Shown here: positions 1 through 64,000 of the stretch, one piece after another
Numbering within the stretch: the stretch's first letter is position 1
Layout of the letters: each line of letters opens with the position of its first letter
Assembly (NCBI GenBank): GCA_963575745.1
Contig: CAUYUJ010005002.1
Location: 954,979 to 1,018,978 of the forward strand
Direction of reading: 5' to 3'
Length of the DNA stretch: 64,000 bases
From: Prorocentrum cordatum
Taxonomy: Eukaryota > Sar > Dinophyceae > Prorocentrales > Prorocentraceae
Position numbers and translations under genes: made by a program
The notes under the pieces: model-generated
What the model saw: only the letters and a program-made list of their open reading frames with translations
What the model was told of the DNA's origin: nothing
Databases searched by the model: none

Positions 1-310
1 GTATGGCGTAATGTATATCGGATTATGTCTTCGGGGGCGCGAATCCTATGTATTTCCACGCGTTTCCAAACCCTCAAGAAATTCTGAGAACCTTCCCCAG
101 GCGAAGGTAACCAGGGCCTTTTTCGCCTCCCTCCTTCGCGCGGACTCCAGCAGTTCACGGTCAGAAGCAGGACGCAGAATTGTAACATCGGAGATTGGAA
201 ACTGGAACTAGAGCAGCAAGCAGCAAGCCTCATCCGCGGAGCCTGGTGGCCCCGAGAGGGGGCTGGCGGATGAAATCGCATTGTTTTGTGTGCCATTCAA
301 CTGTTGCAGG
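1..310. other. Unassigned GC-rich sequence
   Basis: No gene, repeat or RNA is recognised here. The last 30 bases are pyrimidine-rich and end in CAG, which could be a 3' splice site for the possible coding fragment that follows. This is weak evidence. Confidence 0.3.
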
Positions 311-640
311 CCATCCTTGACATGGCCGCGAGGGCGCGGTACGACTCCGCCCCCGAGCGCGATTTCCGTTTCCTACTGGGCCAGCTGGAGGCTGAGGGTG
401 GGGCGCCGATTTCAGAAGCGGGAAAGATCTACGGCTCGGCTGCGGTCGCGAAGAAGCTGACAGAGGAGCTCAAGCGCAACCCGCGGCCGCGACTTGAAGT
501 ATGTCATACTTCCGGACCTGGCTCGCCAATCAGAAGAACGAGTCCCCTTCTCTCCTGGCCCCGTGCCTCGCGTCCTACCTCGAGGGCGCTGCGCGCGACG
601 GTAAATTCGCGAGGAGGATCCAAGCGGCTGCCGGGTCCGA
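311..640 (+). pseudogene. Possible decayed coding fragment of unknown function
   Basis: After a pyrimidine-rich stretch ending in CAG, about 63 codons read as ordinary amphipathic protein rich in Ala, Glu, Lys and Leu (for example AILDMAARARYD and VAKKLTEELKRN). Near 500 the reading appears to move to another frame, which gives YFRTWLANQKNESP and continues to about 640. The composition differs from the Arg/Pro/Gly-rich translations of the surrounding GC-rich DNA. Either an exon bounded by introns or a frameshifted remnant would fit. I do not recognise the family and no start codon can be assigned. A chance open frame in GC-rich DNA remains quite possible. Confidence 0.22.
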
Positions 641-3600
641 AACGCGCCCATGTATCGCGGGGGCAAATCTGCGCGGCTCGCACGAGCGCGCGCGCGGGCG
701 TCTTCCCCCCGCTGACCGCGCCGCTGGCCGCCGCCGCGGGCGCGGCGGGGGTGAAGCCGCGACATTTCCAGCTGCGTTCCGCGCCCCGCCCGAGGCGGTT
801 CCTGCTGGGCACCGTGGATGCGTCTGCCGAGGACAAGGCGGCGCTCGATAAGCTGGCCCTGAGCAGCGCGGAGACCGCGCGGGCTGTCCACCAGTCGGCG
901 GCAAAGGCGGGCCCTGGGGCGCACTCTGCGGCGGCGGCCATCGCGGGGCAGCGTTTGCAGCCGAGGCTGGCGATGCGGTCGCGGCCCGAGCGCCTGCTGG
1001 CCCCAGGCCGGCGCCCGTTTTCGACCCGGGGGCACTTGTGCATTTTCCCGGCGGCCACTCGGGGGCGAGGGGGCCGACGCGCGCTGGCGGCTGACACTCG
1101 AGACGCCGGGCGCCAACGAGGGCGGCATTTCCTCCGTCGGCCCGCTAATCTTTACCCTTGGAGTTATTGCGCAACAAACAACAGGAGGGAACAAGGACGC
1201 GGATGGGGGGGGGGGGGGGGCGAGGAGCAGGAAGCGCTTGTTATTGGGTGTTTGGTGAGTTCGAACGGTCTTGTGGAGCGCTCTGGGAGTTCCTTGGCGG
1301 TCATCCGAGGCCCCTGGTGGACCCTGGCGCTCGCGAGAGCAGTGGTGCAAAGTTGTTCCATGTGTCGGAGGCGGGTCGCGTGTCGGCCGTCTTTCCTGTT
1401 CGTCGCGCCTCGCGGCTGTCTTAGCCTCGGGGAGCGGCCCTTGGCAAATTCGATGAAATCGCGGGTGGCGCGGGGAAGTTCGGAGGGGAGCGGGGATGCC
1501 GAATCAGACGAGTACGAGGATCAGAAGGGTCGCTGTGCGAGGCGATAGCGGACAGAGTCAGCCGGCGACGAAAGGTCCCCATCGGAACACGAAGCAGACC
1601 ATGGGGGCGGCGCGCCCTGGTTGGCTTCGCGCGCGGCGGGGCGCGCGGGGCTCGAGGGTCGCGCGCTCGTGGGCGCGGGTTGCCTGGGCAGCTCGTTCGT
1701 GCGCGGGCTAGTTGGGGAGGTCACTGGCGCGCTTCGGCTCGAGTCTCCCCGGAGCACGGGTCGTCGGGGGCGCCGCGTAATCTCGCCGCGCAGCCCCGCC
1801 ACGGCCGCGACGCCCTGGGCCGCGGGATGGGGTATGCAGAATGGTAGTGTCAGGCGCGTTGATTCCAATGGCCCGAGATTGTTTGTCTTTGCTGCCAGTG
1901 CGGCGCGCATCGCGGCGCTGCAACTCAGTTCGACCCCCGTCAGATAGCGCGCAAATGTTGAACCGATTGTGCGTCGAGCTTCGCTCGCGAGGGCGGGCGG
2001 CGCGCGGCGGCGCGGTCGGTCGCCATCTTTGTTCGGGCGTGCGCGCGCGGAGGCGCGTTTGTTCCCCGCGCGGCGGCGATCGCGGGCCAGGCTTTTCGCG
2101 GAGCTGGCGGAGGCTGGCGCCGCCGCCGCGGGCGCTTCAGCGCGCGCAGAGTCTACAGGCAGTTGTTCAAACAGGCACCTAAGGATTCATTGCGTGTTTC
2201 CGCGCAGGGGCGCTGCGGCGGCTGGCGGCCAAGCGCGGGGCCGGCGGCGACGCGCCCCGCGGCCCCGCCGCGGGCGTGGCCCGCGCGGAGCCGCGGCGGC
2301 AGCGGGCGGTGGAGCGCCTCGCCGCCTGGTCCACGACCCGCCTCCGAATTTGCGCTGCCCCACTTTCTGGGGGGCGCGGGGCGGGCGCGACAGGTTTCGC
2401 GGGCGCGCGGGCCCGGGCAAAGGGCGGGCGGCGCGGGGAACGCGGCGGGGGAATCGGGGGCAGGGGGGGAGAGAGCGACGCGCGGGGCGGCGCCGCGCGA
2501 CGGCCGCGTCGCGAAGCGGCGCGCGTTTGCGCGGAGCGCCATGACGCAGGGCTCCGACGGGGCGCGCGGGAAACGGAACGGGGGCGCGGGGACAGGGAAG
2601 CGAGCGCGGCGACGAAGAAATATGACAGGGGGGATCAGAATGAGAGGAGAGGGGGAAAAGAAAATTGGGGACGTGGAAATGACATTCAGCTTGTACGTCT
2701 GCTTTCTGTGATTCCCATACTTCGTGTTTGCATGAGTAGCATTACTTCGTTCTACTACCAGTGGCGTCGCTCGCAATCGTATTGCTACTGCTAGTAATGC
2801 TGCGACTACTGCGCCGACTTTTTATTCTTGTACGATTCGTATTTTTACCACCGCAATTATCAGGACTTTGATTGCTCGAGCCAGTTCTAGAATCAGCACT
2901 CGCGTGTGTACTCTTGCGTGAATGTCTATTCCAAGACATCGCGCGGCGGCGCCCGCCGTTTTATTCCGCCCCCCCCCCCCCCCCCCCCCATGGCGCGATC
3001 TTCGCAAACTCACTCCCAGAATTCGGAGGTGCGTCGCGGAAGTCGCCGCTCGTCAAATCGCGCCAACTCGCGCCAGCCTTGTCGAATGAAGATTCGCCGC
3101 GCTCCGCCAGATCTGAATTGCCTCGCCAGTTTGCGGGGGGGGGGGGGGGGGGCAGGGGGGCGAGGGGGGGCGGCGGGGCATCTGGGCAGGGCGGGCAACT
3201 GGCCCGCTCGCGCCGCCGCGCGGCCGCGGCGCGGCACCCATGCCCAACCATCTTCAGAGCGAGGAAGATTGGCTTCGAAAGTCGAGGATGCGAGCGCCCT
3301 CCCTTCCGCCCTCTTCTGTTTTTTCTTCCCCGTTCTGGCGCGGCGGCTTTCCTGGGGCATCGCGCCGCGCAGACGCGGTCGCGTCGTCGCGCGTTCTGGC
3401 CGTCGAGGCCAAACGCGATAGAGGGGGGGTCGAGGGCGGAAAGGGGGCGACGAAGGAGGGGTCTCGTTGCGAGGTTGCGAACGCGGATTGGGATGTGATT
3501 GCGAGGAGGCGCGGCTGCGCGCCAGCGCGCGCGCGCGGCCATGATTGGCCGGGGGGGTTGACGCGGGTGGGCGGCCGGGGTTCGCAGGAGGGCAGGCGCG

Positions 3601-4870
3601 ACTGTTGGCCAGGCGCGTGGCTGGAGGTTTGGCCAGGTTCGTTTTCGATCTCTGTTGCGCCCCATGATTCGGCGCGCGCCTCGCCGATGCCGCGGCGGCC
3701 CCGCGCGGGCGTTCAAGGTCGGGCGCCGCCAGTGGCCCGGAGGAGTGCGATATCGGACCATCCGCTCCATCGGAGGGCCGCGATCGTTGGAGGCGGGGCA
3801 ATCCGACGCATCGAAGAACCCGACGCAGCGTCAGAATCCAGCGACAGGCGGGGGCGGGGCCAGCTGGGCGACGCGTCGACGCGTTGCCGCCCGCCCGTCG
3901 CCGCCAGGGGGATTCGCCGTCGCGGTCGCGTCGCCGCCGATTCATCGGTGATGCATCGCCGACTCCAGCTCGAGGTCCCCGCCCTTGTGCCGCCCCCCAA
4001 TCGACTTGCTTCCCGGAGCAATCCGACGCGCTTTCGTTACCAACGTGGGTTCTTGGAGATCTAGACCCCCGCCCGGGGCCGGCTCGCGGGCCGCTGCGGG
4101 CCGACAGTGCCCCAGAACCGCGCCCGTCGTGATTATTGCGCGACTGAAGGGCGCTGCGGGCCCCCCATCGCCAGGAGTTGGGCCTGCGTTGCCGGCGAGG
4201 CATCGGCGCGCGCGCGCGCCCCCGCCCCAGGTGGCCCCTGCTGGCCCCAACAGGCTCCGCGGCTGATCCGAGGTCCTCGGGCAGCCCGGGGCGGTCTCAA
4301 CGCCCGAGCCCCGGGGCGTTGAGCGCTTCGGGGGCGCTGCCAGTTGTGGCGCCGTGGCGTTGAGTCGCCCCTAGGCGATTCCAGTGGACTTCTAGAGCCG
4401 GCTTGGACTACCCGGCGGACGTCTCGCGGCCCAGGGCCATGCCGCGGGCCGCCCCGCGCGCCCATGCCGCATATTTCTCGGGGCGGTCCCGGAACCGCGG
4501 CCACCGAGGCGCATTCTGGCTCGAGGTGCGCTGGCCCCGATCGCCGGATATGTCCTCGCAGCTGCGGGATCCAAGATGCGATTCGCGAGGTGTTCGTGGG
4601 GCAGTTTCGGTTGTGACTCCCACTTCGCTGCAAGCTCTGCGCTTGCTTGGCGCGTTCTATCCAGTCCGTCAATTTCTTCGTCCATTATATTGTTCATCCG
4701 TTTGTTTCACACAGTGTCCTTGCGTTCGTGGGCGTTCCCCCCCGTTGGCGAGGTTGGCCCGTCTTCCTTGGATAGCCGATAATCGACGCGAGCTCTTGGA
4801 TCTCGGGCCCTGGACCCTGGAGCTTGGATTCCATATTGGCTCTGGAACGGGCGAAGGCCCCGGCGAAGCC
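641..4870. other. Very GC-rich region without recognisable genes
   Basis: This stretch is dominated by CG-rich words such as GCGCGCG. It opens long frames on both strands at once, which is a composition effect and not evidence of coding. It contains homopolymer tracts at 1205-1220 (G), 2969-2989 (C) and 3135-3152 (G). No domain, RNA gene or ordered repeat was recognised. Confidence 0.5.
2969..2989. repeat. Poly(C) tract, about 21 nt
   Basis: An uninterrupted run of C lies just before CATGG. Similar uninterrupted G or C runs of 16-21 nt lie at 1205-1220, 3135-3152, 6233-6252, 52287-52306 and 57711-57730. Confidence 0.9.
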
Positions 4871-4871
4871 C

Positions 4872-5090
4872 GGGCGAAACGGCCCCGCCCACTTCGCGAA
4901 TGGCATCTTCAAGCCCAGTGTCTAGACGGCGTCTCATTTGAAGCGGGCCAGAAAGCCTCGGGCCATGGCCTCTCGGGCCCCAAGCGCGCGAGGATGCGTC
5001 GGGCGAAACGGCAGGGGAGCAATTTGCGAACGGCCTCTGCGGACCCAGTGTCAAGACGACGTCTGAAGCGAAGCGGGCCACATCGCCCCG
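4872..5090 (+). repeat. Degenerate direct repeat, period about 128 bp
   Basis: GGGCGAAACGG at 4872 and 5000 is followed in each copy by a 'cgaa' segment, then CCCAGTGTC(T/A)AGACG and GAAGCGGGCCA. The two units are strongly diverged. The words GAGGATG and GCGAAAC resemble those at the left end of the satellite modules near 58.7, 60.4 and 63.2 kb. Confidence 0.5.
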
Positions 5091-5699
5091 CTCCACGGCG
5101 CGTTGCCACTCTGAGTTGCGAGGGTGTCTGATGCGACGTGGCCGGACCACGCGGCGCGGGGCATCAAGGGAGACAGAGCGGCGAGGATGCTCGCGGCGAG
5201 AACTTCCGATCGGTCAGCGAACGAGAGGTGGGCCAACGAGGAAACGAATGAGACCAGCGAGGATACTGGTTGCAGGATATGGATCGGATGAGCGGAGGCC
5301 GACGAGGAGGAGGGACGGCGCGAATGGGCGCTCTCTCACGCCAGGCCCAAGGGCGCGCGCGCGTCGTCGCCGCGCTGGGGGAAGCGAGGCGCTGCCGCAG
5401 ATGTGCCCGCGGCGACCCCGAAGAAACGAGTCGTGGGGAACGGCGCGATGGCGCGGCGCGGGTGGCGAGGTGCACGTTGGAGTTCTTCGTTGTGCGTCTT
5501 TTCTTGTTGCAGCGCCTTCCTTCGTTTGCTGCGGGACAGGCGCGCGCGGCGAAACTCCGCGCGGGCGTTTGGAGGGCCGCTGCTGGGCCGCGCGTTGGCG
5601 GCGCTGGATTCCGCGCCCGTGCGACGCGCTTCTACGCCCCAGCTGCGACCGCCAAGGCCTCCTCTTCGAGGTGGTCCGGGCGGGGGATGCAAAGATGCC

Positions 5700-6140
5700 C
5701 CTGGCGGGCTGGGGCGGCGACGCTCGGGCATCGCTTAGCTCTCCCAGTGTTGGGCGCCTCTCTGGGCATTGCGGGGGCCTCCATGGCGAGCCCGGGCAGT
5801 TTCTCAGCCGTCTTGAGGCCCCCTCGGGCCATCTTGCGGCTTCCTCGGTGGCTCGTGGGCAGTCATGGCACGATCTTCGGCGCCTCTCGGACGTGGTGCA
5901 CTGCGCGAAGACGAAGAGGGCAAGTAGGCCCAAACTGTGCGGTTCCCGATGGGAACAGGACGACGCTTGCATCTTGGATTTTTTCTCGACAGTCGTTTGA
6001 GAGGACGTGGGCCTTCGTGGAAGTTCGCGGGCCGTCTCGAAACAATGTTTCGGCCGTCGCGGGGCCACGGGAGGCCGCCTCGACACTCAGGAGCTGCCTT
6101 GACGGGCTCTCCCCGGGGAAGTCCTGGGGCTTCTCGGAGG
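5700..6140 (+). repeat. Degenerate GGCC/CTTGG decamer block
   Basis: Phrases of the type GGGGCCTC..TCTTG recur around 5750-5890 and 6040-6140. Between them lies a less GC-rich stretch with TTGGATTTTTTCTCG. This matches the better preserved decamer blocks at 16.7 kb and 49.4 kb but is more decayed. Confidence 0.45.
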
Positions 6141-6194
6141 CTGCGCTGCCCTCCGGCGTGCGTTGGCGAGTTGTCCTCGCCCCGCCCCGCCCCG

Positions 6195-6252
6195 CCCCCG
6201 CCCCCCCCCCCCTTCATTTCCCTCCTCCCCCTCCCCCCCCCCCCCCCCCCCC
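6195..6252. repeat. Poly(C)-rich tract
   Basis: Two C runs (about 6200-6212 and 6233-6252) are separated by CT-rich sequence. The tract is followed by mixed G runs near 6280-6300. Confidence 0.9.
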
Positions 6253-6349
6253 TCAAACGCGTTTTTGCTTTTCCCGGGGATGGGGGGGAGGGGGGGGGGC
6301 AGCCAGTTATTCCGCGCGCCTTTTCACCTTTGGCAAACAGGGGTCGTTG

Positions 6350-6480
6350 GACTCATAGTAGTAGTGGTAGTTGTTGTGGTTGTCTTTGTCGGGGTGGTAA
6401 TACCATCCGTATCCGTGGTAGAATAGATTATGACCAGTTGCGGTAGTGGCAGTCGTGGTGGTAGTCGCAGTGGTAAAGAA
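6350..6480 (+). repeat. Degenerate GTG/GTA trinucleotide tract
   Basis: Interrupted GTAGTAGTGG, GTTGTTGTGG and GTGGTGGTAG words fill this stretch. It is a decayed trinucleotide repeat without coding meaning. Confidence 0.6.
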
Positions 6481-7040
6481 AAATAAACAATGCCAGGCAG
6501 AAGAAGACGAAAACGAACACGATCACCTACCGATTAGAAATATTTGGTTATTTCTCTTGGCGGTCGTCGTCGCAAGCTCGTTCGAATCATCGGCTGTGTC
6601 CACAAGGTCGCCCCAAGTTGCGTAGCAAACGCGACTGGCGACATGAGTTCTTGGAACCAAATATTCGCAAGGGGCCAAGTGACCTACGCATTGCTTTGCC
6701 TTCGTCCGCGGGTTAGTTTTCCTTTGTTTGCGTCCTTGTGCGGTCTTCATGTCGGTTAGTCAGAATTGCGTGTTTCATTCGCCGACTAGTGTCGATGAGC
6801 CCTTCATGGCGCGCGCGCCTCCTTCCAATGCGACCAAGGCTCTACTTTAATCGCGTTCTCCGTTTATTTTGGCCACGGGACCCACAATGAAAATTCCAAG
6901 TGTTTTTCCTTTGTTTCCCCAAAAAGATAAGGGGGTTGTAGCATGAAAAAGATACCAGAATAATTACAAATAGGCGGGCGAAAGACCCAACCATAATTAT
7001 GCAGTTGTGAGTAACGCAGTTGTGAGTATCGTCGTCGGTG
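6480..7040. other. Less GC-rich spacer and head of the 90-bp minisatellite
   Basis: No gene is recognised. The right part (about 6970-7035) contains GCGGGCGAAAGACCCAACC and ATTATGCAGTTGTGAG. These reappear in reverse complement at about 36030-36070, at the edge of the related inverted array, so they mark one end of that repeat family. Confidence 0.5.
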
Positions 7041-7995
7041 GAAATCTTTATGAGGCCACGCAACGTGTGAGGGGACGTACCGGAACGGGCGCGGTGGGCG
7101 CATGCGAACGCGCGTGAGGGGTGTGCCGAAATGGGCGCGGTAGCGCCATGCGAGTGCAGCCTCTGCGGCCCTCGGTGCAGCTCCCTATGGGGCCACGCAA
7201 CGTGTGAGATGTGTGCCGGCATGGGCGCGGCGGTGCCGTGTGAGCGTAGCCTCTGGGGCCCTCGGTGGAGCTCCCTATGGGGCCACGAAGCGTGTGAGGG
7301 GTGTGCCGACATGGGCGCGGCGGTGCCATGCTAGCGCGGCCATTGGGGTGTTCGGTGGATCTCCCCATGGGGCCACGAAGCGTGTGAGGGGTGTGCCGAC
7401 ATGGGCGCGGCGGTGCCATGCGAGCTCAGCCACTGGGGTGTTCGGTGGACCTCCCTATGGGGCCACGCAACGTGTGAGGAGTTTGCCGCAATGGGCGCGG
7501 TGGCGCCATGCGATCGCAGCCATTGGGGCTTTCAGGTGAATTCCCTACGGGTTCAAGCAACGTGTGAGGAGTGTGCCGAAATGGTTGCGGCGGCGCCATG
7601 CGAGCGCAGCCACTGGGGCTTTCGGGGGAACCCCATATGGCGCCACGAAGCGTGTGGGGTGTGTGCCGAAATGGGCGCGCGCCATGCGACCGCAGCCACT
7701 GGGGCCCTCGCTTACATGGGCGCGGCGGTGCCACGCGAGCGCAGCCAGCTGGGTTCTCGACGGAGAACTTCATGGGGCCACGATGCGTGTGAGGGGTGTG
7801 CCGACATGGGCTCGGCGGTGCCATGCGAGCGCAACCTCAGGTGCCCTTGGTGGGGTTCCTTGCGGGGCCACGAAACGTGTGGGGGTGTGCCAACATGGGT
7901 TCGGCAGTGCCATGCAAACGCAGCCAGCTGGGTTCTCGGTGGAGCTCCCCATGGGGCCACCAGACGTGTGAGGAATGTGCCACAATGGTTCTGGA
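7040..7995 (+). repeat. Minisatellite, about 90-bp units, roughly 10 copies
   Basis: The unit runs through GGGGCCACGAAGCGTGTG, AGGGGTGTGCCGACATGG, GCGCGGCGGTGCCATGCGAG and a variable 'cagcc..tggg' segment. Units are diverged by substitutions and small indels. Translations in all frames are periodic, so long frames here are products of the repeat. The same unit occurs in reverse orientation at 35515-36010. Confidence 0.9.
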
Positions 7996-8224
7996 GGGAG
8001 GAAGGAGTAAGACGCGGAGCGCCGTCTTTTCAAAACGAGGACCCATCACTACAGGATGGTTGGGAATTGTATGACTAATACGAGTAAGAAGAAGGACTAT
8101 ACTAATAATCGTAATAAGAGGAAAAAACGAATAACACCAATAATAGGAAGAACGACAGTAAATACGACGAACAGAAAACACACATACGAACACATGTTCG
8201 AATACAATCAAAAAGGCGGAGGAT

Positions 8225-8256
<32 letters not shown>

Positions 8257-9330
8257 GGAGAAGGGGACGGAGGTCAAGCAGCAGCATAATGCTGAGGAGG
8301 AGCAGCAAGTGGAAGAGGAAACACGGGGGAGAACAGAGGAGCAGGAGGGGCCGGATGAGGAAGAGTAGGCAGGAGAAGCCAGCAGGAGGAACAGGATAAT
8401 GACGACGGCTTGGAATTCCGTCGCATCCCCGCGCCCTCACAAGTTGGATGGGGCCAGCAAGGGAGACATCCTTCAGGAATGGCAGGGCACTAGTCCAGGC
8501 GCCGTGGTGCTGTCGTCACAGGTCGATGAGTCAGGCCGCGGTCAGGCCGCAAAGGCTGCCTCATCTTTCCCCTCGCGCTCCGTGGCCCCTCCCGTTCCCA
8601 CGACCCCCCACACCCTCCTCGTCCTTCCGATCGGCCTTGCCATTCCAGTTTTTCACCCGCACTGCTCTTGATGACCCTCCAACTCACGTCGTTCCTGGTC
8701 ATCCGAGCTGCTGCTGCCGCTCCTCTCCCCCTTCCAGGAGGAGATCGACAGGAGGTAGTGGGCGGGCCTTGCGGCTTGACGCACCGCCGCCCACATGACA
8801 TTCGCAGAAGAGGGGTGGACAATAAAAGAAGGGATGGGGGTAAGGGATGACAGTCGGGTGTTAACATAAGCGGATCAGGAAGGCGGCGAATATGGCCATA
8901 GGGAAGAACATACCATGATTGAGCGGGAAAGAGCTGGTTGGAGATAATGTGGGCGAAGGGTCACCAAGAGACATCGGCCAAGCACGGCGCGTGAACACAT
9001 GTGGACGCTGAGAAGAATCACAAGAGTGACGGGCAAAAGTGGATGACACGTTGCAGACAGGGGGGGACCGTCAGAGTGCTTGGATGCTCCATTCTGGTTA
9101 GTTACATCTCGGCACCACCCTCGGGCCTCGTCGCTAAATGCCTACATGTATACATGTATGTATGTAAAGGTATGTATGCACATATCGATAAGTGCACGTG
9201 CACGCATATCGTATATACCAATGCGTAGATGCGTATGTGCATGTGTCAATGCTCCCACGTGTATGTCTCCTTATATCTAGATATCAAGCTGTTTTGGACA
9301 ACCCCGCGAACCCCCCCGAGGAGCAGCGGT
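7996..9330. other. Array tail, GGA-rich patch and unassigned sequence
   Basis: The array ends with TTCAAAACGAGGACCCATCA and AGGATGGTTGGGA (8030-8065). A close match forms the tail of the 53.5-54.3 kb minisatellite. After that come AT-richer sequence, a GGA/GAG patch (8220-8370), unassigned sequence, and TATGTATG/CATATCG words near 9140-9220. No gene is recognised. Confidence 0.5.
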
Positions 9331-9339
9331 GAGCGAGGG

Positions 9340-9905
9340 CAGAGGAACGGGGGCCCCTCGTCCCCCCCCCCCCTCGCGGAGCTGGCTGGCGCCGGTTGGG
9401 GGGGGCTCCGCTGGGGAGCGTTCGGCAGAAGAGTGCGCGCGGCGGATCGGCTCCCGATGCTGGGCACCCACTTCCTCGACCGCGACCCCGCAAACGAGAA
9501 GAAAGGCTCTCCCGCTCCCGCCCCCCACTCCCCCTCGCGGAGCAGGCTGGCACGGGGGGGGGTCCGTTGGTCAGCCTTCCGCAGGGAGCACGGGTTGCGG
9601 ATCGGCTTCCGCTGTTGGCCACCCACTTCCTCGACCGCGACCCCGCACACGAGAAGAGAGGCTTCGTGCACATCGTGTCACCGCCTCCGTTGCCATTTCG
9701 CTCGAACTGCTCCACCTGCGAGCAGCAACACAGGGAGGCCGCTCACAGGCGGCAGGCGCCCTTGGCAGCAGTTCTGTCACGCTCTCGCACGACTTGCAGG
9801 CGACCGCCAAGCTGGGAAAACAGTAGCAGGGTGGGGCACGGGCCACCCCATTCCTCGACCGCGACCCCGCAAGCGAGAAAAGAGGCTCTCCCGAGTGTTA
9901 CTCGT
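9340..9905 (+). repeat. Tandem repeat, about 165-bp units, with further dispersed ends
   Basis: Units contain CCCTCGCGGAGC.GGCTGGC, a G run, GCGGATCGGCTCCCG, then CCACTTCCTCGACCGCGACC and CCGCAAACGAGAAGAAAGGC. The last part recurs near 9470, 9635, 9850 and again alone near 10570, so the unit end is also found outside the array. Confidence 0.75.
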
Positions 9906-10313
9906 GTTCCAGCGGGGGGCGCAGGGTTTGTCTCCCCAGGCCAGCATGCAGCGATGCACATTCAAGCTCAACCCGCTGCGCCAATCAAGCGTGCAACCGG
10001 GGCAGGCATAGTCCCAGAGAGCCACCACAGACACGCTTTTTTTCCCCCCTCGAGCGTCCCACCCTCCACGGGGGGAAGTGGCAATCGCCCCCGTCCGGGA
10101 ACAAAAACAGTCGTCAGGAATCAGGAGACCGGCCACCCCTGCCGACGTCGCCATCCCGCCGATCGCCCTTCGGCGAGCGCGGGCGCGCAGCAGGCAATGG
10201 AGTGCAAGCTGCGAGCGCCGAGCGTGTGGCACTAGACAGGCAGGTGAAACAATAAGCGCTGAGCAACAACCCTGGAGGAGGGAGGAGAAGGGAGGAGGAC
10301 AAGGAGGAGACGG

Positions 10314-10374
10314 GGGAGGAGGAGGAGGAGGAGGAGGAGGAGGAGGAGGAGGAGGAGGAGGAGGAGGAGGAGGA
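10314..10374 (+). repeat. (GGA)n microsatellite
   Basis: About 20 uninterrupted GGA triplets lie within a longer GGA-rich stretch that begins near 10273. Confidence 0.95.
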
Positions 10375-12640
10375 CGGCCCGCTCACGGCCCTCAAGGCAG
10401 CAGGCGCGGCTGGGAGCGCCCCCGCGCCCAGCCACCAGCATGCTGCTCGGGAGCCACCAAAGATACGTCATAGGCTCAAGCCTAGCTCTCACGACGAAAC
10501 ACAACATCAGCATCGTCAACAACACCATCATCCCCAACAACACATCATCACAACGTCATCATGTTGGCCACCAACCCCCTCGACCCCGCAAACGAGACGA
10601 GTGGCTCTCCCGCGTATTATTCCGTGCGTATTGCCGGATGATCGGGCGCGACAGAGGCGAATCACCCACGGGAGGGGGTATTACGGAGTTCCCAGCGGAC
10701 GGTTCGGCGACCCATGGTCTTTGATCTCCCGTGCTTCGTTGCCCCCGATATCCCATCGTGGCCCCTTGATGTCGCCCGGGATTTGACCTGGTGACCCGTG
10801 GCCCGTGCCTGTCCGTGCCGTTGCACCCTCGTGACATTTGGGCGGCCCTTCGATTCTGATTCGGTGGCATGGCACGTGTCTTCTCGTGTCTTCTGGACCC
10901 ACTGTGTGGTGTACCAGCTGCCTGCAGTATCTCATTCGGTGGCCCCCGCTCTTGGCATCCGTGTGTTCCTCGCCGGGATATTGTTCTCGATGGTTTGTGG
11001 CTTGGGCTCTTGTGCCTTGGGCCTTGTGGCCCCCAGGGCCCCCCTACCCAGCTGATTGCGGCTGACCCCCGCCCCCTGCCTTGCCAGAGCAACAGCGCAG
11101 CACCGCAGAAGGGAGGAGATTGCGTTTCAGACCCGCTCCAGTTGAGCGCCCCGTCTGAAATGGCGCGGGTCTTCTACACCACCTCCTTGCCCGCAGCCTC
11201 GTTGTCCTCCTTTTACTTCTTCTCTTTCCATCCCTCATCACCCCTCTCCCTCTTCAAGGCATAGTTTGAGGTTCAGCCGTTTTGGAGTGATCCGGGGCCA
11301 TCTTTGAGCCGTCTAGAGGCCGAAAGGTGTGAGGAAGAGCAAGCTGCAGTGAGATTTTCGGAGGCCGCTTTTTTAGGGGCGCGTCTTACGATGGGGGGCT
11401 GGAGCACTCCACGAACATGCCAGCATTGTGACGGGCAGACGACCAGGGCGGCGCTTAGCATTTGACCCGTTTGCTAATAGCCTGTCCCCTCTCGTGCCTG
11501 GTTGCCCAGTCGTGGGGCCCGGGTGGGGCCAACGATCTGCTCGTCGCCTTCGTTTGAAACCCGTTTTCGAGCCCAGAAGCTTTGTGGTTGGCAGCCGGGA
11601 AGTATTTGCTTTGGGCATTCATCTTTTTGCAAAAGTTAACTCGCATTTCGCAGCATCGTGTTTCCCCGTCACCTGTCCTACAGTTCATGTTTGGTGTTTT
11701 TTGTTTGCATGCTCTATTTAAGTTGATTGACAGAATTCATGCTCCTACACGTTGCACTCCTTTGCGCCATAATCGCACTATCCCTTCGGCTTTCCTTGAG
11801 CACCCTTCCTTCCGGTCGACACCTATTTCCGCGTCCATTCCTCTTCTTTGTGTCATGCATGGGTCCTACTCAGGGTTGCACGAGGGCTGTGATGGGAGCT
11901 AGTGTGGGGTGCTTGTTCGCGTAGGCGCACGCGCTGTGTTTCCGTGTGAAGGGCTCTGATGGGAGCTAGTTTGTGGTGCTTGTTCGCGTAGGCGTACGCG
12001 CTGTGTGTCCGTGTGCCTTTGCAGTCTGTGTGCAAACGGTATGGTCCCGTTGGCCTGAAACTACTTGACCATGCTAGCAGTGCCAGTCACGATGTGTAGC
12101 GATGCCGCGAAATGCTCTCGCAGCCAAACGCTCGTCGGCAGCATGAGCGGGCGTGTGGACGTGCGCACGGTATGGTTGAGCAGACGCCACCTGTCAGTTT
12201 GGCCAGACGAGAGCAGGCTACGGCAACTACCTAAAGTTCACGATCGGCGGGAGCCCTGATCCGCCGCTGGCTCAGCCGCCTCGTCTCTGCGGCTCTTGTC
12301 GCTGCTGGTCTGCCATGTGTTCCTTCCTCTGCCCTCTTCACAGGGAGTGAATGAGGTGCAGTAGCTGACTCAAGACGTGGACGATGTTTGCTGTTACGCG
12401 CGGCCCACCACTCTGCTATGATGGAATGTGGCCTCGGTGCTAAGCGTTCTCCGCGCTGCACGATATCAGAGCCGACGCTTAGGAGCGGCGCCTGGATGCT
12501 CAACGCGAACCTGAATCAGACCTATAGGAATACCCTTCGGTGGGAAAAAGGTTTGGGAGGGGGGATGAGTGCACCTTTCGGTTTGCGATTGGCGCCGGGT
12601 CGGGTCCGCGATCAACTTGCCTGAAGGGCTCGACTTCAAT
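10375..12640. other. Unassigned sequence
   Basis: No gene or RNA is recognised. A copy of the 9.3 kb repeat end lies near 10565-10610, and a two-unit direct repeat at 11885-12018 is listed separately. Short open frames on both strands show no family features. Confidence 0.4.
11885..12018 (+). repeat. Two-copy direct repeat, 67-bp period
   Basis: GATGGGAGCTAGT begins at 11891 and again at 11958. In both copies it is followed by GGTGCTTGTTCGCGTAGGCG, CACGCGCTGTGT-like sequence and TCCGTGTG. Confidence 0.85.
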
Positions 12641-13100
12641 CTATTGATCTCACGGTCACTCTTATGGTCTACATCATAGTTGTTGGGCTTTGCACTTCAT
12701 TCATTTGTTTTTATGTTCAACATATTTACAGGTCGAACTTCCTACCCGCTTCAAAATATATGCATACAGATAATATACAGGTGTGCATGTATATACATAA
12801 ATAACTATGAAAACACAGTCCACTATGTGTGCACAGATCAGTAATAAGCAGACACACACTGAACAAACCAAACTGAGGATACCAATATTCTTACTTTGAA
12901 TTACTCGCAACACTAAAAACAACAACACTAATACTAGCAACCCTAGCAACAGTAACAACCACTACTAATAATATCATTCTTACTACTGATAGTAATACTA
13001 ACACATATCCTGGTACTTTCAACCTTCATACCACTTATAATAACCGTTAGAGATGATGCGGATCTCAACAGAATAGTAATATCAAGAATCACTATATATG
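12640..13100. other. AT-rich island
   Basis: A locally AT-rich stretch with degenerate ACTACTAATA and ACAACACTAATACTAG words, probably a decayed trinucleotide repeat. It ends just before the decamer block that hosts the glycosyltransferase retrogene. No gene is seen. Confidence 0.5.
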
Positions 13101-13154
13101 AATGAAAAGGGGGGGCAGGGGCCCTGGGGAGCACTGATTTTGTATACGGCCGGG

Positions 13155-13382
13155 TTGGGCCCGTCGACCGTCGGGGAGCGCCAAAACGCGTCAAAGGAGG
13201 GGAAGAGGGGCGACGAGAGGGCCCAAGAGACGTCCGAGAGGGCTCCAAGAGCACCCACAAGCGCTCCAAGAGAGCCCAAGACCGCCGCCCAAGAGCGTTC
13301 CAAGATGGCCCAACATAGCTTCAAGACAGCCAGGAGGGCCTCAAGACAGCCTAGAGGCCTTCAAAAGGAGTCCCACGAGGCC
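13155..13382 (-). repeat. Decamer block (CCAAGA/GGCC orientation), left of retrogene
   Basis: Words such as GCTCCAAGAG, GCCCAAGACC and CTCAAGACAGCC repeat at about 10-bp spacing. This is the reverse-strand form of the GGCC/CTTGG family. The block continues on the other side of the retrogene from 14866, which suggests that the gene was inserted into it. Confidence 0.75.
13363..13382 (+). repeat. Left target-site duplication of the retrogene
   Basis: AAAAGGAGTCCCACGAGGCC occurs here and identically at 14866-14885. The left copy ends exactly where the relict spliced leader begins. Perfect 20-bp direct repeats bracketing an SL-marked intronless gene are the signature of retroposition. The caveat is that the surrounding decamer satellite contains similar words. 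Confidence 0.8.
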
Positions 13383-13412
13383 TCCGTAGCAATTTCGCCA
13401 TTTGGGCTCAAG
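13383..13412 (+). other. Relict dinoflagellate spliced leader, partly duplicated
   Basis: The block starts TCCGTAGCAATTTC, matching the first 14 nt of DinoSL with two changes. It ends GCCATTTGGGCTCAAG, matching its last 16 nt with one change. The total is longer than the 22-nt leader because the GCCATTT segment appears twice. That is expected if a retroposed copy carrying an old SL was trans-spliced again and copied back, or from an internal duplication. Confidence 0.8.
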
Positions 13413-13503
13413 CGGGCTCGACCCCCCGCTACCTTCCTCTTCGGCCCCTGCCTTCGCGCGTCCGAGGAGCACTGTACCCGATACATATACGCATTGGTGC
13501 GCC

Positions 13504-14586
13504 ATGCCGGTGCGCACAGGGAAGAGGCTCGGGTGCTGCGCCTTGGCAGCCGCCGTGGCGAGCACTGGCTGCAGCGCCCTCGGCACTTGGCGTACGAGCC
13601 CCATGCACGAGTCCGTCGCGCAGCAGGACGCCACGGATCTGTTCGCGCACGGCCTGGTGACACCGGATGATTGGCAGGAGGAGATCCCCGTCATCACTGT
13701 CGAGACGCGCACGGACGAGACCAGCTACCCCGTCCCAGGAGTCCCTGGCGCGCGGTTCACAAACCTCGGCGCCGGCCAGGAGTGGCACGGCCTGTTCACG
13801 AAGCCCAAGCTCTTCAAGGAATGGCTGGACAAGCATCCCGACCCGAAGAAGATCATCGTCTTCGCGGATTCGGCCGACGTGTTGTTTGGCGGTTGCAGCA
13901 AGGAGCAGCTGATGGACAACTACAGGGCCACCGTGGCGAAGAGCGGGGGAGTGCCAGTGGTGATGGGAGCCGAGCTGGGCTTGGACCCCCCGCCGTCGGG
14001 CGCCTACACCGACATCCACACGCAGTTCGCGGACCGCCGCAAGAAAGTGCAGGAAATTATGGCCCTGGAGGACGCCTCCTATGGCGATGCCGCCATCTGC
14101 GAGATCAAGAGGTCGGACCCAAAGAGATGCTATGTGCCGTCGCAGCAGCAGGTGAAGGAGGGGCACTGGCCGTGCGCGGGCCCGTGCTCCTGGCCGCCCG
14201 CGCTGACGTTCCTGAACTCTGGCTTCATCATGGGCCCCGTGTGGGCGATGCGCGAGGTGGCGGCTGGCATGATAGAGCACGAGGAGCTTCCCATGGACGC
14301 CCCGTTCAGGAACAACTGGCACGACCAGGGGGCGGCGACTCTGTATATGGCCGCAAACCCGAACAAGTTGACGTTGGATTATACTGGGAGCATCGTGCTC
14401 AACATGCATCAGATGAAGCTGAACGAGAGCCTGGAGATTATGGGTGGCCTCTTCATCAACAAGGTCACCGGGGTGCCCCAGTGCTTCATCCACGCAAACG
14501 GCCCCGCGCTCTTCAAGCTCAACAGGTCCCTCATCGCCTACGCGAGCCTGCCACCTGGCGGTAGCATGCGCCTGCACGGGTGGTGA
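13504..14586 (+). CDS. PLOD/procollagen-type glycosyltransferase
   Basis: This is the best gene in the window, 360 residues in one open frame. ATG at 13504 is the first ATG after the relict SL. The family (procollagen galactosyl/glucosyltransferases and the glycosyltransferase part of PLOD lysyl hydroxylases) transfers sugars from UDP-sugars to hydroxylysine. Visible landmarks are a short basic then hydrophobic N-terminus (about residues 7-26, possible signal or anchor); IIVFADSADVLFGG near 118-131 with acidic D122 and D125; FLNSGFIMG near 236-244; WHDQGAATLYM near 272-282; LDYTGSIVLNMHQ near 291-303; and IHANGPALFKLN near 329-340. No hydroxylase domain follows. The N-terminus and family suggest the secretory pathway. 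The acceptor is unknown, since true collagen is not expected in an alga. The intact frame argues for recent insertion or selection. Confidence 0.88.
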   Translation: MPVRTGKRLGCCALAAAVASTGCSALGTWRTSPMHESVAQQDATDLFAHGLVTPDDWQEEIPVITVETRTDETSYPVPGVPGARFTNLGAGQEWHGLFTKPKLFKEWLDKHPDPKKIIVFADSADVLFGGCSKEQLMDNYRATVAKSGGVPVVMGAELGLDPPPSGAYTDIHTQFADRRKKVQEIMALEDASYGDAAICEIKRSDPKRCYVPSQQQVKEGHWPCAGPCSWPPALTFLNSGFIMGPVWAMREVAAGMIEHEELPMDAPFRNNWHDQGAATLYMAANPNKLTLDYTGSIVLNMHQMKLNESLEIMGGLFINKVTGVPQCFIHANGPALFKLNRSLIAYASLPPGGSMRLHGW

Positions 14587-14865
14587 GGCGCCCCTACGTG
14601 GCCGGCAGGCGGCCGACCCGAAGTTCTGTGAGCGCGCTCCAGTGGGGCTTGCCGAGAGGCGAGCGCCGCCTTGTTGCCGCCGAGGCGCTCTAGGTGGCCT
14701 TCGGATGTTCCGGACTGCATTTCTCCATGAGCACAGACTTTTATTCGAGGGTAGATTGTAGATCCAATGCGATCCCTCGTTAGTGGATTGTGTCGCTGTG
14801 GCACTCACAATGAGTTTCCCCGTGTTTTCCGGCACCCGCTTCTTACTGCTTTCAAATAACATGAA
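14587..14865 (+). other. 3' region of the retrogene
   Basis: This non-coding tail runs from the stop codon to the right direct repeat. There is no AATAAA, which is usual for dinoflagellates. The end is A-rich (CAAATAACATGAAAAAA), but no long poly(A) remains. Confidence 0.65.
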
Positions 14866-14885
14866 AAAAGGAGTCCCACGAGGCC
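14866..14885 (+). repeat. Right target-site duplication of the retrogene
   Basis: Identical to 13363-13382 over 20 bp. Decamer satellite sequence (CTCAGGAGG, then CCAAGA words) follows. Confidence 0.8.
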
Positions 14886-15240
14886 CTCAGGAGGCGAAAT
14901 GTTGAATTTTTTCGACGGGCCAAGACAAGCCCACGAGGCCACAGAAATCGACCCAAGACGGCCCAAGCAGCTCCCAAAGATGGCCCCAGGACGGCCCAAG
15001 AGAGTCCCAAGACGGCCCAAGGGCGCGGCAAGACGGCCCCACGAAGGCCCAGAAGGTCCCACATGGCTTCAAAAGAGGTCCAAGACGGCCCCAAGAGCCC
15101 TCCAAGGTGGCCCCAGCAAGGCCCCAACCCAGCCAAGAAGTCCCAAATGGGTCCCAGGACGGCCCGAGACGGCGTGAAGTGGCCCAAAAAGGCCCCAAGA
15201 GGACCCCAAAAGAGGCCCGGAGACTCTAGATTTTCGTGCG
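14886..15240 (-). repeat. Decamer block (CCAAGACGGC orientation)
   Basis: GCCCAAGACGGCCCAAGAG-type words repeat at about 10-bp spacing. This continues the block to the left of the retrogene. It ends in a less regular stretch with TAGATTTTCGTGCGGC. Confidence 0.85.
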
Positions 15241-15570
15241 GCTTTCGTGCTCCATCACGTAACAAGCTCCAAGCACCAAGGATCCGAAGTGCGGACGGTG
15301 GTGTGGGCTCTAGACGGCCCAAATATATTCCCGAGACGCCGAAAAGACGGCTTCAAGGCGGCCCAACTGCTGCTCCAACGGCTATTGATGCTTCTGCCTC
15401 CTCATCTCGCTCCCCGTCCTCGTCCTGCACCTCGGGGGGAACGTCGCTTCGAGATGCGCCCAGCCGCGGCCACGACGAGAGCCCCCGAAGACAGAACAAC
15501 TTCGGACCTCGATCCTCGCCCGGGGGCTCGGTCGAGCACCGTGCTACCATCTCGCCCCTTTTTTGATACC
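15241..15570. other. Spacer between decamer blocks
   Basis: Mostly unrecognised sequence with a CTCGTC/CTCC-rich patch (15390-15450). A few decamer words remain near 15310-15365. Confidence 0.4.
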
Positions 15571-16015
15571 CCCTCCCTGGGGCCTCCAAGAGGCCTCTTG
15601 ACGGCCCAAGAAGCCTCCAAGACAGCTTAAGATACTCCCAAGACCGCCTAAGAGGAACCAAAATGAGCCGAAGACGGTCCCAAAGAGCACCAAGAGCGCT
15701 CAGGATGGCCTCAGCACGGCTCAAGAGGTTCCCAGGACATCCCAGGAGAGCCCCCGGCGCGCCCTAGAGAGGCTTTGATGAGGCCAAACGCATTGATGTT
15801 CTCGAGGTGTTTGAATAATTTCTGTTGTGATTTCTCGCCCAAGACGGCTCCAACACAGCACAAGATGGGCCCAAGACGGCCTCGGCACGGCCCTAAGAGG
15901 GCCCAAAGACAGCCTAAGAGGCCCCCAAACCAGCCCCAAAACGTCCCCACGAGACTCCCAAGATGACCATGCAAGCCCCCAAGAGGGTTCCAAAATCGTC
16001 CCACTCAAAGAATGA
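15570..16015 (-). repeat. Decamer block with A/T-rich core
   Basis: Decamer words occur on both sides of a core at about 15785-15840 containing GTTTGAATAATTTCTGTTG. The arrangement of a short A/T-rich core inside a CCAAGA array recurs elsewhere in the window. Confidence 0.8.
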
Positions 16016-16104
16016 CGAAGGACGGCTGGAGGTGGCTCTAAAGCTCTTGAGTAATGAAGGCAGAATCATCGAACTTGAGGCCCTGTCGGTGCGACCAGGA
16101 GGGG

Positions 16105-16560
16105 TTTCCTGCACGTGCTCCGCCAGCTGGCGTGCCAGCGCATGCACTCCATATCAAGGGGAAGGTCCCTCCCTCCATCGCCTTTCATTCGTTTCTCTCT
16201 TTCCTCCTCCTCCGCCTCCCCTTGGCTCCCCGCGCAGCGCCGATACGTTTTGAGGGTCAATTCGTGTCCTTTAAAACGCCCGAACTTCCGCCCCGCGGAT
16301 TTGTTATTTTCCTGCCTGCGTCCAGGGAAACTGCTCATTTCCGGTCCACGGGTTTGGTGCCCACCTTGCGTTGGAGGCTCTGTCATGTGGTCCGTTCACA
16401 TCTTCTCCCCCCAAAAAATGTTCCGTCGCCTGGCGGGGCAGCTTCTGCATGATGTATCAAGGCAGTTTGCCGTGCGTCCTCTGGCATTCGTCGCTTCTTC
16501 ACTGCACGTGCTCCGCCAGCTGGCGTGGCAGCGCGTGCATTCTATTGCGAAGGCCTTACG
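16105..16560 (+). repeat. Dispersed direct repeat of a 38-bp segment
   Basis: GCACGTGCTCCGCCAGCTGG followed by CGTG(C/G)CAGCGC(A/G)TGCA occurs at about 16113-16148 and again at about 16504-16540. A third degenerate copy (CGCCTGGCGGGGCAGC) lies near 16429. The intervening sequence is unrecognised. Confidence 0.75.
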
Positions 16561-16579
16561 GCCGGTGCCGCCGACCCTG

Positions 16580-16640
16580 AAGGGAGACGACGACGACGAC
16601 GACGATGACGACAGCGGCGGCAGCGACGACGACGATGCTG
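16580..16640 (+). repeat. Short (GAC)n tract
   Basis: ACGACGACGACGACGATG and GACGACGACGATG flank a GCGGC interruption. Confidence 0.85.
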
Positions 16641-16654
16641 ACGTTGGCCAGAGT

Positions 16655-17155
16655 CCTGAAGGATGCTTCTTGGGTCTCTTCGGAAGGCTCTCGGGGCCTC
16701 TGGGGAGGAATTGTTGGGGCCTCTTGGGACCTTCTTGGGGGCCTCTTGGGATCCTTTGGGGGGCCTCTTCGGGCTTCCCTGGGACCTCTGGTGGGCCTCT
16801 TGGGGCCTCTCTTGGGAACCTCCTGGGGCCTCATGGGGGCCTCTCGCGGCCGAGGGCTCGAAATGTCCGTGCGGGTCCTCCGTCTGGGCATGCTCTTGGA
16901 GCCGTCTTGGGGGCCTCTGGGGCTGCCTTGGAAGCGTTTTGGGCTGTCTTGGGGTCCACTTGGGCTGTTTCGAGGCCCTCTTGGAGGCCTCTTGGACCGT
17001 CTTGGGGCGATCTTGGGGGCCCCTTCGGCCGTCTTGGAGCGGCGGGAAGCGGAGAAGGCGAGAATACCCAAATCTTTCAAAAACTGTTAGGATCATCGAT
17101 GAATGTTGCTTCTTGAGGCCCTCTCGGGAGTTGTCTCCTGGGCAGCCTGGAGGGC
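16655..17155 (+). repeat. Decamer block (GGCCTCTTGG orientation) with core
   Basis: GGGGCCTCTTGGGACC, TTGGGGGCCTCTTGGG and similar words run to about 17045. The core GGAAGCGGAGAAGGCGAGAA, then AATCTTTCAAAAACTG, follows at 17042-17095. The array resumes with GAGGCCCTCTCGGG. The core is alignable with those at 49.77 and 53.08 kb. Confidence 0.88.
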
Positions 17156-17329
17156 GTGAAAGCGTTTGGGACCTGTCGTTTGGCGATTGGGGGCCCTATT
17201 GGACAGTCTTGGGGAACTGTTGGGCCAGTCTTGGCTTATCTTGGTACTATTTGCGGCCCCGGGACCCTGGCCGAATTCTATACCCCCGTTGGACAGGCTA
17301 TACCCTGGCAAAGTTGGGCTATACCCCAA

Positions 17330-17640
17330 ACAACAAGCCCGACACCCCAAACACCAAACTCCAAGCCCCAAACCTCAAACTCCAAACCCCAAACACCAAA
17401 CTCCAAACCCCAAGCACCAAGCACCAAACACCAACCCCCAAACCACAAACACCAAACACCAAACACCAAACACCACACATCAAACCCCAATCACCAAACC
17501 ACAAAGACCAAAGCCCAAACACTAAACACCAAACACTAAACACCAAACAACAAACCCCAAGCACCAAAGATCAAACCCCGAACACTCAGCCCCCAACACC
17601 AAGCACGACACACAAAACCCCAAGCACCAAACCCTCGTCG
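17330..17640 (+). repeat. (CACCAAA/CCCCAAA)n heptamer satellite
   Basis: About 40 heptamers of the type CACCAAA, CCCCAAA and CTCCAAA run with little length variation. On the opposite strand they read TTTGGTG/TTTGGGG. This is one change away from the TTTAGGG telomere unit, but no true TTTAGGG array is present. Confidence 0.9.
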
Positions 17641-17830
17641 TATTCCTCGTCGTTCTCCTCCCTCCTCGTCCTCGTCGTCGCGGGACTTGCCGACGGCCGA
17701 GGCAGGACGGCGTGCCTGGGGGGGGCAGGGGCAGGAGAAGGAGGAGGGGGAAGACGATGAGGGGGAGGAGGACGAGGCCGCGGAGGAAGAGGCAGAGGAG
17801 CCTTTGGCTCGGGAGGGGCAGCGATTTTCA
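17640..17830 (+). repeat. CGTCGT/CTCCTC then GGA/GAG-rich tract
   Basis: TCGTCGTTCTCC and CTCGTCCTCG words are followed by GGAGGAGGGGG and GAGGACGAGG words. This is interrupted trinucleotide sequence with no gene. Confidence 0.7.
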
Positions 17831-18014
17831 AACTGTTCCTTGGGTCCGAGTCTGGAGACCCTGTTGTGGCCGAGGTTCGTCGTGGCCGTCCAAGCCCGTT
17901 AGAGTTCCATGTCCGTCTCCTTTATGGCTCATTCCTGAGGGAAACTGGTCCTGGAGGTTTTTCGTTGCTTCCGGGCTACGGAGACTTCAGCGGGCCTACA
18001 TATTCTTTTAGAGC

Positions 18015-18225
18015 GGGTGTCTCAGGTTTTGTGGGGATTCCTTCGGATTATTCAGGATTCCTTTAGGGTTCCTTTGAATTCGCTTCAGGATTCCATTGTA
18101 TTTCCGAAGATTTCCTCAGGATTCCAGTTCGGCGCATTCCTTAGGATTCCTGTGGACCTTCAGGGGTTCTTTAGGAAGCCTGCGGGTTCTTTAGGATTGC
18201 GTCGTTCTTTAGGGTTCCTTTTGGG
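18015..18225 (+). repeat. Degenerate GGATTCC tandem repeat
   Basis: TTCAGGATTCC, TTAGGATTCC and TTTAGGGTTCC recur every 20-30 bp. Confidence 0.65.
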
Positions 18226-18905
18226 AACCGTATACGATTCACATAGGACCCGCATGTGATTGACATTGGAATTGTAGACGAGCCACATACGAATCTTACA
18301 CGATGCACATGGGCACCGCGGACGTTTCACAGGGGATCCGCGTACGATTCGCATCGGAGGCGTATATGGTCCTCATAGGACCCGCAAGCGGCCCACATAG
18401 GAATTGTATACGATTCGATTCACACACGATTGGTATATGATTCGCATGGGAATCGTATGCGGTCCACAGGGAACGTAAACAATACACACCGGAACTGTGT
18501 ACGGTTCACATGGACCTGTTGGCGATTCACATAGGGAACCGTATGCGACCCACAGAAGTCGTATACGATACACATGGCTATGTATACGAGTCGCGTTGGA
18601 AGCGTATACGATGTTTAGAAGATTCGTTTGCGATTCGCATCGCATTCGTGTGCGTTTCGCATGGGGGTCGTCTACGATGCACGATCGAAACGCATACGAT
18701 TCACATCGTAGTCGTACACGATTCGCATAGGATCCCGATACGATTCACGCAGGAACAGTCTACGATGAACATAAGAGTCGTTCACGATTCACATTGGAAC
18801 CGCATACGATGCACATGGGATCCGAATATGTTTCACATATGAGTCGTAAACAGCTCACATGGTGCATCGTTTACTTAGATATAGGAGCGTACGGTTCACA
18901 TAGAA
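18225..18905 (+). repeat. Minisatellite of CGTATACGATTCACATGGGA type
   Basis: About 30 units of 20-25 bp contain GTATACGATTCACAT(A/G)GGA with many substitutions. The unit contains the palindromic core GTATAC. Confidence 0.88.
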
Positions 18906-20015
18906 ACCGCCTCCTCATAATATCATTGCTGCGGATGGGATGTCCCCCGGTTGGTTTGCCCAGGAAAGCATGGGGGCCCCTTTACGGGCACAACACTGGC
19001 ATTCCAGACATTCGAAAGATGGCTTGCAATCGAAGCGGCAGGTTTTCCGAAGCTTACATTCCAGAGGAGTGTCCCCCAGCCAACCGGAGTATAGCCCGTA
19101 AGACCGGGGTAAAGCCCATCCAGCCTGGGGAAAGACTGCTGCAGGGGGGGATGCGTATCTGACCCGCGGCCCGGGACCCCCCCCGGGAGATGCGCATTTG
19201 ACCCGGGACTCCCCCCCGGGGAACCCCCCCTCCCCGATGAGGGAGAGATCAAATGCATGGGGCTTCCCTTCGATTCGATGACGACAATGTTTCTTTCGCT
19301 GACAGGCTTGAGGAGGTGGAGGGCGCAGGGAAAGGGGACGACGGAAACGACGATTGGCGAATACGACGACTCGAACAGGCAGACCCCTCGCACACGCCGA
19401 CATGGTCGGCGGATTTCAACACAGTGTTTGACGAATCCTCCGTTATCCCTGACCTTTGCCGCACGTGCTCGGCCAGAAAGGCCAAGAACATGTGACGACA
19501 TCCAAATACCAGCAAACTACGGTCTCGGTCTCGACAATTCGTCAGAAAGCCAGTCAGCGCCCCAAGGTTGTTCAGCGATCTCCCCGACGAACCCGCAATC
19601 CAGTACTTGCGTGTCGTGACAACGATCTGGCAACCCTGGCCAGTGCCATTGGGGCCAAAGACACCTGTCCCCCCAAGACAGCGCGTAAGACAGCCCCGAA
19701 GCCGGTCCAAGGAAGCCCTGCGACATCCCATAGCCGGCCCAAGACGGTCGCAACCCTTTTTCGACAGTGAGTCGCCCGCAAAGCCCGACTTTCGTGTCAT
19801 CAGAGCGCCATGGGCTGGGCTAGAACCTACGCGCGCGCGAAGCGCGCGTGGTTCTGGTTTTCATACGTTTGCAATTTAGGAGGGGACCCCACCCTGAAAC
19901 GGGACCCCAGGATCAGTGGCCCCCGGGGGGGGTCCTGAACGCCCCAACAGAAGGTCCCCTGAGCTTTGCGGGCGCCTGGAAGCCCCTGCAGGGCCTAGCT
20001 CAGCGGGGCTGCCGA
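18906..20015. other. Unassigned sequence with small repeats
   Basis: A direct repeat with GATGCG(T/C)AT(C/T)TGACCCG and CCCCCCCGGG arms lies at 19147-19225. A GC hairpin, ACGCGCGCGCGAAGCGCGCG, lies near 19829. Decamer-like words occur at 19670-19750. Open frames on both strands at 19250-19800 show no recognisable family. Confidence 0.45.
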
Positions 20016-20019
20016 ACGG

Positions 20020-20495
20020 CCCCGCGAGAGCCCCCAGAGACCCCAGACACCCACAAGACTCCCGAAGACGACCCAAAGAAGACCCTCAAGAGGCCTTCGA
20101 AACGCAACCAAAAAACAATGATTTCCCATTGTTGTTTTGCGTGCTTTGGGGAATGCTCTGTTCTTCATTCTTCTGGGCGTCCCAGACCGCCCAGGAGGCC
20201 CCAAAGTCGCTCCACAACTATCCAAGACGGCCTCCAGGCAGTCCGAAAGAGCCTCAAGACAGCCCAACAAGGTCTCAAGATGGCCCGAAGAGAGCCCCAT
20301 AACAGCCCAAGATGGCCTCAAGACGCCCCCCGAAGCATTCTAAATCGTGACCCGGCCGTTCACGGAGACCGCGGCTGGAAGCAGGGTGGCCCCCAAAGGC
20401 GCCCAGGAGGCCTGCAGAAGGCCCCCAAGAAGCCCTTCACAACTTTCGTGAGGCCCCCAAGAGGCCCTCCAAGGGAAAGAGTCCGCAAAAAGAGC
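20020..20495 (-). repeat. Decamer block with A/T-rich core
   Basis: CCCAAGACGGCCTC and GCCTCAAGACAGCCC words flank a core at about 20100-20165 with CAAAAAACAATGATTTCCCA. Confidence 0.82.
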
Positions 20496-20617
20496 TGAGG
20501 AGGATGGACGGGTTGCATGGTAGGGCGAGAAGGAGGAAGAGGACGAGGAAACACGAACGAAGGATGAAGCTTCAAGGGCCAAGGTGCGTGGCGCCAAGCG
20601 CGATTACAGTCTCGTCG

Positions 20618-20669
20618 ATGTGTATGTTTATATATATATATGTATGTATGAATATGTATATGTATATGT

Positions 20670-20711
<42 letters not shown>

Positions 20712-20965
20712 CATATGTAAATGTATATGTATATGTATATGCATGTATATATATGTGCATATGCATATGTATATGTATATGTAGATGTATATGTGTGCTT
20801 ATGTTTATGCATATGTCTATGTCTATGTCTATGCATATGTATTTGTATATGTGTATGTATATGTATATGTATAGATATATGTCTATGTATATGTATATAG
20901 ATATAGATATGTAGATGTAGATGTAGATGTATGTGTTTATACATATATAGATAGAGAGAGATTCA
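20618..20965 (+). repeat. (TATATG/TATGTA)n microsatellite
   Basis: About 350 bp of ATGTATATGTATATG-type hexamers, with GTCTATGTCTATG variants near 20815 and TAGATGTAGATG near 20915. Confidence 0.95.
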
Positions 20966-20979
20966 TGAATGTATATATC

Positions 20980-22565
20980 CCCCTAAGCAGTGTTTGCACT
21001 CAGGGGCTCTAACTCGTCTGTCACAAGGAACTTGGATTGCCTGGCGGTCTGGCTGCTTTGTGGTCGTCGTCGCCGCCCCGTCGCCGCCTCGTCGCCGCCC
21101 GTCGTTTGGGCGTGTTTGACAGTCTGGCGGCTTTGTGGTCGCCGTAGCCGCCCCGTCGTCGCCTCATCGCCGCCCGTCGTCTTGGCCTGCGCGGCGGTCT
21201 GGCGGCTTTGTGGTCGCCGTCGCCGCCCCGTCGCCGCCTCGTCGTCGCCAGTCTTCTGGGCCTGCGTGGCGGACTCGCGGCTCCATGGTCGACGCCGCCG
21301 CCCAGTCCCTGCCGCGTCGCCGCCTGTCGACCGACTCTCTTTTCTAAAAAAGAATTCGGGTCCCCTCTCCCTCCCGGCTTTATCGGTCCACCTTTTCCTT
21401 TTGCAATTTACATCTGATTCTGCCGCATCGCCCATCCTAAATGTGAACCCGTACCATCCCAGGGGGGCTGGTATCGACCACCTCCGCAATCCTTTGCAAA
21501 ACATGCTATGCGCGCGCACTCGTTTATCACAAATCAGCAGTTTTCAAGAATCCCTTTGCAACAGGTGGGACGAAGTGCACACGCGCGCGTCATCGCGCGC
21601 GCATGCAAGAGTCCTTCAAAAACCTTTCGTGTCGGAATGATTTCAAAATCGAGTGTCCAAACAACATATAAGAACACATGGTTTTTCAACACGGATGTTC
21701 AAACAAAACAAAACAAACGTGCGCGCGCGCTCTTGCGAACCATGGGTTTTGCAACGTTTTCAGAACATGCTACCAAACGGGCTTCGCGCGCGCATGTCGA
21801 CATCATTCGAACGCCTTTGCGCGCGTGCCGTCGCGAAAATCCTTTGCAAAAAAGAGGGCGAAGTGCATTGTCAAAACCGAATGTCAATATATATATATAT
21901 ATAAATATATATATACATATATATATGTATATATATATATATATATAAAAAACAAGGTTTCGCAACATCAGTTTTCAAAAAAAGCTTGCGCGCGCGCTCG
22001 TGCGAATTCTCCGGGAAACCATCGGGTTTCCAACATAGTCATGGAATTATACTCAGCGGGCCTCTGGCGCCGCATGCCGACATCATTCGCACGCCGTTGC
22101 GCGCGCGCTTGGGGGGCACGATTCGTGTCAAACCAAATTATGCGGACCACTCGCGCGCTGGCCGTGCGCGCATGTCGAACGTTTTCCAAAATTTTCATCG
22201 CCGACGCGAGGATGCCGTCATCGTCGTCGGCTGGCCGCGTTTTCGTCGGTGCGAACATTGCCACCCGCATCGCCACTATCATCATCTCGTCTACCGTAGT
22301 CGGCTTTGCCATGATACCGCGCCCGCCCCAGTCGCCGACTCGCAGTGAAGTGCCCGCTGGGATACGCCCAGCGGTCACCGCCACCGCGGCCGCGTCGGTG
22401 GCGCCAAACTAGTTGTCCGCTGCGCGCGCGTGCTTGGATCGGCGCGCCCGCAGACATGCACCGGCCAACGCCAAGCACTCATCGCAATCGCCGCCGCCTG
22501 GGTCTCGCAAGCCGAGTTGCGGGTGGGCGGGTGGGATGTTGCAAGAGCATGGGATGTGTCTACTC
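20980..22565 (+). repeat. Hairpin composite repeat, copy 1 (forward)
   Basis: The parts in order are a short hairpin CCCCTAAGCAG...CTCAGGGG (20983-21006); four roughly 80-bp GTC/GCC-rich units (21030-21335); a leader ending CTATGCGCGCGC (to about 21520); modules with GCGCGC-rich hairpins around CATGC and TTCGAACGCC (21520-22200, with an AT microsatellite at 21888-21950); a GTCGTCG segment; a C block with ATACCGCGCCCGCCCCAG and CACCGCGGCCGCGTCGG; and a D block with AAGCACTCATCGCAATCG and GAGTTGCGGGTGGGCGGG. No coding capacity is recognised. Confidence 0.78.
21035..21335 (+). repeat. Four tandem units of about 80 bp (GTC/GCC rich)
   Basis: GTCTGGCGGCTTTGTGGTCG recurs near 21043, 21122 and 21203, with a diverged fourth unit near 21281. 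The period is near 27 codons, so both strands read open. I take this as a repeat artefact. Confidence 0.88.
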
Positions 22566-22689
22566 ATGAGTAACAATCAAGTGCGCCACATAAATTGCAC
22601 CACGGATGTTGCATAACATATGTAAGCCAGCGCGGAGACCAAACAGTGTTTTTAGCAGTGCGGGTTGTACGTTCTGTGTGCGGCAAACT

Positions 22690-22925
22690 ATGTGATTCAG
22701 CACATGTTGTGCAATATCGATTGTGCAGCACATGTTGTGCAATCTTCGCTGTGCAATATACGCGGTGCAGTAAATGTGGTGCCATCTATATGGTGCGTGA
22801 CGTATGCGGTGCAATCGATTTGGTACCGACTCACTGGTGCAATGTATGTTGTGCTAGCTATGTGCAGCGATATTCGTGGTCCAAACTATGTGGTGCATCT
22901 TTTGGGCGTATCCTGCTGCCGCAAT
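22690..22925 (+). repeat. Degenerate tandem repeat, about 20-bp units
   Basis: TTGTGCAAT, TGTGCAGCACATG and TGGTGCAAT words recur. The array lies in the spacer between the inverted composite copies 1 and 2. Confidence 0.72.
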
Positions 22926-22964
22926 CTAGGTTGTGAAATTCATGTCTGTCCGCAGTGAGTTTTC

Positions 22965-24395
22965 AAAACCACTGCTCGCGCAACCATCCCACCCGCCCAC
23001 CCGCAACTCGGTTTGCAAAACCCATGCGGCGGCAATTGCGATGAGTTCTTGATGTTGGCTGATGCATCTCTGCAGCCGCGCTAGCCCGCGCATGCTCGCG
23101 CGCGCTAGGGAGGCGCGACCGACGCGGCCGCGGTAGCGCTGACCGCTGGGCGCATCCCAGCGGGCGCCTCATTGCGAGTCGGCAACTTGGGCGGGCGCGG
23201 TATCATGGCAACGTCGTCGACGGTAAATACGATGATGATAGTAGCGGTGCTGGCGACGATGATGGCAGCGGCGACGGCGCTGGCAGTGACGGCGCCGATG
23301 CTGGTTGCGCCAGCGAAGATGACGGCGCCTTCGCGTCAGTGACGAAGGTCTTGGAAGGAGTTCGACATGTGCGAGCGGCCGACGCGCGAGGGTGGCCCGC
23401 ATTGCATTATTTGACGCGGGTCGTGCCCTCCCCGGCGCGCGCGCAAGGGTGTCCGAATGATTTCGACGCACGGCGCAAGTGGCCTGTTTGGCAGAATTGA
23501 ATTAAAATGTTGAAGAACTTCTGTTTCTTTTACATCCCAAGAGCGCGGGCGCAGGCATATTTGAAAGCTGATGCTGCGAAACCATTGGTTTCGGGGCCCT
23601 CGGTTTTGAAATCCCCGTGAAACCGAACCTCAGGTGTTTGACGGATGTCGGCATGCGCGCGCGACGACGCGCGCGCGCTTCGCCCCATTTGTTGCAGGGG
23701 ATTGTTGCGACAACGCGCGCGCAAGGGCGCTCGGGCGATTTCGACGTGCGCGCGCGAAGCCCGTTTGGCTGCATTTGATGAAACTGTAAGACAATTCGTG
23801 GTTTTCTTAGACATTCGCAACAGCGCGGGCGCAAGCTTCTTTCAATTTCACCAAAGATAGACCCCAATCAGTGGATTGTTATCGCCGTGGAGATCGACCG
23901 GGAGGCCGCGGGCCCGGGGGCCCGGAACCTGCCGAAATCGGCCTGGGACCAATGACGGGGGACCTGGGGGCCCAGACCGGCAACCCGGGGACCCAGCTTG
24001 CTGCCAAAATCGGCGGGACATGTTTGCCAAATCATTCAACCTCCCCCTGGGCTCCCTCAGTGCAAGCATTGATTGGGGAACAAAAGAAACAACTTATTTG
24101 TGAAACCTTACGAAACCATAGGCTTTTGAAGGGTATCGGGGCGCGCGCGCGACGACGCGCGCGCGTGCGCGTCGTTTTTTGTTGCGCGGGGCCGTTGACA
24201 TTTCATGGTTTTCGAAGAACGAGCGCGCGCATAGTATCATTTGACAAGGGTGGGGTAGGTGGGGGCGGCGGTTTAGCGGGGATGATCAGAGTCCATGTTC
24301 AAGATGGACGGTGGGGCAGAATCGCATGTAATTTGCAATGCGAAAAGGGGGGTACCTACCTGGGGCGGGGGCGTCGTTGGATCGAATTAGGAGAA
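22965..24395 (-). repeat. Hairpin composite repeat, copy 2 (reverse)
   Basis: Read on the minus strand from 24395, it has a leader (ATTCTCCTAATTCG, then TTACATGCGATTCTG), GCGCGC hairpin modules, GTCG, C block (ATACCGCGCCCGCCCAAG near 23190) and D block (GTTGCGGGTGGGCGGG near 22990). It faces copy 1 tail to tail. It is interrupted at about 23880-24060. Confidence 0.75.
23880..24060. other. Sequence interrupting composite copy 2
   Basis: This stretch, with GGCCCGGGGGCCCGG and GGGGACCTGGGGGCCC, has no counterpart in the other copies. It may be an insertion. Its origin is unknown. Confidence 0.45.
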
Positions 24396-24399
24396 TCTA

Positions 24400-25015
24400 C
24401 GTAGTGCATCCTACGCGGCGCAATTCACCCTGCCGAACATGAGGATGTTCCTTCCACTGCTCGCGCAACCGCCCCAAACGCCCGCCCGCAACTTGGTCTG
24501 CAAAACCAAATGCCACGGCGATTGCGACGAGTGCTTGGCGTTGGCCGGTGCATCTCTGCGGCCGCGCTAGCCCGCGCATGCTCGCGCGCGCAGCGGCCGT
24601 CTAGTGCGGCGCGACCGACGCGGCCGCGGCGGCGCTGACCGTCGGGCACTTCCAGCGGGCATTTCAGTGCGAGTCGGTGACGTGGGCGGGCGCGGTATCA
24701 TGGCGACGCCGGCAGCGGTCGACGCGACGATGAGACTGGCGACGATGGTGACGATGGCGGCGATGACGACGGCAAGGCCAATGACGGACGGCGCCGATGT
24801 TGATCACGGCCGCCGGCGACGATGACGATGACTGCGAGTCGGCGAAAAGGCTTCGGAAGGAGTTCGACGCGCGCGAGCGGCCCGCGCGGCGTTATTCGAC
24901 GCGGATCGCGCCTCCCTCCCCAACAGCGCGCGCCCGTGAGCGTTCGGATGAGTTCGGCATGCGGCGCGGGGGGGCCGTTTGGCAGAATTTGATTGCAATG
25001 TTGCAAAGCCAACGA
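24400..25015 (-). repeat. Hairpin composite repeat, copy 3 (reverse, truncated)
   Basis: Reverse-strand D block (24430-24560), C block (24610-24710), GTCG/GACGAT segment (24715-24840) and one GC hairpin module (24860-25010). It lies directly upstream of copy 2 in the same orientation, so copies 3 and 2 are tandem on the minus strand. Confidence 0.72.
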
Positions 25016-26792
25016 TTCCCCAAGCAGTGTTTCCGCTTAGGGGTTCTTGCCTGGCTTGACCATCTTGGGGCGAGTGGCGGCCTCAGCGGGCGGCGCCGCC
25101 CGTCGTCGCCGTCGCCGTCGTCGTCGCCGCCGGTCGTCGCCGCCCGTCGCCGCCGTCGTCGCCGTCGCGCAGATTGCACAACGTAGATTCTCCTTTCAGT
25201 TCCCCCTCCCTCCCCCTGGGATTATCGACGCCTTGTTGCATCGCATCGCCCTTGTGCATCGTCCATCTTCAGCATGAAATCGTACCATCCCAGTCAGGCC
25301 GGCATCGACCCCTCCACGTCATCCTCACCAACAAATAATATGCGCGCGCATGCATTTTTTCAAAATCAATAGCTTTGAATATGTCCTTGCGCTACGTCCA
25401 CCAAAGGTGGACGCGCGCGCGCGCTTTCGCGCGCGCGTGCCGGAATTCATCAAAAGCTTAAGGTTTCGCAGGGCGTTTAACATCGAGTGCCCAAAACACA
25501 TATGGAAACACATGTCTTCGCAACTCGGATCTTCAACGAAAGGCTTGCGATAGCGCTCCTGCGAATTCTTCAGGAAACCAAAGGTTCTCCAACATGTCTA
25601 CAACATGCTACCACACGGGATTTCGTGCGCACGCATGTCGAAATTGTTCGAACGCCCTTGCAAACGTGCTGTCGCAAGGACATTTTGCAAACATGGGGCG
25701 AAGTGCGCGCGCGCGTCGTCGCGCGCGCATGCCGGAATCCGTTGAAAAACCGGAGGGGTCGAAAGGATTTCAAATACGAGTGTCGCGAAACCATGCAAAA
25801 ACATATGGCTTCGCAACATCAGTTTAAAAAAGGCAGCGCTCGCGTTTGTGCAGCCATCGGTTTTCTTAACATGTTCATGGGATGCTGCCAAACGGGCGTC
25901 CCGCGCCGCATGCCGAAATCATTCGAACGCCCTTGCGCGCGTGCTGGGTGGGACACGGTGACACGATCCTTGCCAAGTAATGCCATGCGGGCCACTCTCG
26001 CGCATCGATTGCGCGCGCATGTCGAACTCTTTCCAAAACGTTTATCGCCGACGCGAGGGCGCCGTCTTGTCGCCGGCGTGATCAGCATCGGCGCCGTCAC
26101 TGGCCGTGCCGTCGTCGTTGTCAACGTAGTCGCCAGCATCGGTACTATCATCATCGTGTCTACCCTTGCCGGCGTTGCCGCGATGCTGCGTTCGCGTCGG
26201 TTGAGCATTCGTTCGCGTTCGTGTTTCCGCGATACTGCGTTGTTCGCGCTGCGGGTTCTTAAGACAACCGCGGCTTATCCAACATGTTCATTCGATCTGG
26301 CCAAGCGAACGCTTCGCGCCGCAAGCCGACATCATTCGGACGCCCAGGAACGCGTGCTGGGGGGGCACGATCCTTCTCGAAATTCCATGCGGGCCACTCG
26401 CGCGCGTCGGCCGCGCGCGCATGCCGAACTCCTTCCAAAACCTTCATCCACGCGACGGCGCCATCATCGTCGTCAGCGTGGTCAGCATCGGCGCCGTCGC
26501 TGGACCTGCCGCCGACGCTGTCATGATACCGCGCCCGCCCACGTCGCCAAACGCAGTGAAATGGCCGCTTGGAAGTGCCAGCGGTCAGCGCCACCGCGGC
26601 CGCGTCGGTCGCGCCAAGCTAGCACACCGTTGCGCGCGCAAACATGCGCCGGTTTGCGCGGCCGCAGGAATGTACCAGCCAACGCACAGCACTCATCACA
26701 ACCGCCGCCGCAGAGGTTTTCGAAACCAAGTTGTGGGTGGTGGGTGGGATGTTTGCAAAAGCAGGGAATTTGTCAATTCAATTGTACACGTT
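25016..26792 (+). repeat. Hairpin composite repeat, copy 4 (forward)
   Basis: It begins with the hairpin CCCCAAGCAG...GCTTAGGGG (25018-25042), like copy 1. A shortened GTC/GCC stretch (25080-25180), ATTCTCCTTTCAG, leader, modules at 25340-26050, GTCG segment, another module (26240-26420), C block (26520-26610) and D block (26640-26745) follow. Copies 3 and 4 meet head to head at about 25015. Confidence 0.75.
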
Positions 26793-28190
26793 AGTTCTCC
26801 TTTCTAAAAAGAGAATAAATAGACTTACCCCTCCCCCCCGGCGTTATCGCTACCCATTTTCGGGTATGTAAATCACATGCGATTCTGACCACATGTCCAT
26901 CCTAAATATGAAATCGCAATGTCCCAGGCCAGCCGGTATCCCCCCCCTGAGGCTCCCTTGTAAAAAACACTATGCGGTGACATTTTTTCCTCTAGTATAA
27001 CATTTGTTCACGAATCCCTTGCAACAAAACGGGACGAAGTGCACACGCGCGCGTCGTCGCGCGCATGCCGAAATCCTTCAAAAACCTTCGGTGCCGGAAG
27101 GATTTCGCAATCGAGTTTCCAAAACACACACAAAAAACACGGTTTCGTAACACTGATTTGCTAGAAAAGCTTCCGCGCGAGCTCATACGAAATCTTAATA
27201 AAAACCACTATGTCTTCAATCTTTTCACAACATGCTACCAAACGGGCGTCGCGCGCGCGCATGTCGAAATCTGTCGAACGCCCTTGCGCGTGTGCCGTCG
27301 CGAGAATCCTCTGCAAAAAATGGGACGAAGTGCAGACGCGCGCGTCGTCGCGCGCGTACGCCGAAATCCTTCAAAACCGATCGGTTTCGGACGGAATTCA
27401 AAATCGCGCGTCCAAAAAACCTACAAAAACACAAGGTTTCGCAACACGGATTTTCAACAAAAGCGTGCGTGCGCGCTCTTGCGGCGTCGTCGTCGTCGTC
27501 GTCGTCGTCGTCTTCGTCCTCCCTCCTCCCGCGTCGTCGTCGTCGCCTACGTCGTCCTGTGTCTTTCCTCGTGTTCGTCGTCGTCGTCCTCTTTGGCGTC
27601 GTGGTCGTTTCCGTCGTCGTTGTCGCCGTGGTCGTCCTTCCTCCTCCTCCCTCGTCGTCGTCGTCGTCCGTCGTCGGCGTCTCGTCGTCGTCCCTCCTAT
27701 TTCGTCGCCGTCGTCGTCGTCGTCGTTGTCGTCGTCGTCTCGTCGTCGTCTTCCCTCCTCCCTCGTCGTTGTCGTCGTCGGCGTCGCCGTCCTTCCTTTC
27801 TTCGTCGTTCGCGTCGTCGCCGTCCTCCCTCCTCCCTCGTTGTCGTTGTCGTCGTTGTCGTCGTTGTCGCCGTCGTCGTCCTCCCTCCTCCCTCGTCGTC
27901 GTCTTCGTTGGCGACGTCGTCGTCGTCTTCGTCGTCGTCGGCGTCGGCGTCGTCGTCTTCGTCGTCGTCGACGTCGGCGTCGTCGTCATCGCCGCCGTCG
28001 TCGTCGATGTCGTCATCGTCGTCGTCGGCCGTCTTACTTCTCCGGTCTTCTTGGGGCGCTCTTGAGACGCCCCAGAGGGCTCCAAGACGACCCCGGAGCG
28101 ACATCCGTGCTCGGTCCCGCATGGGTTTTGCAAACCAAGTTGCGGGTGGGTGGGTGGGATGATTGCGCGAGCAGTGGAGTTGACAATTTC
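26793..28190 (+). repeat. Hairpin composite repeat, copy 5 (forward, expanded)
   Basis: It starts with the imperfect hairpin TTCTCCTTTCTAAAAAGAGA. A leader with TGTAAATCACATGCGATTCT and GCCAGCCGGTATCC and two hairpin modules (26990-27480) follow. The GTCG segment is replaced by about 550 bp of (CGT)n. A short decamer patch (28040-28100) and a truncated D block (28115-28175) complete it. Confidence 0.78.
27483..28030 (+). repeat. Long (CGT/GTC)n tract
   Basis: About 550 bp of CGTCGTCGTCG with CTCC interruptions. It sits where other copies of the composite carry a short GTCG segment, so it looks like an in-situ expansion. Confidence 0.92.
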
Positions 28191-28204
28191 AAGTTCGGCA
28201 AGTG

Positions 28205-28722
28205 ATTAATTCTCCTTTCTAAAAAGAGAATAAACGCTACCCCCCCCCTGGCGTTATCAGTACTCTTTTCGGGTATGTAAATCAAACGTGATTCTGACCA
28301 CATGTCCATCCTAAATATGAAATCACAATGTCCCAGGCCAGCCGGTATCCCCCCCCGGAGGTTCCCTTTTTAAAAAACACTATGCGGTGACATTGTTTGT
28401 TCTAACATAGCACTTTTTCACGAATCCGTTGCAAAAAATGGGACGAAGTGCACACGCGCGCGTCGTCGCGCGCGCATGCCGAAATCCTTCGAAAACCTTC
28501 GGTGCTGGAAGGATTTCGCAATCGAGTTTCCAAAAACATGCAAAAACACACGGTTTCGCAACACTGATTTGCTAAACAAGCTTCCGCGCGAGCTCATACG
28601 AAATCTTAAGAAAACTATAGGTGTTTTCAAGATTTTCGCAAAATGCTATTAAACGGGCTTCGCGCGCGCGCATGTCGAAATCTGTCGAACGTCCTTGCGC
28701 GTGTGCCGTCGCGAGGGCGTAG
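28205..28722 (+). repeat. Hairpin composite repeat, copy 6 (forward, truncated)
   Basis: It repeats the TTCTCCTTTCTAAAAAGAGA hairpin and the leader of copy 5 with few changes. One GC hairpin module and part of another follow. It stops abruptly at about 28722 after GCCGTCGCGAGG. The close match to copy 5 suggests recent duplication. Confidence 0.8.
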
Positions 28723-28885
28723 ATACACATGTAGATGTTAACATCGATAGACAGACAGTGGAACCGACAGGTAGATAGACCGATCGAAGGTGTTCGATGG
28801 ATGGAGACGGTTGGCCCGATGGTTGTCCAGTCGTTTGCCCTTCTCCCCAACCTCATTATCGGCCTTTTGTCAATCTCAGAGCTGT
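28723..28885. other. Unassigned spacer
   Basis: Contains AGATAGACAGAC- and TAGATAGACCGATCG-like words. No gene is recognised. Confidence 0.4.
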
Positions 28886-28889
28886 ATAG

Positions 28890-29265
28890 GAATATGGACA
28901 CGGGGCAGTCGCAGGACAATTGCGGGACAGCCACGCGCAAGCACAGGACAACCACGGACCAACCGCGGGACAATATGTGACATTAATTGGACCAACCACA
29001 GAACGATCGGGGGACAACCACAGAACAACCCGGGACAAGCACGGGACATCCCAGGGACAACCCAGGGACAACCAGAGGACAACCACGGGAAATCATTGGA
29101 CAACCGCGGGAGGACTGCGGGAAAACAACGTGACAATCGCGGGACAACCACGGGACAACCGCAGGAAATCATTGGACAATTACGAGAGGATCACGCGAAC
29201 ACCACGTGACAACAGCGGGACAACCACGGGACAATCACAGGGCAACCGCCGAACAACCATGGGAC
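28890..29265 (+). repeat. Minisatellite of CGGGACAACCA type, about 11 bp
   Basis: GGGACAACCACGGGACAACC-type units recur with indels (for example GGAAATCATTGGACAA). At least 25 units are visible. Confidence 0.88.
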
Positions 29266-29689
29266 ATAGATGTAATTATCCATCGGTTTTTGTATCATTC
29301 AACCGACATCACCTTCGATCTAAGACAATGTTTGCACACCCATATCCACCGCTATGCACGAGTGTGTAATATACATGTGTGCGTAGCTACGTGTATGCAT
29401 ACATCGCCTCGAAATCTGTCTCGCTATCTTTCGGCAGACAGGACAAACGCAGGACAACGCCAGGCCAACCATGATGAAGCGGGGATGGAGGAGGAGGGGA
29501 GAGGAGTGGAGGCGGGGATGAGGGGATAGGAAGGGGGGGTAGGCGGAGGAGGAGATGGAAGCGGAATAGAGGGAGAAAAAAGAGAACACGAAGGAATGAA
29601 ACAGAAGAAGAAAAAGACGGCCTGTTGAGAGAGCGGGGGCCCCCGACCTCTCCATGCGCCGGGCCGCGGCAGCAAGGAAGAAGCTTGTG

Positions 29690-30397
29690 CAGTCTCGGCC
29701 AGATCACACATCTGTCCAGCGCTTCCATTGTCCACCCTGCGAACGGCTCGCTGCGACGCGATGCCGCGGCTTCCACCCCATCAGTCGAGCACTCCATGTC
29801 TTGTCGGTGCAAGTAACTACCGATCTTTCCAGCCAGCTCCCACTTGTTTCCAAAGCACGGAGGGCCACTCCTGCACGTTGAACTTCGCAGCGAGCTCCAG
29901 GCAAGCGTGGGTGGATCTCTGAATGCAATCGACCCATGTTTCGTCGGCGTGCCTGCTCACGCCAAGCATATACATCGCAACATCTTCCGCTTAGCTGAAC
30001 GGAGTTTTTTCTCCTGGTTGGCCTTGAGCGTCCACGTGCCTGCCGCGTACATGACGCATGGCGTGAAGCATGCGTTGAACAGCCTCAGCCGGTGGTGCAA
30101 AGGGAGTCGCCTATTGCAGATAATTCTTTTCAGGCGAGCGAACGATGCCCAGCCTGCAAAAGTACGGTTTGACAGTTCTTTCTCGTGATACGCATCCAAT
30201 GTAAGGCTTTGGCTCATATATTTATCGGATTCAGCACATTGAAGCACGCGAGCATCACGCCCCGCACGCCAGATGCTCGTCGGTCTGAGTAGCGGTTTTG
30301 CGATGACTGTTTTGCCCATGTGCACTTTGAGGCCATGCTTCAGCGCCTTTCTCTCAAGGCCACGAGCATTCTGGGCACGTCCCGATTGCTGGTGCAT
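29690..30397 (-). pseudogene. LINE C-terminal region
   Basis: Starting in a frame overlapping the palm remnant, HGLKVHMGKT is followed by LRLFNACFTPCVMYAAGTW and RKMLRC. This matches the thumb and post-RT region of RTE-like proteins, including the tyrosine-then-tryptophan segment. A frameshift near 29970 moves to SRHADETWVDCIQR, and another near 29830 to SARLMGWKPRHRV and GGQWKRW. The order of pieces is colinear, so this is the same element and not a separate gene. Confidence 0.8.
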
Positions 30398-31577
30398 CTG
30401 AGGCGGACGTCGTCAGCAAACCGCGAATTCGTGAGCGGGTCTGTCGGGTCGTCCACGACAATATCGTAGTAGGTGCCGGAACGTTTGGTGGTCAAGTTTC
30501 TCTCATTTTCCAACCTCCTGAATCTAGTTCCCATCGCCACGATGAGCAAGAAGGATTTTATGGGGTCGCCCTGCTTCACCCCGCGTGTGATATCGAAGAA
30601 TCGGCTCCTGTCTCCCGCCACAACGCTTGCCCCTTGTCGCTGGTAACACGTTTCAACTAATCAATGCAACATTCTGGCATGTCTTGCTCGCGAAGTGCTG
30701 TCCAGAGGGTGTCGTGCTCCACCGTGTCGAACGCTTGCTCGAAGTCTCGAAGTCTAGCATGCCCATCCATAGCTCCGTGTTGAATTCGTTGCAGGCCTCG
30801 GCCACGAGGGTCGTGCACAGCAGGTGGTCGATGTAGCGCCGCTGGTAGGCTGCTTGATCCACAGATTGTGCCCCGCCGATCTTGTCCCGCTATTGCCGCA
30901 TAGCATTCGGCTGAACCGTTAATATGTATGGCGGCAATAGCGGTCGGTCGGCAGTTGGAAGGCAAGGCAGCGTCTCCGCTTTTGCACAAAACTGTGACCT
31001 AGGACTCCAACCAATCGGCCAGAAGATGCCCACGAGGATCGAGTACTGCGTTAAACGTGATTAACATGAGCTGCATCAAAAGTTGGTTGTCCATTCTCAA
31101 CTGTTCGGCGCAAATGCCATTGCCGTCTCCACGCATTCCGTGCTTCATCTGCCGAATCGCGTCGTCAAGTCCCCCCGCTGTGAACAACGGAATGTGGTCG
31201 CCACTGCAAGCAGCATAGAAGCCCTCCCCGTGGCCATCCAAGATGCTCGCGTACAGGTCCTCGTAGAATTGCGCAAAGGTTTCAGCAATGGCTTGCTTCT
31301 CATTTTCGATTTCTCCACAGTTGTTCTTCATCTCGACAACGCGTCTTCTTGTGCTTGCCGGTGATGGCGCCAATCCGTTGTATACCGCGGAAGTTTTCAG
31401 GACCTTCGAAATATTAATCAAACGTTCTTGTTTATCATCTTTTTGCGAATCAGCTTCTGTATAGCGTTTACCCACTCCACAAATAAAGCTTTCCTTTCCT
31501 GTTGCGGGCGGGTTCAGGACTGAGCATTCGTTCGCAAATGTATCAGTCAAGGTATTCGAATATCGAAATCCACGCAT
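30300..31577 (-). pseudogene. LINE reverse transcriptase domain (frameshifted)
   Basis: The N-terminal linker (30999-31577) carries EIENEKQAIAETFAQFYEDL, usual just before LINE reverse transcriptases. Palm motifs follow in separate frames: FEQAFDTVEHDTLW (motif A, about 30743-30700), RGVKQGDPI (motif B, about 30585) and FADD (motif C, about 30420-30409). The first half of the palm needs at least one frameshift near 30800, where DQAAYQRRYIDHLLCT reads in a different frame from motif A. The enzyme copied RNA at the nicked target. This copy cannot make one continuous protein. Confidence 0.88.
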
Positions 31578-31749
31578 GGCTCCTGCACCTCGCCATGGGG
31601 AGGGGTCGAACTTTTGTCATTCTTAGCTGCGGCCCGCATGCAACAGTTTATCTGGTGAACCCTCTCCGCTACAGAACATGCCTACCAATCAACTTCGCAG
31701 AGAAGCAGCTCAAGTTCCGCCACATATGATGGCCCCGGGTCCATCGAGC

Positions 31750-32557
31750 ATTCTTGGTTTTCTTCTCTCTTCGCCGCCGGTCGCACGGGATACTTAGCTC
31801 AAGACGCAATGGGCGGTGGTCAGAGCCAATGTCCACATCAGAGTCGACCGTACATTGCCGAACTCATGGCCTCGGGCGTGTGTCTACCAACATGGAATCG
31901 AGTCGGGAGCGTCGCTCGACGCTCTTGTATGTCCATGTTTCCTCAAGTGCGTTAGCAAACAATGACTTCATGACGGCCAGTTCGTGCATCATGCACCAAT
32001 TCACCATCGTCTCCTTTCTCTCGCTGCGGTGTGGCATCGGGTTGTGCCTCACGAGCTGTGGATCGTCATACTCGCTTCTTTTCGCGAGCTCCGCATTGAA
32101 GTCGCCGGCAGCAATTAAATCATGTTTCTTGATCATGGTGTCCCAGTGCTGGCTCTTTGCCTGACCGTACACAAGCTCCACGTCTATCTCGTCCTGCTTG
32201 GCGTGCTGCATATAGATCGCCGCCACCCTGATGACACCAAAGGCCGGGACCTATATACCCAGCGAGGCTATTATATTAGTTAGATATGGGCCAAAACCGT
32301 TCGTGAGCCCAACGGCGATGAAGAAGAAAACCAATTTCACACGATCGTTTCGTACCTCAGTTGTCGTACCAGTTGTGACCATGTATTGTTTCCCACGCTT
32401 GTGTCCGTTCCTTACGCCGCGTCTCGATGAGGACTATGAGATCCCATTCTTTCCCGCCGATCTCTGCTAGACATCTTTCCAAAGTTTCATTGGAACTCAT
32501 CAGCGAAAGCACACTGTATTCGTAGATGGTGAAGCCTGTGGAGTGTGCTGCCTGCAT
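31750..32557 (-). pseudogene. LINE endonuclease domain (frameshifted)
   Basis: This is the apurinic/apyrimidinic-type endonuclease that nicks target DNA in LINEs. Visible landmarks on the minus strand are WDLIVLIETRRK with its catalytic-type Glu (about 32425), GFLLHRRWAHERFWPIS in another frame (about 32330-32280), LIAAGDFNAEL (about 32115-32085), TWTY then RSRLDSMLVDTR (about 31910-31870), and DIGSDHRPLRLEL in a further frame (about 31835-31795). The frames change at least twice, and a stop lies in the linker near 32265. All the main motifs survive, so decay is moderate. Confidence 0.88.
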
Positions 32558-32829
32558 GAACTTGTCCTGGCCTCTCTCGCGCTTTGGCGATGAGGTACTC
32601 CTCCTGGTACTTGTTGGACTCCCATGGGCGCGAGATGCATCCTAGCGGCGAAGCGCTTCAGTCACCGCTTCATGCAATGCTTCTGCTCCCACATGGATGC
32701 CGGCCTCCGCCAGCTTCTCCTCGGCTAGTTTCAATTTCGTTTCGTCTCTTTCCCCTTCCATTCCCCAACCCTCACCCGGCGCACTAAGATAACCCCTTTC
32801 GATCGTCGTCCCGCATTTGCTCGGGTGCA

Positions 32830-33115
32830 GGTAGAGGGAGGAGGAGGGGGAGTATGTGAGGATGATAGAAGGAGGGGATAGAAGGCGGGGGGGATCGGAA
32901 GAGGCGGAAGAGGAGGAGGAGGCGGAGGAGGAGGAGGATGCGGAGGATGGAGGAGGAGGAAGGAGGAGGAGGAGGAAAAGGAGCACGCGCAGGAGGAGGA
33001 GGAGGAGGAGGAGGAGGAGGAGGAGGAGGAGGAGGAGGGAGCAGGAGGAGGAAGATGAGGAGGAGGAGGAGGAAAAGCAGGAGCAGGGGTAGCGGCAGGG
33101 GCAAGGAAGGGCAAG
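32830..33115 (+). repeat. (GGA)n tract
   Basis: GGAGGAGGAGG words with GCGG and GATG interruptions, including an uninterrupted stretch at about 32994-33037. GGGGCAGGGGCAGG words follow to 33140. Confidence 0.92.
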
Positions 33116-33354
33116 GGCAGGGGCAGGAGCAGGAGCGAGCCAGGCAGGACGTGCATGAGAGAAGCGGTTGTGTCGGGAAACGCGGCCCCGCCCGAGGTTG
33201 TGGCCGCGCCCGACCCTGCGCTGGGGCCAGGCGCAGGCGAGCTGGACCTTCTGGGCCTTCCCGTTCGTGGGGCGGTGGCTGGGCGCGAGGATGGTCGGCG
33301 CAGGAGCTCGGAGCGGCGGGCTGGGGAGGAGAGAGGAGATGGCAGAAAGGGCTG
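33116..33354. other. GC-rich spacer
   Basis: Unassigned GC-rich sequence. Frames open on both strands by composition only. Confidence 0.4.
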
Positions 33355-34376
33355 AGCAGGACCAGTGTAAACCCAAGACTCATCAAGGAAGTTGGAATAC
33401 TCACTCCCTTCGAGCTCCCCCTTCGTAGGCCCCTACAAGAATTCAGGTCCACTGGAGGAAATGCACCGTTGTGAGAGAATACTTTGAAGGTTCGGGAGCG
33501 TGCCATAATACCATTCTTTTGATTTCAGCGCCACGAATCAATTTGATTGTTGCGTCTTGACGATCCTGAATCGTGCCAGAACCCAGTTCCTGGGACTTCA
33601 ACACCGCGAATCCACGGGATTGCTGCGCCTGACAATCTTGAATCGTTCCAAAACACCGTATCTGCCGCGTTAGCCATACGGATCCGTGAAATTCTTGCGA
33701 GACTTGAACATGTGAGCGCGCGGCCACATCTTGAAAAGCAGCCGCCCTTAACCCGCGAAACTCTTGCACTCTCTTTTAGAAGAAAACGCGCGGCGCTCAG
33801 GCGAGAGCCACATGTTGAAAACGGCCCGCCCTCAACCCGTGAAGCTTTTGCAACTGTTTAAGACAATGTGCGCGGCTCTAAGGCGAGAGCCACATTTTGA
33901 AAACGGCCCGCTTGCAATCCGTGGAGCGTTTGCAACTTTTAAGGCGAATGTGCGTGGCGCCAATGCGAGAGCCTCATTTTGAAAAGTATCCGCCCTCCGT
34001 CCGGGAAACCGTTGCAAATTGCAAGCTTCAGGATCATAAGTGGTGAGGAAGTCCCATGCGAAACGTCTGGCCCGCCTTTTCGACCGAACTGGGGGTGCGA
34101 CGGGGAGGAGTCGTTTAGAAGGGAAATGAATGGAGGAGAGGGAACAGGAGGAGGAGGTGGAGGAGGAAGAGGAGGAGGAGGAGGGGGAGGAGGAGGAGGA
34201 GAGGAACGGAGGAGGAGGCTGTGCGGCCCCCCCTCAGCATTCGGCGGACGTCCTGCTTCTCTGATTGTGTTTAGGGTGCCATGCCTCGGTTGTAGTGTAA
34301 ACGCGTGCAGAAAGGAGAACGAGGAGGACGAGGAGAAGGAGGACGAGGAGGAGGAGGACGACGAGGAGGAGGATCA
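33355..34376 (+). repeat. 85-bp-type composite repeat, copy A
   Basis: The head (33363-33700) carries TAGGCCCCTACAA and TGCGTCTTGACGAT. Four roughly 85-bp units (33715-34020) carry AATGTGCGCGGC, AAGGCGAGAGCCACATTTTG and CCGCCCTC..CCGTGAA. The tail carries GAGGAAGTC(C/T)CA and AACTGG...GCGAC. The copy ends in GGA-rich sequence (34130-34205 and 34318-34375). The next copy starts immediately. Confidence 0.82.
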
Positions 34377-35195
34377 GTGCAAATCCAAGAGTCGTCAAAG
34401 ATGTTGGAGTACACCCTCCCTCCAAGCTCCCTCTTCATAGGCCCCTACAACGGTTCATTTCCATTGAGGGAACTGCCTCGTTGGAAGACACCCGTTTGAC
34501 GACCTTGAGGCATGCCAAAACAGGGCTCTCCGGATTTCCACACCACGGAGCAACCTGATTGGTGCGTCTTGACGATTATGAATCGCGCCAGAACGCCATT
34601 CCTAAGACTTCAGCACAGAGAATCAATGTTTGGTATGCTGATGATGGGCATCCGTGAAACATTTGAACATGTTGTATACGAATGTGCGCGGCGTTAAGGC
34701 GAGAACCACATATTGAAAAGGAACCGCCCTCACTCCGTGAAATTCTTGCATTGTTTCAAACGAGTGTGCGCCGCGCTAAGGCGAGAGTCACATTTTGAAA
34801 GCGATCCGCCCTCAATCCGTGAAGCTCCTTGCATTTATTGAAGCGAATGTGCGCTGCGCTAAGACGAGAGCCACATTTTGAAAACGATCCGCCCGCAAAC
34901 CGTGAAGCACCTTGCAATTTTTGAAAGCGAATGTGCGCCGCGCTAGGGCGAGAGCCACATTTTGAAAGCCACCCGCCCTCCATCTGGCGAGGAAGTCTCA
35001 GGCGGAACACCCAGCCCTCCCTAAAAACTGGCCTCGGGTTGCGACAGGGAGAAGTGATTTATAAGGAAACGAACAGAAATCACGGAGGAGCAGGTGGAGG
35101 AGGAGCTGGAGAAGGAGCTAGATGAGGAGGAGAAGGAGTTGGAGGAGGAAGACGAAGAGCAGGAGGAGGTGGAGGAGACGGAGGAGGGCGGGAGC
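34377..35195 (+). repeat. 85-bp-type composite repeat, copy B
   Basis: The same order as copy A: head 34378-34640 (AAATCCAAGAGTCGTCAAAG, TAGGCCCCTACAA, GTGCGTCTTGACGAT), four roughly 85-bp units at 34680-34985, tail with GAGGAAGTCTCAGGCGGAAC and GCGACAGGGAGAAGT, then GGA-rich sequence at 35080-35195. The head-to-tail arrangement shows that the whole 0.8-1.0 kb composite was duplicated as one unit. Confidence 0.82.
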
Positions 35196-35510
35196 TCGAT
35201 GCGGCGACGAAACGAGGAAGTCCTGCTCCTGCTCCAGATCGTCATCCTGCTACTGCTGCTGCTGTTGCTGCTCCTCCCTCTCTTCCTCCTTCGCCTCGGG
35301 ATTGAGAGGCCGAGGAGGAGGCAGGATGGAGGGGAAGGAATGAGATGAGCGGGCTGGTGAGCGGGGAGCGGATGACGAGGGCGGTGGTGGAGGAGGCGGG
35401 GAGGTGAGCGGGAACTGGACCACGAGAAAGCATGAGCGGAAGACGGATTACGGAGGAGGGGCAGTGGCGGGGAGCGGGATGACGGATGACGGATGATGGA
35501 GGACGGATGG
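35196..35510. other. CTG/CTC and GGA-rich spacer
   Basis: TGCTACTGCTGCTGCTGTTG near 35247 and GATGACGGATGACGGATG near 35478 are short tandem words. No gene is seen. Confidence 0.5.
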
Positions 35511-35514
35511 CAAG

Positions 35515-36010
35515 GAGACCTTTCATACGTTTCGTGGCCTTCACGGGAGCACTACCGAAGGCCCCGGTGACTGCATTCGCATGGCGGCCCCACGCCCTAT
35601 TCGGCACACCTCTCCCACGTTCCATGGCCACATACGGGGCCTCCACCAGAGGCCCCAGAGGCTGCGCTCGCCTGGCGACCCCGTGCCGGATGCGGCACAT
35701 CCCTCACACGCTTCGCGGCCCAACGGGAGCTCCACCGAGGGATGCAGAGGCTGCGCTCGCATGGCGGCCCCGCAGCCGATCCGGCACACCTCTCACACGT
35801 TTCAAGGCCCCTATGAGGAGCTCGGCCGAAGGTCCCAGTTGCGGGGTCCGCACGCGGACGTCGCACCGAGTTCTGCGCACACCTCGTGCGTTTCGTGGCC
35901 CCGTAGGGAGCTCCACCGAGAGCCCTAGTTGCTGCGTTCGCATGGCGGCCCCTCGCCCTTTTCGGCGCACCCCTCATGCGTTTCGCGTCCCCGTGAGGGG
36001 CTCCACCAAA
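35515..36010 (-). repeat. Inverted copy of the 90-bp minisatellite
   Basis: Units read CGCATGGCGGCCCC, CGCCC(T/G)ATTCGGCACACC, TC(T/A)CACACGTTTCG and GGCCCC..GGGAGCTCCACCGA. This is the reverse complement of the unit at 7040-7995. The array is followed by TTATTCACAACTGCATATGG and TTGAGTTCTTCGCC, the reverse complement of the head at about 6970-7005. Both the array and its flank are therefore shared. Confidence 0.87.
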
Positions 36011-36059
36011 GAGGATGCTCGCACTCCTGTTATTCACAACTGCATATGGTTGAGTTCTT

Positions 36060-38078
36060 CGCCAGGGTAATTTTGAAAATGGTAGAACGTGGCCCTGCCG
36101 TTTCCAGGGCGTACCGTGGGAGGATGGCGATGATTGTGATGAGAAGGAATACGAGGAGTCGGGGGAGGGTGGGAGGGGATGAATTGGAAGGTGAACTGGA
36201 GGAGTACGAGGACGACGATGATCATGATGTTGATGGAGAAGGTTAAGATAAAGAGGACGTGGACCAGCAGTCAGAGTAGGAGGGGCCCTGTTGTGGTCTG
36301 CGTGTGGAGGGGTGTCTATAGTCTTGCCCGAAGCTTGCCTTCCACGAGCTCCCCTTCTGGAGGGAGCATTTGGCCTTTCCGAGCAGAGATTTCTTCAGGC
36401 CTCTGCTTTCCGAGCTCGTTTACGACCGTCCGCGCCTCGCCGAGCTCGATGCAACATCCAGGTCCAGCTCCCTCATCGCTCTCCTCCGCTGCCCCCTCCC
36501 CGTCCCCGTTCCCTCTCTGCTGCTCCGTCCCGTCATCTCCCTTTCTCAGGGTCGAGTTCGATCCGGCCGATCCGGTCCGATATCGATTCCGGCTGGCCTG
36601 ATCCGATTCCTTCCCGACACTCCGACGATCCAACGCGTTCCGATGCTTGCATGGTGCCGTTGTACCATGGTGCCGTTGTGCATCCTCGATTTGTCGATTC
36701 GATGTTGACCGCTCCAGGCAAGGGGGCCTGACCAATCTCATGCTGGCAGGGCTAATCTGCGGTAAGAGACGTATTGCTCTCGCCCCCCTTCTAAGGTCAA
36801 CGCAGGCGAGTATCGGTTATCCATATCCAGGCTCTGGCACTTTGCACAGGAAAGCCGTAGCACTGACAGACAGCTGACCTTCCAGATTTCCATCCATCCA
36901 TCCTCTCCCCGCTTCCCTCCTTCCTGTCTCACTTCATCACCCTTCCCTCTCCGCTGTTCCGGCACTCCCTCCCGCCCCCTCCCCTCCCTCCCCTCCTTGT
37001 TTCTTCCGTTCCCCCCCCTCTTCTCTCCTCCCTCTTCCCTCTCTCCCGTCAGTGTGGGAGAGCTGCTGGCCAGAGGGCGCGGCGGTGAGAGCAGGGGCCC
37101 TGCGGGGAGGCAAGAGGTCGGAGGCGATGTGGGGCGGATCAGGGAGTCTGGGGCAGGGTGATGATGGAGGGGCGATGCGACGCGATTCTTCTGACAACGG
37201 CCGCCCAGGAAGCCGGATATGCTATATATATACATAGATATATGTATGTATGTATATATACGTACACAGAAAAATAGAGAGAGAACGCGAGAGAGAGAGA
37301 GAAAGAGAAACAACAAAACAAAGAGAGGGATACATATAGAGAGAGAGAGGGAGAGAGAGAGAGAGATAGTTACAAGCCACATGATACACAAGAGCGCTCC
37401 CAGAGTACAAGGGCGTGCTGACGAGCAAGCTCGGGCAGGCTCGGACACGGGCTGCACAGGAGAGAAGGAGTAAAAAAAGATGGACGGTGCCGGCGAGCGA
37501 TGTCGGGCAGCGTGCTTCGCAGGGATGAAGGAGGACGAACAGATGGGAGGTGCCGACTTGCAATCAGCAGCGGGGCAGACCGGTGTGATCTGCTCCGGGT
37601 GGTAGTGGCTCAGCACTCGGGAGCGCCAGGGCCGTTCTGGCTGCCGTGGGGCGGCGAGGGCGCTGCCGGGAGCTCCGCCACCAGTGCTGGATCGCAGCAG
37701 CGCCGACGACTGCGCAGAACCGGTTGGCCCGCAGCAGTGTCAACAACTGCGCCGCCGGCAGCGCTGTCGGTGGCGCCGATTCCGCCGCCTGTGCGCGCAC
37801 CGAATACGGTGGGGGCGTTCCGTTAAGGAATGTGCCCAGGAGGCTTCAGACACTGGAGGGTTCCTTGTCTGATGAGGGCGGCGGTGATACCCATGGCCAA
37901 TGGACCACGATTGGCTTGCCACTGGCATCAGGCTCTGGATTCCTGATCGAAGGCTTTCTTACCCAGTGCCAACGCCGTGCCTCTCCGGTACTTCGACCGA
38001 CCGCCGCGGTGGCTTCAACCATTCTCGCAGCGCCACTCTAGCGGCCGCCACGAGACCGTTTCTTTTTTTGCTTGGGGC
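36060..38078. other. Unassigned region
   Basis: Mixed composition with CT-rich stretches (36890-37050). A small direct repeat of ATGGTGCCGTTGT occurs at about 36651 and 36669. No domain or RNA gene is recognised. The microsatellite at 37215-37370 is listed separately. Confidence 0.45.
37215..37370 (+). repeat. (TATG/TATA)n and (GA)n microsatellites
   Basis: TATATATATACATAGATATA and TGTATGTATGTATATATACG are followed by GAGAGAGAGAGAAAGAGA and similar runs to about 37368. Confidence 0.92.
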
Positions 38079-38218
38079 ATGACGGGCGTCATGGCCCCCG
38101 CTCCCCCCCCCCCCTATGACGTAGCGCACCCCTCCCCAGTGTGCTCCGGGCACTGCCGCCGTGCGCATTGGGATCCGCGTAGGTGTCCGCGCAGGAATTT
38201 GCATAGGAGTCTGGTCCG

Positions 38219-38220
38219 CA

Positions 38221-38280
<60 letters not shown>
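38219..38280 (+). repeat. (CGT)n microsatellite
   Basis: About 18 CGT triplets, followed by GCTTGTCGCTCGTCGCTCGT and GCGCGCGGACGCGGCTG. The downstream words recur after the second (CGT)n at 39545-39680. Confidence 0.95.
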
Positions 38281-38464
38281 GCCCGTGGCTTGTCGCTCGT
38301 CGCTCGTAGTTGTCGTGCGCGCGGACGCGGCTGAAGCCTGTTTTTTAATCTGGGCCGATGAGGGCAATCATCTAGGGCGGGGTGGAGGGGGGCGATGACG
38401 TCACGTTTCGCGCCGGCGGCGTATGGGAATGCCTAGGAATGACGGAGGACGGGCAGCGCCAGCA

Positions 38465-38750
38465 TGTGGGTGGCGCTTTGCACCACAACGCCTGTGTACA
38501 CCACAGTGCCTGCGTGCACCACAGCGCCTGTGTACACCACGCCGCCTCTGTACACCACAGCAGCCGCGTGCAACACAGCGTCAGTTTTGTGCCACCGTGC
38601 TTGCGGGCACAACTGCTCTTGTGCACACCCTGATCATCAACCGTGTGCAACACAGCACCAGTGTACACCATAATGCCTACGTGCGTTGCAGTGCCTGTGT
38701 GCACCACGGCGCCTGTGTGCACCACCGTGTGCAACACAGCACCACTGTTG
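38465..38750 (+). repeat. 21-bp minisatellite, forward block
   Basis: About a dozen units of GTGTACACCACAGCGCCT type (period 21), with variants GTGCACCACAGTGCC and GTGCAACACAGC. The block ends before TATATAGAATG at 38751. Confidence 0.9.
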
Positions 38751-39225
38751 TATATAGAATGTTAGAACAAATCCTTATGACAAAATGGAGCGTGTGTGGA
38801 TTCCACAGGAGACCATAGAAAATAATCATTATGGACATCGGAACGCCGCTGGAATCTACGAGTCCTCCCGAGTCCGCCCGGGTCATCCTACTTCCTCCCA
38901 TCTGCGTCCAAGAGGCTCCAGGTAAATTGGCCGTCCGAGAACTAACTGGACCGATCCAGACCGTTATGCGGTGCGCGCTGAGATGCGCACGTCCGCTGTA
39001 GCGCCAACCCGCACGACAGGGGGTAAGGAGGAGGAGGGGGAGGAGGAGGAGGAGGAGGAGGAGGAGGAGGAAAAGGAGGAGGAGTAGGAGGAGGAGGAGG
39101 AGGTGGTGGATGTGGAGGAGGGAGGAGGGAAGAACGTCGCATTCGATTATCAGCATTTTCCTGGCGTGGCGTCTAGTTGCCCGTAGAAGATCCTCACGTA
39201 CATGCTCCTTCTACTTGTCCCATGC
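38751..39225. other. Spacer between inverted 21-bp blocks, with (GGA)n
   Basis: Unassigned sequence, then (GGA)n at about 39028-39125 and further unassigned sequence. No gene is recognised. Confidence 0.55.
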
Positions 39226-39227
39226 AC

Positions 39228-39530
39228 GCAGGCATTGTGGTGTACACCAGCGCTACGTTGCACGCGGATGTTGTGGTGTAGACACGCGCTGTGGCGTGCA
39301 CAAGCGCTGCGGTGCACGCAAGCACTGTGGTGTACACAGGCGTTGTGATGCACATGGTAGCTGCGGTGTACACATATACACCGGGGCTGTAGTGTACGCG
39401 AGCACTGTGGTTTACACAGGCGCTGCGTTGCACACGGCTGTTGCGGTGTATGCAGGCGCTGTTGTATACACGCGCGCGCTGTGTTGCACGCGAGCGCTGC
39501 GGCGTACACAGGCGCAGTGTGGCATATCGC
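39228..39530 (-). repeat. 21-bp minisatellite, inverted block
   Basis: Units of GGCGCTGTGGTGTACACA type are the reverse complement of the block at 38465-38750, with comparable divergence. Confidence 0.88.
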
Positions 39531-39544
39531 CACCTACATGCTGC

Positions 39545-39616
39545 TCGCGTCGTCGTCGTAGTCGTCGTCGTCGTCGTCGTCATCGTCGTCGTCGTCATCG
39601 TCGTCGTCGTCGTCGT

Positions 39617-39673
<57 letters not shown>

Positions 39674-39690
39674 TTCTCTCGTCGCTCGTC
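39545..39690 (+). repeat. (CGT)n microsatellite
   Basis: About 45 CGT triplets with a few CAT and TGT interruptions. TCGCTCGTCGCTCGTCGCG and GCGGGCGCGGCTG follow, as at 38290-38335. Confidence 0.95.
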
Positions 39691-40086
39691 GCTCGTCGCG
39701 TCGCGCGCGCGGGCGCGGCTGCGGTGCCGGAGCCACACGGCGGGGGGGGCGTTACGTCATACCCCCCCTCGCCCCCCCCCCCACCCCCACGAATGTTGGA
39801 CACCTCCACAAATTGTGTAACAGGCGTCCAGAATCGAGTACCGCCAAGTACAGGCTTGGTTATTTGATGCAGGGACTGGACCACAAGGGTAGACAGTCCA
39901 CTGGTCCTGTGTTGCCAGCAGTGACGCGGCTATACGACGAGCTGGGGGACCCGTCGGTGGTGCTTCCTAGTCTGGCTTTGGTCCCCCATCTCGTCCCCTA
40001 ATGCTTGGCTTTTGCTGGGGAGCTGCGGCAAACGCCACTCAGCAGCGCAGTCTTGTGCGCATGAATCTCTCATGCGGGCCTTCCTG
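39691..40086. other. C/G-run-rich and unassigned sequence
   Basis: GGGGGGGGCGTTACGTCATA and a C-rich run lie at 39740-39790. Unassigned sequence follows. Confidence 0.4.
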
Positions 40087-40205
40087 CGGTAACGCTTTTG
40101 TCTTGCGCGGGCCTTGCGCAGGCCCTGCGCGGGTAACGTTTGTGTCTTGCGCGGGCCTTGCACAGGCCTTGCGCGGGTAACGTTTTTGTTTTGTGCAGGT
40201 CTTCG
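40087..40205 (+). repeat. Tandem repeat, about 50-bp units, 2.5 copies
   Basis: GGTAACG(C/T)TTTTGTCTTG, CGCGGGCCTTGCGCAGGCCC and TGCGCGGGTAACG recur. The GC-rich part CTTGCGCAGGCCCTGCGC can fold on itself. Confidence 0.8.
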
Positions 40206-41100
40206 GCGCTAGCGCACCAACCCCACTGGGTGCGAGTTTTTTCTCCAGAAGCGATTTATTTCAGAACGTGCTGTAAGTCACCCGGACGACTTTCGGCGCT
40301 CATTATGGGATCCCTAGGGACGCGTGTTCCCACCGCCACTGCACATAAGACTGGGGTTTCGCATTGCAGGCAGGCTGCAATTTTGCGCCCATCGTCCGTG
40401 TTTCATCGCACGGTGTAGAATCAATCCCATTAAGTGGGATAGACCCATTCAGGCTGCTGTGTCTTGCAGCGGAGCGTACGGCTCCCTCCTAGGTGATGAT
40501 TTTTTCGTCGGCCAATTTCGTGGCCCACCGTACTCCCCAGTATTGGGGCCAGTCCGGGGTGAGCGACTCGTGCAAGGCGCGGTCGCCCTTTCTTCTTGTT
40601 TCTCTGTTTCTCTTTTTCTTGGACCTGCCTCCTCGGAGGCAGGCCGCCGTCCTAGTCCTAGTCCCCCCCCCCCCATGACGCCCGTCATCGCCGAACATTA
40701 AAAGACGCTCTCCACCCGTGGCCGCCCCCAGAGCCCCTCCCTGCCGCCCTCCGTGGGGCCCCCTCTACTCGCCCCGACGCCGTGGCCTGACCGCCGCCGG
40801 CCTGCCTCACAGTCCCTCCCAATGGACACCCGGCGGACTGGACCCGATGCGCCCTTGGGCGTCGCGCAATGGGGGGGTCGTCGTAAACGGGGGGGGTGGC
40901 GAGGGTGGTCCGGAAAGGTGCCCAAACGGTACCTGAACGGGCCTTCCGGGGCTCCGGAGGGGCCCGAGAAGGGTAGGAAAGGGGACCGTTTCCGACCCCC
41001 CCATCTATGACCCCACCACTAAGCCACGCCCGACACCCGCCGTCCCCACAGTTCTGCACTCCCCCACGGACCTGTTTTTCCCAAGGCTCCCAAGATGCGG
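40206..41100. other. Unassigned region
   Basis: No gene is recognised. ATGACGCCCGTCAT at 40675-40688, after a C run, is the reverse complement of ATGACGGGCGTCAT at about 38079-38093. Confidence 0.45.
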
Positions 41101-41111
41101 GACGTGGAAAC

Positions 41112-41276
41112 GACCACAGCCACCGCTTTTCTTTTGTTGCCGCCTTCCAGCCAGCAGACACAAAGCAGTGGTTGTGGTCATTGTCGTTCAGCTTGGCACC
41201 AGGGAAATGACCACAACCACTGCTTCTTTTTCCGCCGGCTGGAAGGTGGCGCAAACAAGAAGCAGTGGCTGTGGTC
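41112..41276. repeat. Nested inverted repeat (two arm pairs)
   Basis: The inner arms at 41163-41182 and 41206-41225 (AAGCAGTGGTTGTGGTCATT and its exact reverse complement) enclose 23 bp. The outer arms at 41112-41152 and 41237-41276 begin with GACCACAGCCACCGC and end with AGCAGTGGCTGTGGTC. They pair over about 40 bp with a few mismatches. The two pairs are related in sequence to each other. Confidence 0.92.
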
Positions 41277-41519
41277 ATTTTCCCATCCCGCACAAGAGGA
41301 GCCCGAACCTGCCAGGTCGCCTGGTAGGTCTGGTCCGGTCCATCTGGCAGGTACTCAGTCCCCCCCGTTCCCATCCCTGCTGAGCTGACCCCTTCTCACT
41401 TCTCTTTCCTTTCCTCGGCTCGGACGCAATAGCCAGGCAGCCCTCTGGCCGCGGCAGGCTCCTAGGCCTTGTTGCCGCTGAAGTGCTTGACTCGGACTCT
41501 CTTCCTTCTCTCCTCTTTC

Positions 41520-41722
41520 GCAGGAGGAGGATGAGGACGCAGATGAGAGGAAGGATGAGGAGTATGACGAGGAGGAGGAGGAGGAGGAGGAGGAGGAGGA
41601 AGAGAAGGAGGAGGCAGAGGAGGAGGAGGGGGAGGAGCGGGAGGAGGAGCAGGAGCCTAAGCCGATAGGAGGAGTAGGAGGAGGAGGAGGAGGAGGAGGA
41701 GGAGGAGGAGGAGGAGGAGCCT
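41520..41722 (+). repeat. (GGA)n tract
   Basis: GGAGGAGGAGG stretches at 41568-41610 and 41670-41722 with AGAAGG and CAGAGG interruptions. Confidence 0.92.
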
Positions 41723-42180
41723 AAGCCATGCCAGCGTTCAAGCCTAAGCTGATACTGGGAATGGGGGGTCTCGGCATTAGAGGGGATGGGTGGGTACGAG
41801 AGAGATGCCATCAGCTCAGGTATTACTCATCACAAACTCGATATTGAATCCCTACTTTACACTCTGCGTCCCCTGTCTCTTTTTTACTTTCATTGAGACA
41901 CATGCTTATCTCGATCTCCCCTCGTTAGCATCCTCCTTGGATGGCGGTTATCATAATGATATTGTTACTCGTCGATTCTTCTCCCACCATCTTTCACATC
42001 GACGGCAGTCATTGTTACTCTAGCCCTTGGGCGCCCAGCTTTTGCTTTTACTCTTTATAGCTCCTGATCCGCACGGGCCTGCCGCCTAATTTGTTCACAC
42101 CGCTGCGTTAAGTCGACATTTGTTATTGGCGTCTGCTGCCAGGAGAATGCTGCAAGCCTCGCTTGTACGATGGCCAACGT
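41723..42180. other. Unassigned region
   Basis: Ordinary composition with no recognisable gene. The segment AAGCCTAAGC(T/C)GAT occurs near 41740 and 41655. Confidence 0.4.
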
Positions 42181-42182
42181 CA

Positions 42183-42420
42183 AAAAGGAGGAGGAGGATC
42201 AGGAGGCGCGGGAAGGGAAGACGGAGGAGGAGGAGGAGGAGAGGGGAAGGGAGGGGCAGGAGTTGGGAGAGGAAGAGAAGGAGGATGAACAGCAGGAACA
42301 GGAGGAGGATTAAGAGGAGGAGGCGGAGGAGGAGGAGGAGGAGGAGGAGGCAGAGGCAGAGGAGGAGTGGGGAGGTCGGTACAGGGGTGGGGGGAGCGGA
42401 AGGATGAGGAGACGCAGGCG
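42183..42420 (+). repeat. GGA-rich tract
   Basis: Interrupted GGAGGAGG and GGAAGGGAG words with a clean part near 42312-42350. Confidence 0.88.
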
Positions 42421-42860
42421 AAGGGTAGAAAGGCACCAGAGACGTGGACGGGATCGTGTGCTGGGACGATGGGCTCGCGGCCCTCCCCCTCTTCTCCTCC
42501 TGCCTTCCCCTTGTATTGTGCCCAACTCGTTTCCGACGCGCCCCGCCCTCTGCTGGATCCAGCTCGCCGCTGATCAAACATGTTGGGGGGATGGGGGTTG
42601 GGAGGACTGGGAACATGTGCCACGTGCAATGCACGTGGTGGGAGTTCCAGCAGAGCTGAACCGACGATTCATTCACACCGCGGGTGCAACAGATAAGAGC
42701 ATGAAGCTAGAATGGTGAATCACTTGCACTGGGGGACGAACAGATAGCACAAACAACTGTTCGGGGCAGATCGCACTCATGACCCTCCAGACCCTTAACC
42801 GCGCGATATCAGGTAGCACGCGTGTCCTCTCTGAGGTCAGACCATCGAGACAACGTGGAG
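42421..42860. other. Unassigned region
   Basis: No gene is recognised. It borders the 32-bp satellite. Confidence 0.35.
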
Positions 42861-42864
42861 GGGG

Positions 42865-44125
42865 ACAAGCAGATAGCACACGCCCAAGAGGAGGCAGGGC
42901 GGGGGGGGCGGCGGCTCCGGGGCTGCGAGGATGCCCCGAGCGGCGGCGCCGCGGATGTGAGGATGTCTCGAGCGGCGGCGCCGCGGCTGCGAGGATGCCC
43001 CGAGCGGCGGCGCCGCGGTTGCGAGGGTGTCTCCAGCGGAGGCACCGCGGATGTGCGGATGTCTCGAGCGGCGGCGCGCGGTTGCGAGGATGCCCCGAGC
43101 GGCGGCGCCGCGGTGGCGAGGATGTCTCGAGCGGCGGCGCCATCCCGCCCCCCCGCCCTGCCTCCTCTTGGGCGCGTGCTATTTGTCTGGCGCAGGGGCT
43201 GCGGGAGGCAGTGATGTGATTGACTCCGAGTGAGTTGCGGCTGCGGCCCCGCGGTTGCGAGGATGTCTCCAGCGGCGGCTCCGCGGCTGCGAGGATGTCC
43301 CGAGCGGCGGTGCCGCAATTGTGAGGGTGTCTCAAGTGGCGGCGCCGCGGATGTGAGGATGCCTCGAGCGGCGGCGCCGCGGTTGCGAGGATGCCCCGAG
43401 CGGCGGTGCCGCCGTCGTGAGGATGTCTCCAGCGGTGGCTCCGCGGCTGCGAAGATGTCCCCCCGAGCTGCGGTGCAGCAGTTGTGATGGTGTCTCGAGC
43501 GACAGCGCCGCGGATGTGAGGATGTCTCGAGCGGCGGCGCTGCGGATGTAAGGATGTTTCGAGCAGCGACGCCGCGGTTACGAGGATGCCCCGAGCGGCG
43601 GCGCCGCGGTGGCGAGGATGCCTCGAGCGGGTGTTCCGCGGCTGCGACGATGTTTCGAGCGGCGGCGCTATCCCGCCCCCCCGTCCTGCCTCTTCTTGGG
43701 CGCGTCCGATCTGTCTGGCGCAGGGTCTGCGGGAGTGATGTGATTGAATCCGAGTGAGTTGCGGCGGCAGCCCCGCGGTTGCGAGGATGTCTCGAGCGAC
43801 GGCTCCGCGGTCACGAGGATGCTCCGAGCGGCGGCGCTGGCGCAGGGTCCGAGGGAGGCAGTGATGTGATTGAGTCCAAGTGAGTTGCGGCGTCGGCCCC
43901 GCGGTTGCGAGGATGTCTCGAGCAGCGGCTCCGCGGCTGCGAGGATATCCCGAGCGGCGGTGCCGCGCTAATGAGGGTGTCCCGAGCGGCAGCTCCGCGG
44001 CTGCGATGATGTCTCGAGCGGCGGCGCCGCGGTTGCGAGGATGCCCCGAGCGGCGGCGCCGCGGTTGTGAGGGTGTCTCGAGCGGCGGCCCCAAGCGATT
44101 TCGCGATGCACCGAGGGGAGGGGGC
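42865..44125 (+). repeat. 32-bp minisatellite in three blocks with conserved spacers
   Basis: The unit contains GCGAGGATG(C/T)C(C/T)CGAGC and GGCGGCGCCGCGGTT (period 32). Blocks at about 42910-43140, 43240-43665 and 43770-44095 are separated by spacers with GCAGTGATGTGATTGA and CCGAGTGAGTTGCGGC. The first two spacers also carry CTTGGGCGCGT...TGTCTGGCGCAGG. Because 32 is not a multiple of 3, three units give a repeating 32-residue translation in every frame. This is not a protein gene. Confidence 0.9.
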
Positions 44126-44167
44126 GCACCAGGCAGATAGCACGCTGCCCCGAGGGGGGGACGCCCT

Positions 44168-44490
44168 TGCTCCTCCTCCTCCTCCTCCTCCTCCTCCTCC
44201 TCTTCCTCCTCCGCCTCCTCGTTTCCTCCTCCTCCTCCTCCTCCTCCTCCTCCTCCTCCTCCTCCGTTTCATCGTTCCTCCTCCTCCTCCTCTTTTTCCT
44301 GCTGCTCCTCGTGCTGCTCCCCCTCCCCACTCGACGCGGGGCAGGAGCCGCCCACAATATTTGTTTCATGAGGATGGTATCCCCCCTCGTGCTCCTCGCC
44401 CTCCTCCTGCTGCTCTCGTGTTCCTCGTGATTCACCTCCTCCTCCTCCTCCTTATCCTCCTCTTCTCCCTCCTTCTCCTCCGCCTCCTCC
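44168..44490 (+). repeat. (CCT)n tracts
   Basis: CCTCCTCCTCC stretches at 44168-44305 and 44425-44490 with unassigned sequence between. Confidence 0.92.
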
Positions 44491-44499
44491 TCGAGTCCT

Positions 44500-44900
44500 A
44501 ACAAAGATAGAGACCCACGAAACAGCAGCACGCCTGTAAGAGGGCGAGGGGGGCGGCATCCGAACGCGGGCCAGAGCCCCAGAGGATCTTTCAGGGCGTC
44601 ATTCACTGAGCTAAGCTCACTAAGGCCCCAGGGGCCGCCCCCGGGACGCACAATACGCTTCAAGAGGCCCCAGGGGCCGCCAAGACGCCCCCAAGATGTC
44701 CCAAGGGGCCTACGCCCAACAAGCTATCAAGAAACATCCGAAAAGACTCCGAGAAGCATCCAAGAGGCCTACATACGAACGCATCCAATGACTACGCGGA
44801 CGCTGGCCCTGCACGGGGCGCGGGGCGAAAACCAAAATGGCCTTCATGACTGCTCAAGAGGTTCCAAAGACGGCCCAAGAGGGTTCCAAGACGACCCCCC
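44500..44900 (-). repeat. Decamer block (CCAAGA/GGCC orientation)
   Basis: From about 44640, AGAGGCCCCAGGGGCCGCCA and CCCAAGATGTCCCAAGGGG occur, then, after a spacer at 44770-44840, GGTTCCAAAGACGGCCCAAG. The first 140 bp are unassigned. Confidence 0.7.
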
Positions 44901-44904
44901 TCCC

Positions 44905-45045
44905 GCGGGCGCACCAGACATATAGCACACGCCCCGACGGGGGAGAATCATTCTAAGACGCGTTGAAGGGGGCCAGACAGATGGCACACCGAGTGGGGGT
45001 TGTTTTCCCTTGGGCGCGGGCCAGGCAGATGGCACAAAAAATAGA
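44905..45045 (+). repeat. Three copies of a CCAGGCAGATAGCACA-type motif
   Basis: CACCAGACATATAGCACACG (44911), GGCCAGACAGATGGCACACC (44971) and GGGCCAGGCAGATGGCAC (45017) are each near CCTTGGG or CCCCGA..GGGG. The same motif occurs at 42868 and 44124, and reversed near 43185 and 43710, linked to the 32-bp satellite. Confidence 0.75.
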
Positions 45046-45640
45046 GGAATTGTACTTCCGCTATCTGTTCGTCCCCCGGTATAAGAAAAAGGATCGTTTC
45101 GTGTGCATGTGTTCATGTCAGCGGTCGCATGTCTGCTGTCGGGAGGGGGTGATGCTTCTTTTCCGCGAGCGGAACAAGGTATTGAATTATTGTGTTGGTT
45201 CTTGGTGGTGGCTGTGTTGTTGCTCTAGCTTCTGCTGTCGCTGTTGCTTCCGCCTCTCCCCCACATTCAACATATCCGGTCCTTGCTGCTACTGTTGCTG
45301 CTGGTGTTCCTGCCTCTCCCCCTCCTTCTCGTCAGCACGCCTCTGCATTGTAGACGCACGGGCCAGTCGTTGCAAGATGTTATTTGCGTGGAGGCGGAGG
45401 ACGTTTACAACGTCGCCCTGTGGCGCGAGAACGCTTCGAAGGCCAGTCCAGCGCCCGGGCCTCGGGCACCCAAGTGGGAAGGGGCTTGCGCCTCCGTGCT
45501 TTCAGGGCCGAGCTGCAACTTCCAGGAGGACCCCTGGGCCTCCCAGGTGGGGTCCGAGCAGATATGGGGTCGGAAGACCGCGCCGCAGGCGTCGGTGGTG
45601 CATCGACGATGCCTCGCGACCCTCCGACCCCATCTGCTCG
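45046..45640. other. Unassigned region
   Basis: No gene is recognised. GTTGCTGCTGGTGTTCC-type words occur near 45290. Confidence 0.35.
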
Positions 45641-45649
45641 GACCCTCTT

Positions 45650-46268
45650 TCCACCGAGCGAGTGCGATTCCACTCTGCCCACCGCGTGGCAACGCAGAGG
45701 GGCGAACACACATACATCTCCGTGCTATCCGTCACGTGGCAACGCAGAGGGTTGGAACAAATACTATTCTAGTCTGTTCGGTGCGTGGCAACACATGGGG
45801 GCGAACACATATTATCCCACTCCCCGTCGCGTGACAACGCAACTGGGACGAGACACAATAATCTACTCTTAAATTCGTCACGCGGCAGGGCAGGGGGGCA
45901 GAACAAATACGATTCCACTACTCCCCACGCGGCAGTGCAGAGGGGCGAAACGAATCCAGATGTATACATCTATATACATATATAAATATGTATATGTGTA
46001 ATCCTTCCGTCGCGAGGCAACGCAGAGGAGGCGCACACATATCATCCCACTGTCCCCGCCTCGAGGCAATGCAAAGAGCCGGAGAACGTACAATTGTCGA
46101 TCTTTCACATGGCCATACAGGGGGTCGGAAAAATGCGATCCCTTTCTGCCCCTCACATGGCAATGCAGAGGGGCGAAACGCTATACAAATTTACTACCAC
46201 CGTCACATGGCAACGCGGGGCGGTGGAAAGGATACTCTTCTGGTTCACTCGACGCGTTGAAACGCAGA
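45650..46268 (+). repeat. Minisatellite, about 45-60-bp units
   Basis: About 10 units contain CGTGGCAACGCAGAGGGGCG, AACA(C/A)AT and a variable 'ttccactc' segment. A TATA-rich insertion lies at about 45960-45995. Confidence 0.85.
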
Positions 46269-46761
46269 GGCAGGCGGACGCAGAGAAACTCCCGAAAACG
46301 CTCGCCAGCGGATTTCAGACCCACGAGACCCCAGGGCAGCCGGGTCCTCGATCCAGAGCCCTGCGTCCGAGACCCAGGCCCAGGAGCTCGGCGCCCGGCG
46401 TCTGGCGTCCGGGGGCTCGGTCCGCGCCCCCAGCGCACACTGGCCCATGTCGGGGCGCCCCTCACACGAATCGCGCCCCTCAGGAGCTTGGAATGCATTG
46501 TGACCCATGTCGGCCACCAAATGATTGGAAAAAGACCCTTGAATTGATTCTCCAAGCTGTGCTTGCACTTGGAGGGGTGCGACTTGCATTCGAAGGTAAC
46601 TGAGCTCCGGTGCCGCCCTGGCTGGCTCGTCGCCGCCTGTCGCCGCCACCCAGCTTGCGTCGCATAGTTTGAAGAAGAGATCACTGTTAGGGGCCCTTGC
46701 TGACTAGCACTTTTTTACTCAGGGTTCCTCCTCCGCATCTTCTTCCGCCTCCTCCTCCTCC
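46269..46761. other. Unassigned sequence upstream of LINE
   Basis: No gene is recognised. The last 30 bases are CCT-rich (CGCCTCCTCCTCCTCCTCCG) and directly precede the relict spliced leader. Confidence 0.4.
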
Positions 46762-46783
46762 TCCGTTGCCATTTTAGCTCAAG
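46762..46783 (+). other. Relict dinoflagellate spliced leader
   Basis: TCCGTTGCCATTTTAGCTC then AAG matches the 22-nt DinoSL at 20 of 22 positions, the first base being the variable one. It lies at the 5' boundary of the LINE, 120 bp before the ORF1 start. Upstream sequence is a CCT microsatellite. A chance match of this quality at exactly this place is unlikely. Confidence 0.85.
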
Positions 46784-46903
46784 TGATTCTTGAGCGGGCA
46801 GCCTCCCCTGAGAGGGCATTCTTGGGCGCGAAGGCGGACACTATTCGTGCCTTCATAGGAGGACCTGGGCCCCTCCTCCTGTCTTGCTTTCGCTTCCACA
46901 CCC

Positions 46904-48139
46904 ATGGCCACGGTCGATGCCGCCACGGTCTCGCCTGCGCGCCGCTCCCCAGCGTCGCCTTCTGCTGGTGTCATCCGCAGCTCCATGGACAAGGGCAAGA
47001 AGCTCGTCAAGCTCCATCGTCGTGTTCGTCCTCCTGGCTTTGGTGCTACTGGCGGCAGCTCTTCCCCTGCAGCCATCGCCCTGGACATGGACGACACCGA
47101 TGGCGAAATGGAGGTCTACCCTGAGCACATCTGCGTGATGGTTGCCGAGCAGCTCAGTGCGGAGACGGCCAAGTACCACTCCGCGCTCAACACGCACATC
47201 GGTGACTGCGTCACGTCCACCGTCAAGGCCGAGGCTACTACCATCCAGCAGTCCCTCGCCTCCAACTTGGACGAGTGCTTCAGCAAGTGCAAGGCCGACC
47301 TTGATGCGCTGCCCTCGAAGCTGGACGCCCAGATCGTTGCTGCCGTCACGCTGAAGATCGATGATGTCAGGCGCGAGCTCAACACCCGGTGCGACAGCCT
47401 CAAAGTGGAAATCATGCAGGTCGACAGCCGTGTGGATGAGCAAGACAAACTACTTCGTGAAATGCAGGAGCGGATCAAGCAGCTGCAGAGTGCCTTCGCC
47501 GTCGCCAACTCTGCGACGCCAGCTCCTCGTCCTGTTGCAGGCTCGGACACCTTCACGCGCGACACCGATGAGACGATCATCAAGGTCTTCGCGGGCAAGC
47601 TCGTCGCCAAGACCGCCGTCCACGAGGTGCTGGCCCCCTGGCTTGAGGAGTCCAGCATCACCACCGAGCAATGGGAGCTCACAGCTGCAGGCCCTCTCTC
47701 GAAGTACTTCACCATCAAGCTCAAGGGCGCCGTCGGCCTGGCCACGCGACGGGTCCAGAAGCTGCTGGCCTCGCTGCGCGTTGGCAACACGTGGCGCGCG
47801 TTCAACGTGGACGCGCACGCTGGCGGCCAGACCAGGCTACGCCTGTCCCATGACAAGAATGCGAAGCATATCAAGACGGAGGTCATCGGCAGGAAGATGC
47901 GCAACAAGTTCGTGGAGCTGTACGGTGCTAATCAGCGCGTCTTCTTCGATCGGGATCGTGGCGGGCTGTCGCTGGGCTGGGGCGCGTTGTGCGAGCTCGA
48001 GTGCTTCCCCTGCCGTGAACCGACTCGTGTGTTCTGGAGCCCAGGCACGATCAACAAGTACTCGGTGCCGAAGGACAAGCTCGTCGAGGCGATCAAGGAT
48101 ATCATCGAACCTGAGCGTGAGCCTGAGTGGTGCCTTTAG
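46904..48139 (+). CDS. LINE ORF1 protein (coiled coil plus RNA-binding-like domain)
   Basis: 411 residues in one intact frame. The ATG at 46904 has a good context (ACCCATGGCC) and is the first long-frame ATG after the relict leader. Residues 1-60 are basic and Ser/Pro rich. Residues about 75-190 are rich in Leu, Asp, Glu and Lys with heptad spacing (for example LKVEIMQVDSRVDEQDKLL), a likely coiled coil for self-association. Residues about 213-300 (ETIIKVFAGKL, YFTIKLKGA, RVQKLLASLRV) have an alternating beta/alpha look like the RRM of LINE ORF1 proteins. The C-terminus ends PEREPEWCL. By analogy it would package element RNA. No zinc knuckle is seen. ORF2 starts just downstream. The role is inferred from position and layout. 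Confidence 0.75.
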   Translation: MATVDAATVSPARRSPASPSAGVIRSSMDKGKKLVKLHRRVRPPGFGATGGSSSPAAIALDMDDTDGEMEVYPEHICVMVAEQLSAETAKYHSALNTHIGDCVTSTVKAEATTIQQSLASNLDECFSKCKADLDALPSKLDAQIVAAVTLKIDDVRRELNTRCDSLKVEIMQVDSRVDEQDKLLREMQERIKQLQSAFAVANSATPAPRPVAGSDTFTRDTDETIIKVFAGKLVAKTAVHEVLAPWLEESSITTEQWELTAAGPLSKYFTIKLKGAVGLATRRVQKLLASLRVGNTWRAFNVDAHAGGQTRLRLSHDKNAKHIKTEVIGRKMRNKFVELYGANQRVFFDRDRGGLSLGWGALCELECFPCREPTRVFWSPGTINKYSVPKDKLVEAIKDIIEPEREPEWCL

Positions 48140-48159
48140 CCGTTTCGCTGCTCTGGTTG

Positions 48160-49347
48160 GACGCTCGACCGTCCAATTTTTGTGCGACGCCACTGCAGCC
48201 AGTAGCCCTCGATTCGTCTCGTGGAACACGAGAGCCCTCCTCCAATTTGAAGGTGCCCACGTTGATGTTAAATTGGGGCGCCTCCAGAGGCTCCGACTGG
48301 GCTCTTCTGTCACCGCCCTCCAGGAGGCCCACCAGTGCGAGGCCCAACTAGCTGCCTTCCTACGCCGTGCGTTGCCCGAGGCTGCTATGTTTTCCATCTT
48401 TTGTGGCGCTGACCGTGCGGGGCGGATGCGCGGCGGCGTCGCCATTGTCGTTCCTGGTATTTTGTCGCGAGGCGCCTCCTCGCCGACGCTGCCTGCTGGC
48501 GTCACCTCTTCCTTGCAAGTGCTCGCCCCTGGTCGCGTCATCCGTGTCGCTCTGCAAAATCAGGACACCACTTCAATTCATTACAGCATTCGCAACCATG
48601 GTTTATCTTCGGGACAAGTAAGCGATGTGCGCAGTCAAATAACTCGGGACCGGGCCCTTTTCGGAATCCTCGCCTGAATCTGCGCTGCGAGTTGTGCGTG
48701 GCGATTTCAACTTCGCGGGCGAGGAAAAACTGAGCTTCTCGCGGCCATTGGAGGCTCAGGCCCAGCGGGCGGCCCGCCCCTCGCACGCACAAGCGCCGCG
48801 CTGGGCGGCTGCTCTCGACCCCCTTGTCGAGGTCACCCCTCTTGAGGCCGCCCACTTCGATGCGCCATGCAACGCTGTTGCTGCCGTTGACAGGTTCTGG
48901 CGCGGCGGGCCTGGCTGGGTGCTCGCCCAAGTGCATTCGCAGGCTTATGTTGAAGGGTCTCCGGAGGTCCTCCATCGGGCGAAGATCAGTGACCACGCCG
49001 CCTTGTGCGTCTCCTTTGGTCACCGTAAGCCTCAAGAGCCCACTGGGCGCCCCACCCCTAAACATCTTTGCCAAACAAAAGGATATAAACAGTTACTGGC
49101 CGCCTTTGTTGAAGCTGAATCTACGGACTTGCAAGCGATGTGTCCGCCGAGAAGGCTCGAGCGATACAAGGAGTTGCTGCAGGAAGCGAGCAGGGAAACA
49201 AGGGGTGTCTCGATGTTTCGCCGCCCGACGGACCCGCGCGCGCCGCTGCTTCTGGCTCGCTCTATAGCGCGCGCTATTTGGCGCCAGGACGTGCCGACCG
49301 CCTCTCGTCTTCTTCGTTCGCATGCTGCCGCTGCTGATTTTATTTAA
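48160..49347 (+). pseudogene. LINE ORF2 endonuclease domain (frameshifted)
   Basis: The first frame gives FVSWNTRALL (about 48210-48240), SVTALQEAH (about 48308-48335, catalytic-type Glu) and RMRGGVAIVVPG (about 48425-48460). A shift before 48694 is needed to reach VVRGDFNFAGEE, and this frame continues through AAVDRFWRGG to HRAKISDHAALCVSF (about 48974-49018). These correspond in order to the N, E, GDFN and SDH motifs of APE-type endonucleases. The linker continues to a stop at 49347. The copy is disabled, but the motif set is complete. Confidence 0.85.
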
Positions 49348-49404
49348 TCGCTTCGCTCATTCCGCCGGCCCATACAGTCTCATGTCTGCCGTTTGCCCGA
49401 GGGC

Positions 49405-50150
49405 CTGGTGTCAATGCGGCGCTTTGGGGGTTCCTGGGGCCGCTTGGGGGACTCCTGGGGCGCTCGGGGGGGCATTTGGGGGGCCTCCTGGGGCCGCTTG
49501 GGGGACTCTTGGGGGCCTCCTGAGGGCCCCGTGGGGGCCTCTTGGGGCCTCTTAGGGGCCTCGTAGGGGCTTCTTAGGGCCGAGGGCTCGAAATGTTGTT
49601 TCGTGTTCCCTCTCTGGGGCCCCTTTGGGGGCGTTCTTGGGGCCCTCTTGGACCGTTTTGGAGGCTTCTTGGGCCGTCTTCGAGCCCTCTTGGGCCATCT
49701 TGGGGCCCTCTTGGGTGCCTCTTGGGCCCTCTTGGGGCGATCTTGGGGGCCTCTGGGCCGTCTTGGGGCGTCGGGAACCGAAAAGGTGGAAGCTCCAAAA
49801 TCTCTCAAAAACCTAAGGAAAAACAATGAATTTTGCCTCCGGGGGCCCTCTTGGGAGTGCTCTTGGAGGCCTCTTGGGGCGTCTGGGGGCTATCTTGGGC
49901 GTCTTGGAGCGATCTTGTGGCATGTCGGACCCCTCGTGTACCATCTTGGGGGCCTCTTGGGGGCCTCTTGGCCTTTCTTGGGGCTCTCGGGGACGTCTCG
50001 GAGCCCTGTTGGTGCGCTCATGGAGCGCTCGGGGGGGCCCGGCCGGGACCCGGCCGGGACCCGGCCGGGACCCGGCCGGGGACCGGCCGGGACCTGGTCG
50101 GGGTACTTTTCGTCCGGGGACCCCCAGGGGCCGCCCCGCGCGCGCGAACT
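49405..50150 (+). repeat. Decamer block interrupting LINE ORF2
   Basis: GGGGCCTCTTGGGGCC-type words run on both sides of the core GGAACCGAAAAGGTGGAAGC and CTCTCAAAAACCTAAGG (49773-49825). The right end is a run of CCGGGACCCGG units (50035-50100) and GCCGCCCCGCGCGCG. It separates the endonuclease from the RT, so it arrived after or with the decay of the LINE. Confidence 0.85.
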
Positions 50151-50159
50151 AGAAAATTG

Positions 50160-51445
50160 TTAACCAGTTACCGGAGATCTTAGCACGCCTCTGGCCCGTT
50201 GGGCCGGCGAATTTGCGCGGAGGGCTCGGGGGTCGTGCTCGTCCACCCTGCTGCCTTCCAGCGCTGGCCCAACGAGGTGCAACTGAAGGCGTCGGACCTC
50301 GATCTCGCCGCTGCTCGGTCTCGCCTCGAACGCGCTGAGGGAGGGGGTGCTCGGCATAAAGAACGTCAGGTGCTTCGGGCTATTGACGGGAGGGCCAGGG
50401 TCTCGGCGCCGTTCGCCCGCCGTCGTACTCTTCGAGCCGTCGTCGTCCGTGGTCAGAGCTTTTCAGGTCTGCAAGATCGTCGCGAAGCTTTGGTCTCTCA
50501 TTGGGGCCCTGTCTTTGCTCGTCAACCCTGGGCCGCCAAAGCTGCCAACGCGTATTGCGACCGCTTCGTTCAGACCGTCGACTTTTCCGATTGCCCGCCG
50601 CCGTCGTTCGCGCTGTTGAAGAGAGTTGCACTTCGTGACAGTGATTCTGCTCCTGGCGTGGACCGCCTCTGATGCGCCGCGTGGCTTGCTCATCCGTTTG
50701 GCCTTCTTACACTGCATGGCGCTCTCTGGTGGATGATGGAGGGGAATGGGATATACTCGGCTGAGAATAACACCTCGCAGGCCTTTCTGCCGAAGGGCAC
50801 TTTCGATTCTGACACGCGGGAGGGAGGATGTGAACGGAAGGCGTCTGCTGTTCGTGTGCTCGGCCTGCGCAGCACTAGCATCAAGTTGCTCACGGCCACG
50901 GTTAACGTTGCTTTTTTTGCAAGCCGCTTGCTCGTTTTGTTCCACCAGACCAGAGGGGGTTCATGAAGGGGGGGAATTTTTGCCAGAACCTGGCGGGCGT
51001 GGGCGCTCTGTCTCGCGTGCACTCGGCCCGGCCCGAAGCTGATCACCGCTGCCCGCTGCTGTGCGACTATGGCCGGGCATTTCCGAGCCTTAACCAGGAG
51101 TTCGTGCTATCGGTACTGCGCAAGATGGGGTTCCCTTCCCAGCTCCTCTCTTTCGCGCCGATCCTCTACAAGGGTATCGCGGGGGTCGTCTCCGTCCAGG
51201 GCTCGCTGATGCACGCTTTTTGGATTCGCTCGGGCATTATTCAGGGCTGTGCACTTTCGGGGTCGCTGTTCGCCGCCGCCCTGTCGCCAGCTCTTCGTGA
51301 CCTCTGCCGTTCTTTCGAGGTTCCCCGACGTGGTATCAAACGCGCCTGTGCTGATAATCTCGGCGGTGCCATCGATGATCTGCGTCTTTTGTTGCCGCTG
51401 CACCGGGCGATGAAGATCGTGGAAGTGACGGTAACCGACGGCTGA
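50160..51445 (+). pseudogene. LINE ORF2 reverse transcriptase domain
   Basis: The linker at 50199-50672 carries REALVSHWGPVF and ends SDSAPGVDRL, the usual entry to the RT domain, followed by a stop. The next segment (CAAWLAHPFGLLTLHGALWW, then FLPKGTFDS) needs frame changes. From 50963 one frame gives LLCDYGRAFPSLNQEF (motif A, Asp near 51065), WIRSGIIQGCALSGSLF (motif B, near 51227) and RACADNLG (motif C, near 51347). Motif C reads ADN where active enzymes have ADD. That loss, the stops and the frameshifts indicate a dead enzyme. Confidence 0.85.
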
Positions 51446-52290
51446 AAGCCTCTAAGTGTGTTCTGTCTCCTGTCTCGGGCCCCTTCACCGTGATTCCGGA
51501 TTTCTTGAAGACGTTCATCCCTGAATGGTGTGACCTCTGGGTGGAGTCCAAGCTCATTTACCTGGGCCTATGGATCGGGCCTGCCACGGTTCTTGCTGAT
51601 TCCTGGTCACTTCCGCGGGAGAAGTTCATGGCGCGAGCGTCTGCGGTGGGTGCTGGGAGCACGCCCGCCTTGTCGTCTGCTGTTTTAGTCAATGCTCGCT
51701 GCGCGCCTGCGTTGAGCTACGTCATGCAGTTCCTTCCTCCGCCAGCTGACCTCCGCGCTGCTGGGCGCGGAGCTCTTGCGCAGGATTTTCGGCTGCCGCT
51801 GGGAGCTTATCGAGGCCGGGACTGGGCTCAGCTGAAAAACTGCACGGGCCCAACGTTTGCCCGCTCGAGGTTTTGCGCGCCGCGGCCAGGGCTCGCATGG
51901 CGACCGCGCCTATTCCTGGGCACAGAAAGGTTTTCGATTTCCTGGTGCGCCAGACCGACACGCCCCAGTCTCGTGAACTCGATCAGTGTCGCCTTACCGT
52001 TCTTCCTGCTGGCCGTCGGTATCCCCCTCATTGGCGGTGCCCCTATTTCGCCGAGATGCTTTTTGAGGCGGAGCCCAGCGCTGACGGCACTCTTCCTGCC
52101 ACCGCGGCTGCTGCCTGCCGAGCCGCTCCGCGCAAGCACCAGGGTGCGGCCAAGCTCACGTGCCTGTCTCCCCTCCCCTCATCCGCCCTTGAAGTTCACT
52201 ACCAGCAGCGTCTTCTGAAGTGGTGGCCTGGGCGTAGAGAGCGCATCATGAATGTCGATTGGGGGTCCATCCGCGCGGCCCTGCTGCCCC
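51446..52290 (+). pseudogene. LINE ORF2 C-terminal region
   Basis: One frame (51490-51860) carries LIYLGLWIGP and SLPREKFMARA, then ALSYVMQFLPPP, as expected downstream of RT motif C. A shift near 51870 continues with RKVFDFLVRQTDTP, QRLLKWWPGRRERI and DWGSIRAALL, ending at a run of 20 C (52287-52306). The pieces are colinear with the RT. Confidence 0.75.
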
Positions 52291-52306
52291 CCCCCCCCCC
52301 CCCCCC
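52287..52306. repeat. Poly(C) tract, 20 nt
   Basis: An uninterrupted C run at the end of the recognisable ORF2 sequence. Confidence 0.93.
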
Positions 52307-52551
52307 ATCGCCGTGCTCGAAGAAACTCATGTCGCTCACCATGTTTGTCACTCCCTTCGTTCTTTGCCCCCCTCCACCCCTCTGACCCTGCGCCTCCCCT
52401 CCGCCCTGCGCCTCCCCTCTACCACCCTCGAACGCTCGCGCGCCCTTGCAGCCCGCGGGACCTTGCCTTGACGTGGCCCATGTCGCCGCGCCCATGTGGC
52501 CCTCTTCAGGGCCTAGTGGGGAGGGGGTGCGTGGCGATGTTACTCTGGCCT

Positions 52552-52790
52552 CCCTCCTCCTCCTCCTCCTCCTCCTCCTCCTCTCCTCTCCACCATCCCC
52601 CTCCTCCGCCTCCCCCTCCTCCTGCCTCCTCCTCCTCCTGCTCCTCCTCCTCCCTCCTTCTTACTCCTCCCCCCCCCCTCCTCCCCCCCCTTCCTCCGCC
52701 TCCTCCTCCTCCTCCTCCTCCTCCCCCTCCTCCTCCTCCTCCTCATCCCCCATCGCCCTCCTCCCCCTCCTCTCTCTCTTTCTCTTGAGG
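52552..52790 (+). repeat. (CCT)n tract
   Basis: CCTCCTCCTCC stretches with CCCCCC interruptions, at the 3' side of the LINE. Confidence 0.93.
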
Positions 52791-53340
52791 CCCACTTGGT
52801 GCCCTCCTGGGGGCTTCCAGGGGGCCTTTGTGGATTCGTTGGGGATATATTGTTTTTTTCTTAGAGGTTTGGGGGTCTCTCGGGGCTCTCATGGGCTGTC
52901 TTGGTCCGTATTAGGCCCCTCTTGGCTGCCTTGGGGTCTCTGAGGGCCCTCTAACGTCGTCTTGCGGATCTCCTGGGCCGTCTCGGGGGCCTCTTCAGCA
53001 TTTTGGGGGCTCCTTGGGTTTCTATTGGGGGTCTCTGGAGCCATCTTGGAGGTATCTTGGGTCGTCTTGGGCTGTCGGAAGCCCGAAAAGGAGAGAATAC
53101 CAAAATCAAGTTGCAAAATAATGGCATCAATGATTCGGGCCCCAAGAAGCCCTGATAGGTGTCCTCTTCTAGCCCCTTTGTGACGTATGTGGGGCGTCTT
53201 GCGGCCCGCTTTGGCTCTCTCGAGCTCTTGAGGCTGTCTTCCGGCCTCCTGGTGCCATCTTCGAGGCCTTTTGGGCTCTCCTGGCCGCGCGGTGGCGTCC
53301 CCTTTGGACTTCTGGTGAGCCTCAGAGCGGTCAAGAACTT
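52785..53340 (+). repeat. Decamer block with core
   Basis: GGGGCCTCTT, GGGGTCTC and CATCTTGGAGG words flank the core GGAAGCCCGAAAAGGAGAGA and CCAAAATCAAGTTGCAAAAT at 53081-53125. Confidence 0.82.
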
Positions 53341-53479
53341 GAGCGCCCCCCAGGTTGTTTTTTTCTTGACGTGGCGGGCTTCCGAGCAGGAAGTACAATG
53401 GAGGCAGTACTCGGGAGGCAGCAGACACGAAATGAACCCAACCGCTTCTCCACGCGAGGCGACTTTCATATGGACGCTC

Positions 53480-54225
53480 CACGCAACATAACACGTTGCC
53501 AGGACAATGTGCTCCGCTGGACCTCCCAAGAACCCACGAAAGTGGCGACAGTTGCAGAGTTTCGCAGTCTCCCAGGTGCCCGCGAGGTCTCCAGGAGGCC
53601 ACGAAAGTTGCGACGGTTGCTCAGTTGGCGGGGAAGGGCGGCGGGAACGCAGGATGCAAAAGGAGGGGCAGGAGGAAGAGGCAGGTTGGAGCAAGCAGTG
53701 CTCTATTCAAAACGAGAACTTATCACAGGAGGGTCGGAAATCCCAGGGAGCCGCGAGGTCTCTCCTGGCTACCGCCTCCTTTGGACGTCACATGAGCCCA
53801 TTAAAGGTTCGACAATTTCACAGTTGGCGGCCTCCCAGGGAACCGCGAGGTCTCGCTGCCTCCGCTGGGCCTCATAGAATCCCACGAAAAAGGCGACGGT
53901 TTTACAGCGGGTAGCATCCCAGGGAACCGCGAGGTCCCGCCTGACGACCGCCTTTGCTGGACCTCATGGGAGCGAACGAAAGTGTCGGCGATTGCACAGT
54001 TCGCAACCTCTCAGGGAGTCGCTAGGTCTCGCCTGGCTACAGTCTCTGCTGGACCTCCCACGAGCGAACAAGAGTGGCGACGCTTGCGCAGTTGGCGAGA
54101 AGGGGAGGCAAGGACGCAGGAGGCAGGAGGAGCGCGAGGAGGAATAGGAAGGTTGGGGAAAATAGTGACCTGTTCAAAACGAGAACCCAAGATAGGAGGG
54201 CTGGGGAATAATGTATGAGCAGGCG
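53480..54225 (+). repeat. Minisatellite, about 90-bp units, with repeated tail
   Basis: Units contain CCCAGGGAACCGCGAGGTCT, CGCCTGGCTACCGCCTCTGC-like sequence, TGGACCTC and CACGAAAGTGGCGAC. A tail with GCGCAGTTGGCG, GACGCAGGA and TTCAAAACGAGAAC occurs twice (about 53620-53740 and 54085-54215). The second tail is followed by a third short copy near 54285-54325. Confidence 0.85.
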
Positions 54226-54359
54226 GCGATAGGAATGCGAAGCAAGAGTGGGCGGGAGGTTGGACAGTACATTGTCCTGTCCAACATGAGATACCAACAC
54301 AGGAGGGTTGGGATAAATGAGAGAGCGTGATCCACCGCCGCTTTAATGTGGAAAATTGC

Positions 54360-54530
54360 TGCACTTTTCCTCCGGAACCCGGGGCTCCCCCCCCCCTCCC
54401 AAAATCACCCCCCCCTTGCTGGAACCCCCTCCCCCCCCCCCCCCCTCCTTCCCCCGCAAAAACCCCCCCCCTCCCTAACCCCACCCCCACCCCCCCCCCC
54501 TCTACTCGAAAACCGAGGGGTGTCACTAAC
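54360..54530. repeat. C-run-rich sequence
   Basis: Many short C runs are broken by AAA, TTG and GGAACC. No gene is recognised. Confidence 0.7.
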
Positions 54531-55385
54531 CGGTTCGACCCCCCCCCTCGAAACCGGAGGGGGGGGGGTTTACAAATTATTACCGGTTCGAACCCCTCCC
54601 CACCTCCCTTCTCACCTCCAGCAAACGACTCCCGGTCCCTACCACCGTCCTCACCACATCCCCACTGTTGTTCCCAGCGCCACTGTCCTCACCACCACTG
54701 TCCCCACTGGTTCCACCACCGCCCCTACTGTCCCCACCAGTGCCACCACCACTGTCGCACTGTCCCCCACTGTCCCCGCCACTGTTCCCACCACGGTTCC
54801 ACTTTCCCAACTTTCTCCACGACTATTCCCACGGTCACTGTCCCACTGACTCCTCCGCTGTCCCACTGAGCTGTCCCACTGTTCCCACCACTGTCCCCAC
54901 CAGTCCCCACTGTACCTCTGTCCCATTGTCCCACCGCCGTCCTCGCCACCGCCTTCACCACTGTCCCCACCACCACTGTACCACTGTCCTACTGTTTCCA
55001 CCACATTCCCACTGTCCCCACACCACTGTCCCCACCACCACCGTCCCCACCACTGTCCCACTGTCCCCACTGTTCCCACCATTGTCCTCACCATTGTCCC
55101 CACCACTACCGTCCCCACCGCTGTCCAACTGTCCCCACCACTGTCCCGCTGTCCCCTCACCACAGTCCCCACCACCACCGTCCCCACCACTGTCCGCACC
55201 ACCCCTTCCCTCGGTTTCAGGGGGGGGGGGGGGGGGGTTCGAACCGGTAGCGACCCCCCCCCCTTTTCATGATGAACTGGGGGGGGGAGGGGTTCGAACC
55301 GGTAGTGACCCCCCCCGGTTTTCCAGAGGGGGAGGGGGGGGGAGGGGTTCGAACCGGTAGTGCCCCCCCCGGTTTTCCGCCAGCA
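54530..55385 (+). repeat. CACTGTCCCCAC satellite bounded by inverted TTCGAACCGG motifs
   Basis: The interior (54640-55195) is a 9-12-bp repeat of CCACTGTCCC and CCACCACTG. The left border has ACCGGTTCGAACCCC (54582-54598) and AACCGGTTCGACCCCCC (54528). The right border has three copies of GGGTTCGAACCGGTAG (about 55235, 55290, 55345), each followed by CCCCCCC and GGTTTTC or CTTTTC. Confidence 0.85.
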
Positions 55386-56100
55386 GCGGTAGAACACGCT
55401 CTTTCAGATAACAGCATACAACAAACATCACACGTCAACAGTCCATCAGGAGCCTTCACAGCCTTGCGCCTCTCAGGTGGCCGGCGGAGCTGGCACTTAC
55501 GTCTAGTTGGCATCCCCATCGCGATTACTGACAGCCTATTTGTCATCACCCTTCGCGCATGCCCTCTAATCCATCCAGTGACCAGAGCCGCGCCCCTTCC
55601 CGGAAAAGATGTACAAGGATTTCCTTGGGATTCCGCCTCCTCTATCTTGGCCTCCTCTATACATAAATATATTCCTTTTATCTCTCCTGGGGAGTATGAG
55701 GTTCGCCTCCTCCATCTCCTCGTCCTCCTCCTCCTCCTCCTCCTCCTATTCCTACTCCTACTCCTACTCCTACTACTCCTTCCCCTCCTCCTGCTACCCC
55801 CCACCGCCCCGCCCTCCTTGACATGAAAGCCCCCCAGCAAGTTGAATCAATTTTCGCCTCGAGGGGGTCCAGCAGGCACAAGCTCAACAGCGCACGCACA
55901 GGAGGAAGAGCAGGAGGTGGAGGAGAAAGGAGAACAGAGCATAATACTTTGAGGAGGAGATGGAGAACGAGGAGAAGGATGTGGGGATGCTGCGACGGAG
56001 TAGGACAGCGAGCGCATTGGGAATCCTACTGGGTAGTGGCCTTCGGTCCGTCTCGCCACTGTGCCTGGGTCGTGGATCACAGGCCTTTTGCACCTCTTAA
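55386..56100. other. Unassigned region with CCT/TACTCC tracts
   Basis: A CTCCTCCTCCTCC then TACTCCTACTCCTACTCC tract lies at 55720-55785. The rest is unassigned. Confidence 0.5.
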
Positions 56101-56320
56101 GATCTTGTGGGAGGCCTTTCTAGAAGCCTCTTCGTGGCTGCGTCCTGGTCCTCTTGGGGGCCTCAGGTTGCCTCTTGGGCGCTTCTGTGGGGCGTGCTGC
56201 TGGCGGTTTCGGGGGCAACGTTGGGATTGGAGGGTCCAACTGTCAATTCGAGTTCTCCCTCTCGGGGGCCTCTCGAGCCCCTCTTGGCATTGAGGACTGC
56301 AGGGGGCCTTTGGGCAATCC
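56100..56320 (+). repeat. Decamer block, short
   Basis: GGGGGCCTCAGGTTGCCTCT and GGGGCCTCTCGAGCCCC words. No clear core. Confidence 0.65.
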
Positions 56321-56545
56321 ATTTAGTACCTGCGTCACGGTGTCGGATCTACATTATCTCACTGCCCTCTTCGCTATTGTCCAGATATCCCGCAGGCGCA
56401 GCTTGGTCGTGTCTGTATCTTCAAAAGCCGCCACGGCTACCGCACTTCCGCTGCATAGGCGTTGCCATGGGCCGCGATCCCGACGCTGGCAAGCCAGACA
56501 CAACATGCGTGCTAATCGAGGTGATTGGTCAACCGAGACAGTATG

Positions 56546-56624
56546 AGGGGGCCACATGCGAACCCTACCCCTACCCCCCACGATTTCTGAGGGGCGTAGG
56601 GGTAGGGCTCGCATGTGGCCCCCT
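56546..56624. repeat. Perfectly placed 34-bp inverted repeat (hairpin)
   Basis: The arms at 56546-56579 and 56591-56624 start AGGGGGCCACATGCGA and, reading inwards, carry CCCTACCCCTAC. They differ at only two or three positions and enclose about 11 bp. It could form a long stem in DNA or RNA. Confidence 0.93.
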
Positions 56625-56629
56625 AAATA

Positions 56630-57081
56630 TGGAGACGAGTACGCTGAACTGCAGTAGCGCGCCGAGTGCTACCAGGAAGCGGGATGCACATGACGCGGCC
56701 GGCCCGGGCGAGAGCCGGCTACACGCGTGGCTGCATGCCTTCCCCGGCGCTCGGCCCTCGTGTGGCCAGGCGCGGTGGCCCCCTGCACCGGGAGGCGTCA
56801 GCTGGCCACCTCACCGATCCTGGCTGGGACCAGCACGTGCCCCACCCGTTGGTTTCGCCGGTGCTAAGAGTGAATTCAGCGTGGATTTGCGTCTTCGTTT
56901 TTCATTTTTATTTTCCTTTTTTCTGATATGCGCACGTCAATCGATCATGTGGCTCGGGCGTTCGTGCGAATGCCGCGTGGCCAGCGAATTTCGCATGTCT
57001 TCCGTGCCCTTGATTCTTCCTCATCGGATTCATTTATCTTATTCCTCTTGCCTGCATTGTTTTTCTCTTCATTTCCCTCCC
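56630..57081. other. Unassigned sequence before an A tract
   Basis: No gene is recognised on either strand. The last 200 bp become T-rich (TTTTTCATTTTTATTTTCC). Confidence 0.4.
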
Positions 57082-57085
57082 AAAA

Positions 57086-57117
<32 letters not shown>

Positions 57118-57129
57118 AAAAAAAAAAAA
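57082..57129 (+). repeat. Poly(A) tract, 48 nt with one G
   Basis: The only long A run in the window. It may be the 3' end of a retroposed transcript read on the plus strand, but no source gene or flanking direct repeat was found. Confidence 0.95.
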
Positions 57130-58195
57130 GACCGCCCGGCTGTCATCTTCTTTTTGTGTCGGAGGAGCCCCCTGGCGGCCAGGATCCAACAGGGGCGCCG
57201 GGAAAGGCTGCCAGCGAGCACGGAGAGAGTCCATCCAGGTCCCGATAGAAGGTAATTGCAAGGCAGGCCGCTAGGGCGGGTCCCAGACGGCTTAGGTGAG
57301 GGGAGTCCAAAACAACTTACCCAAATACGACCACCATCGTCCTCCTCGAGACATGTTTCAGGACTGACGATTCGTTTCGGCCGTGGTCCGCGGGATTCTA
57401 CTGTTCATCCGCCTTTTCGCCTTCATTTCCGACGCCTCGCGTATTTCCGACAGCCGAGGCAAAAGCAATCACCAGGCGAGTTGCCTCGATCAGCATGTGT
57501 AGCAGCACGCGGCGCCGCAGCGAACCGAATGCGTTTTCATTGGTTCTGTGCGGGAGGAGGAAGAGGAGGTGGAGGAAGCGAAGGAACACATATGGTGGCG
57601 AAGGACCAGTAGTAACGAAAGAAGAGGAACAGCAGAAGGATGGACGCGTGCTGGAGGAAACAGCAACATGCTAGAGCATGAGAAGGTCGGAAGGATGATG
57701 AGGGACCTGAGGGGGGGGGGGGGGGGGGGGAGGGTTACGAGGAGCCAGGGGGAGGTAGCAGCCGCATTGGTGATCCTACGCAGAAACACCAGTGCGCACG
57801 ATCCTTCGTAAAACGAGATGGGTAATGGACATGCGTCCCGAGGGGAGGTGGTAAGGGCATGGGGGAGGTAAGGAGTACACGGGGTAATAACCTCAGGACG
57901 AAGCAGTTCCAGAGACGGTGCCCCGGCAGATTGTGTTGGTCAGAAACGTGTGCCAGCACGGTGCTCAACCAAAAGTGCGACGCTGTTTACGTTAGAAACG
58001 CGAGGACGGCGCAGGAGGAATCGGAGGATTAACGGCAGCGGGGAAGGAGGGCGAGGAGGAGGATGACGAGGAAACGGAGGAGGGGCGGGATGAGGACGAG
58101 GGGTAGGAAAAAGGAAGGATGGGAGAGAAAATGTCACGACGACGGCCATAATCAATCATGGAGGATTTTGTTTGTTTTTCGCACACGGATCTTGT
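57130..58195. other. Unassigned region
   Basis: No gene is recognised. GGAGGAGGAAGAGGAGGTGG near 57550, a G run at 57711-57730 and GAGGAGGAGGATGACGAGG near 58050 are low-complexity patches. Confidence 0.4.
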
Positions 58196-58199
58196 TAGA

Positions 58200-58600
58200 A
58201 ACGCCTTGGGGTGATTTGTGGGCCATTGTGGAGCTAATTTGGAGCCTTTCTGGGAGAGCCTACGGGGTCCTCTTGAGGCTGTTTCGGGCCTCCTTGGGAT
58301 CCTCTTCGGGGTCTCGTGGGCCCGTCTTGGAGGCCTTGGGGGCCCTCTCGGGGCCATCTTGGAAACGCCGTCAGTCGAAGAGTACGGGGCGAGGGTCCTT
58401 GCAACGCCCCCTCTCTGGAGCCGCCCACGTCGCCTCGTGGCGCTCTCTTGGGGCGTTCGTCGGCTGCTCTTGAGCGCTCTCGGCGCCGTCTTGGGGCCCG
58501 TCGGGTTCTTCTGTAAATGGCCTCCTTCAGGCCAGCGAACGGCCATCTCCGGGGCCTCAAGACCCCTGGAAAACGAAAAGGCGACAAGACATAACACAGA
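58200..58600 (+). repeat. Decamer block with core at its right end
   Basis: GGGATCCTCTTCGGGG, GTCTTGGAGGCC and GGGGCCATCTTGG words, then GGAAAACGAAAAGGCGACAA at 58568-58588. Confidence 0.75.
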
Positions 58601-58621
58601 GCGCGCGATGTTTATTTTCCA

Positions 58622-60295
58622 TTTTTATTTTCCCGGAAAGGGCGCGGGCCCAGGGTTCTCTTTTAGTTTTGTAAATTGTCCCCGGTGCCATGATTAAGGT
58701 GGCCCGGCGGATTCTGTTCCTGATAATTATTGAGGTCGAGGTGGGCCGGCGGAATTATTTTTGAGGATGTCTCGTGCGAAACGCTTGTTTTTTGAAATCC
58801 CGAATCGAATAATACGAAATGGAGACACTGCACGAAGGGTGCCGGGGCCACTTTTTCGTGTGTTGAGGATGTCTCCGAAGCGAAAAAAACGCTTGCCCGC
58901 AGAGTTTGCGAGGAATTGTCTCGAAGCGAAACGGCGTGTTTTGGCAAGAGCCGACCGCGACGCGGAAAAGCGCCCCGCGCGAAGGAATTTCGATGATGTC
59001 TCGACTAATTCCTTTGTTTTTGTACGATTTCCTGGAATTTTGGCAGGATGTCTCGAGCGAAATGCACGACCCCACCCTAGCACGACCATACCCCAGCACG
59101 ACCACACCCCCGCACGACCAGACCCCAGCACGACCCCACCCCAGCACGACCCCACCCCAGCACGACCATACCCCAGCACGACCCCACCCTAGCACGACCA
59201 CACCCCAGCACGACCACACCCCAGCACGACCCCACCCCAGCACGATCACACCCCAGCACGACCCCACCCCAGCAAGACCACACCCCAGCACGACCGCACC
59301 CCAGCACGACCGTACCCCAGCACGACCACACCCCAGCACGACCACGCCCCAGCACGACCACGCCCCAGCACGACCACGCCCCAGCACAACCACCCCCCAG
59401 CACGACCACCCCCCCAGCACGACCACACCCCAGCACGACCACCCCCCAGCACGACCACACCCCAGCACGACCACACCCCGGCACGACCACAGACCCCAGC
59501 ACGACCACACCCCATCACGAACCACACCCCATCACGACCCGATCGATAAATCCAGTGTGCGGATCACCCAGCATCACGAACCCTACCCACCCCGCACGAC
59601 CCCAGCCCCAGCACGACCCCACCCCAGCACGGACCACGCCCCAGCATTACCACAGACCCCAGCACGATCACACCCCAAGCACGACCACTCCCCAGCACGA
59701 ACCCACCCCGCACGACCCCACCCTAGCACGACCACACCCCCAGCCACCCACACCCCGATCATCAGACCCCACCCCAGAGCAACGACCACACCCCAGCACG
59801 AGCCCACCCCAGCACGACCCCACCGCAGCAAGACCACACCCCAGCACGACCACACCCCAGCACGACCTCACCACAGCACGACCACACCCCAGCACGACCA
59901 CGCCCCAGCACGACCACGCCCCAGCACGACCACGCCCCAGCACAACCACCCCCAGCACGCGACCACCCCCCCAGCACGACCACCCCCCAGCACGACCACC
60001 CCCCAGCACGACCACACCCCATCACGACCACTCCCCAGCACGACCACACCGCCTTGGTTGAGTGGTTGCCTGTCGTCGTGGAATGTTTCGTGGGGTGTAT
60101 CGTGGAATGTTTCGCGGGGTGTCTCGTGAAATGTTTCGTGAGGTGTCTCGTGGAATGTTTCGTGAGGTGTCTCGTGGGCTGTTTCGTGAGGTGTCTCGTG
60201 GGATGTTTCGTGAGGTGTTGCCCAGTTGGGTATCATGAAAACGTGTCCATGCTCCACATGTCTATATCCCTTTCCGGGTTCGTGGGTCCATCATG
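58622..60295 (+). repeat. 16-bp/24-bp composite satellite, unit 1
   Basis: The left module (58622-58800) has CCCGGAAAGGGC, GGCCCAGGGTTCTCTT and GAGGATGTCTCGTGCGAAAC. It is followed here by extra related sequence to 59060. A 16-bp array of AGCACGACCACACCCC type runs at 59063-60050, with a fragment of the left module's end (GATCGATAAATCCAGTG) inside at 59541. A 24-bp array of TGTTTCGTGAGGTGTCTCGT type runs at 60075-60220. The right module (60222-60298) has ATGAAAACGTGTCCATGC and CTTTCCGGGTTCGTGGG. Confidence 0.9.
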
Positions 60296-61492
60296 TTTCT
60301 TCCCGGAAAGGGCATAGGCCCAGGGTTCTCTTATCCTATGTAAACATATCCCCCCGTGCCCAACTTGAACGAGGCCGGCGGATTCTTTCCCCCATAAATA
60401 TCGAGGTCGAATGAGGCCGGCGGATCAACATTTGAGGATGTCTCAGGCGAAACGCTTGTTTTTGAAATTCCGATCGATAAATCACAGGGTGCGGGCCACT
60501 TCAGCACGACCACATCCCAGCACGACCACGCCCCATCACGACCACGCCCCAGCACGACCACGCCCCAGCACGACCACACCCCAGCGCGACCACACCCCAG
60601 CACGACCACACCCCAGCACGACCACACCCCAGCACGACCACACCCCAGCACGACCCGATCGATAAATCACAGGGTGCGGACCACCCCAGCACGACCACAC
60701 CCCAGCACGACACCACCCCAGCACGACCCCACCCCAGCACGACCACGCCCCAGCACGACCACACCCCAGCACGACCACACCCCAGCACGACCCCACCCCA
60801 GCACGACCCCACCCAGCACGACCACGCCCCAGCACGACCACACCCCAGCACGACCACACCCCAGCACGACCACACCCCAGCACGACCCCACCCCAGCACG
60901 ACCCCACCACAGCACGACCACACCCCAGCACGACCACACCCCAGCACGACCCCCCCACACGACCCCACCCCAGCAAGACCACACCCCAGCACGACCACAC
61001 CCCAGCACGACCTCACCACAGCACGACCACACCCCAGCACGACCACGCCCCAGCACGACCACGCCCCAGCACGACCACGCCCCAGCACGACACACCACCC
61101 CCCAGCACGACCACCCCCCTAGCACGACCACCCCCCAGCACGACCACCCCCAGCACGACCACACCCCAGCACGACCACACCCCAACACGACCATACTCCA
61201 GCACGACCACACCCCAGCACGACCACACCCAGTCGCACCCCCGTGGAATGTTTCGTGGGGTGTCTGGTTGAGTGGTTGCCTGTTCGTGGGGTGTCTCGTG
61301 GAATGTTTCACGGGGTGTCTCGTGGAATGTTTCGTGAGGTGTCTCGTGGGTTGTTTCGTGAGGTGTCTCCTGGGATGTTTCGCGGGGTGTGTCGTGGGAT
61401 GTTTCGTGAGGTGTCGCCCAGTTGGATATCGTGAAAACGTGACCATGCTGCACATGTCTATATCCCTTTCCGGGTTCGTGGGTCCATCATGT
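60296..61492 (+). repeat. 16-bp/24-bp composite satellite, unit 2
   Basis: The left module (60299-60495) has CCCGGAAAGGGCATAGGCC, TATGTAAACATATCCCCC and GAGGATGTCTCAGGCGAAAC. The 16-bp array runs at 60508-61235, with an internal restart GATCGATAAATCACAGGGTG at 60657. The 24-bp array runs at 61240-61410. The right module (61415-61492) has GTGAAAACGTGACCATGC and CTTTCCGGGTTCGTGGG. It begins directly where unit 1 ends. Confidence 0.92.
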
Positions 61493-61685
61493 TGTCTTGG
61501 AGGCTTCCTTGGAGAGCTCGAAGGGCACGCGGGGCCGTCTTGAAGCGGTCTTGGCGACTCTCAGAGGCATGTTGGAGGCTATTCGGAATCGTCCTGGGAT
61601 GCATTGAGCGACATTGGAGGCGCATCTGGGCTCCTTGCAGCCATCTCGGATACATTCTGGGCCGTATTGGGCGCTCCAACGACCC
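61490..61685 (+). repeat. Decamer block, short
   Basis: GTCTTGGAGGCTTCCTTGGA and GGGGCCGTCTTGAAGCGG words follow directly on the right module of unit 2. Confidence 0.65.
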
Positions 61686-62260
61686 GCGGCTACCTTCCCG
61701 CGCATGAAGGATTGGGCGGGGAAATGGGGAACCGTGTCCATGAAGGGGAAGAGTGGGCTTGGATGAATTACTTCGTCACGCCGCTCACGCTTAAAGGGGT
61801 GCTGGGATTCCTGTCTCCCTCCGGCCCTCTCCTGCGGCGTGCCCCCCCGCTCCTGGCTACTTCCCCCCCCCCCCCCATCCCTCCTTCCAGGCTCCGCGCG
61901 CGGCCTAGTGAAAACTGCGGGGAGAAAAACAAAAACTCGTTTTGAATACCTCTCCGAATTTTTGGTGGATTTTTCCGTGGGCGCGCGCATCGAAAAAACA
62001 CGCGCGGAAAAATCCGGAGGGCACCCGGAAAAATTCACGCGGTTTCCGGGGCAAATTCACATTTGGATTTGGAAAAATCTGGGCAGAATTCACTCGAGAA
62101 TCCGGGGTAGTATTCCCAGGCGGCCGTGGAAAAATCCCACCAGCCATGCAGGGCGTGGGTGGTGGTTTAACGGGCTAGCTTATCCGCGCGTTTCTCCCTG
62201 GCAGGGACGGGGGCCCCCCCCCTGCCCTCTCGTCCCCGGGCGTGGACAGAGAGTGGCCGC
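61686..62260. other. Unassigned region
   Basis: A C run lies at 61866-61876, followed by A-rich sequence with GGAAAAAT(C/T)C(C/G)G words at 61960-62140. No gene is recognised. Confidence 0.4.
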
Positions 62261-62264
62261 GGGG

Positions 62265-62900
62265 CGGTGGAGCGCCCGAAATGGCCGAAGATGGCTCCAA
62301 AGGAACCGCAGGCAACCCAAGAAGGATTCCGAGATCGCTCCATATACTTGCAGATGGTGCACTTTTGCTTCCAATGTGCCTCCAAGCCCCCTCAAGACCG
62401 CTTCGTGACAGCCCACAATTGTCTTTCGAGCTCTTGAAGGAGGCTTCCAACAGGTTCAACTCCTTTACAATCACTGTGCGCTTCAATTGTTTCCTTCTCG
62501 CCTTTTTGCTTTCCGTAGTTTCTAGAGGCCTCGAGATGGCTGCGAGTTGGTTTGAACTTGCTTCGAGAGGGGGCCATCAGGGCCCAAGTCGGCTCCAAGA
62601 GCACCAAAGAGCGGCCCAAAACGCTTCAAGGGCGTCGCAAGAGGGCCGCATTTGGCGACTGGGGGGCTCGAGAAGGAATGGGGCGTTGCTAGGGCCCCAC
62701 TTCTTTGACCGACGGCTTCAAGATGGCCCCAGGAGGACCCCCGAGGCTTCCAAGAGGGGCCCAGGAGATCCCCGAAACGACCCGAAGAGGGCCCCAAGGG
62801 GCTCCAAGACAGCCGCCAAAGGCAGCCAGAATTGCCCTAAGAGAGCGCCGCGGCGGCACCGATATGACGACGTTGATGGTGCGTCCCGCAGGCACCTAAA
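62265..62900 (-). repeat. Decamer block with core
   Basis: GATGGCTCCAAAGG and GCCCCAAGGGGCTCCAAGAC words surround a core at about 62440-62525. Read on the minus strand, the core carries GGAAAGCAAAAAGGCGAGAA. Confidence 0.8.
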
Positions 62901-63110
62901 GCGAACGATTCGAGATCCTCGATGATTGATGCCCGTCGTCGTCAGCGTGTTTTTTTCCTCTCTATCCTTTATCTTTCCCTTCCTTGTCCTCCTCCTCCTC
63001 CTCGTCCCTCTTCTGTGACCTCCTCCCTTTTCTGCTCCCTTCCCGTTCCTGCGCATCTTCCGATTAATTACTCCTGCGCCTTTTTCTCTTCCCTAATGTA
63101 ACGGTTGTCC
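62901..63110. other. CT-rich spacer
   Basis: CCTCCTCCTCCTCCTCG and CCTCCCTTTTCTGCTCCC. No gene is recognised. Confidence 0.5.
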
Positions 63111-63112
63111 TC

Positions 63113-64000
63113 GTTTTTCCCCGGAAAGGGCATCGGCCCAGGGTTCTCTTTTCCTATGTAAACATATCCCCCCGTGGCCAACTTGAAGGAGGCCGGCGGA
63201 TTCTTTCCCTGATAAATATCGAGGTCGAAGGAGGCCGGCGGATTAAAATTTGAGGATGTCTCAGGCGAAACGCTTGTTTTTGAAGTCCCGATCGATAAAT
63301 CACAGGGTGCGGGCCACCTCAGCACGACCGCATCCCAGCACGACCACGCCCCAGCACGACCACGCCCCAGCACGACCACACCCCAGCACGACCACACCCC
63401 AGCACGACCACAGCACGACACACGCACCCAGCACGACCACGATCGATAAATCACAGGGCGCGGACCACCCCAGCACGACCACACCCCAGCACGCCCCCAC
63501 CCCAGCACGACCCCACCCCAGCACGACCACGCCCCAGCACGACCACACCCCAGCACGACCACACCCCATCACGACCACACCCCAGCACGACCCCACCCCA
63601 GCACGACCCCACCCTAGCACGACCACACCCCAGCACGACCACACCCCAGCGCGACCACACCCCAGCACGACCCCACCCCAGCACGACCCCACAGCACGAC
63701 CACCCCAGCACGACCTCACCCCAGCACGACCACACCCCAGCACGACCCCACCCCAGCAAGACCACACCCCAGCACGACCGCACCCCAGCACGACCTCGCC
63801 ACATCACGACCACACCCCAGCACGACCACGCCCCAGCACGACCACGCCCCAGCACGACCACGCCCCAGCACGACCACCCCCCAGCACGACCACCCCCCTA
63901 GCACGACCACCCCCCAGCACGACCACCCCCCAGCACGACCACACCCCAGCACGACCACACCCCAACACGACCATACTCCAGCACGACCACACCCCAGCAC
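63113..64000 (+). repeat. 16-bp composite satellite, unit 3 (runs off the window)
   Basis: The left module at 63118-63310 is nearly the same as in unit 2 (CCCGGAAAGGGCATCGGCC, TATGTAAACATATCCCCC, GAGGATGTCTCAGGCGAAAC). The 16-bp array runs from 63322 to the end of the window, with a restart GATCGATAAATCACAGGGCG at 63442. The 24-bp array and right module would lie beyond the window. Confidence 0.92.

Follow-up and report, generated by a model that had tools for sequence, protein, structure and literature searches.

A probable spliced-leader retrogene with both insertion boundaries preserved in Prorocentrum cordatum

An intact glycosyltransferase-like gene of Prorocentrum cordatum lies between two identical 20-bp repeats, with the first base of a spliced-leader (SL) relict at the exact boundary on one side, a run of As on the other, and no strong terminal repeat. 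We consider it highly likely that a trans-spliced, full-length, SL-bearing glycosyltransferase mRNA was inserted here into a satellite by target-primed reverse transcription of the LINE type. SL-tagged retrogenes are well known, and this locus is a further member of the class with unusually complete boundaries. An earlier note on this DNA had assigned it to that class, and retroposition of SL-bearing mRNAs in dinoflagellates is indeed documented in the reviewed literature (excerpts of PMC6050394). The note's retroposition interpretation is largely upheld: if an SL-bearing mRNA was retroposed, the SL at the duplication edge, the unbroken frame and the opposite A-run are all accounted for. The object class being familiar, the worthwhile part is the complete boundaries and what they tell of the copying machinery. 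The locus records the copying process itself, with SL base 1 and the A-run at opposite edges and the 20-bp duplication around both.

The window is the whole stretch of DNA that was analysed, 64 kb long. Its GC content is 59.9% (49.8-69.5% in 2-kb bins); the average for the P. cordatum genome is 59.7% (excerpts of PMC10666404). The features of the locus, in window coordinates, are as follows.

13200..13362, no strand: left flank and target sequence, a 10/11-bp satellite in degenerate form, CCAAGACGGC-like (tandem rows 13212-13273 and 13319-13364)
13363..13382, + strand: left target-site duplication, AAAAGGAGTCCCACGAGGCC (exact match to 14866-14885)
13383..13412, + strand: DinoSL relict, 30 nt, TCCGTAGCAATTTCGCCATTTGGGCTCAAG, beginning at SL base 1 (local alignment score against a null)
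13413..13503, + strand: remainder of the 5' UTR (no ATG before 13504)
13504..14586, + strand: intact single-exon gene, 360 aa, with a PLOD-type (LH3-like) glycosyltransferase domain (open frame, Pfam, family profile)
14587..14863, + strand: 3' UTR, presumably copied from the mRNA (between stop codon and A-run)
14864..14869, + strand: A-run of six As, two residual tail bases plus the first four of the right duplication, an ambiguous split
14866..14885, + strand: right target-site duplication, AAAAGGAGTCCCACGAGGCC (exact match to the left copy)
14886..15220, no strand: right flank, continuation of the left-flank satellite (tandem repeat listing)

Spliced leader and coding sequence

DinoSL has the sequence DCCGUAGCCAUUUUGGCUCAAG (excerpts of PMC6050394). 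The relict starts at the base directly after the left duplication, without a gap, and the claim that the left copy abuts a degenerate DinoSL holds: the alignment score of the relict is 35 for a tandem SL and 27 for a single one, while the maxima among 3,000 random 48-mers, generated by a first-order Markov model of the window, were 23 and 19, respectively. Lying upstream of a coding sequence in genomic DNA, it carries the mark of DinoSL-tagged retrogenes. Read by eye (the gap placement of the program was different), it fits two tandem SLs carrying a 7-nt deletion and three substitutions; a single SL fits as well, given one substitution and an insertion of 8 nt. The second SL of the tandem fit has the CCATTTTGGCTCAAG form, which has likewise been reported as a relict (excerpts of PMC12014239). 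Two tandem SLs would mean that the parent was itself already a retrogene; such a second round of retroposition is possible, and a single SL with an insertion takes fewer events. An ungapped scan of the window for the DinoSL 21-mer with three mismatches missed the relict, and a scan with the 15-base SL end found it with one mismatch.

AG dinucleotides in the 5' UTR, as possible SL acceptors, end at 13389, 13412, 13466 and 13469; a transcript spliced at the first of these would begin with the SL joined to CAATTTCG, and one spliced at the second with the SL joined to CGGGCTCG. Changes number 3 in 30 positions of the SL against 0 in 40 positions of the duplications (Fisher p 0.074), or 1 in 22 on the single-SL fit (p 0.35), a weak contrast. 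Part of the SL decay may be older than the insertion.

The first ATG of the insert (13504) is the start of the gene, and the frame stays open over 360 codons to 14586. The protein matches Pfam GT_PLOD (PF25342) at 29.4 bits (gathering cut-off 27, E 5.9e-07). In the structure search the window protein alone gave no LH3 chain match at E up to 1; the profile of its family (A1, 15 aligned members) matches chain R699 and LH3 chains, with a best LH3 E of 3.2e-10. D122 and D125, which we take to be the catalytic residues, are present in the family alignment. From these profile matches, the gene product is probably a glycosyltransferase.

Fourteen protein relatives were found, from sources jgi or lgn (longest contig of each, 1.0-1.7 kb), and no relatives were found in viral contigs. 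The best, P0002, is 88% identical across all 360 residues. Since this full-length alignment has no gaps, there is no intron in the frame, and the intronless 360-codon gene of the earlier note is confirmed. Invariant alignment columns include the window copy and are uninformative on its decay, so the next three relatives (two of them similar to one another) were used for comparison. Where these are unanimous, 7 of the differences between the two proteins side with the window copy and 2 with P0002. As far as these alignments reach, the window protein shows no excess change at conserved sites and no decay relative to its 88% relative. The differences may be largely older than the insertion, and they do not date it.

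These results bear on whether the copy is in use. The insertion could be real and the copy a recent, dead processed pseudogene, its frame open just from youth. That reading concerns use and not origin, is compatible with LINE-type retroposition of an SL-bearing mRNA, and is one that we hold to be somewhat doubtful yet worth serious weight. The two duplications are identical, as expected of a recent copy, and none of the 15 protein matches carries a P. cordatum label, so that no parent came to light among them; the parent may have been lost, the gene set may be incomplete, or the search may not have covered the records. Against this, the SL relict is changed, yet the 360 codons are without a lesion; the 45 differences to P0002 are concentrated in residues 1-60 (27, with 9 in residues 121-360), conserved sites being retained; and third-position GC of the gene is 0.867, although such protein-level patterns may largely predate the insertion. 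Continued use of the copy would fit the protein comparison without decay, and to this extent the earlier suggestion of a young or functional copy stands, in part only.

Duplication, priming site and satellite target

The perfect 20-bp duplication described earlier is present as two exact copies of AAAAGGAGTCCCACGAGGCC, separated by 1,483 bases. These are its only occurrences in the 64-kb window with up to three mismatches allowed (chance mean 0.02); no third copy was found there. The match is not extendable to the left, where C precedes the left copy and A the right copy, or to the right (T versus C). The A-rich 3' edge of the earlier note is real as an A-run, but it is just AAAAAA, with four of the six As within the right repeat. 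The duplication is therefore 16-20 bp long and the tail 2-6 As.

Duplications made by LTR integrases are 4-6 bp long, and those made by LINEs through target-primed reverse transcription roughly 7-20 bp. The duplication here is 20 bp, or 16 bp if the As are tail; it starts in As and stands beside the A-run, which argues for LINE target priming and not for an LTR integrase, a mechanistic conclusion that goes beyond the earlier note. The coding frame has no intron, and comparison of the insert ends showed no long terminal repeat. The L1 endonuclease consensus is TTTT/AA, and the nick site on the bottom strand, TTTT/GA, is one base off it, this being a single site. Among the points against the LINE reading are this off-consensus base, the short tail (six As at the 3' edge, four of them shared with the duplication), the degenerate SL beside identical duplications, and a weak direct match of the insert ends, equalled by 3.6% of 500 shuffles. 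The inverted match of the ends was equalled by 7.7% of 2,000 shuffles, and neither match is long; a DNA transposon with inverted ends was rejected on this comparison.

The events could have run as follows. The source message would be a trans-spliced, polyadenylated mRNA whose 5' end is SL base 1, and the target the 10/11-bp satellite. An endonuclease, probably from a LINE, would cut the bottom strand at CTCCTTTT/GAAGG, and the exposed Ts would pair with the A tail of the mRNA. Reverse transcription would then cover the whole message up to the first base of the SL, and with a second nick 20 bp off, repair would double AAAAGGAGTCCCACGAGGCC.

Alternatively, the mRNA could have been packaged and copied in the virus-like particle of a Ty1/copia-like LTR element and inserted by its integrase, which we judge quite unlikely. 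No LTR or chimeric element sequence was recognised by eye at the copy, and the duplication is 20 bp long instead of 4-6 bp; the weak direct match of the ends would be compatible with an LTR element. In its favour, a 2018 review, terming the mediating element in dinoflagellates unknown, prefers LTR Ty1/copia for its high expression (excerpts of PMC6050394), and LTR-mediated retrocopies are known in plants and some animals (excerpts of PMC5408686). For mammalian retrogenes, poly(A) ends and L1-type duplications at L1-type cleavage sites were the grounds for assignment to L1, and LTR elements failed to produce such structures in the assay cited (excerpts of PMC3747384).

A still less credible reading is that there is no insertion scar, the 20-mer being a satellite unit that flanks an old gene by chance or was moved by satellite recombination. 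Both copies do sit in the same satellite, whose family (D1) is represented to the left and right of the insert, and an 11-nt part of the duplication (CCCACGAGGCC) is found again at 14930-14940. The satellite of the earlier note is thus present at both flanks, as a degenerate 10/11-bp repeat and not the strict decamer that it described. Satellites being repetitive by nature, the chance of an exact downstream match was measured in the same satellite type, at 1,847 positions in nine tracts, leaving out 19 positions at the retrogene site. A match of at least 17 nt occurred at none of these positions, and one of 16 nt at a single position. The note had named the 20-mer being a common satellite unit as grounds for giving up the insertion; within the window it is not one. 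Across the window as a whole, a downstream match of at least 20 nt was present at 16 of 1,500 random positions, which speaks for the reading without an insertion, but none of the 16 falls in the satellite of the retrogene flanks: 12 belong to tandem arrays, either simple or larger, and 4 to the repeated words of one block (21.6 and 26.9-27.3 kb). A satellite unit would also leave both junctions unaccounted for, the left copy stopping where SL base 1 begins and the right copy opening in the A-run. A chance repeat was set aside on the uniqueness of the 20-mer in the window and on the satellite controls.

Least likely of all is capture of a free cDNA by end-joining without target-primed synthesis, which suits the short tail and requires no element endonuclease, but needs the filling of 20-nt overhangs at a staggered break, since joining at a blunt break yields no 20-bp duplication; like the LTR element, it was set aside on the comparisons of duplication and ends.

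An SL-independent scan for an A-run followed by a word repeated upstream printed eight candidates, five on the + and three on the - strand, with the retrogene locus among them; we read the other seven as lying mostly in larger repeated blocks. Periodicity across the joined flanks was a weak test: at lag 11, 8 of 11 positions matched, against 2/11 and 4/11 at the two filled boundaries, and at lag 21 the joined flanks gave 7/21, against 1/21 and 1/21. An undisturbed satellite stretch reaches 16/21 at lag 21, above the 7/21 of the joined flanks. With periodicity this weak, an empty site consisting of the joined satellite flanks is at most plausible.

Other repeats were seen in the window. Several exact words of 13-35 nt recur in 26807-28440 at spacings of 1,409-1,415 bases, as would follow from the tandem duplication of a stretch of about 1.4 kb. 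An inverted repeat at 56546-56625 (AGGGGGCCACATGCGA...), with arms of about 34 bases and two differences by eye, resembles a small foldback element. A poly(A)-like run of 48 bases with a single G (57082-57129, the G at 57105) lies downstream of a pyrimidine-rich stretch; the A-run scan printed no flanking repeat for it.

A LINE in the same window and DinoSL in other contigs

At a distance of 32 kb from the retrogene, the window holds a LINE with an L1-like reverse transcriptase and a full-length SL relict of its own. This copy spans 46762-52400, with satellite at about 49.4-50.1 kb between its parts.

46762..46783, + strand: second DinoSL relict, 22 nt, TCCGTTGCCATTTTAGCTCAAG, two changes; 5' end of the LINE copy and not part of the retrogene
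46904..48139, + strand: LINE ORF1-like protein of 411 aa; across 83% of its length it shares 81% identity with a protein under the name Prorocentrum cordatum
48141..49344, + strand: beginning of LINE ORF2, damaged and split over two frames, with motifs that by eye resemble an endonuclease (translation)
50906..51442, + strand: reverse transcriptase fragment (PF00078, E 7e-08; nearest PDB sequence the LINE-1 ORF2 protein 8sxt, E 2.3e-07)

The P. cordatum protein is the sole match of the ORF1-like protein, for which Pfam gives just sub-threshold coiled-coil matches; no Pfam endonuclease was found in the LINE. Because this LINE is broken, it is itself excluded as the source of the machinery; judged by its sequence, it is a candidate for the type of machinery that made the retrogene. 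Its SL relict points to a LINE transcript in this lineage having undergone trans-splicing and then been copied back up to the SL. As a duplication of its own, a match of 17-19 nt, whose end shifts between about 52711 and 52713 with the start base chosen, was considered and rejected: both sides are CCT-rich runs, and nothing is drawn from it.

DinoSL sequences were also seen in contigs other than the window. Duplications at the SL in three of them measure 12 nt (L001, AT-rich and inside another ORF), 8 nt (L002) and 5 nt (L003); none exceeds 12 nt, which speaks neither for nor against the retroposition reading. L001 (IMGVR_UViG_3300045993_001077) is a very AT-rich contig of a viral collection and has on its - strand, from about 2913 to 1790, a 254-aa gene of 49% GC whose adjoining genes have 21% and 13% GC. 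Upstream of its ATG are two exact DinoSL copies, one ending 45 nt away and the other 147 nt further up. The latter continues into GGCG-AAAAAGTAA-CGCC (- strand, about 2913), which by eye forms a small perfect hairpin; the stretch before this SL also resembles a hairpin and contains SL-like pieces. The gene has the appearance of an SL-bearing host mRNA taken up by a large DNA virus, the viral status being the label of the collection alone. Its protein has no Pfam match above cut-off and no match among phage records, and no further copy was seen among the candidates in viral contigs.

The last 17 DinoSL bases occur exactly in two further contigs of viral collections (L004, 1240-1256; L005, 6504-6520), possibly by chance. 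Exact DinoSL 21-mers are found in two contigs filed under Dehalococcoidia. In L003 (JAKUNN010000063.1, 4334-4354) GT follows the SL, the arrangement of an SL RNA gene, and the bin is perhaps contaminated by a dinoflagellate. In L002 (CAJXDJ010000191.1, 32-52) a TCA repeat lies upstream of the SL, and the same contig has genes that look bacterial by eye.

Mediating element and known systems

The locus bears on the question of which element mediates mRNA recycling in dinoflagellates; as a single locus it does not reach to the genome-wide driver. The scale of the question is given by SL relicts marking more than a fifth of genes (22-23%) in two Symbiodinium genomes, with about 20-26% of transcripts tagged elsewhere (excerpts of PMC6050394). 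For P. minimum, the former name of P. cordatum (excerpts of PMC10666404), 477 retrogenes are reported in a paper that leaves the choice between LTR and non-LTR mediators open (excerpts of PMC12014239). In a limited literature search, no duplication flanking an SL-retrogene turned up in earlier work: 'target site' has no mention in PMC12014239, PMC8045281 and PMC10235124 (main texts), 'target site duplication' has none in PMC11453091, and the Amoebophrya genome paper uses the latter term of intronic elements and not of SL-retrogenes.

We would give an even chance to a broader proposal, namely that Prorocentrum LINEs with trans-spliced transcripts copy both themselves and host SL-bearing mRNAs to the first base, and that duplications like this one are the rule. 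If true, the SL at each copy would signal that target-primed synthesis had run full length, and the element driving dinoflagellate mRNA recycling would be settled, contrary to the published preference for LTR elements. Were the pattern genome-wide, the element type, the nick preference and the rate of full-length copying would become directly measurable.

The protein has its counterpart in the PLOD/LH3 domain, through the GT_PLOD match and, by way of the family profile, the LH3 structures; it differs in being a stand-alone domain without the hydroxylase part. With DinoSL-tagged dinoflagellate retrogenes the locus shares an SL relict upstream of an intact gene, and it differs from them in keeping both insertion boundaries. 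In Symbiodinium, LINEs were argued to have integrated dinoRNAV from proximity and abundance (excerpts of PMC10235124). The likeness to that case is an SL relict with a LINE reverse transcriptase nearby, at about 17 kb there and 32 kb here; at the window locus, in contrast, the duplication itself is observed. Mammalian L1 retrogenes and processed pseudogenes (excerpts of PMC3747384) are intronless like the window copy, end in a 3' A-run and have a duplication of L1 length that starts in As. The window copy differs from these in its short tail, its dinoflagellate host and the spliced leader that marks its 5' end, by which the full length of the retrogene can be read directly.
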